From assembly GCA_947631045.1 (NCBI GenBank), contig CANRJV010000006.1:1-47466 (forward strand): DNA of 47,466 nucleotides, read 5' to 3'. The notes beneath the pieces were generated by a model. It worked only from the letters and a program-made list of their open reading frames with translations. It had not been told where the DNA came from and did no database searches. Position numbers and translations under genes: made by a program. This DNA comes from an uncultured Bacilli bacterium. GTDB taxonomy: Bacteria; Bacillota_I; Bacilli_A; RF39; UBA660. Below, piece by piece: positions 1 through 47,466 of this stretch. The first letter of the stretch is position 1, and each line of letters starts with the position of its first letter.

Positions 1-182
1 GTTTCTACTGCCATTTTGTCACCATCTTTATATTATAATTATACCAACAAATGCCCATAAAACCTAGAAAAATCGTCCTTAGTTATCAACAAATTTATGG
101 CTGCTTTCAACAGCAAAAATATAAGAAGCATTTTATTATCTTCTTATTTTAGCTGTGAATTGTAACATATATTATTAATTAT

Positions 183-1127
183 TTATATTTTTTCCTTAAT
201 ATTATTTAATAATTTAAATGATGTTATATATATTCCTTTATCATTTATATATTTCATAACATATTTATCTTTTTCTTTAACTATTAGTATTCCTTCCGTT
301 TTAGAATGGTGTTCTTTTTTTATATTTTTATCTATATAATCCATATAAAATTTTACTTGACCTATTTGTGATGGTTTATATTCTTCGTTTTTAACCTCTA
401 CAACGACATACGCATTAATTTCTAAATTAAAGAATAATAAATCTGTATGATAAGTTTTTGAATTTATTTTTAATGGATATTCATGGCCTGCAAGTGTGAA
501 TCCTGTTCCTAATTGTAAAAATCTCTGTTCGAGCATTTCGATGAGCAACTTATGAATAGCTTTCTCATTTAAGTTATTTATGTCTTTATCTGTCTTAATA
601 ATAATTGGGTCTTTAATCATATCTGATAATGCTAAATCAGATTTATCTTCATTTGATATTAATTTAATATTTTCTTTATCAGCATAGGAAAGTCTATCAA
701 AAGCATTATCTTTTATCTCATTAATTAATTCTCGACTAGAAAGGCTATTTAAAATAATTTGATTAATGTAATAATTTCTTTCGTTTTCATTTTTAATAGG
801 TAATAACTTAACAATATGAGACCATGTTAATTTGGCGAGCACTGCTCGCCAAATTGGAAATAATTGATAAAATTTTCTCATATCTCTCATATTTCTACCA
901 CTGTAACCATTACCATATTCTTTAGAAAATATTTCCGACCATTTTTTAATTAGGTTATCTCCATACTTAGCTCTTTTTTCTCCACCTTGAGCCTCAACTA
1001 ATAATTTTCCAATATGCCATTTAGCCATTAAGTCTTCATAATTATTTTTATATTCTCTGACTTTTTTATTTACTTCGGTATTTTCAATAATATTTCTTAT
1101 TTCATTAAAATAATCTTGTTCATGCAT
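183..1127 (-). CDS. DUF1016/YhcG-type PDDEXK nuclease, copy 1
   Basis: A 314-residue protein with the two-part build of the DUF1016 (YhcG) family. The N-terminal half (about residues 1-150) is a helical DUF1016_N domain with the family hallmark LTWSH. The C-terminal half (about 180-310) is a PDDEXK-like nuclease fold with TDLLFFN followed by VVVEVKNEE, that is the D...ExK metal-binding residues. The ATG follows GGAGGA at good spacing. Three paralogues lie directly upstream, each with its own promoter. Family members often sit near restriction-modification genes or mobile DNA, but none is seen here. The role is unknown; a DNA-processing or defence nuclease is inferred. A 27-nt palindrome lies inside the gene at 829-855. 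Confidence 0.9.
   Translation of the reverse strand: MHEQDYFNEIRNIIENTEVNKKVREYKNNYEDLMAKWHIGKLLVEAQGGEKRAKYGDNLIKKWSEIFSKEYGNGYSGRNMRDMRKFYQLFPIWRAVLAKLTWSHIVKLLPIKNENERNYYINQIILNSLSSRELINEIKDNAFDRLSYADKENIKLISNEDKSDLALSDMIKDPIIIKTDKDINNLNEKAIHKLLIEMLEQRFLQLGTGFTLAGHEYPLKINSKTYHTDLLFFNLEINAYVVVEVKNEEYKPSQIGQVKFYMDYIDKNIKKEHHSKTEGILIVKEKDKYVMKYINDKGIYITSFKLLNNIKEKI
829..855. repeat. 27-nt palindrome inside DUF1016 copy 1
   Basis: Two perfectly complementary 13-base arms (AATTTGGCGAGCA and its complement) flank one central base. It encodes the IWRAVLAKL stretch just before LTWSH. Arm sequence differs from the other three copies, but ends (AATT) and centre (CA-N-TG) are shared. Confidence 0.97.
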
Positions 1128-1238
1128 AATAATTCCTCCATTGAGGATGTATTATAACAAACATGATATGGTTATTTTGTCGGTTTTTGTCGAAAATATT
1201 AAAAAAGAAGAAATTTTCACTAAATATAATCTTAACTA

Positions 1239-1808
1239 TTATATTTTTTCCTTAATATTATTTAATAATTTAAATGATGTTATATATATTCCTTTGTCAT
1301 TTATATATTTCATAACATATTTATCTTTTTCTTTAGTTATTAATTTAATATTTTCTTTATCAGCATAGGAAAGTCTATCAAAAGCTTTATTTTTTATTTC
1401 ATTTCTTAATTCTCTTACCGATAAATTATTTAAGATAACTTGATTAATATAATAATTTCTTTCATTTTCATTTTTAATTGGTAATAACTTAAGATAATGA
1501 GTCCAACTTAATTGTGAAATCACTGATTTCACAATTGGAAATGATAAATAAAATTGGCGATAAAACATTAAATTTCTTTTTGAATAATTTTTACCATAAT
1601 CTTTAACAAATATTTCTGACCATCTTTTTATTAAGTTATCACCATACTTGGCTCTTTTTTCTCCACCTTGAGCTTCTACTAATAATTTACCAATATTCCA
1701 TTTGGCCATTAAATCTTCATAATTATTTTTGTATTCTCTGACTCTTTTATTTACTTCCGTATTTTCAATAATACTTTTTATTTCATTAAAATAATCTTGT
1801 TCATGCAT
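1239..1808 (-). CDS. DUF1016 copy 2, nuclease domain deleted
   Basis: A 189-residue paralogue keeping the whole DUF1016_N half (LSWTH motif) and the last ~30 residues of the family, but lacking the ~125 residues between LIT and KEKDKYVMKYI. The missing piece contains both nuclease motifs (TDLLFF and VEVK). The join stays in frame and lies at a TTATTAAT-like stretch found at both borders in the intact copies, so a short-homology deletion is likely. I start at the ATG after GGAGGAAATATTT; the in-frame ATG 15 bases upstream is part of that ribosome site. It may be an inactive remnant or a nuclease-less partner of the neighbouring copies. Carries its own palindrome at 1510-1536. Confidence 0.8.
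   Translation of the reverse strand: MHEQDYFNEIKSIIENTEVNKRVREYKNNYEDLMAKWNIGKLLVEAQGGEKRAKYGDNLIKRWSEIFVKDYGKNYSKRNLMFYRQFYLSFPIVKSVISQLSWTHYLKLLPIKNENERNYYINQVILNNLSVRELRNEIKNKAFDRLSYADKENIKLITKEKDKYVMKYINDKGIYITSFKLLNNIKEKI
1510..1536. repeat. 27-nt palindrome inside DUF1016 copy 2
   Basis: Arms of 13 bases (AATTGTGAAATCA and its complement) around one base, encoding IVKSVISQL at the same codons as in copy 1. Confidence 0.97.
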
Positions 1809-1908
1809 AAATATTTCCTCCATTGAGGATGTATTATAACAAACATGATATATTTATTTTGTCGGTTTTTGTCGAAGATATTAAAAAAAGAAATATTTCA
1901 CTAATTAT

Positions 1909-2856
1909 TTATATTTTTTCTTTCATATTATTTAATAATTTAAATGATGTTATATATATTCCTTTATCATTTATATACTTCATAACATATTCATCTTTTT
2001 CTTTAACTATTAATATACCTTCAGTCTTAGAATGATGTTCTTTTTTTATGTTCTTATCAATATAATCCATATAAAATTTTACTTGGCCTATTTGCGATGG
2101 TTTATATTCTTCGTTTTTAACCTCTACAACGACAAAAGAATTTATTTCATAGTTAAAAAATAATAAATCCGTATGATAAGTTTTATTATTTATTTTCAAT
2201 GGATATTCATGACCTATTAAAGCAAATCCACTACCTAATTCCAAGAATCCATTTTCAATCATTTCAATAAGTAATTTATGAATAGCCTTTTCATTTAAGT
2301 TATTAATATCTTTGTCAGTTTTTATAATAATTGGGTCTTTAATCATATCTGATAACGTTAAATTATATTTATCTTCATCGTCAGTTATTAATTTAATATT
2401 CTCTTTATCAGCATAAGATAATCTTTCAAAAGCTTTATTTTTTATCTCATTTCTTAGTTCTCTTACCGATAAATTATTTAATATAATTTGATTAATATAA
2501 TAGTTTCTTTCGTTTTCATTTTTTATTGATAACAACTCTACAATATGAGACCAGCTTAATTGTCCAGACAGTGTCTGGACAATTGGAAAATTCATAAAAA
2601 ATTGTCGCATATAAAACATGTTACTTCGACTATATTGTTTTCCATACTCTTTAGAAAATATTTCTGACCATTTTTTAATTAATCCATCACCATATTTAGC
2701 TCTTTTTTCTCCACCTTGAGCTTCTACTAATAATTTACCAATATTCCATTTGGCCATTAAATCTTCATAATTATTTTTGTATTCTCTGACTCTTTTATTT
2801 ACTTCCGTATTTTCAATAATACTTTTTATTTCATTAAAATAATCTTGTTCATGCAT
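1909..2856 (-). CDS. DUF1016/YhcG-type PDDEXK nuclease, copy 3
   Basis: A 315-residue full-length paralogue: DUF1016_N with LSWSH, then a PDDEXK core with TDLLFFN and VVVEVKNEE, then the common C-terminus. It is nearly identical to copy 4 over long stretches but differs at exactly the palindrome codons (2558-2584). The start is the ATG after GGAGGAAATATTT; the upstream in-frame ATG overlaps the Shine-Dalgarno sequence. The upstream gap repeats the promoter region of the other copies, so the copy is probably transcribed independently. Function inferred only from the family. Confidence 0.9.
   Translation of the reverse strand: MHEQDYFNEIKSIIENTEVNKRVREYKNNYEDLMAKWNIGKLLVEAQGGEKRAKYGDGLIKKWSEIFSKEYGKQYSRSNMFYMRQFFMNFPIVQTLSGQLSWSHIVELLSIKNENERNYYINQIILNNLSVRELRNEIKNKAFERLSYADKENIKLITDDEDKYNLTLSDMIKDPIIIKTDKDINNLNEKAIHKLLIEMIENGFLELGSGFALIGHEYPLKINNKTYHTDLLFFNYEINSFVVVEVKNEEYKPSQIGQVKFYMDYIDKNIKKEHHSKTEGILIVKEKDEYVMKYINDKGIYITSFKLLNNMKEKI
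2558..2584. repeat. 27-nt palindrome inside DUF1016 copy 3
   Basis: Arms of 13 bases (AATTGTCCAGACA and its complement) around one base, encoding IVQTLSGQL. Confidence 0.97.
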
Positions 2857-2956
2857 AAATATTTCCTCCATTGAGGATGTATTATAACAAACATGATATA
2901 TTTATTTTGTCGGTTTTTGTCGAAGATATTAAAAAAAGAAATATTTCACTAATTAT

Positions 2957-3904
2957 TTATATTTTTTCTTTCATATTATTTAATAATTTAAATGATGTTA
3001 TATATATTCCTTTATCATTTATATACTTCATAACATATTCATCTTTTTCTTTGACTATTAATATTCCTTCAGTCTTAGAATGATGTTCTTTTTTTATGTT
3101 CTTATCAATATAATCCATATAAAATTTTACTTGTCCTATTTGCGATGGTTTATATTCTTCGTTTTTAACCTCTACAACGACAAAAGCATTTATTTCATAA
3201 TTAAAGAATAATAAATCAGTATGATAAGTTTTTGAATTTATTTTTAATGGATATTCATGGCCTGCAAGTGTGAATCCCAAACCTAACTCTAAAAATCTTT
3301 CCTCTAGCATTTCGATAAGTAACTTATGAATAGCCTTTTCATTTAAATTATTTATGTCTTTATTTGTCTTAATAATAATTGGATCTTTAATCATGTCAGA
3401 AAGAGTTAAATTATATTTATTTTCATCATTAGTTATTAATTTAATATTTTCTTTATCAGCATAGGAAAGTCTATCAAAAGCTTTACTTTTAATTTCATTA
3501 ATTAATTCTCTTTTAGACAAATTATTTAAAATAACTTGATTAATATAATAATTCCTTTCATTTTCATTTTTAATTGGTAATAATTTAATGATATGAGACC
3601 ATGTTAATTGTCCAACCAGTGGTTGGACAATTGGAAAATTCATAAAAAATTGTCGCATATAAAACATGTTACTTCGACTATATTGTTTTCCATACTCTTT
3701 AGAAAATATTTCTGACCATTTTTTAATTAAGTTATCTCCATACTTGGCTCTTTTTTCTCCTCCTTGGGCCTCAACTAATAATTTTCCAATATGCCATTTA
3801 GCCATTAAGTCTTCATAATTATTTTTATATTCTCTGACTTTTTTATTTACTTCGGTATTTTCAATAATACTTTTTATTTCATTAAAATAATCTTGTTCAT
3901 GCAT
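2957..3904 (-). CDS. DUF1016/YhcG-type PDDEXK nuclease, copy 4
   Basis: A 315-residue, promoter-proximal member of the tandem array, with LTWSH in the N-terminal domain and TDLLFFN...VVVEVKNEE in the nuclease core. GGAGGAATTATT precedes the ATG, as in copy 1. Copies 1 and 4 share several variants (for example the HIGKLL and AGHEYPL segments) while copies 3 and 4 share others, so the array has exchanged segments by gene conversion. The palindrome is at 3606-3632. It is transcribed away from the unrecognised gene at 3995-5059, which has the same orientation and lies 90 bp upstream. Confidence 0.9.
   Translation of the reverse strand: MHEQDYFNEIKSIIENTEVNKKVREYKNNYEDLMAKWHIGKLLVEAQGGEKRAKYGDNLIKKWSEIFSKEYGKQYSRSNMFYMRQFFMNFPIVQPLVGQLTWSHIIKLLPIKNENERNYYINQVILNNLSKRELINEIKSKAFDRLSYADKENIKLITNDENKYNLTLSDMIKDPIIIKTNKDINNLNEKAIHKLLIEMLEERFLELGLGFTLAGHEYPLKINSKTYHTDLLFFNYEINAFVVVEVKNEEYKPSQIGQVKFYMDYIDKNIKKEHHSKTEGILIVKEKDEYVMKYINDKGIYITSFKLLNNMKEKI
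3606..3632. repeat. 27-nt palindrome inside DUF1016 copy 4
   Basis: Arms of 13 bases (AATTGTCCAACCA and its complement) around one base, encoding IVQPLVGQL. It differs from copy 3 at two positions in each arm, and all four changes keep the pairing. Confidence 0.97.
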
Positions 3905-3965
3905 AATAATTCCTCCAATGAGGATGTATTATAACAAACATGTTATGATTATTTTGTCGAGTTTA
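3905..3965 (-). promoter_or_regulatory. Promoter region of DUF1016 copy 4
   Basis: Reading the minus strand, two CGAC(A/T)AAA repeats about 9 bases apart are followed by an extended -10 box TGTTATAAT and then the ribosome site. The same arrangement occurs before copies 1-3 (about 1130-1200, 1810-1880 and 2858-2925). No good -35 is seen, which fits an extended -10 promoter or activation through the repeats. Confidence 0.5.
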
Positions 3966-3994
3966 GTCGAAGATGTTAAAAAAAGAAATATTTA

Positions 3995-5059
3995 TTAAAC
4001 ATTTCCTCTCTTTTTCCATTTTGGATATTCATAAAATATATCTCTAACAAGTCTTAAAAGTTCTTCGATTTCATCATCATCCGCTTCAAGAATTCTTACT
4101 ATGTTATTTCTAAAGGCTTTATCAGCATTTTCTATAGACATTTGGGCAAAACAGATATAATCAAAAACAACAAAATGATCAATAGTATCCAAATCTTCTA
4201 ATATTCCTTCATAATTTTCATCTAAATATTTAATAAATTTTTTGTATGATTTTAAATTTTTAGCATAAGAACCATCGGCTATTTTTTGATAATCTTTTTT
4301 ATTATACTTTTTATAATCACCTTTTTGATTATCGTAAAAATCTAAAGCATAATCTTCGTCATTAAATTCGACATTACACATTAAAGTTTCTTCGTCATAA
4401 TTATACATATAAAATTCTTCATACGTATTAAATGAAGCAATTATATGTTCAAATTCTTCTATATCTATTTTAAACATTTCATACTCAAATATTTCATGTA
4501 ATTCAGATAAAGTAATTATACCATATGTATCTATTACTGATTCGGCAAAACTAAATATTTCATTATTAGACTTATTTTCCGCTAATAAAGATTTATCCTT
4601 CAAAGTTTTATTAAAAATATCTATATATTCTTTAGGCATAAAAATTTTTATACTACCATCTTTTTTATTATATTCAACTTTAGCGAGTGAAAAAACTTTT
4701 AAAAAATTCACAAAATGCAAAGACATCATTATATTATTAAAATCTAATTTTTTACCATTATTATTCATAGCCAATTTTAATTGATCTATTTCATTTATTC
4801 TTATAATTTTAATATAAGATCTTAATATGACCTCTAAGTTTTCAAGAATATAATCGATAATATATTTTTTAGGACGATTATTTAAATTTTTTATTTTAAA
4901 CAATTTAGAATAATCTTCATCAACAAACACTTGGGTAATAGCAAATCTAGTTAATTCTTCATTCTTTAAACTTTTTAGATATTCTTCTAAACTTTCTTCT
5001 TTTACTTTTTTATTATTAAAATTTAGGAAATCATTTTTAATTAGTTCTTCAATATTCAT
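3995..5059 (-). CDS. Hypothetical 354-residue acidic protein
   Basis: I do not recognise this gene. The product is charged, rich in Asp/Glu/Lys/Tyr, has no signal peptide or membrane segment, and looks mostly helical and cytoplasmic. An N-terminal stretch (about residues 20-75) resembles small helical DNA- or RNA-binding modules only vaguely (NRPKKYIIDYILENLE). A GGAAGTGG ribosome site precedes the ATG, and a clear promoter lies at 5103-5130. It is codirectional with the DUF1016 array and could be cotranscribed with copy 4, because no obvious terminator separates them. Confidence 0.75.
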   Translation of the reverse strand: MNIEELIKNDFLNFNNKKVKEESLEEYLKSLKNEELTRFAITQVFVDEDYSKLFKIKNLNNRPKKYIIDYILENLEVILRSYIKIIRINEIDQLKLAMNNNGKKLDFNNIMMSLHFVNFLKVFSLAKVEYNKKDGSIKIFMPKEYIDIFNKTLKDKSLLAENKSNNEIFSFAESVIDTYGIITLSELHEIFEYEMFKIDIEEFEHIIASFNTYEEFYMYNYDEETLMCNVEFNDEDYALDFYDNQKGDYKKYNKKDYQKIADGSYAKNLKSYKKFIKYLDENYEGILEDLDTIDHFVVFDYICFAQMSIENADKAFRNNIVRILEADDDEIEELLRLVRDIFYEYPKWKKRGNV

Positions 5060-5102
5060 TATTTATACCACTTCCTTTAATTAAATGAATTTTGTTGATA
5101 AT

Positions 5103-5130
5103 ATTGTATCATATTTCATCATATAGTCAA
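5103..5130 (-). promoter_or_regulatory. Promoter of the 3995-5059 gene
   Basis: On the minus strand TTGACT, 16 bases, TACAAT, about 45 bases before the start codon. Confidence 0.6.
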
Positions 5131-5144
5131 TAAATATAAAGGAA

Positions 5145-5177
5145 TTAAAAAAACATACTATCCAAAGATAATATGTT
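5145..5177 (-). terminator. Terminator of the 5202-6587 gene
   Basis: The hairpin AACATATTATC / GGATAGTATGTT (minus strand) is followed by a run of T, just after the stop codon. Confidence 0.8.
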
Positions 5178-5201
5178 TAATTTTAATTTTTAAATAACTA
5201 A

Positions 5202-6587
5202 TTAGTTATTTTCTTTTCTTTTTGCAGAGAATCCAACAGTTAATGCACTAACTAGTCCTAAACTAGCGTATACAAGAATGTTATCGTTAGTTTTTGGTAC
5301 ATTAGGTACATCAGGATTTGTTGTTTCTTCTGGAGCTGTTTGCGTTCCGTCTCCAGTATTTGGATCATCAACTTTAGCGTTGATTACTTTATAGTTACCA
5401 TCTTCAGTAACTGTAGCACCTTCAGCGACTACATAATTTTGAACTGTAGCAGCAGATTGAGTAGCATCACCATTAGCTCTATCGCCAATAATTGCACTTA
5501 AATATCTACCACCAGTTAAGATACTTTTAAAGACATCTTCTTCAGGATCATTGTTTAAACCTGTTAATAAACTTGAAGTGATAAAGATTGCTGGTAATTG
5601 TTTACCATTTAATTTACCACTATTAAATGTACCATTAGTGATTTTTGGAATAATCTTACCAGATAATAAATTAACAGCATAATATCCTTTTGAAGCAATT
5701 GTTCCGCCATTAATAGTTAATGCACCTTCATCACCAGTATCAGTGAATACACCAGCTCCAATAGTATTATGAGCAGCAGTTAAAGTACCATTATTAATAG
5801 TTACATTCCCAGTATTCATATAAATTACGGCTTTTGCAGTTGAATATAAAGTACCATTATTAATTACTACATTTATAGGTTTAGTAATTTCTAATACTCT
5901 ATCTGAAATATAATATTCTCCACCTTCAATTGTAACTGTAGCATTACTTCCACCAACTTGAGCAGGAGCAGCATATGTACTTAAGCCAATTAATTTAGCA
6001 GCAGATGGAGCTTGTCTAGTTCCTACTTTTGCATTTAATGTTACATTAGCAGTTGCAGCAGTAACATCAACAATTGTAGTGCCAGCGCTAAGTTCAGCAC
6101 CTCCATTAATTTTTACTATACCTTTAGTAGAAATTAATGTATTGCCACTAGTTGATTTTCCAATCAATTTTACATTTCCATCAACTTCTAAAGTTCCATT
6201 ATTAGCAACTGTTAAAGTTCTTGTTGTAACTTCACCAGCACCAGTGAATTTTAAACTAGCATTAGCTTTTACACTAAGTGAAGTGTTAGATAAATCTAAT
6301 TTGTATCCATCTAAGTCAACTATAATACTACCTTCAATATCACCTTTAGATAATGCACCAAAATTACCTCCAGTAATCTCTTTAAGTAATTTTATAGTTC
6401 CACCATTTTGATAAGCAGCATCCCATGCAGCACCAAATGATCTATAACCATCACCATTTAAAGTTACTGTACAAGTTCCAGCATTATCATCATCAGGCAT
6501 TGTACAACCATCACCAGTAGCATGTACACCTGTAGCCATTACTAGGAATGCTAGTAATGAAATCGCAAACATTTTTAAATTTTTCAT
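5202..6587 (-). CDS. Sortase-anchored beta-helix-like surface protein A
   Basis: A 461-residue secreted protein. A signal peptide begins MKNLKMFAIS and ends near VHA-TGD. The body (about 60-390) consists of short strands with repeated TINNGTLT/TIEGGEYY motifs, typical of right-handed parallel beta-helix adhesins. A Thr/Pro-rich stalk follows, then VPKTNDN, a hydrophobic helix and KRKENN, a class B-type wall-sorting signal. The conserved paralogue start (MKNLKMF) is used; a longer in-frame ATG 33 bases upstream lies before the ribosome site. Unlike most paralogues its promoter has no G tract, and no 3' UTR element follows it. It is the likely constitutive member of the set (inference). Confidence 0.9.
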   Translation of the reverse strand: MKNLKMFAISLLAFLVMATGVHATGDGCTMPDDDNAGTCTVTLNGDGYRSFGAAWDAAYQNGGTIKLLKEITGGNFGALSKGDIEGSIIVDLDGYKLDLSNTSLSVKANASLKFTGAGEVTTRTLTVANNGTLEVDGNVKLIGKSTSGNTLISTKGIVKINGGAELSAGTTIVDVTAATANVTLNAKVGTRQAPSAAKLIGLSTYAAPAQVGGSNATVTIEGGEYYISDRVLEITKPINVVINNGTLYSTAKAVIYMNTGNVTINNGTLTAAHNTIGAGVFTDTGDEGALTINGGTIASKGYYAVNLLSGKIIPKITNGTFNSGKLNGKQLPAIFITSSLLTGLNNDPEEDVFKSILTGGRYLSAIIGDRANGDATQSAATVQNYVVAEGATVTEDGNYKVINAKVDDPNTGDGTQTAPEETTNPDVPNVPKTNDNILVYASLGLVSALTVGFSAKRKENN

Positions 6588-6619
6588 TCTCTCTCTATAC
6601 CTTTCCTTTCTATGTGTCA

Positions 6620-6649
6620 ATTATACTTCACTTCTTTTCTTTTTGTCAA
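6620..6649 (-). promoter_or_regulatory. Promoter of surface gene A (no G tract)
   Basis: TTGACA, 18 bases of mixed A/G, TATAAT on the minus strand. It matches the paralogue promoters in both boxes but has ordinary sequence where they carry poly-G. Confidence 0.8.
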
Positions 6650-6779
6650 TACCCTTTTTCATAAAATATTTTTATTGTCAGATTTTAACAATTTAGCTGT
6701 TTTTCATAATAAATGAAGTATATTGGACTATCATATTCTATGCTTAATATTCTTATTAATGCCTTTAGAAAAAACAAAA

Positions 6780-6809
6780 AACATATTATTTATTTCTAAA
6801 CAATATGTT
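6780..6809 (-). terminator. Terminator of surface gene B
   Basis: AACATATT ... AATATGTT stem then a T-rich run on the minus strand. The 359-bp gap 6588-6946 holds this, the gene A promoter and the gene B 3' UTR element. Confidence 0.75.
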
Positions 6810-6821
6810 TTTCTATACTAA

Positions 6822-6940
6822 ATTGTATAATTATTGCATTCCTTTTAAAGGCTAGGAAGTATAGATTGAGAATGTTTTGAAGTGTTTGCGATTTATCTTC
6901 AAAATTTATTTTTATATAATTCCTATCAATAATTTACAAT
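6822..6940 (-). promoter_or_regulatory. Structured 3' UTR element, copy 1 (after surface gene B)
   Basis: A closing helix is formed by near-complementary ends (ATTGTAAATTATTG with CAATAATTATACAAT). Inside is the stem TTTTGAAG/CTTCAAAA with loop motif TCGCAAAC, followed by CATTCTCA. It starts a few bases after the stop codon of gene B. The closing helix differs in sequence from the other copies but still pairs. Confidence 0.65.
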
Positions 6941-6946
6941 AAGTAA

Positions 6947-8311
6947 CTAATTGTTTTCTTTTCTTTTTGCTGTGAATCTAACACTTATTGCACTTACTAG
7001 ACCTAAACCAGCGTATACAAGAATGTTATCGTTAGTTTTTGGTACATTAGGTACATCTGGATTTGTTGTTCCCGGATCTGTTGTTTGCGTTCCATCTCCA
7101 GTATTTTGTTGATCATCTACTTTTTGAGCATTGATTACTTTATAGTTACCTTCTTCAGTAACTGTTAATCCTTCTTTTACTAAATCATCAGTTAAGATAA
7201 TTGTTTTTCCTTTTTCGTCTACAACTTTAATATCAGCAATTTGATTTAAATATCTTCCACCACTTAGGATTCCTTTTAAAACACTGCTTATAACAACTTT
7301 ATCATCTTTAGTTTCAGTAAGAGCAAAGCTACTACCAAATTTGATTGCAGTAACTCCTTCAGCATCTTTACCATTAAATGTTCCACCAGAAATAGCATAA
7401 GCAAGTTTTGCACGTTCAATAACTAAAGCACTAGTATGCTTAGAAGTTAAAGTACCACCAGTGATTGTTAATTTACCATTAGCAGCACCAATATCTGGTG
7501 TTCCAGCATAAGTTTGTAAAGCAGCTCCTCCCTTAGCAGTAATTGTGCCTCCACTAATTGTTACGTCAGCATCATAAACTTTAACAGCTGATGAACTATT
7601 AGCAGTAATTTCACCACCTTCAAAATTTAAAGCAATACCTTTTTTAGCATATAATGCAGCTGCAGCAGTATTATATGTTCCACCTTTGATATTTACACTA
7701 GCAGCATTTTCACCTAATACTGGTTCATTAGCAATATTTACATCAATAATGCTCTTAACATTATAAGTACCGCTTGTTAATGTAACAACACTATCATGAG
7801 CAGCTACATTAGTTAAAGCAACAGAAGCCGCAGTAACATTTGAAGATACAAGATTAACATTTCCTCCGGCAACATGAATTAATACATTACTTGTTAAACC
7901 GGCAGCATTAACTGTCGCACCATCAAGAGTTAATGAACCTCCTTTTTCAACTGTAAATGGAATAGTATTAGTAGTAACATCAACTTTACCTTTAACAGTT
8001 AAAGCAGCGCCATCTTTAACAGTGAATGAACCACCATTAATAGTTAAAGTATATTCACCTAAATTAATAACAGCATTTTCAGCAGTTACATTATTGGCAC
8101 CTGTTATTGTGGCATTCTTATAAAGTACTAATTCTCCTCCATCTTCTAAAACAGCGTTAATAGCATCACTAGCCGAAGCATATCCTTCTCCATCAACAGT
8201 AGCTTCACAATCGTTGCCAACTGTGCAAGAGACAGTGCCAGCAGCTGAAACGCCAGTAGTCATTACTAACATACTTAGTAATGCAATTGCAAACATTTTT
8301 AAATTTTTCAT
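6947..8311 (-). CDS. Sortase-anchored beta-helix-like surface protein B
   Basis: A 454-residue paralogue of protein A. The signal peptide begins MKNLKMFAIALL and is cut near VSA-AGT. A body of beta-helix coils follows (TISGGTIT, TITGGTLTS, GGTYNT), then a linker of the type DGTQTTDPGT, then VPKTNDN, a membrane helix and KRKENN. The ATG is the one conserved in all paralogues, after GGAAAGG; the nearby upstream GTG is out of frame. The promoter carries a 9-bp G tract and the 3' side a structured UTR element. Probably an adhesin or coat protein; the ligand is unknown. Confidence 0.92.
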   Translation of the reverse strand: MKNLKMFAIALLSMLVMTTGVSAAGTVSCTVGNDCEATVDGEGYASASDAINAVLEDGGELVLYKNATITGANNVTAENAVINLGEYTLTINGGSFTVKDGAALTVKGKVDVTTNTIPFTVEKGGSLTLDGATVNAAGLTSNVLIHVAGGNVNLVSSNVTAASVALTNVAAHDSVVTLTSGTYNVKSIIDVNIANEPVLGENAASVNIKGGTYNTAAAALYAKKGIALNFEGGEITANSSSAVKVYDADVTISGGTITAKGGAALQTYAGTPDIGAANGKLTITGGTLTSKHTSALVIERAKLAYAISGGTFNGKDAEGVTAIKFGSSFALTETKDDKVVISSVLKGILSGGRYLNQIADIKVVDEKGKTIILTDDLVKEGLTVTEEGNYKVINAQKVDDQQNTGDGTQTTDPGTTNPDVPNVPKTNDNILVYAGLGLVSAISVRFTAKRKENN

Positions 8312-8342
8312 TCTTTCACAAACCTTTCCTTTCTATGTGTTA

Positions 8343-8373
8343 ATTATACCCCCCCCCGTATTCAATTTGTCAA
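8343..8373 (-). promoter_or_regulatory. G-tract promoter of surface gene B
   Basis: TTGACA - 19 bases - TATAAT on the minus strand, with nine consecutive G (8349-8357) next to the -10 box. A 7-G allele would give the optimal 17-base spacing. Confidence 0.85.
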
Positions 8374-8483
8374 TACTTATTTTTGCTAATTTTTGTCAAT
8401 CTTCGTTTTCATACAAAAAAGATATAATTCCTTCTATATTATATTTAATATTTTCTTTTTTGATTACATTTTATAAAACATTA

Positions 8484-8509
8484 AAAAAGAGACTAGTTTT
8501 AAACTAATC
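8484..8509 (-). terminator. Terminator of surface gene C
   Basis: GATTAGTTT/AAACTAGTC stem (one G.T pair) followed by TTTTTT on the minus strand. Confidence 0.75.
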
Positions 8510-8524
8510 CCACATTTTTTATAT

Positions 8525-10321
8525 TTAATTATGTTGTTTTTTCTTTTTTAGTAGAATTGTTATTCCACTTAATGACATTACTGCCATTACACTAGGAATT
8601 GCAATGTCCATTGATGAAGTTTTAGGAACATCTATTACTTCACTTGCTTTTAATGCAACAATGAATGGTGATAATTCATCTACTGTAATAGTTACTTTTC
8701 CATCTTCTACTTTTCTTTCCCATTTTTCATAAGTGTTATCATGTTTCTTATGTAAAACATAGGCTGTCTTACCATTATTAGCATTTCCTAGATCAAATGT
8801 AATTGTTAAGGCCCTTCCTAATTCTCCATTATCTCTAACGTGGAATTCATACATATCAAATAATTCAGTATAACCGCTATTAGTAGCCATCTTAATCATT
8901 TCTTCATAAGTACTATCTTTTTCCGAAACAATATTTCCTTCTACTACTAAGCCATCTCCCGTATCTTTAAATGTTACTCCTTCAACAATTGTTGTTTGTT
9001 TTTCTTCGGGTTCTTTTTCTACATTTTCTATAGAACTAGAGTAACTTGGAGTCGTTATAGTTCCATTAGTTGCAACATCTACTCCATTAACTTCGACTTT
9101 ACCTTCGCCATTATTTTTTACTGTTACGTTTCCATTGACTGGATTAACATTTAAATTTCCTTGCAAAACTTCTACTGTAGATCCACTTGGAGCATTCGTT
9201 GCAGCATTTTCAGCTTGTGTACCTACATAGTACGTTCCACCAATTTTAACTTCAGGTACATCACTCTCAGAAACATAAATTGATTCAACTTTTTTATCGA
9301 ATTTACCGCCAGATACTTCAATCTCTTTTTTTGCATTGTCTGCTGGTTTATCTTTACCATCATATGCTAAAAGAGCAGTGTCATTTTTAACATTAAAAGT
9401 ACCACCATCGATAGTAACTTTAGCTTCGCTTGGATATGATTCAGTATTGTCAACAACTACACCTATTCCACCTTTGAATTTAACCAATTCTCCATTTTCT
9501 TTAGCGTCGCCTACACTATATTCTTTATCAGACTCGCTAGTTGCATTTATGATTGCATCGCCACTAATTTTAACTTCACCAGCTCTAGCAACAACACCAA
9601 ATACACCTGTGATTGTTCCACCAGTAATATTTAATTTTCCATCTTGTGGATGATATATAGCGGCACTTTCAGTACTAGTAATTGTTCCACCTTTAATATT
9701 AATGGTAGAATTTTTTGTTAAATTGTCACCACTTTGAGCTCCATTACTAGATATAGCAAAACTCTTTGAAGTAATTGTCCCGCCTTCAACATTAACTATT
9801 GCATTTGTACCAAATACAGTTATTCCACCATCTCCCTTAATATTGGCAGTTCCTTTAACATTTAAAGTTCCGCCCTTAATTTGAATAGCAGTAAAACCTA
9901 CTCCTTTATCATTTTGGCCTACTCCTATGTAATTACCACTTTCTAAAGTAATTTCACCAGCATCAATCATAACGCTAGCACCATTTTCAGAATGTTCTAC
10001 TGTTCCTTTATGTTCTGTTGAACTATCTTTTATAATTACAGTACCACCATTTACGTAAATAACTACATTTCCACCCGTTCTATTAATATTGTAACCATTT
10101 AAATCTATTGTTAGAGTATGAGTGGTATTATTAATAGTTAATAGACTATCTAAAGTTATTGTACCGGTTAATTGAACTTCAACATCTTCACTAGATAATT
10201 TTTCTATAGCATTTTTAAAATTATCTTTATCTCCTACTTTTTGAACTTCAGCCTTAACCCCAATAGTAGCCATAAACATCGCAAACATAGCTACTACTAA
10301 AAATTTAATTTGTTTTTTCAT
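8525..10321 (-). CDS. Sortase-anchored beta-helix-like surface protein C
   Basis: A 598-residue secreted protein with N-terminal signal peptide (MKKQIKFLVVAM...). Long beta-helix region (about 30-380) with motifs such as TITGGTIT-like coils. Then a ~130-residue C-terminal domain shared with proteins E and F (EMIKMA...ITFDLG...VTITVDELSPFIVAL). It ends with VPKTSS, a membrane helix and KKKKQHN. The inner ATG fits the paralogue pattern; an in-frame GTG nine bases upstream is an alternative start. The sorting motif has S rather than N at position five. It is the gene nearest the sortase, which is read in the same direction just upstream. Confidence 0.9.
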   Translation of the reverse strand: MKKQIKFLVVAMFAMFMATIGVKAEVQKVGDKDNFKNAIEKLSSEDVEVQLTGTITLDSLLTINNTTHTLTIDLNGYNINRTGGNVVIYVNGGTVIIKDSSTEHKGTVEHSENGASVMIDAGEITLESGNYIGVGQNDKGVGFTAIQIKGGTLNVKGTANIKGDGGITVFGTNAIVNVEGGTITSKSFAISSNGAQSGDNLTKNSTINIKGGTITSTESAAIYHPQDGKLNITGGTITGVFGVVARAGEVKISGDAIINATSESDKEYSVGDAKENGELVKFKGGIGVVVDNTESYPSEAKVTIDGGTFNVKNDTALLAYDGKDKPADNAKKEIEVSGGKFDKKVESIYVSESDVPEVKIGGTYYVGTQAENAATNAPSGSTVEVLQGNLNVNPVNGNVTVKNNGEGKVEVNGVDVATNGTITTPSYSSSIENVEKEPEEKQTTIVEGVTFKDTGDGLVVEGNIVSEKDSTYEEMIKMATNSGYTELFDMYEFHVRDNGELGRALTITFDLGNANNGKTAYVLHKKHDNTYEKWERKVEDGKVTITVDELSPFIVALKASEVIDVPKTSSMDIAIPSVMAVMSLSGITILLKKKKQHN

Positions 10322-10353
10322 TCTCTTCACAAACCTTTCCTTCCTATGTTTGA

Positions 10354-10383
10354 ATTATACCCCCCTCGTACAGCCTATGTCAA
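10354..10383 (-). promoter_or_regulatory. G-tract promoter of surface gene C
   Basis: TTGACA - 18 - TATAAT on the minus strand, with a shorter tract of six G (10360-10365). Confidence 0.8.
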
Positions 10384-10433
10384 CATTCGCCAAGTAATTT
10401 GACAAAAAATTAAACTTTTGTGTACAGCAAAAA

Positions 10434-10461
10434 ATACATTTGAATCTAATCTCAAATGTAT
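10434..10461 (-). terminator. Terminator of the sortase gene
   Basis: ATACATTTGA/TTCAAATGTAT stem followed by TTTTTTG on the minus strand. Confidence 0.8.
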
Positions 10462-10467
10462 CCTTCA

Positions 10468-11232
10468 TTAAATATTTATATTTTCATCAAGATCAATTCT
10501 TTTAGCATGAACCACTTTTCTTCTTTTAGTATCTCCCGTACCAGAACAAGTTGATAAAGTTAAAATTTTATCATTAGAATTAACCTCCACATTAAAATTT
10601 CTTTCACTACGAGAAACAATAGTCTTAATAAATTCTTGAAAACTTGCTTCCGTAAAAGAAGTGGTTATATAATATTCTTCAACATCAGTTATATAATAAC
10701 TAAATATTTGATAAGTTAATTCTCCTTCATCCGGAGTATATATTTTAATATAATTATTTTCACTATTATTAAAGAAATCATCTTTAAAAACTTCTCTTAA
10801 AGAACCAAACATACTACCATCAAGCATTGAATGGCCAAATAAAACAACATTCCGATCATCAAAAGAAAAATTACGATAATCCATAAATATACTACCACTT
10901 TGATTCTTTTTACCATCAAAAGCTAGTTTTAAATAATAATCATTATCTTTAGCTTGCACAATGGGATAATTTATTTTATCATCATTATATTTAATCCACC
11001 CAACGGTATCTTTATTAATTTCGAAAAGTTTGGGAAAGTCAATAGTTATTTTTTCTTTTCCTTCTTCCTTATCTATACCAGGATCAACTAACATTACTTT
11101 TTGAATCAGATCACTTTTTAATCTATTACTAACAATTATATCTCCAAAATAGTTAAATACTTTATAAAAATCAAAAGTAAATAATAAAAACAAACTAATA
11201 CCAATGATCCAAAATAAAGTTTTATTTTTCAT
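10468..11232 (-). CDS. srtB: Class B sortase
   Basis: A 254-residue cysteine transpeptidase that cuts surface proteins at a sorting motif and joins them to peptidoglycan. An N-terminal membrane anchor (about residues 7-27) is followed by the class B core: VGWIKYNDDKINYPIVQ, the catalytic His in LFGH (H134), TLSTC (C229), and Arg in TKRRKVVHAKR (R237/R238). Length and motifs fit SrtB. SrtB enzymes classically recognise NPQTN or NPKTG; the surrounding proteins end in VPKTN/VPKTS/AQTSS, which keeps the PxT-N/S pattern. It is embedded among its probable substrates with its own terminator, so it is transcribed separately. Confidence 0.93.
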   Translation of the reverse strand: MKNKTLFWIIGISLFLLFTFDFYKVFNYFGDIIVSNRLKSDLIQKVMLVDPGIDKEEGKEKITIDFPKLFEINKDTVGWIKYNDDKINYPIVQAKDNDYYLKLAFDGKKNQSGSIFMDYRNFSFDDRNVVLFGHSMLDGSMFGSLREVFKDDFFNNSENNYIKIYTPDEGELTYQIFSYYITDVEEYYITTSFTEASFQEFIKTIVSRSERNFNVEVNSNDKILTLSTCSGTGDTKRRKVVHAKRIDLDENINI

Positions 11233-11344
11233 CTTATTTTCTTCTTTCTTTATGATTTAATAATATCATTATTTATTTATAAACTCAAATTATTAAATTT
11301 TTACATTTTTATAATTGTCGATTTTTGACATATATTTTAAACCA

Positions 11345-11380
11345 AGAAAAAACTATTAGAAATAAATACTCCTAATAGTT
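11345..11380 (-). terminator. Terminator of surface gene E
   Basis: AACTATTAG/CTAATAGTT stem followed by TTTTTTC on the minus strand. Confidence 0.8.
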
Positions 11381-11391
11381 AAGAAATCTTC

Positions 11392-13260
11392 TTAATTATT
11401 TTCTTTTCTTTTTTTAGCAAGAATTACTAAACCGCCTAGAGAAGCAACTCCTACTACACCATATCCTAAAATGTTAATTGATGATGTTTGAGCATTGTTT
11501 GGTGTCGGATTTGGATTAACTTCTTCAGCTTTTTCTTCTTTTAAAGCAATGATGAATGGTGATAATTCTTTAACTGTTATAGAAACTTTACCATCTTTAA
11601 CTGTTTCCTCAGCTTTTTGATATGATTCATCATGTAATCTATGAATAATATATACAGTTTTACCATTATATTCACTACCTAAATTAAAAGTAATAGTTAG
11701 AGGATTAGTAAATGTTTTATTATCCTTTACACTAATATCAAGCATTTTTAAAATTTTAGTATAGCCTTTAGATTCAGCTTCTTTTACCATGGCTGCAAAG
11801 ATATCATCAGTTTCTGTAACTAATGTACCTTCTAAAACAACATCTTCTTCGGTTTCATAAGTTATACCTTCAAGAATAGTTTTATCACCAGTAGCACCTG
11901 TATTAACAATTGGTGTAGTATATGATTTATCTTTTTCAATAGTGGTTTCATTTACAATTACTTCACCAGTACTACTATTTTTTACCGTAACATTTTCTTC
12001 TAAAGATTCAGTAGGTTTAAAGTCACCTTGTAATACATCAATAACATCACCACTTTGAGCTAAAGCAACAACTTTATTAGTATCTTCACCAATATAATAA
12101 TTAGTATCATTATTATGGTTTAAACTAACCATTTTATCTTCTTCACTTACATAATTTTTAGAAGCGATATTAGAAGAATATATGCCACCTTTAACAAAAT
12201 TAGTTTTATCTTTTACATCTAAAGCCCCAACTTCGTCATTACCCGTAAATGTACCACCAGTAATACTAATAGTTAACTTATTATTATCCTTAACTGCGGA
12301 AATAGCGGCATTTCCAGTTGATGTTAAAATACCACCAGTAACATCAATACCAACATTTTTAGCATGGTCTGGTGCTACAAAGACTGCGGCCCCATTATCT
12401 TCAACTTTACCATCAGCACTTGAATCACTTTCGCCAACAGTTCCAGTAGCAGTAATTTCGGCTCCATCTTTAACTTCTAAAGAACCATTAATTATTGTTA
12501 CTCCACTAGAATACCCTTTAATTATTCCTTCTATTGTAACTTTACCTTCACCCATATGTAATATTCCACCACTTTTGGTTGATTCAATATAAGCACCATC
12601 ATGAATATTTATATTTGCTTTACCATCACTAGCATTATTAATAGCAGAATAAGTTCTCGAATGTTTTACAGTACCATAAACATCAATTTGAGCATTTTGA
12701 CAATAGTTAGTAATAGTGGCTTTTGATTGGTCACCAGTACCACTAACAGTTGAATCTTTGTCAATATCTAAAGTAGTTACTTTGGAAGCATCTTTATCAA
12801 AAGTATATAAAGTAATTGCGGTTCCATTTCCAGACATTGTTAAATCAACATCTTCTAATTTGATATTGGCTCCATTAGAAGCAAATATTATTGCTGGAAC
12901 CAAAGCATCATCAGAAGTTGCACTTGATTTTATTGTCCCGTTTTTAACAGTTAGATTATGACCTCTAATAACTAAACCAGAGTAAGAATTAGAAGTTTTT
13001 CCAGTAAATTCCATTGTCTTACTATTTAAATCTAGTATAATGTTTTTTTCGATTTTAAAATTAGTAGTATCAAAAGTTACATCTTTTAATAACTTTATAG
13101 TTCCTCCTTCTTCTCCTACAGCCTCTAAAGCATTAGAAAATTGTGTTTTATCATATTTTTGCTCTTTACCAACAACTTCGAAATAGTCTTCGGCGAATGC
13201 TGTTCCGACCATCATAAACATTGCTATGAAAGCCAACAAAAATGTTTTAAGTTTTTTCAT
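11392..13260 (-). CDS. Sortase-anchored surface protein E
   Basis: A 622-residue secreted protein. Signal peptide MKKLKTFLLAFIAMFMM... ends near AFA-EDY. Beta-helix coils fill about 40-380, then comes the ~130-residue C-terminal domain shared with C and F (AMVKEAESKGY...ITFNLGSEYNGKT...ELSPFIIAL). It ends NNAQTSS, a membrane helix and KKRKENN: the sorting motif has Ala where Pro is expected. Its signal peptide and upstream region differ from the MKNLKMF group and its promoter has no G tract; it forms a separate subfamily with F. Confidence 0.9.
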   Translation of the reverse strand: MKKLKTFLLAFIAMFMMVGTAFAEDYFEVVGKEQKYDKTQFSNALEAVGEEGGTIKLLKDVTFDTTNFKIEKNIILDLNSKTMEFTGKTSNSYSGLVIRGHNLTVKNGTIKSSATSDDALVPAIIFASNGANIKLEDVDLTMSGNGTAITLYTFDKDASKVTTLDIDKDSTVSGTGDQSKATITNYCQNAQIDVYGTVKHSRTYSAINNASDGKANINIHDGAYIESTKSGGILHMGEGKVTIEGIIKGYSSGVTIINGSLEVKDGAEITATGTVGESDSSADGKVEDNGAAVFVAPDHAKNVGIDVTGGILTSTGNAAISAVKDNNKLTISITGGTFTGNDEVGALDVKDKTNFVKGGIYSSNIASKNYVSEEDKMVSLNHNNDTNYYIGEDTNKVVALAQSGDVIDVLQGDFKPTESLEENVTVKNSSTGEVIVNETTIEKDKSYTTPIVNTGATGDKTILEGITYETEEDVVLEGTLVTETDDIFAAMVKEAESKGYTKILKMLDISVKDNKTFTNPLTITFNLGSEYNGKTVYIIHRLHDESYQKAEETVKDGKVSITVKELSPFIIALKEEKAEEVNPNPTPNNAQTSSINILGYGVVGVASLGGLVILAKKRKENN

Positions 13261-13374
13261 ATCTTTTCCCTCTTTCTATTATGTTTCAATAATATCATTA
13301 TTTACATCTGATTACAATCAATTGTCACATTTTACAATCGAGTTGCCGAAAATTTTACAGTAGTATATTATTCT

Positions 13375-13409
13375 ATAAAAAAACTACTAGTTCTTTCAAA
13401 CTAATAGTT
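13375..13409 (-). terminator. Terminator of surface gene F
   Basis: AACTATTAGTT/AACTAGTAGTT stem followed by TTTTTTT on the minus strand. Confidence 0.78.
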
Positions 13410-13419
13410 TAATAATTTC

Positions 13420-15006
13420 TTAATTATTTTCTTTTCTTTTTTTAGCAAGAATTACTAGACCACCTAGAGAAGCAACTCCTACTAATCCATATCCTAAAAC
13501 ATTCATTGAAGATGTTTGAGCATTATTCGGAGTTGGGTTTGGTTTTACTTCTTCATCAGTTTTTTCTTCTTTTAAAGCAATTATAAATGGTGATAATTCA
13601 GTAACTGTTATAGAAACTTTACCATCTTTAACTACTTCTTCAGCTTTTTGATATGATCCATCATGTAATCTATGAATAATATAGACAACTTTATCATTAT
13701 ATTCACTACCTACCTCAAAAGTAATTGTAATTGGTTTTGCAAATGTTTTTCCTTCTTCTTCTTTAAATTCAAACATTTTTAAAATTTGTGTATAGCCTTT
13801 AGCTTCAGCTTCTTTAATCATTTCCGCAAAAACATCATTAGTTTCCGTTATAACTGTTCCTTCTAAAACAACATCTTCTTCGGTTTCATAAGTTACACCT
13901 TCAACAATGGTATTAATTTTTTCTTCTTCAACTTTCTCTTTTGTAATTATTGAAGAACCTGCCTCTACCGTTTCACCATTTATAGTTACTGTTCCTTCAC
14001 CACTATTTTTAACAGTGATGCCAGCAGGCATTTCAGTTTCAGTGTAATCTCCTTGTAATACTTCAATTGTATCATTTGCTTTAGCATCTTCGGCTACTTT
14101 TGTAGTACTAGTACCAACATACATTGTATCATTTAACTTAACAATATTTTCATTGCCCATATAATTTTTAACAGCAACTGTTGCATCTACATTGGTTTCA
14201 GTAAATAAACCACCAGTAATTGTCGCAGTTCCTTTTTTACCTTCATCTGATCCAACACTAATTATTTTAGCTCCAGAAGCGGCTTTGAAAGTACCATCTG
14301 TAATTGTTAATGTCGCAGCGTCAACTTCTGCGCCTTTAACATTAGTAATTAATGAATTACGAATGCCTGTTCCTTCAGGACTAAATACGCCGCCAGAAAT
14401 AGTCATTGTTTTATTATTAGATAATACGGAAAAAGCATTTCCTTGAATAAAGGTTCCACCTGTAATAGTAGCAGTTCCAACATTAGTTAAACCCCAAGCA
14501 CCTTTATTACCATCATTTCCATCAGCAGCAACACTTTTTATTGTTCCATCATTAATTGTTAATTTACCAGCATTGTATAAAGCCGCACTATTTTCATATT
14601 TAATTCCTTCAATAGTGCCACCATTCATAACTAGTTCAGCGCCAGATTTAACATTAACAGTTGGAACATTTGCAGTTTTATCACCGTCTTTTACTTTTAT
14701 TGTTCCATTACCTTCTATAGTTAACTTACCACCTTGTATATCAATTGCTGAATACTTCACATCGGTACTAGTTAAACTATAACTTTCTAAGTTTAAAGTA
14801 ACTTCTTCACCCTCTTTAATTACTAAATCTTGATTAGCATTATCTGTTAATGTAAAAGTACATTTTTTATCGCCTTCTTCACATTCAACTTTAATATGTG
14901 TAGAATTTTCTTGGTTTTTTAAATCGCTAATAGTAGCGGCTTTAACATTACCCACACATAATGTTAATAACATCACTCCGAATATTAATTTTCTTTTCAC
15001 GTTCAT
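13420..15006 (-). CDS. Sortase-anchored surface protein F
   Basis: A 528-residue secreted protein, signal peptide MNVKRKLIFGVMLLT... ending near VKA-ATI. Beta-helix coils (MNGGTIEG, TITGGTF, TITDGTF) occupy about 30-300. The C-terminal ~200 residues, including the domain with ITFEVGSEYNDKV and ELSPFIIAL and the NNAQTSS anchor, are very close to protein E, while the N-terminal halves differ. This suggests mosaic exchange between E and F. Promoter TTGACT-18-TATGAT lies upstream without a G tract. Confidence 0.9.
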   Translation of the reverse strand: MNVKRKLIFGVMLLTLCVGNVKAATISDLKNQENSTHIKVECEEGDKKCTFTLTDNANQDLVIKEGEEVTLNLESYSLTSTDVKYSAIDIQGGKLTIEGNGTIKVKDGDKTANVPTVNVKSGAELVMNGGTIEGIKYENSAALYNAGKLTINDGTIKSVAADGNDGNKGAWGLTNVGTATITGGTFIQGNAFSVLSNNKTMTISGGVFSPEGTGIRNSLITNVKGAEVDAATLTITDGTFKAASGAKIISVGSDEGKKGTATITGGLFTETNVDATVAVKNYMGNENIVKLNDTMYVGTSTTKVAEDAKANDTIEVLQGDYTETEMPAGITVKNSGEGTVTINGETVEAGSSIITKEKVEEEKINTIVEGVTYETEEDVVLEGTVITETNDVFAEMIKEAEAKGYTQILKMFEFKEEEGKTFAKPITITFEVGSEYNDKVVYIIHRLHDGSYQKAEEVVKDGKVSITVTELSPFIIALKEEKTDEEVKPNPTPNNAQTSSMNVLGYGLVGVASLGGLVILAKKRKENN

Positions 15007-15027
15007 TCCACTCCTTCTTTACAATAC

Positions 15028-15058
15028 AATCATATCGTGTATGTAATTAAAAAGTCAA
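15028..15058 (-). promoter_or_regulatory. Promoter of surface gene F
   Basis: TTGACT, 18 bases, TATGAT on the minus strand, about 25 bases before the ribosome site. Confidence 0.6.
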
Positions 15059-15112
15059 TTAAAACGTAAAGAAAAAAATGTACTATGTAAATATGTGTAA
15101 AAATAATAAAAA

Positions 15113-15132
15113 GATATACCTTTCGATATATC
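15113..15132 (-). terminator. Terminator of surface gene G
   Basis: Minus-strand GATATA / TATATC stem with loop TCGAAAGG, followed by a T-rich run. Confidence 0.65.
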
Positions 15133-15142
15133 CTTTCTTTAT

Positions 15143-15248
15143 ATCAAATTGCTTTAAGTTAGGAAGTATAGATTGAGAATGTTTTGAAGTGTTTGCGATT
15201 TCTTCAAAATTTATTTTTATATAATTCCATTATCTTCGCAATTTTGAT
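15143..15248 (-). promoter_or_regulatory. Structured 3' UTR element, copy 2 (after surface gene G)
   Basis: Closing helix ATCAAAATTGC with GCAATTTGAT; inner stem TTTTGAAG/CTTCAAAA with the TCGCAAAC loop motif, then CATTCTCA. Placed immediately after the stop codon and before the terminator. Confidence 0.7.
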
Positions 15249-15254
15249 AACTAA

Positions 15255-16808
15255 TTAATTGTTTTCTTTTCTTTTTGTTGTGAATCCAACTGTTAATGCA
15301 CTAACTAGTCCTAAACCAGCGTATACAAGAATGTTATCGTTAGTTTTTGGTACGTCAGGTACATTTGTATCACTTGGATTTGTTGTTCCTGGAGTGTTTG
15401 CATCGTCTCCAGTATTTCCTTGATCATCAGGTGTATTATCGTTAATATTGACATTTCCATTTCCAACTACAACTTTTCCGTTTTCAGTTTTTAATTCAAT
15501 GCCTTTTGTTAATTTTTCAGCTATAGCATTTGCTGGATAAGAATTTAAAGATCCAGCTACTTCGTTAGCGAATTCTCCACCTTTAATCATACTTTCATGA
15601 TTCTTTAAAAAATCTTCTGCATTATCAGTAACTTCAGTACCAGTTCCAAAACCAATGGCAGCTTTTTTACCTTTACTTGTATAAGAACCACTATTGATTT
15701 CAATTACAGCTTCTTCAGACTTAGCACGTTGAAGTCCTTCAAAATAAATTGCATAACCATCAGTGCTTTCGCTTTTGAAAGTACCACCATTAAATTTAAC
15801 GTTAGTAGTTGCATTCGCATCAATCGGAGTTCTGACATCTTTACTAAATACAAATGCAGATCCAGTAGCAGTTCCTCCTGAAGTTCCAGTTGGAGCACTA
15901 TCTACCTTCTTTTTACCAGTTAATTTTGCTTCTCCTTCGATAACAACTTTACCAGTTCTGTATTTAAAAGCATCAGCACCTGTGATTTCTCCACCTTTAA
16001 TATTCCATTCACCATAACCTGATGCATAGAATGCTATTGTGTTATTTGAAGTAAATTTACCTTCTGAAACGTTAATTACAGGATTACTATCTTCAGCTTC
16101 TTTTACTTGACCATGAACTGATACTGTGTAAAGATCAGTTGTCCAAGTACCGGCAACATTGACTACTACACCAGTAGATTCACCAGTTTTATAACCATTA
16201 TCATCACTGGCATCTGAATAAATAATTAAGCCAGCTCCTTTAGTACTAGTAACTGTTACGTCTTTGCCAACATTAACTTCTGTCTTATCAGCATCATCAT
16301 TACCTTTAACAGCAATCATCGCTTTCTTATTAGCAGTAACACTACTCGCAGTACTTTCTAAAGTAACTTTTCCATCAATAGTCAATTTACCACCATCAAC
16401 TCTAAATAAATTAGTTACATTTGCTGATGATATTTTTGCATCACTACTACTTTTGACAGTTAAGCTACCATTAGCATTTACTTTAAATAAAGTTGTTGTA
16501 GTAGTAACATTTTTTCCATTTAAGTCTAAAGTAACACTTTTATCTGCTGGAACAGTAACTTCTTCTCCAACACTATCTAAAGCACCATATAAAGTAATTG
16601 TAGCACTTTTATAGTCTTTATCCTCTGTGTTTAATTCGGTTATAACTTCAGCTAAAGTCGCATAACATTTACCTGTGTTATTATCTATTGTTGCATAAAT
16701 ATTAGTTTTACCAGTAACTTCATCACAAGGATTTTTAGCAGCATGAACGCCACTAACCATTACTAGGAATGCTAGTAATGTAATTGCAAACATTTTTAAA
16801 TTTTTCAT
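15255..16808 (-). CDS. Sortase-anchored beta-helix-like surface protein G
   Basis: A 517-residue member of the MKNLKMF group with signal peptide ending near VHA-AKN. The body has beta-helix-like repeats (LTVKSSSDA, LTIDGKVTL, WNIKGGEIT, VKFNGGTF). A Thr/Pro/Asp-rich stalk leads to VPKTNDN, a membrane helix and KRKENN. Two Cys pairs near the N-terminus (NPCDEV and GKCYAT) could form a disulfide. Closest to protein H in the middle section. The promoter has a 9-bp G tract and the 3' UTR element follows. Confidence 0.92.
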   Translation of the reverse strand: MKNLKMFAITLLAFLVMVSGVHAAKNPCDEVTGKTNIYATIDNNTGKCYATLAEVITELNTEDKDYKSATITLYGALDSVGEEVTVPADKSVTLDLNGKNVTTTTTLFKVNANGSLTVKSSSDAKISSANVTNLFRVDGGKLTIDGKVTLESTASSVTANKKAMIAVKGNDDADKTEVNVGKDVTVTSTKGAGLIIYSDASDDNGYKTGESTGVVVNVAGTWTTDLYTVSVHGQVKEAEDSNPVINVSEGKFTSNNTIAFYASGYGEWNIKGGEITGADAFKYRTGKVVIEGEAKLTGKKKVDSAPTGTSGGTATGSAFVFSKDVRTPIDANATTNVKFNGGTFKSESTDGYAIYFEGLQRAKSEEAVIEINSGSYTSKGKKAAIGFGTGTEVTDNAEDFLKNHESMIKGGEFANEVAGSLNSYPANAIAEKLTKGIELKTENGKVVVGNGNVNINDNTPDDQGNTGDDANTPGTTNPSDTNVPDVPKTNDNILVYAGLGLVSALTVGFTTKRKENN

Positions 16809-16839
16809 TCTTTCACAAACCTTTCCTTTCTATGCGTTA

Positions 16840-16870
16840 ATTATACCCCCCCCCGTATTCGATTTGTCAA
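16840..16870 (-). promoter_or_regulatory. G-tract promoter of surface gene G
   Basis: TTGACA - 19 - TATAAT on the minus strand with nine G at 16846-16854. The rest of the 320-bp gap 16809-17128 holds a repeated A/T-rich upstream block, the terminator and the UTR element of gene H. Confidence 0.85.
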
Positions 16871-16984
16871 TACTTATTTTTGCTAATTTTTGACAAACTC
16901 ATTTATTTTACAAAAAAGATATAATTTCTTTTATATTATATTTCTTATTTTATATTTTGATTACAATTTATAAAACATTAAAAA

Positions 16985-17005
16985 AGATATACCTTTCGAT
17001 ATACC
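16985..17005 (-). terminator. Terminator of surface gene H
   Basis: GGTATA / TATATC stem with one G.T pair and loop TCGAAAGG, then TTTTT on the minus strand. Confidence 0.6.
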
Positions 17006-17015
17006 CTTTCTTTAT

Positions 17016-17122
17016 ATCAAATTGCTACAAGTTAGGAAGTATAGATTGAGAATGTTTTGAAGATGTTTGCGATTTCTTCAAAATTTATTTTTATATAATT
17101 CCATTATCTTCGCAATTTTGAT
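17016..17122 (-). promoter_or_regulatory. Structured 3' UTR element, copy 3 (after surface gene H)
   Basis: Same closing helix and TCGCAAAC stem-loop as copy 2, with one base inserted in the loop. Confidence 0.7.
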
Positions 17123-17128
17123 AACTAA

Positions 17129-18562
17129 TTAATTGTTTTCTTTTCTTTTTGTTGTGAATCCAACTGTTAATGCACTTACTAGACCTAAACTAGCATAAAC
17201 AAGAATGTTATCGTTAGTTTTTGGTACGTTAGGTACATCTGGATTTGTTGTTCCTGGAGTGTTTGCGTCTCCATCACCAACATCTGGATCTTGTTGTTCA
17301 GGTTCAGCAGGAGTTCCTACTACTACTTTACCACCTTCAGTACGAATTTCACCTGAAGTTAATTCTTCAACAACACTAGTGGCTTTGATAGCAGAATTTC
17401 CGCTATTTTTAACATCACCGATAATACTACCGGTAAATTCTCCACCTGTTATCATTCCTTTATGAGCTTCATTTTCAACAAAATCCCAATCTTCAATCGC
17501 AAGAGCTGGTAATTGATTTCCTTCACCATCTTCAGCACTAGTAAATTTACCACCACCGATTGCAATTTTAGCATTATTAGCTGTTTTAATATACATAGCA
17601 TGAGCATTTTCACTAATAAATTCTCCACCAGTTACAGATACATTAATTGTATTTTCTGGTTGATAATTAGCAACTCTACCAATAATATCTAGAGCAGCAC
17701 CATGGCTTCTAGCATTAGCACTTCCTAAAGTACCTGTTGCATCACTAGAAGCTACGAATTTACCTCCGCTAATAGTTACTTTACCTGAAAGAACTTGAAT
17801 AGCATCTTTTCCTGTAATAGTACCACCAGTGATATTCCAAATACCATAACCTGATGCATATAATGCTACACCATTAGAAGTATAACTTCCTCCTTTAATA
17901 TTTACTACTGGAGCATTTGTATCAGTATAAGCTATTTTACCATTAACTTTTACTGTATATCCTTCTGTCTTCCAAGTACCATTTAAATTAACTGTAACAC
18001 CTGATGCAGAAGCATTTGACCCTGAGCCAATTACTAATCCATAACCATCAGAATTTACAACAACATTTCCACCAATAGTAACTGTAGTTTTTGCACTACT
18101 ACTTCCATCAATCATAATTGCTGGAGCAGCAGCAGTTTTTGAATCTGTAGTTAGCTTAACACTACCTTCAACAGTTAAATTTGATCCAGCAGCAACACTA
18201 ATTAATGGATGTGAATTAACAGTAGTTGATTTTAATTCTCCATTACCTGTTAAAACTAATTTAGCATTACTATTTAATACTAAACGTTGACCGTTAGTAA
18301 AAGTAACTGTTTTTCCATTTAAATTAATAGTAACATTTTTAGTAATTTGCATACTTGAACCATTAAATGAATTATCAGTTAATAATGTAACTGTTCCATT
18401 TTCTTCAACACCCGTTAAAGCAGCAGTTATTGAATCATAGCATTTGCTTCCATCAGTTGCTTGTGCTGTGTTACCAACACATGTAACTTCAAGAGCATGA
18501 ACACCCATAGTCATTGCAGCAAATGCAGCAAGACCAATTGCAAACATTTTTAAATTTTTCAT
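17129..18562 (-). CDS. Sortase-anchored beta-helix-like surface protein H
   Basis: A 477-residue MKNLKMF-group protein. The signal peptide ends near VHA-LEV. The body shows regular beta-helix coils (WNITGGTIT, VTISGGKFV, ISVTGGEFI-like, IAIGGGKFT) up to about residue 400; then come a Pro-rich stalk, VPKTNDN, a membrane helix and KRKENN. The ATG conserved in paralogues is used; an in-frame GTG lies nine bases upstream. The 9-bp G-tract promoter is divergent from the first hydrophobic-peptide toxin-like gene (18864). Confidence 0.92.
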   Translation of the reverse strand: MKNLKMFAIGLAAFAAMTMGVHALEVTCVGNTAQATDGSKCYDSITAALTGVEENGTVTLLTDNSFNGSSMQITKNVTINLNGKTVTFTNGQRLVLNSNAKLVLTGNGELKSTTVNSHPLISVAAGSNLTVEGSVKLTTDSKTAAAPAIMIDGSSSAKTTVTIGGNVVVNSDGYGLVIGSGSNASASGVTVNLNGTWKTEGYTVKVNGKIAYTDTNAPVVNIKGGSYTSNGVALYASGYGIWNITGGTITGKDAIQVLSGKVTISGGKFVASSDATGTLGSANARSHGAALDIIGRVANYQPENTINVSVTGGEFISENAHAMYIKTANNAKIAIGGGKFTSAEDGEGNQLPALAIEDWDFVENEAHKGMITGGEFTGSIIGDVKNSGNSAIKATSVVEELTSGEIRTEGGKVVVGTPAEPEQQDPDVGDGDANTPGTTNPDVPNVPKTNDNILVYASLGLVSALTVGFTTKRKENN

Positions 18563-18594
18563 TCTTTTCACAAACCTTTCCTTTCTATGCGTTA

Positions 18595-18625
18595 ATTATA
18601 CCCCCCCCCGTATTCAATTTGTCAA
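18595..18625 (-). promoter_or_regulatory. G-tract promoter of surface gene H
   Basis: TTGACA - 19 - TATAAT on the minus strand with nine G at 18601-18609. Confidence 0.85.
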
Positions 18626-18740
18626 TACTTATTTTTGCTAATTTTTGACAAACTTGTTTATTTTACAAAAAAGATATAATTTCTTTTATATTATATTTCT
18701 TATTTTATTTTTTGATTACATTTTAAAAAAGTTTTTTATT

Positions 18741-18785
18741 GTCCGCATATTTTTCTTGACTTCAAAAACGTTAGTTTGCTATTAT
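18741..18785 (+). promoter_or_regulatory. GTCCGCAT box and promoter of toxin-like peptide 1
   Basis: GTCCGCATATTTTT is followed at once by TTGACT, 18 bases and TATTAT on the plus strand. The same box precedes six other small-gene promoters in this window. Confidence 0.8.
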
Positions 18786-18863
18786 ATTTATAAGGAATAT
18801 TCAAATAGTTGGGTGTTGCCTTCATCTTTAGTTTGAAAAAACTTTAAGATTGGGGGTGATAAT

Positions 18864-18947
18864 ATGAGTAAAAAAGATTTTTTAATCTGTGGATTATTCA
18901 TAATTATCTTCTTTTTACTATCTTTGTTATATACAACTTTGAAATAA
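18864..18947 (+). CDS. Small hydrophobic type I toxin-like peptide 1
   Basis: A 27-residue peptide beginning MSKKDFLICG, then an uninterrupted hydrophobic helix and a short YTTLK tail: a single membrane segment with a charged start. A strong GGGGGTGAT ribosome site precedes the ATG. It has its own plus-strand promoter, and a convergent antisense RNA covers its 3' side, the arrangement of type I toxins such as TxpA/RatA or BsrG/SR4 of Bacillus. It sits in the gap between surface genes H and I. Related to peptide 4; toxicity is inferred, not shown. Confidence 0.75.
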   Translation: MSKKDFLICGLFIIIFFLLSLLYTTLK

Positions 18948-18949
18948 AA

Positions 18950-19060
18950 GAAAAGCGCCTAACTCAGCAATGAATTAGGCTTCCTCAACTTAGATCCAGC
19001 AACACTCAACATGACAATATTTGAATGTTCCTTTTTTATTTTATTCAAGTTTCCTTGACA
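18950..19060 (-). ncRNA. Antisense antitoxin-like RNA 1
   Basis: Predicted from promoter TTGACA-18-TATAAT (19066-19095, minus strand) to a hairpin GCCTAATTC/GAGTTAGGC followed by a T-rich run (18957-18980). It is complementary to the 3' untranslated part of the toxin-like mRNA, whose own terminator is at about 19008-19036. Confidence 0.7.
19008..19036 (+). terminator. Terminator of toxin-like mRNA 1
   Basis: AACAT/ATGTT stem then TTTTTT on the plus strand, inside the region covered by the antisense RNA. Confidence 0.5.
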
Positions 19061-19065
19061 TATTC

Positions 19066-19095
19066 ATTATACTACATTTATATTTCTCTTGTCAA
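19066..19095 (-). promoter_or_regulatory. Promoter of antisense RNA 1
   Basis: Perfect TTGACA, 18 bases, perfect TATAAT on the minus strand; conserved in all four units. Confidence 0.8.
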
Positions 19096-19099
19096 AAAA

Positions 19100-19120
19100 A
19101 GATATACCTTTCGATATACC
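19100..19120 (-). terminator. Terminator of surface gene I
   Basis: GGTATA/TATATC stem with loop TCGAAAGG followed by TTTTTTT on the minus strand. The 682-bp gap 18563-19244 also holds the gene H promoter, toxin-antitoxin unit 1 and 3' UTR element copy 4. Confidence 0.6.
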
Positions 19121-19130
19121 CTTTCTTTAT

Positions 19131-19238
19131 ATCAAATTGCTTTAAGTTTAGGAAGTATAGATTGAGAATGTTTTGAAGATGTTTGCGATTTCTTCAAAAT
19201 TTATTTTTATATAATTCCATTATCTTCGCAATTTTGAT
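19131..19238 (-). promoter_or_regulatory. Structured 3' UTR element, copy 4 (after surface gene I)
   Basis: Closing helix ATCAAAATTGC/GCAATTTGAT and TCGCAAAC stem-loop as in copies 2 and 3. Confidence 0.7.
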
Positions 19239-19244
19239 AACTAA

Positions 19245-20699
19245 TTAATTGTTTTCTTTTATTCTTGCTGTGAATCCAACTGTTAATGCACTTACTAGAC
19301 CTAAACTAGCATAAACTAGAATGTTATCGTTAGTTTTTGGTACGTTAGGTACATCTGGATTTGTTGTTCCTGGAGTGTTTGCGTCTCCTGTGTTTCCTGG
19401 TTGATCATCAGGAGCTTTTACTCCTACAGTTACAGCAACAGGATCTTTTCCTTCCTCTTTTGCCGGTACAACTATAGGTCTTTCAGCACCTGCTTCATAA
19501 ACTACTAATTCAGTTGTTTTTTCATTAGTTACTTCTGTTCCACTAACAACTGTTAATTTTTTCATTGTAGCATTTTCAGTAATAACTAAATTATCATATG
19601 CTTTGTCTAATGTGATTTCTTCATTTTCAGCATTAGCATATAAACGAGCTTCATCACCAATAGTTACGATAGCATATTCACCACTATCTGCCGCGATGGT
19701 AACTTTGTTAGCTCCGCTACAACTAAATACTTTTTGATTATTAGCATCACTACATACATCAACAGTTTTATCAACTTTAACATTGTTTCCAGTAACAACT
19801 AATTTACCAGTTGAAACTTTACCACTATCTGTATGAGTCCAAGTAACTTTGGTTGGGGCAATTGAACCAGTATCAATATATCCTTTAACATTTATAGTAG
19901 CAACTTCTGAAGCAGAATCTGCATCACCATTATCTAATAAGATATCAGCTTTTTGTTTAGCTGTATCATCATTAGCAGTAAGATTTCCTCTAGCATTTAC
20001 ATGAGAAGTTTCATCAATACTAGAATTTTTACCAAAGATTATACCAGCATAGCCATTACCACTAGCATTTATATTAGTATTTTCTAATTTAAATGTAGCC
20101 CCAAGACCATTAGAAGTGTTATTCTTAACATTAATTGTTGAATCTTCAGCAGTTAAAACTAATGAATTTGCTCCTTGCATTCCGTTTCCTCTGTTATCGC
20201 TAACATTTAAAGTGGCCTTATCTAAAACAATAGAACTATCTTTGCCACTTTCAACAACAACAATTGCAGAATAGCTCTCATTTCCAGTTACGTTAAGAGT
20301 CCCACCATTAACAGTAATTGTATGTTTTGAAGCAATTTTTAAAGCTGGAATTTTAGTAGAAGATCCAGTTTCTTTTGGTGCATCGGTGATAGTTAAAGTA
20401 GCATTATTTTTAATAGTAACATTATCAGTTAAAGTTACATATGCTCCTTTAATTTCTAAAGAGCTTCCCTTTTCTAGGGTAACAGCACCAAGATTGATTT
20501 TTTTGCCTCCACCAATAACTACAACCTTTTTATTATTAGCGACTGTACCACTTATAGTTCCACTATCGTCACTAAGAGTACATGTTTCAACACCATCAAC
20601 ATCTTGACAATCTTTGGCTTTTTGCATTTCAGCATGTACACTCATAGTCATTGCAGCAAATGCAGCAAGACCAATTGCAAACATTTTTAAATTTTTCAT
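19245..20699 (-). CDS. Sortase-anchored surface protein I
   Basis: A 484-residue MKNLKMF-group protein, signal peptide ending near VHA-EMQ. The body carries beta-helix-like repeats (SLEIKGAYVTL, TLTITDAPK, TLNVTGNES, STINVKNNTS) but fewer GG turns than its paralogues, then a beta-rich segment with two Cys (VDVCSD, VFSCSG). It ends VPKTNDN, a membrane helix and RIKENN. The 9-bp G-tract promoter is upstream; toxin-antitoxin units flank the gene on both sides. Confidence 0.9.
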   Translation of the reverse strand: MKNLKMFAIGLAAFAAMTMSVHAEMQKAKDCQDVDGVETCTLSDDSGTISGTVANNKKVVVIGGGKKINLGAVTLEKGSSLEIKGAYVTLTDNVTIKNNATLTITDAPKETGSSTKIPALKIASKHTITVNGGTLNVTGNESYSAIVVVESGKDSSIVLDKATLNVSDNRGNGMQGANSLVLTAEDSTINVKNNTSNGLGATFKLENTNINASGNGYAGIIFGKNSSIDETSHVNARGNLTANDDTAKQKADILLDNGDADSASEVATINVKGYIDTGSIAPTKVTWTHTDSGKVSTGKLVVTGNNVKVDKTVDVCSDANNQKVFSCSGANKVTIAADSGEYAIVTIGDEARLYANAENEEITLDKAYDNLVITENATMKKLTVVSGTEVTNEKTTELVVYEAGAERPIVVPAKEEGKDPVAVTVGVKAPDDQPGNTGDANTPGTTNPDVPNVPKTNDNILVYASLGLVSALTVGFTARIKENN

Positions 20700-20730
20700 T
20701 CTTTCACAAACCTTTCCTTTCTATGTGTTA

Positions 20731-20761
20731 ATTATACCCCCCCCCGTATTCGATTTGTCAA
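20731..20761 (-). promoter_or_regulatory. G-tract promoter of surface gene I
   Basis: TTGACA - 19 - TATAAT on the minus strand with nine G at 20737-20745. Confidence 0.85.
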
Positions 20762-20875
20762 TACTTATTTTTGCTAATTTCTGTCAATCTTTGTTTTCAT
20801 ACAAAAAAGATATAATTTCTCTATATTATATTTCTTATTTTATTTTTTGATTACATTTTAAAAAAGTTTCTTATT

Positions 20876-20920
20876 GTCCGCATATTTTTATTGACTTCAA
20901 AAACATAAGTTTGCTATTAT
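20876..20920 (+). promoter_or_regulatory. GTCCGCAT box and promoter of toxin-like peptide 2
   Basis: GTCCGCATATTTTT, then TTGACT, 18 bases, TATTAT on the plus strand. The leader contains CTTTTCC-AAT-GGAAAGG, a hairpin that takes in part of the G-rich ribosome site. Confidence 0.8.
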
Positions 20921-20988
20921 ATTTATAAGGAATATTCAGCTATTCTGAGTGTCTACCTACTTTTCCAATGGAAAGGGGGGTTGATATA

Positions 20989-21081
20989 ATGCCAAAGCGA
21001 ATCTTTTGTATAAAAGTATTACGCTACATTACTATCATTTTACTTCTCCTAACTTTGTTAGTAATAGAAATAAAAAAATGA
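20989..21081 (+). CDS. Small hydrophobic type I toxin-like peptide 2
   Basis: A 30-residue peptide, MPKRIFCIKV followed by a Leu/Ile membrane segment and EIKK. The AAGGGGGG ribosome site is partly held in a leader hairpin. The antisense terminator stem begins inside its TGA stop codon, so toxin mRNA and antisense RNA overlap from the stop codon onward. It differs from peptides 1 and 4 in sequence but keeps the same layout. Identical to peptide 3. Confidence 0.75.
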   Translation: MPKRIFCIKVLRYITIILLLLTLLVIEIKK

Positions 21082-21182
21082 CACTTAAGCCAGCGATGAC
21101 TTAAATGTCTAGCAAAATATTTTGGTAGACATTCAGTAAACTGAATGTTCCCTTTTTTTATTGTATTCAAGTTTCCTTGACA
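21073..21182 (-). ncRNA. Antisense antitoxin-like RNA 2
   Basis: From the minus-strand promoter at 21188-21217 to the hairpin GACATTTAAG/CTTAAGTGTC (21080-21109) followed by TTTTTTT. It overlaps the toxin-like mRNA 3' end by about 95 bases. Confidence 0.72.
21129..21160 (+). terminator. Terminator of toxin-like mRNA 2
   Basis: ACATTCAG-TAAA-CTGAATGT followed by TTTTTTT on the plus strand. Confidence 0.8.
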
Positions 21183-21187
21183 TATTC

Positions 21188-21217
21188 ATTATACTACATT
21201 TATATTTCTCTTGTCAA
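21188..21217 (-). promoter_or_regulatory. Promoter of antisense RNA 2
   Basis: TTGACA-18-TATAAT on the minus strand. Confidence 0.8.
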
Positions 21218-21244
21218 AAAAAGATACTCTATTTCTAAAGTATC
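21218..21244 (-). terminator. Terminator of surface gene J
   Basis: GATACT/AGTATC stem followed by TTTTTTT on the minus strand. Confidence 0.75.
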
Positions 21245-21260
21245 TTCTCTATACTAATTT

Positions 21261-21367
21261 GTAAATAATTGTTTTTACAATTACCACAAGTTTTTGTGGA
21301 AAGGTTTGTGAGAATGTATTCTAGGGTGTTTGCGAGTCCCTAAAATTTATTTAAACAATTTATTTAC
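21261..21367 (-). promoter_or_regulatory. Structured 3' UTR element, copy 5 (after surface gene J)
   Basis: A second sequence type of the same element: closing helix GTAAATAAATTGTTT/AAACAATTATTTAC, inner stem TAGGG/CCCTA with the TCGCAAAC loop motif, CATTCTCA, and an extra hairpin CCACAA/TTGTGG. The 684-bp gap 20700-21383 is filled by this, the gene I promoter and unit 2. Confidence 0.7.
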
Positions 21368-21383
21368 TAATTTAGTAACTTAA

Positions 21384-22829
21384 TTAATTGTTTTCTTTTC
21401 TTTTTGCAGAAAATCCAACACTTAATGCACTTACTACACCTAAACTAGCATAAACTAAAATGTTATCGTTTGTTTTTGGTACATTAGGTACACCAGGATT
21501 TGTTGTTCCCGGATCTGTTGTTTGCGTTCCATCTCCAGTATTACTAGGATCAACTGGTGTTACATCCGTTGGTTTAGCTTCACCAACTTCAGCATCTTTT
21601 CTAACTTCAGCAAGTTCAAGATCAATGGTAATATCACTAGCTGGCATCGTGAATTCATCAAGGCCTGTAACAACTTCTTTAGTAGAAGCATTAGTGATTG
21701 TGTATTTAACTCCATATCTATAATTTAAATCTTTTGGATTAATACCTTTACTTAAATCAAATTTTGCTAATAAATTTACTTTTTCTCCTTCAATTGCTTC
21801 AAAACTAGCTGGTTTTGTATAACCTAATGATGTTTCAGTAGTATTCGCCGTTACTGTTAATTTACCAACAGTAACCTTATATGGTTTACCAACTAAAATA
21901 TCTCCATTTGCAGTCTTAACACCTTTAATTCCCTCTGCTAAATAAGTTGGATAAGCATTAATAAAAGCAGAATTTGTAGTTTTTTTAAATATACCTTTTG
22001 TCATAAATCCTGTTATGGCATCAGCCCATATTGGACTCTTATTAGGATTTTTTGCTTCAAAATAACCTCCAGCAATTTTTACTGTTTGATTTTTTTGATT
22101 TTTAACACTATAAATATGAACCGCGTCTTGTTTTTCAGAAACAAAACTTCCACCATTTATAGTAAAGTTACCTTGTTTTATATCAATAGTAGGATTTGTA
22201 GCTGATGTTGAAGTATAACTACCTCCATTAATTACTACAATAGTATCTTTATCAGCGAAATTATCATGAGTGATTGTAGAATTTCCTGTTTCCCAGGTAC
22301 CATTTAAATCTGCATTTGTGGATGTTGAAACAACTAAACCATATCCATTAGTAACAGTTACAGTAGTATCAGCGCTAACAACTAAATTAGCAACATCACC
22401 AGGTTCTCCACTTAACCAGAATGCATGAGGTATATCACCATTATCTACAGCACCAGTAACCTTAATAATTAATTTTTCAGTTTTTAATGTTCCTCCCATT
22501 ACTTCAAATGCTGCTATATCTCCTTTAAATTTTTGAATTACAGTACCATTTTTAATAGCAAGTTCTCCACCTTCCATAACAGTAATGTAGCTTCCTTTAG
22601 CTAATGTTAATGTATGACCACCTAAATCAATAACAACTTTCTTTTCATATGCTATTAGATCATATGAATCTGCATCATCTACTGTTATATCATCAGCAAG
22701 AGTACATTCTCCTCCTAAAGTTATACAAGCATCTAAACTATCAGCATCACTAACATTTAGAGCTAACACACTTGGTATTGCCGCAATCATTGCAACAAGA
22801 CCGATTGCAAACATTTTTAAATTTTTCAT
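21384..22829 (-). CDS. Sortase-anchored surface protein J
   Basis: A 481-residue MKNLKMF-group protein. Signal peptide ends near VLA-LNV; Cys pair CITLGGEC near residue 35. Beta-helix-like coils (FTINGGSF, VKIAGGYF) run to about residue 320. A ~100-residue domain shared only with protein K follows (PYKVTVG...YRYGVKYTITN...DEFTMP...DLELAEVRKDAEVGEAK). Then VPKTNDN, a membrane helix and KRKENN. Its ribosome site AGAGGAAAAAAG differs from the G/H/I type and matches K and L. Confidence 0.92.
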   Translation of the reverse strand: MKNLKMFAIGLVAMIAAIPSVLALNVSDADSLDACITLGGECTLADDITVDDADSYDLIAYEKKVVIDLGGHTLTLAKGSYITVMEGGELAIKNGTVIQKFKGDIAAFEVMGGTLKTEKLIIKVTGAVDNGDIPHAFWLSGEPGDVANLVVSADTTVTVTNGYGLVVSTSTNADLNGTWETGNSTITHDNFADKDTIVVINGGSYTSTSATNPTIDIKQGNFTINGGSFVSEKQDAVHIYSVKNQKNQTVKIAGGYFEAKNPNKSPIWADAITGFMTKGIFKKTTNSAFINAYPTYLAEGIKGVKTANGDILVGKPYKVTVGKLTVTANTTETSLGYTKPASFEAIEGEKVNLLAKFDLSKGINPKDLNYRYGVKYTITNASTKEVVTGLDEFTMPASDITIDLELAEVRKDAEVGEAKPTDVTPVDPSNTGDGTQTTDPGTTNPGVPNVPKTNDNILVYASLGVVSALSVGFSAKRKENN

Positions 22830-22858
22830 CTTTTTTCCTCTTTCCTTTCTATGTGTTA

Positions 22859-22889
22859 ATTATACCCCCCCCCGTATTCAATTTGTCAA
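22859..22889 (-). promoter_or_regulatory. G-tract promoter of surface gene J
   Basis: TTGACA - 19 - TATAAT on the minus strand with nine G at 22865-22873. Confidence 0.85.
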
Positions 22890-23003
22890 TACTTATTTTT
22901 GCTAATTTCTGTCAATCTTTGTTTTCATACAAAAAAGATATAATTTCTTTATATTATATTTCTTATTTTATTTTTTGATTACATTTTAAAAAAGTTTCTT
23001 ATT

Positions 23004-23048
23004 GTCCGCATATTTTTATTGACTTCAAAAACATAAGTTTGCTATTAT
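23004..23048 (+). promoter_or_regulatory. GTCCGCAT box and promoter of toxin-like peptide 3
   Basis: Same box, TTGACT, 18 bases and TATTAT as in unit 2. Confidence 0.8.
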
Positions 23049-23116
23049 ATTTATAAGGAATATTCAGCTATTCTGAGTGTCTACCTACTTTTCCAATGGA
23101 AAGGGGGGTTGATATA

Positions 23117-23209
23117 ATGCCAAAGCGAATCTTTTGTATAAAAGTATTACGCTACATTACTATCATTTTACTTCTCCTAACTTTGTTAGTAATAGAAATA
23201 AAAAAATGA
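23117..23209 (+). CDS. Small hydrophobic type I toxin-like peptide 3
   Basis: A 30-residue peptide identical to peptide 2, with identical leader and ribosome site, in the gap between surface genes J and K. The exact match over the whole unit points to a recent duplication together with the neighbouring surface gene. Confidence 0.75.
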   Translation: MPKRIFCIKVLRYITIILLLLTLLVIEIKK

Positions 23210-23310
23210 CACTTAAGCCAGCGATGACTTAAATGTCTAGCAAAATATTTTGGTAGACATTCAGTAAACTGAATGTTCCCTTTTTTTATTGTATTCAAGT
23301 TTCCTTGACA
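23200..23310 (-). ncRNA. Antisense antitoxin-like RNA 3
   Basis: Minus-strand promoter at 23316-23345, terminator hairpin at 23208-23237. Same sequence and layout as RNA 2. Confidence 0.72.
23257..23288 (+). terminator. Terminator of toxin-like mRNA 3
   Basis: ACATTCAG-TAAA-CTGAATGT followed by a T run on the plus strand. Confidence 0.8.
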
Positions 23311-23315
23311 TATTC

Positions 23316-23345
23316 ATTATACTACATTTATATTTCTCTTGTCAA
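23316..23345 (-). promoter_or_regulatory. Promoter of antisense RNA 3
   Basis: TTGACA-18-TATAAT on the minus strand. Confidence 0.8.
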
Positions 23346-23372
23346 AAAAAGATACTCTATTTCTAAAGTATC
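23346..23372 (-). terminator. Terminator of surface gene K
   Basis: GATACT/AGTATC stem then T run on the minus strand. Confidence 0.75.
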
Positions 23373-23388
23373 TTCTCTATACTAATTT

Positions 23389-23495
23389 GTAAATAATTGT
23401 TTTACAATTACCACAAGTTCTTTGTGGAAAGGTTTGTGAGAATGAACTTTAGGGTGTTTGCGAGTCCCTAAAATTTATTTAAACAATTTATTTAC
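23389..23495 (-). promoter_or_regulatory. Structured 3' UTR element, copy 6 (after surface gene K)
   Basis: Same as copy 5, but the inner stem is TTTAGGG/CCCTAAA: the flanking bases changed so that pairing is longer than in copy 5. The 682-bp gap 22830-23511 holds it together with the gene J promoter and unit 3. Confidence 0.7.
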
Positions 23496-23511
23496 TAATT
23501 TAGTAACTTAA

Positions 23512-24993
23512 TTAGTTGTTTTCTTTTCTTTTTGCAGAGAATCCAACTGTTAAGGCACTCACTAGGCCTAAACTAGCATAAACTAAAATGTTATCGTTTG
23601 TTTTTGGTACATTAGGTACATCAGGATTTGTTGTTTCTGGAGTGTTTGCATTGCTTCCAGTATTACTAGGATCAACTGGTGTTACATCCGTTGGTTTAGC
23701 TTCACCAACTTCAGCATCTTTTCTAACTTCAGCAAGTTCAAGATCAACAATTACATCACTAGATGGCATTGTAAATTCATCAAGACCAGTAACAACCTCT
23801 TTAGTAGAAACATTAGTGATTGTGTACTTAACTCCGTATCTATAATTTAAATCTTTTGGAGAAACATTTCTAGTTAAAGCAAGCTTTGCTAATAAATTAA
23901 CTTTTTCTCCTTCAATTGCTTCAAAACTTGCTGGTTTTGTATAACCTAATGATGTTTCAGTAGCATTTGCTGTCACTGTTAGATTACCAATATTAACTTT
24001 GTATGGTTTACCAACCAAAGTACTTTTATCAGCAGTTACAACACTTTTAATACCATCTGCTAAATAAGTATTAACAATTTCATTTCCAACAACAGGCGCT
24101 TTAAATGTACCTCCAGTTATAAATTTTGTTAAAGCAACTGCATAAATAGGCCTATGACTCGTATCTTTTGTTTCAAAATAACCGCCAACAATTTTTACTG
24201 TTTGAGCTCCTTCTGTTGTAACATTACTAATATGTACAGCATCCTTATGTTCAGAAATAAAGTTACCACCATTTATAGTATAATTACCTTTTTTAATATC
24301 TAAAACATAATCAGTTTCTACAGAAGATGTTGAAGTATAACTACCTCCATTAATCACTACAATTGTGCTCTTAGTAGCGGCATAGCTTGGATCATGATAA
24401 GTTGCATCTGTAATTGTAGATTTTCCAGTTTTCCAAGTACCATTTAAATCCACATCAGCATGTGATGAAAGAACTAAACCATATCCATTATCAACTGTAA
24501 CTGTTGTATCAGCGCTAACGACTAAATAAGATACACTCTTATTATCTGTTCCAGATACAAAGAATGCATGAGGCATATTTTTTCCTTGTCTATTTGTACC
24601 CGCAGCACTAGTAACAGTAATTGTTAATTTTTCAGTTTTTAATGTTCCTTCATATACATTAAAGGCTGTTACATCACCTTTTGCAGATTCTTGAACTACT
24701 GTCCCATTTTTAACCGTAACGGTAATTTTTTTGCCCATAACATCAAGTGAAAAATCATCATTTAATGTTAAGGTATGACCATTTAAATCAATGACAACAT
24801 CTTTCTTAGCAGTTATTTCTGTTCCTTCAAAAGTATTATCATTTACTTTAATATCTTTAGCAAGAGTACATTCTCCTCCTAAAACTATACAAGCATTTAA
24901 ACTTTCAGCATTATTTACATCTTGAGCAAATATTGTAGAAATTGCTGTAAACATTGCAGCAAGACCAATTGCAAACATTTTTAAATTTTTCAT
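23512..24993 (-). CDS. Sortase-anchored surface protein K
   Basis: A 493-residue close paralogue of J: signal peptide ending near IFA-QDV, Cys pair CIVLGGEC, beta-helix-like coils (YTINGGNF, VKIVGGYF), the ~100-residue domain shared with J, then VPKTNDN, a membrane helix and KRKENN. Divergence from J is concentrated in the central exposed region, while both ends are nearly the same. Its promoter has eight G instead of nine, so its spacer is one base shorter than in most paralogues. Confidence 0.92.
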   Translation of the reverse strand: MKNLKMFAIGLAAMFTAISTIFAQDVNNAESLNACIVLGGECTLAKDIKVNDNTFEGTEITAKKDVVIDLNGHTLTLNDDFSLDVMGKKITVTVKNGTVVQESAKGDVTAFNVYEGTLKTEKLTITVTSAAGTNRQGKNMPHAFFVSGTDNKSVSYLVVSADTTVTVDNGYGLVLSSHADVDLNGTWKTGKSTITDATYHDPSYAATKSTIVVINGGSYTSTSSVETDYVLDIKKGNYTINGGNFISEHKDAVHISNVTTEGAQTVKIVGGYFETKDTSHRPIYAVALTKFITGGTFKAPVVGNEIVNTYLADGIKSVVTADKSTLVGKPYKVNIGNLTVTANATETSLGYTKPASFEAIEGEKVNLLAKLALTRNVSPKDLNYRYGVKYTITNVSTKEVVTGLDEFTMPSSDVIVDLELAEVRKDAEVGEAKPTDVTPVDPSNTGSNANTPETTNPDVPNVPKTNDNILVYASLGLVSALTVGFSAKRKENN

Positions 24994-25021
24994 TTTTTTC
25001 CTCTTTCCTTTCTATGTGTTA

Positions 25022-25051
25022 ATTATACCCCCCCCGTATTCAATTTGTCAA
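25022..25051 (-). promoter_or_regulatory. G-tract promoter of surface gene K (8 G)
   Basis: TTGACA - 18 - TATAAT on the minus strand with eight G at 25028-25035; the one length variant among otherwise near-identical promoters. Confidence 0.85.
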
Positions 25052-25164
25052 TACTTATTTTTGCTAATTTCTGTCAATCTTTGTTTTCATACAAAAAAGA
25101 TATAATTCCTCTATATTATATTTCTTATTTTACTTTTTGATTACATTTTAAAAAAATTCAAAAT

Positions 25165-25209
25165 GTCCGCATATTTTTATTGACTTTAAAAACATTAGTT
25201 TGCTATACT
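25165..25209 (+). promoter_or_regulatory. GTCCGCAT box and promoter of toxin-like peptide 4
   Basis: GTCCGCATATTTTT, TTGACT, 18 bases, TATACT on the plus strand. Confidence 0.8.
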
Positions 25210-25286
25210 GGATTTAGGAACATTTAAATAGTTGGGTGTGGCCTTCATCTTAGGAGTGAATAACTTTTAGGTTTGGAGGTGATATT

Positions 25287-25367
25287 GTGAATAAAAAAGA
25301 CATTATAATCTTTTCATTATTTATTATCATTTATTCATTAATCATAATCATTTTTCATCTATTGTAA
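25287..25367 (+). CDS. Small hydrophobic type I toxin-like peptide 4
   Basis: A 26-residue peptide with GTG start, MNKKDIIIFS then an Ile/Leu membrane segment ending IFHLL. GGAGGTGAT is a strong ribosome site. It shares the KKD...LFIII pattern with peptide 1. The convergent antisense RNA begins at about 25478. Located between surface genes K and L. Confidence 0.72.
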   Translation: MNKKDIIIFSLFIIIYSLIIIIFHLL

Positions 25368-25479
25368 AAAACAACGCCTAACTCATCACTGAATTAGGCT
25401 CTCTCAACTTAGATCAGGCAACATCCAACACTAGAATATTTGAATGTTCCTTTTTTAGTGTATTCAAGTTTCCTTGACA
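25368..25479 (-). ncRNA. Antisense antitoxin-like RNA 4
   Basis: Minus-strand promoter at 25485-25514; hairpin GCCTAATTC/GAGTTAGGC at 25376-25399 followed by a T-rich run. Confidence 0.7.
25420..25457 (+). terminator. Terminator of toxin-like mRNA 4
   Basis: AACAT/ATGTT stem with a long loop, followed by TTTTTT on the plus strand; weaker than in units 2 and 3. Confidence 0.45.
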
Positions 25480-25484
25480 TATTC

Positions 25485-25514
25485 ATTATACTACATTTTA
25501 ATTCATTTTGTCAA
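25485..25514 (-). promoter_or_regulatory. Promoter of antisense RNA 4
   Basis: TTGACA-18-TATAAT on the minus strand. Confidence 0.8.
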
Positions 25515-25540
25515 AAAAGATACCTTATCTCTAAAGTATC
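25513..25540 (-). terminator. Terminator of surface gene L
   Basis: GATAC/GTATC stem then TTTTTT on the minus strand. Confidence 0.65.
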
Positions 25541-25556
25541 TTCTCTATACTAATTT

Positions 25557-25664
25557 GTAAATAATTGTTTTTACAATTACCACAAGTTTTTTGTGGAAAG
25601 GTTTGTGAGAATGAATTCTAGGGTGTTTGCGAGTCCCTAAAATTTATTTAAACAATTTATTTAC
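25557..25664 (-). promoter_or_regulatory. Structured 3' UTR element, copy 7 (after surface gene L)
   Basis: Second sequence type, as copies 5 and 6, with stem TAGGG/CCCTA and loop TCGCAAAC. The 687-bp gap 24994-25680 otherwise holds the gene K promoter and unit 4. Confidence 0.7.
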
Positions 25665-25680
25665 TAATTTAGTAACTTAA

Positions 25681-27006
25681 TTAATTATTTTCTTTTCTTT
25701 TTGTAGAAAAACCAACAGATACTAGACTTACTACACCTAAACTAGCATAAACTAAGATATTATCGCTAGTCTTTGGTACATTAGGTACATCAGGATTTGT
25801 TGTTCCTGGATCTGTTGTTTGCGTTCCATCTCCAGTATTCGGACCTTGTTGTTCTGGTTCAGTAGTTGCAGTAGTTCCTACTGTTACTACTCCACCTTCA
25901 TTTGTAACTGTAGCATTTCCAGTTAATGCTTTAACTGCAGCTGCAGCCGTTTGATAAACATCATCGCCAACTAATACATCATCAACAATAGCTCCAATAA
26001 ATGATCCTCCACTAATCATATTAGCATGGTTAGCTAAGAAATTTTTATCTGCTATATTAATAGCTGGTAATTGATTTCCATCATCATCTTTTCCACTTGT
26101 GAAAGTTCCTTTACTTATTGCATAAGTTCCTTTAGTTGAACTTGAACCTACTGCAAAATATAAACTGTAACTTCCTTTATGTGTACTAATTAATTCACCA
26201 CCAGTAATATTTAAAGCATTTTTATTATTTCCTGTAGGATTAGCAATTTTTACTGCATTTGATCCTGTTGAAGTGATTTTTCCACCACTAATATTTAATG
26301 TTCCATTAGTAAGTGCAAAAACAGTTTTATCAGCTTCATAACTTCCACCTAGAACATTTACTACACTATTACCTGCATCTAATGTTACTAATGAGCCACT
26401 TAATGATGTTCCTGTTACATCAGCATTTAAATTAACAGTAAGATCCCTATCTTGACCATTATCACAATCAATTATTTCATTTTTAAGATCCCAAGTACCA
26501 TTAATATTAACTTCAGTTTTCTTCGAAGCATCTTTTACTTTTATAACTGCTCCACTTATATTAGTACCATCTACTGTAACATCCTTTTCGATTGTTAATG
26601 TTGATGCATCATCTGTAGAATAAACTTCAATCGCATTTGTTACTGATGATGCAGCATCAATTGTACCATTTTTAATAGTAACATTAGCACCTTTAATTAT
26701 AAGTTTCTTACCATTACTTATAGTAAGTTTATTATCATTTAAGTTGATTGTAACATCTGTATCAATAGTGTTATCTGAAGTCATAGTAGCATTTTTTAAA
26801 AGTACTATTTCTCCTCCTTTATTTGTTTTGGCAGCATCAATAGCATCTCTTATAGTTGCAGCACAACTATACTTACTATCGCCAAGATCAACATAAAAGT
26901 TACCAGTACATTTTGCTGGATCAGTTTCAATTGTTCCAGCATAAACGCCCATAGTCATTGCAGCCATTGCCACAAGACCAATTGCAAACATTTTTAAATT
27001 TTTCAT
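25681..27006 (-). CDS. Sortase-anchored beta-helix-like surface protein L
   Basis: A 441-residue MKNLKMF-group protein, signal peptide ending near VYA-GTI, two Cys near the N-terminus (AKCTGN, YSCAAT). Beta-helix coils (LNISGGKIT, LNITGGELI, YAISKGTF) reach about residue 370. Then a Pro/Thr stalk, VPKTSDN (S instead of N), a membrane helix and KRKENN. It is the promoter-distal end of the island; its promoter has nine G. Confidence 0.92.
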   Translation of the reverse strand: MKNLKMFAIGLVAMAAMTMGVYAGTIETDPAKCTGNFYVDLGDSKYSCAATIRDAIDAAKTNKGGEIVLLKNATMTSDNTIDTDVTINLNDNKLTISNGKKLIIKGANVTIKNGTIDAASSVTNAIEVYSTDDASTLTIEKDVTVDGTNISGAVIKVKDASKKTEVNINGTWDLKNEIIDCDNGQDRDLTVNLNADVTGTSLSGSLVTLDAGNSVVNVLGGSYEADKTVFALTNGTLNISGGKITSTGSNAVKIANPTGNNKNALNITGGELISTHKGSYSLYFAVGSSSTKGTYAISKGTFTSGKDDDGNQLPAINIADKNFLANHANMISGGSFIGAIVDDVLVGDDVYQTAAAAVKALTGNATVTNEGGVVTVGTTATTEPEQQGPNTGDGTQTTDPGTTNPDVPNVPKTSDNILVYASLGVVSLVSVGFSTKRKENN

Positions 27007-27035
27007 CTTTTTTCCTCTTTCCTTTCTATGTGTTA

Positions 27036-27066
27036 ATTATACCCCCCCCCGTATTCGATTTGTCAA
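27036..27066 (-). promoter_or_regulatory. G-tract promoter of surface gene L
   Basis: TTGACA - 19 - TATAAT on the minus strand with nine G at 27042-27050. Confidence 0.85.
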
Positions 27067-27181
27067 TACTTATTTTTGTTAATTTCTGTCAATCTTTGTT
27101 TTCATACAAAAAAGATATAATTCCTCTATATTATATTTCTTATTTTATTTTTTGATTACATTTTAAAAAAAGTTTCTTATT

Positions 27182-27225
27182 GTCCGCATATTTTTGTTGA
27201 CAAAGAGATATTTAGATAATAAAAT
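27182..27225 (+). promoter_or_regulatory. GTCCGCAT box and promoter of hairpin RNA 1
   Basis: GTCCGCATATTTTT, TTGACA, 17 bases, TAAAAT on the plus strand. Confidence 0.8.
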
Positions 27226-27231
27226 AAAATT

Positions 27232-27296
27232 AGAAAAGGGCTGGTCGTGGCGCGTGTAGGGTATTTTATACTCTGTGCTGCGGTCGGTCCTTTTTT
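27232..27296 (+). ncRNA. Hairpin small RNA 1
   Basis: A predicted ~65-nt RNA that is almost entirely one long interrupted hairpin ending in a T run. Outer helix GGGCUGG.../...GGUCC, middle GCGC/GUGC, top GGGUAU-UUU-AUACUC. Compared with copies 2 and 3, several bases differ but pairs are kept (A-U to G-C in the top helix, A-U to G.U in the outer helix). It converges on the broken nuclease-like toxin gene and is antisense to its 3' end. Confidence 0.7.
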
Positions 27297-27797
27297 ACTT
27301 TCTCTTATATGCTTTTATTAATTTGTTTCTCTCTATTAGTATTATTTGCTTTACCCATTTTCTTTTGGGATCATCAAATAATTTGTTAATTTGATTTATA
27401 AATAAATTATTTATTGAATGCTTATTATTTATAATTAAAATAAAATTATTTGCTTGTTCTTTATTTAATTTTATCTTACTATCTATGTTTCTACTTCCAT
27501 TACCTTTTATTTCTTTCAAATCCCATTTTTCATTGGTATCTTTTACCATGTAATCGGAAGTTTGGATATTTTCGGGTTCATTAATTCTTGGAAGCATATA
27601 AATATCTTTATTAAGTAATTTTGCTAAAAACATTCCTACTTCTTTTTCTTTAGGAGTATAATCTAAAACGACCTTTTTACCATCAACATAATATTTTTTA
27701 CCATGATGTTCATAATATTTAGCATCATATACCTGGCCTTTATTTAATTTTAAATTCTTTTCATAAATATTATCCTTTCACTATTATTATTCGTCAC
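27295..27797 (-). pseudogene. Broken nuclease-like toxin gene (copy A)
   Basis: Homologous to the intact gene at 28036-28611 over its whole length, but ~70 bases near the 5' end are missing, which shifts the frame after MTNNNSER. The remaining long frame has no start until an internal ATG at 27633 (112 residues, MFLAKLLNKD...), losing the first ~78 residues including HHGKKYYVDGKK. The core SDYMVKD...KWDLKEIKGNG survives. A product from the internal ATG is possible but would lack a conserved third of the protein. Confidence 0.7.
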
Positions 27798-27853
27798 CAA
27801 AGGCTTATTTCCTTTTTTTAAAAGAAAGTTTTTTATAAAAATTGCAACTTTTT

Positions 27854-27890
27854 TGCCAATTCTTATATAATTGGTAATATATTTGGTAAT
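27854..27890 (-). promoter_or_regulatory. Promoter/operator of broken toxin gene A
   Basis: TTGGCA -35 box, inverted repeat CCAATT/AATTGG, and two direct TTGGTAAT repeats 12 bases apart. The same set precedes toxin gene B. Confidence 0.5.
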
Positions 27891-27922
27891 TTATATAAAA
27901 TTTTTAAAAAAAGTTTTATATT

Positions 27923-27966
27923 GTCCGCATATTTTTGTTGACAAAGAGATATTTAGATAATAAAAT
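27923..27966 (+). promoter_or_regulatory. GTCCGCAT box and promoter of hairpin RNA 2
   Basis: GTCCGCATATTTTT, TTGACA, 17 bases, TAAAAT on the plus strand. Confidence 0.8.
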
Positions 27967-27972
27967 GAAATT

Positions 27973-28037
27973 AGAAAAGGACCTATCGTGGCGCATGTAG
28001 GATATTTTATATCCGGTGCTGCGGTCGGTCCTTTTTT
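27973..28037 (+). ncRNA. Hairpin small RNA 2
   Basis: A ~65-nt RNA: GGACC ... GGUCC outer helix, GCGC/GUGC, GGAUAU-UUU-AUAUCC top, then TTTTTT. Its terminator reaches the stop codon of the convergent intact toxin gene B, so it is complementary to that gene's 3' untranslated region. A possible antitoxin RNA. Confidence 0.72.
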
Positions 28038-28611
28038 ACTTTCTTTTATATGCTTTTATTAATTTATTCCTCTCTATTAGTATTATTTGTTTTAGCCATT
28101 TCCTTCTAATAGGATTATCGTATATTTTTTCTACTTGCTTAATTAAATCTTTATTTAGAATTTTTTGCTTACTATTGTCTATTATAAAATTATTTGCTTG
28201 TTCTTTATTTAATTTTATTTTACTATCTATATTTCTATTTCCATTACCTTTTATTTCTTTCAAATCCCATTTTTCATTTGTATCTTTCACCATATAATCT
28301 GATGTTTGGATATTTTTAGGGTAATTTACTTTAGGAAGCATATAAATATCTTTATTAAGTAATCTTGCTAAAAACATTCCTACTTCTTTTTCTTTAAGAG
28401 TATAATCTAAAATAACTTTTTTACCATCAACATAATATTTTTTACCATGATGTTCATAACATTTAGCATCATGTACTTTACCTTTATTTAATTTTAAATT
28501 TTTTTCATAAATATTTGTTATATCTTCATAATTTTTCTCTTTAACTTTAATCATAATAATGTCTTTAAAAAACTCTTTGTTTTTTGTCCTTTCACTATTA
28601 TTATTCGTCAC
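28036..28611 (-). CDS. Nuclease-like toxin, intact copy B (BECR-fold type, tentative)
   Basis: A 191-residue basic protein with GTG start. The segment about residues 100-140, SDYMVKDTNEKWDLKEIKGNG followed by a Lys-rich helix and NNFIID, resembles nuclease domains attached to CdiA C-termini and phage head proteins (Barnase/EndoU/ColicinE5-D/RelE, 'BECR' fold); His in HHGKKYYVDGKK and the WDLKE acid/Lys pair are candidate active-site residues. That assignment is from pattern memory and is moderate. No immunity protein lies beside it; instead a hairpin RNA converges on its 3' end. The start is uncertain: an ATG at residue 20 is an alternative. Confidence 0.65.
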   Translation of the reverse strand: MTNNNSERTKNKEFFKDIIMIKVKEKNYEDITNIYEKNLKLNKGKVHDAKCYEHHGKKYYVDGKKVILDYTLKEKEVGMFLARLLNKDIYMLPKVNYPKNIQTSDYMVKDTNEKWDLKEIKGNGNRNIDSKIKLNKEQANNFIIDNSKQKILNKDLIKQVEKIYDNPIRRKWLKQIILIERNKLIKAYKRK

Positions 28612-28668
28612 CTAAGAGCTTATTTCCTTTTTTTAAAAGAAAGTTTTTTATAAAAATAATAACTTTTT

Positions 28669-28705
28669 TGCCAATTCTTATATAATTGGTAATAAATTTG
28701 GTAAT
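28669..28705 (-). promoter_or_regulatory. Promoter/operator of toxin gene B
   Basis: TTGGCA overlapping the inverted repeat CCAATT/AATTGG, with two direct TTGGTAAT repeats 12 bases apart; suggests autoregulation or a dedicated repressor. Confidence 0.5.
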
Positions 28706-28737
28706 TTATATAAATATTTTCAATTTTTTTCAATAAT

Positions 28738-28781
28738 GTCCGCATATTTTTGTTGACATTGAATTATTTAGATAATAAAAT
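28738..28781 (+). promoter_or_regulatory. GTCCGCAT box and promoter of hairpin RNA 3
   Basis: GTCCGCATATTTTT, TTGACA, 17 bases, TAAAAT on the plus strand. The spacer sequence differs from copies 1 and 2 while both boxes are kept. Confidence 0.8.
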
Positions 28782-28787
28782 GAAATT

Positions 28788-28852
28788 AGAAAAGGACCTA
28801 TCGTGGCGCATGTAGGATATTTTATATCCGGTGCTGCGGTCGGTCCTTTTTT
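28788..28852 (+). ncRNA. Hairpin small RNA 3 (orphan)
   Basis: Same sequence as hairpin RNA 2 in the transcribed part. It converges on the PBP gene (ends 28865) rather than a toxin gene, and also serves as a terminator there. Confidence 0.7.
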
Positions 28853-28864
28853 ATTTTTTTTAAA

Positions 28865-30964
28865 TTATTCACTTAAAGTTACTTCTAAAGTTAAATCATC
28901 ACTAATAGCGGTACCAGCTGGAGCACTTTGACTTGTTACATAACCATAGCCATTAGTTTGAAGATTTAAGCCAATTAAATTAGCATAAGTCCTTACTTCA
29001 TTTAAACTCCAGCCCGTTAAATCTTCTAAAACATAATCATGATTATTACTAATTAAAAATACTTTACTACCCTCTAGGGCTTTAGTTCCTTTTTCAGGAT
29101 ATTGGTTAATAATATATTTTCCTGTACCTATGGAATAAACTTTTAAGGCCGAATTGGTTAAAGCATCTTTAACGGAACTCACTTCTTTACTGATATAATT
29201 ATCCATCGTTACGACTTTACTATCTTTATTAGGATTAACATTTTCAATGCCTAAATAAGAAACAATATTATCGACTACTTTAGTAAGTTCTTCAGCAATA
29301 GGTTTCGCACTTGAAGAATTTAATTGTTGTGCAGCAACATAAATAATATACTTAGGATCTTCTTTGGGGAATATGCCGGCAAAAGAACGAACATAATCAT
29401 AAGCACCATTTAAATATCCACCACTTTTAGAAGCTATTTGGGCAGTACCGGTTTTTCCAATCATGGTTGTTTTAGTAGGTTGCCATATTTTAGAAGAACT
29501 CATTCCTTCATAGACAACTTTATACATTAAATCTTTCATATAATCCGTTGTTTCTTTACTAAATACTTTAGCTACTTCGGTTCTTTCTCCTTTATAAACA
29601 GTTTCACCTTTGGCATTAACAATTTTATCAACAATATAAGGTTTGATAGTTGTACCATCATTAGTAAGGCTAGATAGGGCTTGTAACATTTGAATCGGAG
29701 TTACACTAATACCTTGGCCAAAACCGGCATTAGCAAGTTCGGTTTCATAATGAAAATCGACAACTCCCGAAGCTTCACTAGAAAGCTCAATACCAGTCTT
29801 AGAACCAAAACCTAATTTTTTATAATAATCCGTTAATTTTTCTACTCCTAGGCGTCTTGCAATAATCGTAGCGGCCACGTTAGATGAATAAGTAAAGCCC
29901 GTATTAAAAGAAATATCGCCCCAACCTTGACCTTTATTGTGGTCTTTAATTGTAGCATCAGCCACTTTTATTTGTCCAGAATGATATAATTCATCACCAT
30001 TATAAATACCTTCTTCAATGGCACTCGCAAAGGAGAAGGTCTTCATGGTACTTCCCGGTTCATAAGTATAACTTACTAAAGGATTCATATAAATAGTTAA
30101 ACCTTCCCGATCATTAGGATCAAAATTAGGAACTGTGGAACTCGCCACAATAGCGCCAGTTTTGGCATCCATAACGGTCACAATTAACCATTCCATTTGA
30201 TAATTTTGGGCTAAATTATTGGTCATGGTTTCGGTAAACCATTGAATATCACTATCTAAAGTTAAATATATATCATCACCATTAACAGCCTCTTCCGTAA
30301 TTACTTCCGCACTAGGAAGCGTATAACCATAAGCATCGGTTTGATAAGTCGTAGATCCATTGGTGCCACTTAATTCTTTATTATAATAAGCCTCTATTCC
30401 CAGTTCGCCAATGATTTCGCCATCTTCATTACCATTGGGCTTTTTAGCATAACCAATAATATAAGAAGCAAAAGAACCGGTACTATAAGTTCTTCTTTGA
30501 CTTTGAATAAAATCAATTCCTGGTAAATCTAAAGCTTCAATTTTATTTTTTAAAGATTCCGTGATATTATTTCCTTTAGTTCCAAATTCGACTTGATAAC
30601 GGCCTTCTTTATTAAGACGCTCCATCGCTTCATCATAAGGAATACCTAAATATTCATTAAGCATTTTGGCGGTAGCATCTTTATCCACCACATAATCTTT
30701 TTCTCTTTTAGGGTCTAAGTAAGCAATAATTTTATAGGAATTAACAACGGAGGCTAAAACTTCGCCTTCATTATCATAAATATTGCCTCTTTTAGCATAA
30801 ATTGTTTCCGTTTTAGTATTTCGATTACTAGCTAAATTATGTAAATTAATGCCATCGACTTCACTACTTAAAGAAACAAAAGATAATTTAATTATTATGG
30901 CAATGAAAAGAAAAGCCACAATTAAGATAAACACTTTTGGTATTCTTACTGTAACTTTTCGCAT
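28865..30964 (-). CDS. ftsI: Class B penicillin-binding protein with two PASTA domains (FtsI/PbpB type)
   Basis: A 699-residue septal or sporulation peptidoglycan transpeptidase. Membrane anchor at about 11-30, a dimerisation domain (about 50-215, with RGNIYDNEGEVLA), and a transpeptidase domain with STMK (S305, K308), SSN (360-362) and KTGTAQ. Two C-terminal PASTA domains follow (about 580-700, MDNYISKEV... and LEDLTGWSL...). Last gene of the mraZ-rsmH-ftsL cluster. Either FtsI/PbpB or its sporulation relative SpoVD would fit; position favours the division role. Confidence 0.93.
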   Translation of the reverse strand: MRKVTVRIPKVFILIVAFLFIAIIIKLSFVSLSSEVDGINLHNLASNRNTKTETIYAKRGNIYDNEGEVLASVVNSYKIIAYLDPKREKDYVVDKDATAKMLNEYLGIPYDEAMERLNKEGRYQVEFGTKGNNITESLKNKIEALDLPGIDFIQSQRRTYSTGSFASYIIGYAKKPNGNEDGEIIGELGIEAYYNKELSGTNGSTTYQTDAYGYTLPSAEVITEEAVNGDDIYLTLDSDIQWFTETMTNNLAQNYQMEWLIVTVMDAKTGAIVASSTVPNFDPNDREGLTIYMNPLVSYTYEPGSTMKTFSFASAIEEGIYNGDELYHSGQIKVADATIKDHNKGQGWGDISFNTGFTYSSNVAATIIARRLGVEKLTDYYKKLGFGSKTGIELSSEASGVVDFHYETELANAGFGQGISVTPIQMLQALSSLTNDGTTIKPYIVDKIVNAKGETVYKGERTEVAKVFSKETTDYMKDLMYKVVYEGMSSSKIWQPTKTTMIGKTGTAQIASKSGGYLNGAYDYVRSFAGIFPKEDPKYIIYVAAQQLNSSSAKPIAEELTKVVDNIVSYLGIENVNPNKDSKVVTMDNYISKEVSSVKDALTNSALKVYSIGTGKYIINQYPEKGTKALEGSKVFLISNNHDYVLEDLTGWSLNEVRTYANLIGLNLQTNGYGYVTSQSAPAGTAISDDLTLEVTLSE

Positions 30965-30972
30965 TATTATCC

Positions 30973-31269
30973 CTACTCTCCAACTTTAACTATGTTATCA
31001 CTATTATATGACAAACCATATAAAGCGGCAATCTTTTGGATATTTTCAATACTAACTAATTCATCAATTTGCATCTCTAAACTTTCATTAGTATTCTCTT
31101 GTTTTTCAATTTTATTTTTTAATTTTTCAGTTTCAATATTTGTTTGACTTAATAAAGCCTTCGAAAAGACATTTGCAGTGGGAATCGAAATAAGTAAAAA
31201 GACCAGTAAAGCATACATAAACTTTTCTCCTTTTAGTAATTTTAATCTTTTCATCTTTCTTCTTGGCAT
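30973..31269 (-). CDS. ftsL: FtsL-like division protein
   Basis: A 98-residue single-pass protein: basic N-terminus (MPRRKMKRLKLL), membrane segment about 16-36, then a heptad-like coiled coil (TEKLKNKIEKQENTNESLE). Short length, membrane topology and location between rsmH and the PBP fit FtsL, which forms a trimer with FtsB/DivIC and FtsQ/DivIB at the septum. FtsL is poorly conserved in sequence, so the name rests on context. Confidence 0.8.
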   Translation of the reverse strand: MPRRKMKRLKLLKGEKFMYALLVFLLISIPTANVFSKALLSQTNIETEKLKNKIEKQENTNESLEMQIDELVSIENIQKIAALYGLSYNSDNIVKVGE

Positions 31270-31270
31270 T

Positions 31271-32200
31271 TTATTGAATCCTTTCTATTATTCTTAATTT
31301 CGCACTATGACTCCGACTATTTTCCTCTAATTCTTTTTCACTTGGAGTAATCGGCTTTTTATTGATAATTTTTATTTTGGGTTTATATTCTTCCGGAATA
31401 TCGGGAAGTCCTTTCAAGATATCCGGTACTTCACTAAATTTTTTAAAAGTATTCTTAACAATCCGATCTTCTAAAGAATGGAAAGTAATAACACTCATTC
31501 TACCACCCTTCTTTAGTAAATCAATTGCTTCCGGTAAAACAGAGGCTAAAACATCAAGTTCCTGATTTACCTCAATTCTTAAGGCTTGAAATATTTTTCT
31601 TTCCGGATGATTTTTAAAATAATAATTAGCTCCCACGCCTTTTTTAATTATTTCGACTAATTCTAAAGTTGTTTTAATTTCTTTTTCTTGACGATATTTG
31701 ACAATAGCTTTACTAATGGCTTTAGCCATTTTTTCTTCCCCATAAGTGAAGAACAGATGGTTTAATTCGTCTTCTTTATAAGTATTAACAATTTTTGAAG
31801 CTGTAAGCGAATTATCTAAATTCATCCGCATATCTAAAGGGGCATCACTCATAAAAGAAAAACCGCGTTCTGATTCATCAATTTGGGGAGATGAAAAACC
31901 TAAGTCAAAGATAATCCCATCAACCGCTGAAATATTAATTTCTTTTAAAGCCTTTTTTAAATACGCAAAATTAATCGGTAAGATTTGATAGTTATTTCCA
32001 ATCTCTTTTAAAATGCTATCGGCATACTCTCTGGCTTCTTCATCTTGGTCAATTCCAATTAGAAAGCCTTTAGGAGAAAGTCTTTTTAATATTTCTTTAC
32101 TCATGCCGGCATAACCTAGGGTAGCATCAACATAAATACCATCTTCTTTAATATTTAAAGAAGCCATAATTTCTTTAAGCATGACACTATAATGTTTCAC
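31271..32200 (-). CDS. rsmH: 16S rRNA (cytosine1402-N4)-methyltransferase RsmH
   Basis: A SAM-dependent methyltransferase acting on C1402 of 16S rRNA. Residues VKHYSVMLKE, DATLGYAGMS (SAM site), GIDQDEEA, DGIIFDLGFSSPQID and the C-terminal RSHSAKLRIIER are typical of RsmH/MraW. I start at the GTG at 32200, preceded by GAGGG and overlapping the mraZ stop codon, giving 309 residues; a longer frame would run nine residues further into mraZ without a ribosome site. Translational coupling to mraZ is likely. Confidence 0.93.
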   Translation of the reverse strand: MKHYSVMLKEIMASLNIKEDGIYVDATLGYAGMSKEILKRLSPKGFLIGIDQDEEAREYADSILKEIGNNYQILPINFAYLKKALKEINISAVDGIIFDLGFSSPQIDESERGFSFMSDAPLDMRMNLDNSLTASKIVNTYKEDELNHLFFTYGEEKMAKAISKAIVKYRQEKEIKTTLELVEIIKKGVGANYYFKNHPERKIFQALRIEVNQELDVLASVLPEAIDLLKKGGRMSVITFHSLEDRIVKNTFKKFSEVPDILKGLPDIPEEYKPKIKIINKKPITPSEKELEENSRSHSAKLRIIERIQ

Positions 32201-32624
32201 TATAACCCTCAAATAAGTTTTCCGCAATATCTTCTAATTTAGAAGCATTTTCAGCCATATAAGCGTTATACGCTTTTTCATCCCAAATCTCAATGCGGTC
32301 ATTTACGCCGATTATAACACATTCTTTTGTTAAACCGGCGTAGCTAACCAACGGGGAGGTAATATTGATTCGACCCATCTTGTCGAATTCACATACAGAG
32401 GCACCGGCAAAAAAGGATCTCATAAATGTTCGGGCATCTTTTTTAGTGAAAGGTAAGGTATCTAATTTAGTTACAACTTTTTGCCAATCTTCAGTTGTAT
32501 ATAAATACAAACACTTCTCTAAACCACGAGTCACAACGATTTTAGTTCGGTCTTCTCGAAATTTACCAGGTAAGACAATTCTGCCCTTTTCATCAATATT
32601 GTGATGATATTCGCCCATGAACAT
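32187..32624 (-). CDS. mraZ: Transcriptional regulator MraZ
   Basis: A 145-residue AbrB-fold DNA-binding protein that controls its own division cluster. Two tandem MraZ modules are visible: GEYHHNIDEKGRIVLPGKFRED and CEFDKMGRINITSPL. First gene of the cluster. Phased AGTGG repeats lie just upstream, the expected MraZ operator position. Confidence 0.95.
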   Translation of the reverse strand: MFMGEYHHNIDEKGRIVLPGKFREDRTKIVVTRGLEKCLYLYTTEDWQKVVTKLDTLPFTKKDARTFMRSFFAGASVCEFDKMGRINITSPLVSYAGLTKECVIIGVNDRIEIWDEKAYNAYMAENASKLEDIAENLFEGYSETL

Positions 32625-32629
32625 TTATA

Positions 32630-32690
32630 TCACCCACTTTCTGACACAGTCATCCACTGTCTACCACTATTGTACTATACCAGCCCCAGA
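32630..32690 (-). promoter_or_regulatory. mraZ promoter and MraZ-box repeats
   Basis: On the minus strand an extended -10 TGGTATAGT is followed by AGTGG units spaced exactly 10 bases apart: AGTGGTAGAC, AGTGGATGAC, TGTGTCAGAA (degenerate), AGTGGGTGAT. MraZ is known to bind short G-rich repeats before mraZ, so this is the likely operator, downstream of the start point. Confidence 0.7.
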
Positions 32691-32768
32691 AAGTAAATGA
32701 AATTTGGGAAAATTATTAATAAAATTCTTTCATTGACGTCTTGTTTACAAAAATTTACAGACATGAAA

Positions 32769-32789
32769 AAAGGCTATTTATAAGCCTTC
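32769..32789 (-). terminator. Terminator of the 32778-34274 gene
   Basis: AAGGCTTATAAATAGCCTTTTTT on the minus strand in outline: stem AAGGCT/AGCCTT with the stop codon in the loop. Confidence 0.65.
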
Positions 32790-34274
32790 TCTTGTTAGTT
32801 TGTTAATTTTTCTAAAACTTATTAGAGCTATAATACTAAAACTCATTAAAAGATAAGCATAAATTAAAATATTATCGTTAGTCTTAGGAGGCCAAAAATC
32901 CAGATTAGTTTCATTTAGAAAATCCTTATTAGGAACTTTTGACCAATCGATTTCGTCATTACTATTTTGAGGAATATTTTCTAGCAAAGTATTATCTTTA
33001 TCATCTTCCATATTTTCTTGAGATGAATCTGCCACTTCTCCATTATTAAAAGGATTATTAATTTCTACTTTTAAAGAATTTTCATCTAAAACTTTAATTT
33101 CTTTTTCGTAATCCGTATTTACTCCCTTAATAAGATAAGTACCATATGGTAAAGTAACTTCTTTTGTTTCCTTATCAATAGTTTCATAAATTTCATTATT
33201 ACTCTTTAAAATTATTTGATAAGTATTATTATCTTTAATATCAAAATTAATTTGCGCTTTAATAACTTCTCTTTTAATAGTTAAAACATAATTTTCTTCA
33301 TCATCTAAATCAAAAGAGATATCTTCTAATTCTTTATAAGCTTCTTGTTTTAGAGCATCTTTAACCGTATAATGGCTATTACTTTTAATTTGGTATTCCT
33401 TATTCGGAAGCATATTTAATTTTTCTTCCCATATAAGATATAGACTATAGACATTACTCTGTTCTAAAGCATCACCATATTTACCATTTACGCCTTTAAT
33501 TTCTTCTTTAATTTGAAAAGGAGTACCATAAACTTCGTATTGTAAATTTTTGGCTAAATCACTAGGGCCACCGGTATTTCTTAAATAAGTATAATCACCA
33601 TCCCAATGATACCATTTTACTTCTGGTTTTAAAGAAGTGGTAAAAGATAAATTATAATTTCCTATCTCTTTATTTTTAATTTTAAAACCACCAGCCAGAC
33701 TTTCTAATTCCAGTCCTTTAGATGATGGAAGAATATATTCTTCTTGATTGCTAAAGTAAAAATATGTATCATTCCATATCTCCCCTTTCTTCTTTGCTTT
33801 AAAGAAATTTTCTTCAAGACGATGATGAGCTATTTTCTCTTTTAAATTTTGAAAGAAAGGAATATCCTCTTCTTTAATTAAAGTCCCTTGTTTATCACAC
33901 ATCACAATATCTTTATTAAAGATATATTTCCAAATATAAAATTGGGTATAAAAATAGTTTCCATCACTCGGATTCACATTATAGCCATAGTAAGAGGCAT
34001 CGGCAAAAATACTATTAACTGATCCATCTAAAGCGCCATAATATTCATCATAAGAAGATGATTCCGTAAACCCCATTCCACCCACAAATTCTTTATAATT
34101 TTTAATGAAGACCACATTCTCAGGTGATTCAACATAAGGTTTATAAACATTATAAACAATACTACTTTGCCTTTCTTTCACATAATACTCTATTTGGGTA
34201 TTTTTAATATCCAAAGCTTTAACCATTGTTGTTAAAAGAAAAAAGCTTAACAAACTAAACAAAATTTTTTTCAT
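32778..34274 (-). CDS. Sortase-anchored thioester-domain-like surface protein
   Basis: A 498-residue secreted protein: signal peptide MKKILFSLLSFFLL..., an N-terminal domain with FYTQFYIWKYI that matches the TQxxIW signature of Gram-positive thioester (TQXA) adhesin domains, beta-rich segments (about 300-400) resembling SpaA/Cna-B-like folds with YGTYLIKGVN, an acidic stalk, then PPKTNDN, a membrane helix and a basic tail. No Cys is visible at the expected N-terminal thioester position, so the bond may be absent. The ATG after GGAAAGGTGG is chosen over one 30 bases upstream. Its PPKTNDN motif makes it a probable substrate of the class B sortase at 10468. Confidence 0.82.
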   Translation of the reverse strand: MKKILFSLLSFFLLTTMVKALDIKNTQIEYYVKERQSSIVYNVYKPYVESPENVVFIKNYKEFVGGMGFTESSSYDEYYGALDGSVNSIFADASYYGYNVNPSDGNYFYTQFYIWKYIFNKDIVMCDKQGTLIKEEDIPFFQNLKEKIAHHRLEENFFKAKKKGEIWNDTYFYFSNQEEYILPSSKGLELESLAGGFKIKNKEIGNYNLSFTTSLKPEVKWYHWDGDYTYLRNTGGPSDLAKNLQYEVYGTPFQIKEEIKGVNGKYGDALEQSNVYSLYLIWEEKLNMLPNKEYQIKSNSHYTVKDALKQEAYKELEDISFDLDDEENYVLTIKREVIKAQINFDIKDNNTYQIILKSNNEIYETIDKETKEVTLPYGTYLIKGVNTDYEKEIKVLDENSLKVEINNPFNNGEVADSSQENMEDDKDNTLLENIPQNSNDEIDWSKVPNKDFLNETNLDFWPPKTNDNILIYAYLLMSFSIIALISFRKINKLTREGL

Positions 34275-34299
34275 TTTTTTCCACCTTTCCATAAAAAAA

Positions 34300-34326
34300 C
34301 ACAAGAAAATCTTTCGTTTTCCTGTG
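34300..34326 (-). terminator. Terminator of the rnfC-rnfD operon
   Basis: CACAGGAAAAC/TTTTCTTGTG stem followed by TTTTTTT on the minus strand. Confidence 0.75.
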
Positions 34327-34359
34327 CCTTGGTTAATAGACTAACACGCATCTTTTGTT

Positions 34360-35220
34360 TTAGCAAGAGGGTTTTTTTGACAAGTTTTGGCGAATTTTGA
34401 CGAAATTTAGGAGTGATACAATAAAAATAGCTAAATAAACACTGATAACGCTATTGAAAGTGATTGTAATTATAAAAGTAATGATACCAATTAAAATGCC
34501 ATAAATAATTTGCCATCCTCTTTTAAAAGGACTATATTCAGGTAAAGGGGCAATAAAAATACTCGCAAAAATGACTTCACTATTTAAAATAAAATGACTA
34601 TCTTTGGTAATTAAGAAATAAATAAAAGTTAAAATAATATAGGTTAAATTAAGACTTAAAGGAATGTCTTTTTTATAATAAAAATTATAAATTAAAATGG
34701 TAAAAGCTAGTAAACTAAAGAAGATACTTGTCGAGGCAATTCCTCCCGTAAGTCTTCCCATAAGTAAATCAACTAGTGAAAAACTAAATTCATAATTAAT
34801 CTCTAAAGGAGTACGAAAATCTAAGCCAAAAATTAAATACTCACCTAATATTATTAATAAATAAGAAAAGCAGATGGCATTCCACTTGAGATATTTTGAT
34901 AAGAAAAAACTAATTAGATAAGAAATTAAAAAGACAATACTATAAAGAACTAAATTAATATTATAAGGAACAATCATGGGGACTAAAATGGCATAAATTA
35001 AATTATAATCAATTTTCAAATGACGATATTTAATGAAATCAAGAACAAATTTAATTCCCATACTAATTAATACGAGATAAATAATTTTAAAAATCATTAC
35101 CCCACTAATTAAACCTTTACTATAAATTAAATAGCCATTTTTATAAAGACTATAAAAAATAAAAGGGATTAAAAGATAAATCTCTCTTAAAACTAAATCT
35201 TTAGTCGAAAGTTTCTTCAT
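34360..35220 (-). CDS. rnfD: RnfD/NqrB-like membrane subunit
   Basis: A 286-residue integral membrane protein with about nine or ten hydrophobic segments. LMGRLTGGIASTS aligns with the RnfD motif around the Thr that carries covalent FMN (GSIGETS in typical RnfD), with the Thr kept. The start codon lies inside the end of rnfC (20-base overlap), so the two are translated together. In the Rnf complex RnfD is part of the ferredoxin:NAD+ ion-pumping module. No RnfG, E, A or B gene is in the window. The call is moderately certain. Confidence 0.72.
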   Translation of the reverse strand: MKKLSTKDLVLREIYLLIPFIFYSLYKNGYLIYSKGLISGVMIFKIIYLVLISMGIKFVLDFIKYRHLKIDYNLIYAILVPMIVPYNINLVLYSIVFLISYLISFFLSKYLKWNAICFSYLLIILGEYLIFGLDFRTPLEINYEFSFSLVDLLMGRLTGGIASTSIFFSLLAFTILIYNFYYKKDIPLSLNLTYIILTFIYFLITKDSHFILNSEVIFASIFIAPLPEYSPFKRGWQIIYGILIGIITFIITITFNSVISVYLAIFIVSLLNFVKIRQNLSKKPSC

Positions 35221-36346
35221 GATTTTCCCCCTTTACTATTTCTTTTAAAGAAAGATTCGCTGGACAAATATAATCACATAAACCACAGCCAAGGCAACGA
35301 TGGCTTTTTAAATTTTGGGTATAGCACTTTTTTACATTAATATTAACTGGGCATATTTTCATGCAAGCCCCGCAGTTGATACACTCCGTTTCCATATTAT
35401 CTTCTAATTTATTAATAACTATACATCTAGTATTATAAGTAATAATAACTTTATCTAAATCATTTATTTTATAGCCTTGTAAAAGGCCATTTTCATAAAC
35501 CACATAATCACTTACTGTTATCTTAATAAAATTATGAATAATTTCTTTTAAAGAAACACCAATTTTTGTTTTAATAATTAACGACTTCTTTAAAGCATCA
35601 CCACTAATAGTCACATATTTTTCACTAATACTTTTACCTTTTAATATTTCATTTATCTCATAAATTTCATTAGTGGTTAAAATCAAGGTGTTATCTAAAG
35701 GAATATTTAAATAATCGGTTAAATAAAAAGGATTACTCATCAAATATTTATCAGGAAGTAACATAACTTTTAAATCCGGATAAATGCCACTTACTGATTT
35801 TACTTTTTTAATACCTTTAACATTTGTATTCTTGATGGCTAAAACCGCATTTTCTAAAGCCAAAACTTTTTTTAAATCATCAATTAATTTTAAAATTTCT
35901 TTATAATTTTCGACTAAACACATAAATTCATTCATTTCGTAAATTTCTTCATCAAAACAACTGACTATGAAATTATCAATTTGAGGTAATGACATAATTT
36001 TTTCTTTAATAGTATTTAAATGATTAAATTCTAAAACTTGAACTAAATCTTGGAAAGTTTTGATTTTCGGTTTAGATTTTCGAAATTCTTTATTTTCTTT
36101 AAAATCGTTATTAACTTTTAAGGCTTTTATTTTTTTTCCATTAATAAGCATATCTTCAAATCCAATAGGAAAACCTGAAACCGAAACAATAGAATTATCT
36201 AGGTAGCTATCTTTATAAAGGTAACTTATATCTTTTAACTGAGAATCATTTAGAGGAATATAAACATTTTCGGGATTTAAAAATTCGTAAATATTATTTA
36301 CAATAAAAACATCTTTTTTTTCTTCTAATTTAATTAAGGGTTTCAT
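35201..36346 (-). CDS. rnfC: RnfC-like iron-sulfur subunit
   Basis: A 381-residue cytoplasmic protein. Near the C-terminus are two [4Fe-4S] motifs: CINCGACMKICPVN and CLGCGLCDYICPAN, as in RnfC. The N-terminal two thirds weakly resemble the RnfC flavin/NADH-binding part, but the Gly-rich loops expected there are not obvious and the length is shorter than usual (about 430-450). Coupled to rnfD. Could be a diverged electron-transfer protein acting with RnfD alone. Confidence 0.75.
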   Translation of the reverse strand: MKPLIKLEEKKDVFIVNNIYEFLNPENVYIPLNDSQLKDISYLYKDSYLDNSIVSVSGFPIGFEDMLINGKKIKALKVNNDFKENKEFRKSKPKIKTFQDLVQVLEFNHLNTIKEKIMSLPQIDNFIVSCFDEEIYEMNEFMCLVENYKEILKLIDDLKKVLALENAVLAIKNTNVKGIKKVKSVSGIYPDLKVMLLPDKYLMSNPFYLTDYLNIPLDNTLILTTNEIYEINEILKGKSISEKYVTISGDALKKSLIIKTKIGVSLKEIIHNFIKITVSDYVVYENGLLQGYKINDLDKVIITYNTRCIVINKLEDNMETECINCGACMKICPVNINVKKCYTQNLKSHRCLGCGLCDYICPANLSLKEIVKGENHEETFD

Positions 36347-36420
36347 ATTCCATCCAACCTCTTCTTTATTTTAACAAAAAGGAGCTTTTATGTAAATAAA
36401 TTGGATTTAAAATAGAAAAA

Positions 36421-36460
36421 AACATCATTTGAGTCATATAATAAAACTTTATGATGTTTT
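36421..36460 (-). terminator. Terminator of the helicase operon
   Basis: AACATCAT/ATGATGTT stem with T runs on both sides, between 36479 and the rnfC promoter region; may work in both directions. Confidence 0.6.
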
Positions 36461-36478
36461 TTGTGTTTCCAAGTTTAA

Positions 36479-36802
36479 TTATAGATTATCTTCTTCTTCA
36501 TACTTGATTGCCATTTCAATAATCTTATTCATTAATGGCATCTTTTTACCAATTTGTCTAACAAAATCATCGCCCAAAACTAATTTAAATTTAGAAATAG
36601 CTAATTGGATATATTTAGCCTCTATTTCGAATAATTCTAAATAGTTTAAAATAATATCATCGATAAAGTAAAAATTATAACTTTTTAATAATAAATAAAC
36701 TTTATTAAAATTTTCTTCATCTAATAATTTTAAATATTCTTCATCATAATTAGCATAGACTAAATCTAAATAAGAAGAATTTAAATATTTATCTAAAAAC
36801 AT
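36479..36802 (-). CDS. Hypothetical 107-residue helical protein
   Basis: Not recognised. A small acidic, Leu/Tyr-rich protein, probably all helical, without signal peptide. Its ATG lies two bases after the helicase stop codon, and its AAGGAG ribosome site is inside the helicase gene, so the two are coupled. The tight link suggests a helper or regulator of the helicase. Confidence 0.75.
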   Translation of the reverse strand: MFLDKYLNSSYLDLVYANYDEEYLKLLDEENFNKVYLLLKSYNFYFIDDIILNYLELFEIEAKYIQLAISKFKLVLGDDFVRQIGKKMPLMNKIIEMAIKYEEEDNL

Positions 36803-36803
36803 T

Positions 36804-39800
36804 TTAAACTCCTTTTCCTATTTGATTTTTAATATAATATTCATTTATTAAGTTTTCAAGCGATACACCATATATTTCTTGCATATCAGGACTACTCATC
36901 GTGAATATATCATTTAATAAGCCATTTTCATCTATTATAGGTATATTGTGAGATAGCAGAAATTCAATTTTAGCTTGTAATTCTTGAATGGAAATGTGAG
37001 CAAGAATAGTTTTGTTTTTTGCCTCATCAATATTATAAGTTTTACATACGTCAATAATCTTATCTTTATTTTGTTTATAATTCCATATCATTCCTATACT
37101 GGAAAGTAATTGTCCTTTTTCACTATCTGGTATAGTCAATCTTCTTTGATTTGCAATCCATTTTCCAAGATTTACTTCTCCATTTTCATCATATGTATAA
37201 CCATCACTTGTTTTAAAACTCGTTGGTATTTCTAAATTACCATAGTATTCATAATATGTCTTAGCTAATTGATATTTTTTGAACCATTGTTCTTCACGAA
37301 CACTCGATACAAAACCAATGGACTCTAATAATTGTTGTCTTTCACGGGATAAATTATCAAAATTTTTTCTTTGGGTTGTACTCCAAAGTCCAAGATTTAC
37401 TTCGCCATTTTCATCATATGTATAACCATCATTTGTTTTAAAACTCTTTGGTATTTCTAAATTGTCATAATGTTCATAATATGCTTTAGCCATCTCATAT
37501 TTTTTATACCATTTTTCTTCACGAACGCGCGGTTCAAAACCAATGGACTCTAATAATTGTTGTCTTTCACGGGATAAATTATCAAAATTTTTTCTTTGGG
37601 TTGTACTCCAAAATCCAAGATTTACCTCGCCACTTTCATCATATGTGTAACCATCATTTGTTTTAAAACTCTTTGGTATTTCTAAATTGCCATAATGTTC
37701 ATAATAGGCTTTAGCCATCTCATATTTTTTATACCATTTTTCTTCATAAACACTCAGTACAAAACCAATGGACTCTAATAATTGTTGTCTTTCACGGGAT
37801 AAATTATCAAAATATCGTCTTTGATTGGAAATCCAAACTCCAAGATTTACCTCGCCGCTTTCATCATATGTATAACCATCATTTGTTTTAAAACTCCTTG
37901 GTATTTCTAAATTGCCATAATGTTCAAAATATTTTTTAGCGAGTTCATAACTTCTATTCCACTTATCTTCTAAAGGATTTAAGGAAAAACCAAGGGATTG
38001 TAGTGCTTGTTGTCTTTCTCCTGATAAATTATCAAAGGTTGCTCTTTGATTTGCAAGCCACCATCCAAGATTTACTTTGCCATCTTCATCATATGTATAG
38101 CCATCATTTGTTTTAAATTTTTGAGGTATTTCTAAATTGCCATAATGTTCATAATATTTTTTAGCAAGTTCATAATTTCTATTCCACTTATCTTTTAAAG
38201 GATTTAAGGAAAAACCAATAGATTGTAGTGCTTGTTGCCTTTCTCCTGATAAATTATCAAAGTTTACTCTTTGATTGGAAATCCAAATTCCTAAATTTAC
38301 AGTACCATTTTCATCATATGAATAACCATCATTTGTTTTAAACCTTAGAGGTATTTCTAAATTGTCATAATGTTCATAAAATTTTTTAGCAAGTTCATAA
38401 TAATCTTCCCACGTTCTTGTTAATCTATCACTGACATATTTTAACATTTCAAATAAATCTTGATTTTCTATTTCAATGTCAAAAGATACATCTCTTATTT
38501 TTATCTCTCTATAATTACTTAATCCTCTATTTTGAATATCTTTTATTCTATCTTTTAAATTATTTTCAAGTTCTTTAATAAAATCATAGTTATTAGCTAA
38601 ATCAATAACTATGGGAGCAATTAATTTTTCAATTATTTCTTCTTTAGGAGTATTTTCCTCAATATGAATATCTCTTGTTTTACACATTTCTATTAGTTCT
38701 TCAACTGAATGCTTTTCTAACTCTTCAAACATATCTTTGGTATTTCCCCGAACCGCTAGGGCTCTACCTAATTGTTCAAAATAAACAATATCTGAAGTTG
38801 TACCTCTTCCCATAATAACACCATCAATATTAGGGGCATGAATTCCTTCGTTATATTGATTTATGGCAAACATTACTCGAAGTTTAGCCGAAGCTTTTTC
38901 ACCATCTAGTGTTACATCATTATAAAAGGCATCACGATTTTTCCTTCCATCTTCACCCATATCACTTGTTGATGTGTAAATAACAATATCTTTTTCTGGT
39001 ACAAATTGTTTAAACCATTCAAAGGCTTGTTTTTTTATTGTTTCAATATCATTAGTTCCTTCTTCAGCCCAAGGCGGACAAAAATAAATATATTTGCCAT
39101 TTGGTTTGATATTTTTTCTTAAAATATTAGGAATACTTGGAGCTTCATTTATTTTCCTTTTAACATCAGATAAAATAGCCATATATTCTTGATATTCTTT
39201 AGTTGAAGCATCTAGTCTTTGGACTCTTTCTTCTAATTTACTTGCTAACCCCATTAAATTAGTATAAGCACTTTTATATATAGGTTTAGGAAGAACGCCA
39301 TCTATCATCGCATCACATAAATCGTATCTACTTTCGATCTTACCGGAAAATAACTCATCAGTATCCGGATTAGCCATATCTCTTTCATAAGATGTACCTC
39401 TATCTCTTATGGTATAAGCTGTCATTCCAAGTATTTTCATTCCGGGATGTGTTTCAATCATCGTATCAATTCTTGCTCCCCATATAGGAGCACCAAGATG
39501 ATGAAATTCATCAAGAATTAGTAAATCACAATTTATAGCCTGAATTTCATCTTTTGATAAAGATATAAAACTTTGATATGTTCTAAATTCTAAATTAGGA
39601 AAATCTCTTTCTAAATCTAAATTGGGATTATTTTCAATTATATTTTTTAGATGTTCAATGATTCCATTTGATGGTACAACATAAACAATCTTTTTATCTT
39701 TATTATCATAAGCAAGTTGAAGGGCATTATAAGATTTACCTGTACCGGTGGCATGAACAATTCCGACGACATCTTTGCCAGTCTCAAATGCCGTTTTTAT

Positions 39801-39863
39801 CTTTTCATAACTATTTACATTATGATCATATAGACCAACTGTTTGAAATTCATTATTATTCAT
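36804..39863 (-). CDS. DEAD/DEAH-box helicase with six helicase-associated (HA) repeats
   Basis: A 1019-residue SF2 helicase. Walker A ATGTGKS near residue 45, DEFHH (motif II), GMTAYT (motif III), and QLGRALAVRG (motif VI) are present. From about residue 475 come six ~68-residue HA repeats of the form (W)..YELAKKYYEHYGNLEIP...FKTNDGYTYDE.G.VNLG.W...QR..FDNLS.ERQQ.L.SIGF. The ATG at 39863 overlaps the end of the upstream gene and is favoured over one 33 bases earlier. HA-repeat helicases occur in plasmids and mobile or defence loci; the substrate here is unknown. Neighbouring HA repeats are nearly identical in DNA, so repeat number may vary. Confidence 0.9.
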   Translation of the reverse strand: MNNNEFQTVGLYDHNVNSYEKIKTAFETGKDVVGIVHATGTGKSYNALQLAYDNKDKKIVYVVPSNGIIEHLKNIIENNPNLDLERDFPNLEFRTYQSFISLSKDEIQAINCDLLILDEFHHLGAPIWGARIDTMIETHPGMKILGMTAYTIRDRGTSYERDMANPDTDELFSGKIESRYDLCDAMIDGVLPKPIYKSAYTNLMGLASKLEERVQRLDASTKEYQEYMAILSDVKRKINEAPSIPNILRKNIKPNGKYIYFCPPWAEEGTNDIETIKKQAFEWFKQFVPEKDIVIYTSTSDMGEDGRKNRDAFYNDVTLDGEKASAKLRVMFAINQYNEGIHAPNIDGVIMGRGTTSDIVYFEQLGRALAVRGNTKDMFEELEKHSVEELIEMCKTRDIHIEENTPKEEIIEKLIAPIVIDLANNYDFIKELENNLKDRIKDIQNRGLSNYREIKIRDVSFDIEIENQDLFEMLKYVSDRLTRTWEDYYELAKKFYEHYDNLEIPLRFKTNDGYSYDENGTVNLGIWISNQRVNFDNLSGERQQALQSIGFSLNPLKDKWNRNYELAKKYYEHYGNLEIPQKFKTNDGYTYDEDGKVNLGWWLANQRATFDNLSGERQQALQSLGFSLNPLEDKWNRSYELAKKYFEHYGNLEIPRSFKTNDGYTYDESGEVNLGVWISNQRRYFDNLSRERQQLLESIGFVLSVYEEKWYKKYEMAKAYYEHYGNLEIPKSFKTNDGYTYDESGEVNLGFWSTTQRKNFDNLSRERQQLLESIGFEPRVREEKWYKKYEMAKAYYEHYDNLEIPKSFKTNDGYTYDENGEVNLGLWSTTQRKNFDNLSRERQQLLESIGFVSSVREEQWFKKYQLAKTYYEYYGNLEIPTSFKTSDGYTYDENGEVNLGKWIANQRRLTIPDSEKGQLLSSIGMIWNYKQNKDKIIDVCKTYNIDEAKNKTILAHISIQELQAKIEFLLSHNIPIIDENGLLNDIFTMSSPDMQEIYGVSLENLINEYYIKNQIGKGV

Positions 39864-40089
39864 AATCTTCACCATCATAAATTTCGATATCAACAAAATG
39901 TTTTCCTGATATATCTTGCTCTATAATTAAAACTTCATCATTTTTCATTATTTGGGCATTAATTTCATTGGCCTCTAAAATGAGATCTTTTAAACCATCT
40001 GGAGTTTTTACTCTAAAACCAATATTAGTTCTATCCATTACATCCAATAGCTCCCCATTTTTAAATTGTTCTGGAATATATACTTCCAT
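39856..40089 (-). CDS. Small hypothetical protein upstream of the helicase
   Basis: A 77-residue acidic protein (MEVYIPEQFKNGELLDVMDR...) not recognised; short beta strands suggest a small barrel. The start chosen follows AGAGGA at ideal spacing; an upstream alternative adds eight residues with a poorer site. It overlaps the helicase start by eight bases, so it is the first gene of a coupled three-gene operon. Confidence 0.7.
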   Translation of the reverse strand: MEVYIPEQFKNGELLDVMDRTNIGFRVKTPDGLKDLILEANEINAQIMKNDEVLIIEQDISGKHFVDIEIYDGEDYE

Positions 40090-40311
40090 TACTTTTCCTC
40101 TTGTTTTAGTCACTCTTTCACTTCCCTTTTTAATTTTTCTATTTCAAAATATGATAAAACCTCAGTTACTTGGGGGTTATTATACTACAAATTGAAAAAT
40201 TTTCCTAGAAATTTTTCTTCTAAAACTTTATTTCCTAAATAAGAAAAGATAAAAACAAATTTACTTGCCGTTTTTTCTTTTTTGGCTAGCTTAAAATCTT
40301 ATCTTTTCATA

Positions 40312-40340
40312 TTGTTTTAAAAAGCGGTTTATTGTATAAT
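40312..40340 (+). promoter_or_regulatory. Promoter of the GspE-like gene
   Basis: TTGTTT, 17 bases, TATAAT on the plus strand, 25 bases before the GTG start. The 275-bp gap 40090-40364 also must hold the divergent helicase-operon promoter (a TATAAT lies near 40175-40185 on the minus strand). Confidence 0.55.
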
Positions 40341-40364
40341 TATGAATAGTAAAAGGGAATAACG

Positions 40365-41696
40365 GTGATACTTGTGTTTAAAGAATTTGATTATGACAAT
40401 AAACCCGTAGTTGATATAGTTAATAGCATGATTATCGATGCCGTTAAAAATGGGGCTTCCGATATTCACTTTGACCCAACGGAAGAAGATTTAAATGTTC
40501 GAATTAGAATTGATGGAGCCTTACTTGACTATGCCAAAGTTCCCGCCACGGTTAAAAAGAATTTAATTACCCGGATTAAAATTATTTCCGGGATGAATAT
40601 CACCGAAACTAGACTTCCCCAAGATGGAGCCATTAAAGGCTTAATTGAAAATTTAGATGTGGATTTACGGGTATCTTCTTTACCAATTGTTGATGGAGAA
40701 AAAATTGTTATTCGAATTCTTGATTACCGCATGAGTTTAAATGGTTTAGAATCTATTGGTTTATCGAAAGAAAATTATAATAAAATTAATGAACTTATCA
40801 AAAAACCTAATGGTATTATTATGGTTACTGGTGCTACTGGTAGTGGTAAATCAACAACCGTTTATTCGATGCTTCAAGTATTAAATACCACCGAAAGAAA
40901 TATTATTACTGTTGAAGACCCAGTGGAGATGAAAATTGCTGGCATTAACCAAGTTCAAGTTATGAGTGAAATAGGTTTAACTTTTAGTAATACTTTAAGA
41001 AGTATTTTAAGACAAGACCCTGATATCATCATGATTGGAGAAATTAGAGACGATGAAACGGCGAGAATTGCGGTTCGGGCCTCCATTACGGGACATTTAG
41101 TTTTATCTACTATTCACACTAATAACTCCTTAAACACAATTGAAAGACTTTTAGATATGGATGTCGAACGGTACCTACTGGGAAGTGCCCTTTCTGGAAT
41201 TATTTCCCAAAGACTAGTTAAGAAGTTATGCCCTAAATGTCGAAGTGCCAGACCAACTAATCAATATGAAAAAAATCTTTTTAAAAAAGTCTTAGATATG
41301 GATGTTAATGAAATATATACTCCGGTTGGTTGTGAAGAATGTATTAATGGTTATAAAGGCAGAACTGCCATTCATGAAGTTTTAGAAATAAATCAAGATA
41401 TCCGCGATGCAATTGTTAATAATATTAGAAAAGAAGAACTAAGAGCATTAGTCTATGGCCAAAGTGATAATACCTTAATTAAAGATGGTTTAATTAAAGT
41501 AATGGAAGGAATAACCTCCATGGATGAAATATTAAGAGTAATTGATGTTAATGATGACTTTGGTAGTAATGAACAAGAATTAAAAGATGCTGTTATCGGA
41601 AAAAATAGTACTGTAAATAAAGGAACAAGTGAAGAAATCAATACTCCTCATCATTTAAAGAATCCTTTCACCAAAAATAATATCGAGACACTATAA
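40365..41696 (+). CDS. GspE/PilB/ComGA-family secretion ATPase
   Basis: A 443-residue hexameric ATPase that powers type II secretion, type IV pili or DNA-uptake pseudopili. N-terminal ASDIHFDPTEEDLNVRIRIDG domain, Walker A GATGSGKST (156-164), Asp box ITVEDPVE, Walker B DPDIIMIGEIRD, His box HLVLSTIHTNN, and a four-Cys zinc site CPKC...CEEC (about 290-325). GTG start after AAGGGA. It stands alone: no GspF, pilin or peptidase gene is adjacent. Confidence 0.92.
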   Translation: MILVFKEFDYDNKPVVDIVNSMIIDAVKNGASDIHFDPTEEDLNVRIRIDGALLDYAKVPATVKKNLITRIKIISGMNITETRLPQDGAIKGLIENLDVDLRVSSLPIVDGEKIVIRILDYRMSLNGLESIGLSKENYNKINELIKKPNGIIMVTGATGSGKSTTVYSMLQVLNTTERNIITVEDPVEMKIAGINQVQVMSEIGLTFSNTLRSILRQDPDIIMIGEIRDDETARIAVRASITGHLVLSTIHTNNSLNTIERLLDMDVERYLLGSALSGIISQRLVKKLCPKCRSARPTNQYEKNLFKKVLDMDVNEIYTPVGCEECINGYKGRTAIHEVLEINQDIRDAIVNNIRKEELRALVYGQSDNTLIKDGLIKVMEGITSMDEILRVIDVNDDFGSNEQELKDAVIGKNSTVNKGTSEEINTPHHLKNPFTKNNIETL

Positions 41697-41723
41697 AAGG
41701 ACTTATTTAAAGCCCTTTTTTAA
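41695..41723. terminator. Bidirectional terminator between convergent genes
   Basis: AAAGG-ACTTATTTAAAGC-CCTTTTTT on the plus strand and the complementary form for the gene at 41724. Confidence 0.65.
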
Positions 41724-43913
41724 TTATAATCTAAACATTTTTTTCTTCTTATTTATTTTGACATAAGCGTAAGCAAAACCGCCAAGAGCAAGAATAAATA
41801 TTCCTGCTTCTAGTGGACCAGTTTGGGGTCCTTTATCTAAAGCTGTATCATTATTGTTATTATTATTTGTTTGACCATTTAAATCCGGATTAGAATTATT
41901 TTGCTTAATATTTATTTGAGCTGAGGATCCTTCAGATATTAAACCTGATTTATCTTTTAAATAAGCATATATTGTTTTTTCACCATCAAAATCAAAAGTA
42001 TAATCAATAGTTATATTTTTTTGATTTTTGACATCTTTCCAATCACAATTAGCACTAGAGTTAGTAGTACTTAAGCAATAACTAGCAACATCATTATCTT
42101 CCCAAAAAAGATAAATTTTATTTTTTAAACTAGAAGAATTTTCTTCTTTATTATTAAAATATAATTCTTTAATAATCGGTTTAGTTGTATCCAAAATTAT
42201 ACTAGCACTTTTTGAAGCCGAAATTAAATCATCACTTCTAATAAAGGCATATAAAGTTTGAGTTCCATCACCATCTGTAAAACTAGCATTGAAAACAGCA
42301 CTTTGAGCAGTTGTATTTTGCCAATTGCAATTAGCATAACTATTAGTTTTACTAATACAATATTGCGTAACATTTTCACTTGACCAACTTAAATGAATGG
42401 TTGGAGTTTTCGTATTAGTATATTTACTGGTAGCAGAAGAACCAATATAGAATACGGAAATAAACGGAGCGGCTACTTCTTCTGTAGCCTCTAAAGTTAC
42501 ACTATCAGATTTAAATTCTGAAATGTTTCCCGCCTTATCTTTTAAATAAGCATATAAGGTCTTAGTACCATTACCACTAGTTAAAGTATAAGATTTATTT
42601 ATTTCTTTATCAGTAGTAGTTTGCCAAATACAGTTATTACTACCCTCTTTAGAACTAATACAATATTCTTTAACATCCTCATCTGTCCAAGTTAGGGAAA
42701 TAGTTGTTCTTTGACTAGTTATTTTTTCCGGATTTTCTGCCCCACCAATTGTAAAGGTTGCAATAATAGGTTTCTTCGTATCTAAAGTAATCTCGGCTTT
42801 AGCGCTTAAAGAAATTTCTTCTTTATTATTCTTAACGAAAGCATATAAAGTTTTTAGGCCATCGGTATCGTTACTAAAAGTATGATTAGTTTTAACGCTA
42901 CTACCACTCACTGCTTGCCAACTGCATGAAGAATTGCTATCTGTTTCGCTTAAACAATAATGTGTTATATTTTCGCCTCGCCAACTTAGATTAACCTCAA
43001 CTTCTTTAGTTTGGGTATATTTTACTTGGGCATTACTACCTAAATAAAAATTAAAAATTTCGGGACTATAAGTTAAATTAATCGTTACAGGCATATTACC
43101 AGTGGTAGTATTACCTGTATTGTATTTATAAGTTAAATTATCTAAACGATTAGTTAAAGTAAATACGCCTGTCTCATCATTATAAGTTACACCTGAAATA
43201 TTCGAAAATATAACTTTTTTAGAATCAAGATGCGAATCTTGTTCTTTTAAGTTTAATTCATATTTACCATCTTTTCTAGTTAATTTTATATCTCTAGTTT
43301 GATTATTAAAAGTAATATGATTAATTCTTAAACCAGAATTAATTTCTAAAGATAGTAAATTATTATTATCTAAATTAACATAGCCAATTTGTTCATCACT
43401 TAATTTAACATACGTTAATTTATTATTCGATAAATCTAAGTTTCCTAAAGTTTTGAATTCACTAGCATCAAAAGTATCTAATGTGCCATTCTTAATCGTT
43501 AACTCTTTAAGCATATGATTATCATGACCAATAACAGTTAATTTGGCACTTTTATCGATAAAAATAGTTTGTAATTTAGTTAAATTTTGTGTTTGAACAG
43601 CACCGCCAAAGCCTCCGGTTAAATTTAAAACTTTTATATTTTTTAAAAGATCTAATCCATCAGTTGTCGAAAAGCCCGAACAACCAAAATTATTTAAAGC
43701 TTCTAATTCTGAATTTTGAACATTATATTCAATACTTTCAGAGCCATGACCTGTAGCGGCTAGAACACATTGGTAAAAACGAACATCACCAAAAGCCGGA
43801 TTACCTGGAGTAGAATTTTGAGCCCTAGAAATATTGATATTAGAAGCGATAACTCCCATAATTACTATAAATATAATAAAAAAACTTAATTTTAATTTGA
43901 AAATTTTTTTCAT
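41724..43913 (-). CDS. Large LRR/Ig-like sortase-anchored surface protein
   Basis: A 729-residue secreted protein. After the signal peptide, about 60-210 is a leucine-rich-repeat-like region (LKNIKVLNLTGGFGG, LGNLDLSNNKLTYV, YVNLDNNNLLSLEI). Four ~95-residue Ig-like repeats follow, each with IHLSW...YC(I/L)S...(S/N)C.WQ and ...TLYAF, whose two Cys may form a disulfide. It ends DKGPQTGPLEAG, a membrane helix and KKKK: an LPXTG-like signal different from the VPKTN group. The inner ATG after AAGGTG is chosen. Adhesin role inferred. Confidence 0.88.
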   Translation of the reverse strand: MKKIFKLKLSFFIIFIVIMGVIASNINISRAQNSTPGNPAFGDVRFYQCVLAATGHGSESIEYNVQNSELEALNNFGCSGFSTTDGLDLLKNIKVLNLTGGFGGAVQTQNLTKLQTIFIDKSAKLTVIGHDNHMLKELTIKNGTLDTFDASEFKTLGNLDLSNNKLTYVKLSDEQIGYVNLDNNNLLSLEINSGLRINHITFNNQTRDIKLTRKDGKYELNLKEQDSHLDSKKVIFSNISGVTYNDETGVFTLTNRLDNLTYKYNTGNTTTGNMPVTINLTYSPEIFNFYLGSNAQVKYTQTKEVEVNLSWRGENITHYCLSETDSNSSCSWQAVSGSSVKTNHTFSNDTDGLKTLYAFVKNNKEEISLSAKAEITLDTKKPIIATFTIGGAENPEKITSQRTTISLTWTDEDVKEYCISSKEGSNNCIWQTTTDKEINKSYTLTSGNGTKTLYAYLKDKAGNISEFKSDSVTLEATEEVAAPFISVFYIGSSATSKYTNTKTPTIHLSWSSENVTQYCISKTNSYANCNWQNTTAQSAVFNASFTDGDGTQTLYAFIRSDDLISASKSASIILDTTKPIIKELYFNNKEENSSSLKNKIYLFWEDNDVASYCLSTTNSSANCDWKDVKNQKNITIDYTFDFDGEKTIYAYLKDKSGLISEGSSAQINIKQNNSNPDLNGQTNNNNNNDTALDKGPQTGPLEAGIFILALGGFAYAYVKINKKKKMFRL

Positions 43914-44027
43914 TAATAACACCTTACTCTTATTTATAAGATAATACATTTAAATTATAACAGCAATAAATTATGTGTCAATTTTCAAACCGTTTACTTT
44001 ATTTTTACAAATAATTTTACATAAATA

Positions 44028-44048
44028 AAAAGGAGCTATTTTTCTCCT
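44028..44048 (-). terminator. Terminator of the SpoIVB-like gene
   Basis: GGAG/CTCC stem followed by TTTTTATTT on the minus strand. Confidence 0.6.
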
Positions 44049-45004
44049 TCTTCTAACATTGTTGTTATAAATAAACCATAACCAGTATAAGGATTATCGA
44101 CAATAACATGAGTAACGACACCCACGATTTTATTATTTTGAACAATTGGTGAACCACTCATGCCTTGGACTACTCCTCCAGTCTTATCTAGTAATCTTTG
44201 ATCTGTTATAACAAATGTTAAATTTTTGGTATCACTAGATTCATTAATCTTTTCAATATTTATTTTAAATTCTTCCACTTTTTCATCTTCTAAAACGGTG
44301 TAAATGGAAGCTTCCCCAATTTTAACATCTTCTTTTTGGCCGACTTCAATTAATTCTAAATTATTTAAACCTTTATTATATTTCCCAAAAATACCATGAT
44401 TGGTATTTTTTATAATATTACCATAGACCGTATTGTAGTAATACTTGGCATTTTTACTGCCCGCACTACCAACGGTTGATTTATCAATCGAAATAATTGC
44501 ATTACGGAAAATCATCCCATTTTTTATTTCCACCATTTCTTTGGAAGATGATTCAATTACTTCATGACCCAAACTTCCAAAGATATGAGTCTCAGGATCT
44601 ACATAAGTAAGCGTTCCTATTCCCGTTATACTATCCTTAACATATAATCCTGTTTTATAAACCCCATTTTCATTTAGTAAAGGAAGCGTTGTTACTTCTT
44701 CTTTTTTATCTCTAGTGTAAGTTATTTCTACTTCTCCATTATCAACATATTTTTCAATCGTTTTTGTTAATTCTTTTAAAGTATTTACTTCTTCCCCATT
44801 AACCTTTTTAATATAATCCCCAATTTTTAATTTGGGATTACCTTTATTAAAACTGCCATCGACTTCATAAAAGCCAACAATTAAAATGCCATCACAATCG
44901 AGTTCTATTCCAAGGGTATTACCACCCCGATAAATATAATCTGAATAAGCTAAAGTTGGCAAAGGAATTAGTAAAAAACTTATTATTAATAATATTTTTT
45001 TCAT
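44036..45004 (-). CDS. spoIVB: SpoIVB-like serine peptidase (family S55) with PDZ domain
   Basis: A 322-residue protein with N-terminal signal anchor, a PDZ domain (about 35-105, DGILIVGFYEVDG...IKKVNGEEVNTLKEL), and an S55 peptidase domain with GSLGHE (catalytic His) and VVQGMSGSPIVQNN (catalytic Ser). In Bacillus SpoIVB is the forespore signal that starts sigma-K processing by cutting SpoIVFA. Length is shorter than B. subtilis SpoIVB (~425). No other sporulation gene is in the window. The ATG after GGTGAT is chosen over one 39 bases upstream. Confidence 0.85.
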   Translation of the reverse strand: MKKILLIISFLLIPLPTLAYSDYIYRGGNTLGIELDCDGILIVGFYEVDGSFNKGNPKLKIGDYIKKVNGEEVNTLKELTKTIEKYVDNGEVEITYTRDKKEEVTTLPLLNENGVYKTGLYVKDSITGIGTLTYVDPETHIFGSLGHEVIESSSKEMVEIKNGMIFRNAIISIDKSTVGSAGSKNAKYYYNTVYGNIIKNTNHGIFGKYNKGLNNLELIEVGQKEDVKIGEASIYTVLEDEKVEEFKINIEKINESSDTKNLTFVITDQRLLDKTGGVVQGMSGSPIVQNNKIVGVVTHVIVDNPYTGYGLFITTMLEEGEK

Positions 45005-45049
45005 TATAATCACCATCAATATTATTATGAATAAATTAATCAAAAATAA

Positions 45050-45067
45050 AAAACCAATAATTGGTTC
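45050..45067 (-). terminator. Terminator of the DUF218 gene
   Basis: AACCAAT/ATTGGTT stem followed by TTTTTATTTT on the minus strand. Confidence 0.7.
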
Positions 45068-45081
45068 TTACCAAAAATTGG

Positions 45082-45651
45082 TTAGATGAAAAAGTCTTTA
45101 ATCCGGGCCATTATTTCTCTTATTTCTCGAAATATTTGACCTCTATATTGAATTTCCTCGGCATAAACTCCCGTAGCCTTAAGTTCATAATTAGAAGCCA
45201 GATATAAAGCCCGATATAAATGATATTTTTGGGTCACAATTAAAACTTTTTTCTTTTTATAATTATGATAGAAATTTTTAATGCTTTTTCTAGTAGAATC
45301 ACCATTATCATCCCTAATAATTACTTCTTTAGCTATACCCTTCTTTTGTAAATATTTTTCCATCACATCTACTTCACTATAGCCGTTTTTATGGGTACCA
45401 CTCACAATAATATTTTGAACATAACCCTTTTCATATAAATCTATAGCTTTATCAAGTCTATCTCTAAGCATTAAAGATGGTTCCCCATTTTTAATACCAC
45501 AACCTAAAACTAGCGCCATATCATAAGTACCTGATAAATTACTAATATCTTTAATACTTTTACTAGCTTTAATAATCATATAAAAATTAATACTCATAAA
45601 TAAAATAATAATAACTACTAAAACAATAATTGTTATTTTCAATATTTTCAT
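45082..45651 (-). CDS. DUF218/YdcF-SanA family membrane protein
   Basis: A 189-residue protein with an N-terminal membrane helix and the DUF218 core: ALVLGCGIKNGEPSLMLRDRLDKAIDLYEKG, IIVSGTHKNGYSEVDVMEKYL, and VTQKYHLYRALYLA. SanA/YdcF proteins are linked to envelope integrity; the chemical activity is not settled. AAAGGGAT ribosome site before ATG. Divergent from the DUF368 gene. Confidence 0.88.
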   Translation of the reverse strand: MKILKITIIVLVVIIILFMSINFYMIIKASKSIKDISNLSGTYDMALVLGCGIKNGEPSLMLRDRLDKAIDLYEKGYVQNIIVSGTHKNGYSEVDVMEKYLQKKGIAKEVIIRDDNGDSTRKSIKNFYHNYKKKKVLIVTQKYHLYRALYLASNYELKATGVYAEEIQYRGQIFREIREIMARIKDFFI

Positions 45652-45717
45652 AACTATCCCTTTATTAGTATATCATAATATTTTTTTAAATACATTTTAT
45701 TATAGAGAGGTTTACAC

Positions 45718-46506
45718 ATGAACATACAAAATTTAATCTATGGCTTAATTATTGGTCTTGGCTTCATTATTCCTGGTGTTTCTGGTGGGGTTATTGCTAC
45801 CATTTTAGGAATTTATGAAACAATTATTGATAAAATATTAAATTTTTTTCAAGATGTTAAAAATAATACAAAATATTTACTGCCTTTAATAATTGGTATT
45901 ATTTTAAGTGTTTTTTTCTTTAGTAAAATAATACTTTATCTCTTAGAAGAAAAATTATTTTTTATTTCTTATGTTTTTATTGGTCTTATCTTAGGATGTA
46001 TTCCTTGTCTTTTAAAAGAAATAAAAACTAAAACTAATCAAAAGATGGCTATTTTTCCTTTTCTAATTAGTTTTAGTTTAGGAATTATTCTTTTTGTTTT
46101 AGAAAAAAAGATTCCCGAAAACTCATTAAATCCCTCTTTTTTGACCATGACTTTAGCGGGGATTATTTACGCTATCGGGAAAATTGTTCCCGGCATTAGT
46201 GGAGCTGCTTTATTAATGCTTATTGGGGTTTATAAATATTTATTAAATATTATTGCTAACCCTTTAAATATTAAATTACCTATTATTGTATCCCTTATTC
46301 CTTTTATTATTTCTTTTTTACTTAGTGCCATTATTATTTTAAAATTAGTTAATTACTTATTAAAAAAGCACTTTAGGACCTCCTATAGTGCTATTATTGG
46401 TTTTGTTATATCTTCTATTTTATTTATCTACCCAGGCCATTTTAATTTATTAAGTATTATTATTACAGCTCTTGCTTTCTTAATTTCATATTATTTAAGT
46501 AATTAA
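45718..46506 (+). CDS. DUF368 family protein, undecaprenyl-phosphate translocase type (PopT)
   Basis: A 262-residue integral membrane protein with about eight hydrophobic segments and two inverted copies of the DUF368 signature: GFIIPGVSGGVIATILGIYE (about 17-36) and GKIVPGISGAALLMLIGVY (about 158-176). DUF368 proteins have been shown to recycle the lipid carrier undecaprenyl phosphate across the membrane, so a role in cell-wall synthesis is likely. GAGAGG ribosome site. Overlaps the convergent gene by four bases. Confidence 0.9.
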   Translation: MNIQNLIYGLIIGLGFIIPGVSGGVIATILGIYETIIDKILNFFQDVKNNTKYLLPLIIGIILSVFFFSKIILYLLEEKLFFISYVFIGLILGCIPCLLKEIKTKTNQKMAIFPFLISFSLGIILFVLEKKIPENSLNPSFLTMTLAGIIYAIGKIVPGISGAALLMLIGVYKYLLNIIANPLNIKLPIIVSLIPFIISFLLSAIIILKLVNYLLKKHFRTSYSAIIGFVISSILFIYPGHFNLLSIIITALAFLISYYLSN

Positions 46507-47288
46507 CTTCTTTTCCGTCTTCTCACCCGCGCTTTTTTCACAAAACTTTGTAAGGCTTGTTTCGTTTCTAAAGGATAGGAAAAAGGAACATCAACAAGTT
46601 TCTTTAATGAGCCTTTTGAGTACATCATATATTCCCCATTAACATAACCATAAAATAAATCATTTTGAATATTTTCTAAAGTTAATTTTGTTAAATCTAA
46701 GCCATTCTTATCAAATATTGGAGGCACCAAAAATTTACGACTCATAGGAAGCCAGATGCCTTCTTTTTCATTTATTTCTACTTTTAATAAAAACTCTGGT
46801 ATTTCTTCATCTTCAAGTTTAATTACAGATAAATATTTTATAAAAGTTATATCATCAAAATAAGCAGGAATTACTATTTTTTTTGTAACATTAGCCTTAA
46901 AAGAAACACCTTCATAGAAATCAGAAAATATTTGCTTCCTAATATGTTTTCTTTTCTTCCCTTTAGTTACGACAATGGCACCCATTTTGTCATCATTACC
47001 ATTAAAAGTAAAAAATTTAAGAGGAATTGTTTTTGGTGGTATTTTGTCATATGCCTCAGCCAAATCTAAACGATGAGAAACATTTTTCTCTACTATACAA
47101 AGAGATACAAGAGCAAAATCTTCCATTTCTTCTTGATTTTTTTCAGTATAAAAATTAGTATTTAATACTAGATGAAGATTTTTATATTTTACGGGTATCA
47201 AACCATCTTTAGTTCCCATCAATCCATTTCTTTCAACCATTACAACCCCATTTTCATAATGAGTATTTTCTAATGTTTCATTTTCCAT
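46503..47288 (-). CDS. Hypothetical 261-residue protein
   Basis: Not recognised. A soluble, beta-rich, Lys-rich protein with a very basic end (KKARVRRRKRS). The N-terminal half has short strands with NGVVMVERNGLMGTKDGLIPV; the C-terminal half contains GIWLPMSRKFLVPPIFDKNG and YGYVNGEYMMYSKGSL. No signal peptide or membrane segment. GGAGGTT ribosome site before ATG. Confidence 0.75.
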   Translation of the reverse strand: MENETLENTHYENGVVMVERNGLMGTKDGLIPVKYKNLHLVLNTNFYTEKNQEEMEDFALVSLCIVEKNVSHRLDLAEAYDKIPPKTIPLKFFTFNGNDDKMGAIVVTKGKKRKHIRKQIFSDFYEGVSFKANVTKKIVIPAYFDDITFIKYLSVIKLEDEEIPEFLLKVEINEKEGIWLPMSRKFLVPPIFDKNGLDLTKLTLENIQNDLFYGYVNGEYMMYSKGSLKKLVDVPFSYPLETKQALQSFVKKARVRRRKRS

Positions 47289-47341
47289 TATAACCTCCTA
47301 AAAGTTAGGATTTATTTTACCATTTATTTGGTTTTATAGCA

Positions 47342-47366
47342 ATTAAAAAGGAAGATATTTCTTCCC
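47342..47366 (-). terminator. Terminator of a gene beyond the right edge
   Basis: GGAAGA/TCTTCC stem followed by TTTTT on the minus strand; it would serve a leftward gene starting outside the window. Positions 47367-47466 show no coding frame I can support. Confidence 0.55.
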
Positions 47367-47466
47367 ATTTAACTTACATTTGTTATGTAATATCTTACCT
47401 TCGGACAGTTTTTAAATAAAGAACTTCCCGAACATTTTATTATGGAACTTAAAAAGGTGCTTATAT

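Follow-up and report, generated by a model that had tools for sequence, protein, structure and literature searches.

Autogenous operators combined with many mutually independent specificities are a feature of the C proteins of restriction-modification (R-M) systems and of phage immunity repressors. In ParB and Noc proteins, the DNA contacts are made by a4, a6 and a8 (PMC7383237). The published accounts that we found of the YhcG/COG4804/PF06250 family predict a nuclease and assign no known fold to the N-terminal domain, and contain neither a self-site, a ParB-like domain nor a specificity code (PMC1189080, PMC2672614, PMC4316617); deletion of yhcG in E. coli is synthetic-lethal with replication mutants (PMC2672614). 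We found no prior description of a self-site in YhcG/DUF1016 genes. Here, we present an analysis of four such genes in one window, i.e. the entire stretch of 47,466 nucleotides that was analysed, and of their relatives, which are common and include a gene of E. coli K-12.

Four tandem genes and their palindromes

The four genes stand in tandem on the minus strand and are members of the YhcG/DUF1016 family, with PDC-S02 as the best PADLOC match. All four encode DUF1016_N (PF17761), scoring 110-114 bits against a Pfam cut-off of 32.8. Copies 1 (183..1127, 314 aa), 3 (1909..2871, 320 aa) and 4 (2957..3904, 315 aa) join this domain, a ParB-like helix-turn-helix (HTH), to a YhcG_C PD-(D/E)XK domain (PF06250) with its D...ExK motif, and are putative nucleases; in copy 3 the Pfam match to the nuclease domain covers 1942..2349 of the minus strand. 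Copy 2 (1239..1823, 194 aa) consists of DUF1016_N only, its nuclease domain being gone through an in-frame deletion, and still keeps its palindrome. No Pfam match to an N-terminal ParB/sulfiredoxin-like CTPase domain was obtained in the four proteins, the modelled N-terminus is helical, and the Y1 HUH transposase that is the hallmark of REP/RAYT is absent from them, the PD-(D/E)XK domain being present instead in copies 1, 3 and 4.

Each gene contains a 27-nt sequence forming a perfect 13-1-13 palindrome, with AATT at both ends and CA-N-TG in the middle, just as a sequence-only reading of this DNA had described. On the minus strand, these are AATTTGGCGAGCA-N-TGCTCGCCAAATT in copy 1 (829..855, codons of PIWRAVLAKL), AATTGTGAAATCA-N-TGATTTCACAATT in copy 2 (1510..1536, PIVKSVISQL), AATTGTCCAGACA-N-TGTCTGGACAATT in copy 3 (2558..2584, PIVQTLSGQL) and AATTGTCCAACCA-N-TGGTTGGACAATT in copy 4 (3606..3632, PIVQPLVGQL). 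They are the only palindromes in the entire window with arms of at least 11 and a loop of at most 3. Within the window, no two copies share the inner seven bases, as the same reading had held, but copies 3 and 4 differ at just two positions per arm, and the palindrome of copy 4 recurs unchanged in a paralogue on contig C5 of the same genome. A genome scan placed all palindrome sites of this genome within the DUF1016 genes' own loci.

The palindrome across the family

Of 222 distinct (de-duplicated) YhcG/DUF1016 genes, 206 carry the palindrome; these span seven phyla, and E. coli yhcG is among them. In 173 genes the palindrome occupies precisely equivalent codons, with the centre exactly 12 nt before LSWSH. 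Arms of at least 8 were found at this place in 61% of the 222 genes, compared with 0.8% of synonymous-codon shuffles and 0.3% of other segments of the same genes, and arms of at least 13 in 27.5%, compared with 0.009% of the shuffles and none of the other segments. The claim that the pairing is far beyond chance is thus borne out well outside the window, and homologues elsewhere do show the excess self-complementarity over synonymous shuffles that the sequence-only reading had suggested looking for. Chance and codon bias are ruled out by these two controls. A third control, 30 ParB-family genes collected from the same genomes by profile search, contained no such palindromes, bar one AT run; DUF3102, considered as a candidate sister family, gave too few matches for comparison.

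One clade has no internal palindrome, and its genes would be predicted to carry a corresponding site nearby. This was indeed found: CAGAC..GTCTG, a palindrome with its centre 28 nt ahead of the ATG, stands directly before the Shine-Dalgarno sequence (SD). Because the same core stands in the noncoding leaders of clades lacking the internal site, the palindrome as a mere reflection of the encoded peptide was rejected.

Across the own genome and 392 relatives (Bacillota), the palindromes are not dispersed as repeats; CCAGACANTGTCTGG occurs at 14 places in the 392 related genomes, mostly within or adjoining DUF1016 genes, and the pattern GATTTTCCAGACANTGTCTGGAAAATC gave no match. DUF1016 genes occur on plasmids, on phages and inside type I R-M operons. 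Four viral contigs contain such palindromes with no DUF1016 gene in the stretch examined, and protein scans of viral contigs found nothing.

A residue-base code in a ParB/Noc-like fold

The model of the N-terminal domain has a pLDDT of 88, and the top 14 matches in a PDB search were all ParB/Noc, the single Foldseek and PDB-profile E-values to ParB being weak (best 0.02-0.3); HTH_ParB was matched by 43 of 61 members. Six pairs of protein column and half-site base (k, counted from the centre) covary with z of 6-11 against 2513 pairs, namely col72/k8, col122/k3, col97/k4, col94/k3, col69/k7 and col73/k6. All six residues lie outside the palindrome, and in the model their columns map to the recognition helix and to the starts of the two next DNA-facing helices, in agreement with the a4, a6 and a8 contacts of ParB/Noc. 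The chemistry of the code is sensible, with Arg/Lys going with G and Glu with C.

The same pairs were recovered independently in the genes of the own group and in all other genes, and when the code was trained on one group and tested on the other, the palindromes of distant relatives reached a median rank of 4 of 41. Predictors built from random columns ranked at about 42 of 82, and those from the contact columns at 2-3. A phylogenetic artefact of covariation was addressed by means of all other columns, these random-column predictors, and separate discovery and test clusters. Among E. coli yhcG alleles, K69/R72 pairs with CGCC and R69/W72 with GTGC; if the code is right, K69R together with R72W in E. 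coli YhcG would shift its preference from CGCCAGACA.TGTCTGGCG to GTGCAGACA.TGTCTGCAC. Where arm pairing is broken, A·C (32) and G·T (33) are equally common, and since G-T shows no excess over A-C, the constraint acts on DNA and not on RNA.

In the window, the recognition-helix codons (columns 67-73, minus strand throughout), which would read the outer half-site bases k6-k8, encode SGRNMRD in copy 1 (882..902), SKRNLMF in copy 2 (1563..1583) and SRSNMFY in both copy 3 (2611..2631; aa 81-87, with predicted contacts S83, F86 and Y87) and copy 4 (3659..3679). The putative inner-reading codons of columns 94, 97 and 98, also on the minus strand, encode S, V and K in copy 1 (807..821), T, L and K in copy 2 (1488..1502), S108, V111 and E112 in copy 3 (2536..2550) and S, I and K in copy 4 (3584..3598). 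The V136 codon of copy 3 (column 122; 2464..2466, minus strand), first residue of the helix 136-144, would read k3. Between near-identical backbones, the helix-palindrome-helix cassette often differs; in sequence comparison this specificity cassette does look swapped, and the share of differing close pairs is inflated by the de-duplicated gene set.

Proposed function and alternatives

The bases of the palindrome can be read from the residues with which the encoded protein would contact DNA, so each gene seems to hold a binding site for its own product. It is very likely that the protein physically binds the palindrome of its own gene, and the suggestions of the sequence-only reading that the palindrome is recognised by the nuclease itself, or is a copy-specific self-recognition tag, both receive strong support from the code. 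We consider it probable that the palindrome is a cognate binding site, most likely serving as an autoregulatory operator, with specificity under diversifying selection. DUF1016_N would act as a ParB/Noc-type HTH, presumably dimeric, that recognises the palindrome in ordinary double-stranded form, columns 67, 69, 72 and 73 of the recognition helix reading bases 6-8 from the centre, and columns 94, 97, 98 and 122 in the following helices reading bases 3-5. The site would occupy codons for a tolerant loop of the domain itself or, in certain clades, the 5' leader ahead of the ribosome-binding site, so that a gene passes on its site along with its specificity. The protein could thereby occupy its own gene and stop transcription wherever the gene lands, and with diversified specificities, paralogues and incoming relatives would fall into independent 'immunity groups'. 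Repression of the own gene, suggested by the operator-like positions, seems somewhat more plausible than its absence: a location in or adjoining the own gene was found family-wide. Against repression, the intragenic site is some 290-300 nt into the coding sequence, beyond classical operator distance. E. coli and one further genome (G169) have additional sites 3' of the gene; these and the gene-less viral palindromes are unexplained by simple autorepression.

It is unlikely that the palindromes are instead mobility, homing or recombination sites at which the nuclease acts, spreading gene or palindrome in a REP/RAYT-like manner. E. coli is suggestive in this respect: palindromes follow both gltD and yhcG, a strain without gltF..yhcG keeps one palindrome with the left flank of the gltD-side copy and the right flank of the yhcG-side copy, and K-12 yhcG has extra in-frame palindromes absent from O157; the differing cassettes of close pairs and the isolated viral palindromes also fit. 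However, the sites are not dispersed in the own genome, flanking copies are not general among about 200 loci, which leaves general homing at flanking palindromes unsupported, and mobility alone explains neither the match of bases to contact residues in every gene nor leader sites before the SD. The recombination or conversion site of the sequence-only reading gains no general support, although the swapped appearance of the cassette and the flanking copies of E. coli are in its favour. We hold it to be less likely still that a single gene mediates exclusion, the resident nuclease binding, attacking or silencing incoming DNA with the same palindrome and so driving diversification. Specificity is strongly diversified between near-identical backbones, PDC-S02 is a phage-defence candidate family, and the genes are found on plasmids and phages and in type I R-M operons. 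Yet the resident's own copy, which bears that palindrome too, would have to be protected, neither a companion methylase nor a conserved partner turned up, and the fraction of differing pairs is raised by de-duplication.

An mRNA hairpin acting in attenuation or translational autoregulation is very improbable: perfect inverted repeats allow a 12-bp stem and leader copies precede the SD, but the balance of G-T and A-C mismatches and the tie of base identity to HTH residues, with its Arg/Lys-G chemistry, speak against it. The cruciform or RNA hairpin offered by the sequence-only reading is disfavoured by the same counts, and by the fact that ParB-like HTHs read ordinary double-stranded palindromes. 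Template switching is a known palindrome-perfecting process, and may help both arms to change jointly; that it keeps quasi-palindromes perfect here as a by-product without function is nevertheless hardly credible, as it predicts neither the fixed position across phyla, the coupling to contact residues, nor leader sites that share the core, and the palindromes are absent from the ParB-family controls.

With cognate binding and autoregulation as the preferred reading, we tentatively suggest, as a wider and rather doubtful possibility, that these are self-addressed genes, each bearing the address that its product reads; diversifying selection would act on specificity, and the copies would form many mutually blind immunity groups. 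If so, the groups would compete in cells and on mobile elements, residents silencing or attacking newcomers with the same address, and the family would point to a form of gene autonomy in which operator and reader are fused in one coding sequence and diversification is ongoing. As the gene states its product's target, the palindromes supply a large natural set of protein-site pairs, which makes the DNA specificity of the family readable from sequence, allows direct assays of function and provides natural training data on protein-DNA recognition.

Comparison with known systems

As in ParB/Spo0J-parS and Noc-NBS, an HTH of the same fold class would read a dyad-symmetric site, with the recognition helix directed to the outer bases and later helices to the inner ones, and ParB G201/R204 correspond to DUF1016_N columns 94/97 (PMC7383237). 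Unlike ParB/Noc, DUF1016 proteins are without the CTPase domain and fused to a PD-(D/E)XK nuclease, and the site, variable among genes, lies in the codons of each one's own DNA-binding domain or in the leader. REP/RAYT likewise ties palindromes to one gene family, and in E. coli palindromes flank yhcG too, but DUF1016 sites are undispersed in the scanned genomes, lie inside coding sequence and covary with the protein, whose nuclease fold is unrelated. Rickettsia palindromic elements also lie within open reading frames, resembling the extra in-frame palindromes of some yhcG alleles; they measure 100-150 nt, compared with about 27 here, where the palindromes belong to one gene family and covary with its own residues. 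C proteins and phage repressors come close to our proposal in their autogenous operator and independent specificities, whereas in DUF1016 the operator would lie in the DNA-binding domain's own codons and the protein is a nuclease fusion.

Palindromes in the four genes and across the family

The DUF1016 N-terminal domain (PF17761) is present in all four tandem, minus-strand genes of the window (copy 1, 183-1127; copy 2, 1239-1823; copy 3, 1909-2871; copy 4, 2957-3904), and the YhcG PD-(D/E)XK nuclease domain (PF06250) in copies 1, 3 and 4, copy 2 having lost it through an in-frame deletion. As the sequence-only reading had described, each gene carries a perfect 13-1-13 palindrome with AATT ends and a CA-N-TG centre (829-855, 1510-1536, 2558-2584 and 3606-3632 for copies 1 to 4). 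The whole 47,466-base window holds no further palindrome with arms of at least 11 and a loop of at most 3, nor, except for the copy 3/copy 4 cross-match, any second match of the four half-sites better than control. All four genes also have a short hairpin TCCTCAATGGAGGA over the ribosome-binding site (1134-1147, 1816-1829, 2864-2877, 3911-3924), with a promoter-like element TTGTTATAATAC and a direct repeat CGACAAA upstream. Elsewhere, three consecutive putative secreted proteins (5202-6620, 6947-8311, 8525-10330) share VPKTN/VPKTS, a hydrophobic tail and a basic end, resembling sortase substrates, and are followed by a series of minus-strand open reading frames of 440-620 aa up to 27006.

Published work on DUF1016/COG4804 predicts a nuclease, preceded by an N-terminal domain whose fold was unknown (PMC1189080), describes a mobile-element context (PMC4316617) and reports synthetic lethality of yhcG with replication mutants (PMC2672614); none of these papers, from a search confined to the open-access literature, mentions a palindrome inside such a gene. 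The window's genome alone has 11 DUF1016_N matches. Our sample included relatives and other Bacillota, E. coli, plasmids, phages and viral contigs; it consists mostly of gut Bacilli metagenome-assembled genomes, with other phyla represented by single genes from E. coli, Wolbachia phage WO, and plasmids and phages of Fusobacteriota, Cyanobacteriota, Pseudomonadota, Actinomycetota, Deinococcota and Bacteroidota. For the 222 distinct genes having both anchor motifs, the zone from helix MRxFY to LSWSH was searched, with 50 synonymous-codon shuffles per gene and other segments of the same genes as controls. The comparison with shuffled homologues that the sequence-only reading had proposed gave a large excess of self-complementarity: perfect odd-centred palindromes with arms of at least 8 occur in 61% of genes (shuffles 0.8%, other segments 0.3%) and with arms of at least 13 in 27.5% (0.009% and 0). 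When mismatches are tolerated, 206/222 genes have a palindrome, centred on codon position 1 in 203 genes and precisely 12 nt 5' of the LSWSH leucine in 173, and 30 ParB-family genes of the same genomes yielded one palindrome only, an AT run. Five loci (L144, L149, L192, L209, L233), including E. coli K-12 yhcG and a Burkholderia plasmid gene, carry two or three tandem palindromes as in-frame insertions inside the inter-helix loop. Broken E. coli yhcG alleles (L145, L146) begin or end at the second palindrome (gene nt 385-406), adjoining IS sequences.

A residue-base code

Mutual information was calculated between half-site base k, counted from the palindrome centre, and each protein alignment column outside the palindrome-encoded residues, using 197 genes (about 173 effective) and a background of 2513 pairs (mean 0.095, sd 0.084). 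The strongest pairs were column 72/k8 (z 10.6), 122/k3 (10.5) and 97/k4 (9.9), followed by 94/k3 (8.1), 69/k7 (8.0) and 73/k6 (6.2). Columns 67-73 belong to a single helix, spaced i, i+3, i+4 as in a recognition helix, and the next DNA-facing helices have columns 94-98 and 122 at their starts. Chemically, the pairings are sensible: G accompanies K69, R/K97 and R/K122, as well as E72, for which the opposite strand has C; C accompanies S/T122, as well as R69 and R/K72, for which the opposite strand has G; and T or A goes with V122. The same pairs were recovered separately in the cluster of the window's own group (97 genes) and in the remaining 100 genes, and a predictor using columns and frequencies from that cluster only placed the true sites of the other 100 genes at median rank 4/41 (21 expected). 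With proteins that share less than 40% identity with every training sequence, contact columns, here picked on the whole set (a choice that the rank-of-41 split avoids), gave the true half-site median rank 3/82, against about 40-45/82 for random columns of similar entropy. Recognition by the nuclease itself and a copy-specific self-recognition tag, both suggested by the sequence-only reading, are strongly supported, with palindrome bases tracking contact-column residues; judging from this covariation, each protein very probably reads its own gene's palindrome as its binding site.

The code is modular, which is visible inside one genome. In copies 3 and 4, helix SRSNMFY (columns 67-73) accompanies outer GTCC; the inner bases are AGACA in copy 3, which has V97/E98/V122, and AACCA in copy 4, which has I97/K98/K122; a paralogue on another contig joins helix SIRNMKY and I97/K98/K122 to GGGC plus AACCA. 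Common E. coli yhcG alleles (K69/R72 with CGCCAGACA.TGTCTGGCG) and the O102:H6-type allele (R69/W72 with GTGCAGACA.TGTCTGCAC) both match the code. The genes diversify in site and contact residues together: when close pairs (>80% identity outside the region) are compared, 57% of different-site comparisons show differing contact residues, against 3.6% of same-site ones, in a set where de-duplication raises the number of differing pairs.

A clade of five loci (L001, L020-L022, L042) has a normal helix-turn-helix and is without a palindrome at the usual codons. Its residues (Y73, S94, C/I/V97, E98, V122) predict the core CAGAC...GTCTG. This prediction could have failed, and each locus has exactly one such core, within AATTGGTCAGACGCGTCTGACTAATT or a close variant, directly 5' of the Shine-Dalgarno sequence and centred 28 nt before the ATG in the four measured. 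The leaders of two further loci (L023, L027) contain ATTCTTCAGACGCGTCTGAAGAAT, and that of another (L053) contains two copies. Because leader sites are noncoding, the coupling is not a mere consequence of the encoded peptide.

Level of constraint, site distribution and role

Of the broken pairs in the 173 canonical sites, 33 are G-T and 32 A-C. An RNA hairpin would accept G-U yet not A-C, and since both breaks are about equally common, the constraint acts on DNA, and the RNA version of the earlier cruciform idea was not borne out.

Sites cluster at their own gene. AATT-n7-CANTG-n7-AATT has nine matches in the window's genome, eight of them perfect palindromes, all within DUF1016 genes, and the ninth not palindromic; CAGACN{2,3}GTCTG is confined there to copy 3 and the leader of the C14 gene. 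Across 392 related genomes, CCAGACANTGTCTGG was found in 14 places (reversed control 0), most within DUF1016 genes by coordinates and some of the remainder terminator-like, near chance expectation. One of the 14 places is in genome G169, where the gene's own site recurs, flanked by identical bases, 190 nt 3' of the DUF1016 gene (L289:1501 and 2422); in-frame TGA codons in this gene suggest a TGA=Trp code.

A site before the Shine-Dalgarno sequence or early in the coding sequence would be a place for a repressor to act, and control from within the coding sequence would persist after insertion into foreign operons; the contexts seen include hsdM-yhcG-hsdS and integrase-yhcG with overlapping ends. 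A role in mobility or exclusion is the rival explanation. It draws on E. coli gltD-yhcG-nanQ (L144, L148, L242, L243), where YhcG-type palindromes flank the cassette (GAATTCGCCAGACTGTGTCTGGCGAATC after gltD, GAATTCTGCAGACAGTGTCTGCAGAATC after yhcG) and a strain lacking gltF..yhcG retains one palindrome bearing the outer flanks of both copies, as well as on the extra in-frame palindromes of K-12 yhcG, which O157 lacks. Four viral contigs point the same way, with perfect extended palindromes TTCCAGACA.TGTCTGGAA (L237:5566, L238:8092, L239:5376 and L240:3210, the last just 5' of a ribosome-binding site) and no DUF1016 gene within the stretch fetched. Because of the operator-like positions, the location within coding sequence and the sites that persist in copy 2 and several further truncated genes lacking a nuclease domain, we favour autogenous control and infer that it acts by repression.

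Structural comparison with ParB

In AlphaFold models of copy 3 (pLDDT 86) and of its N-domain (pLDDT 88), S83/F86/Y87 lie on helix 82-94 and S108/V111/E112 on helix 107-114, these helices being joined by palindrome-encoded residues 96-105, and V136 starts helix 136-144. The C-terminal domain resembles NucS/EndoMS-type nucleases. The best 14 PDB matches of the N-domain are all ParB or Noc, including site-bound Noc (6y93, 7ol9), with probabilities of 0.54-0.97 and weak single E-values, and Pfam HTH_ParB is matched by 43/61 members at E <=0.1. ParB touches the parS palindrome through its recognition helix a4 and through helices a6 and a8, with contacts including R173, G201 and R204 (PMC7383237); when ParB LSxGHxR is aligned to DUF1016 LSWSHxx (Spo0J alignment), G201 and R204 fall opposite columns 94 and 97.
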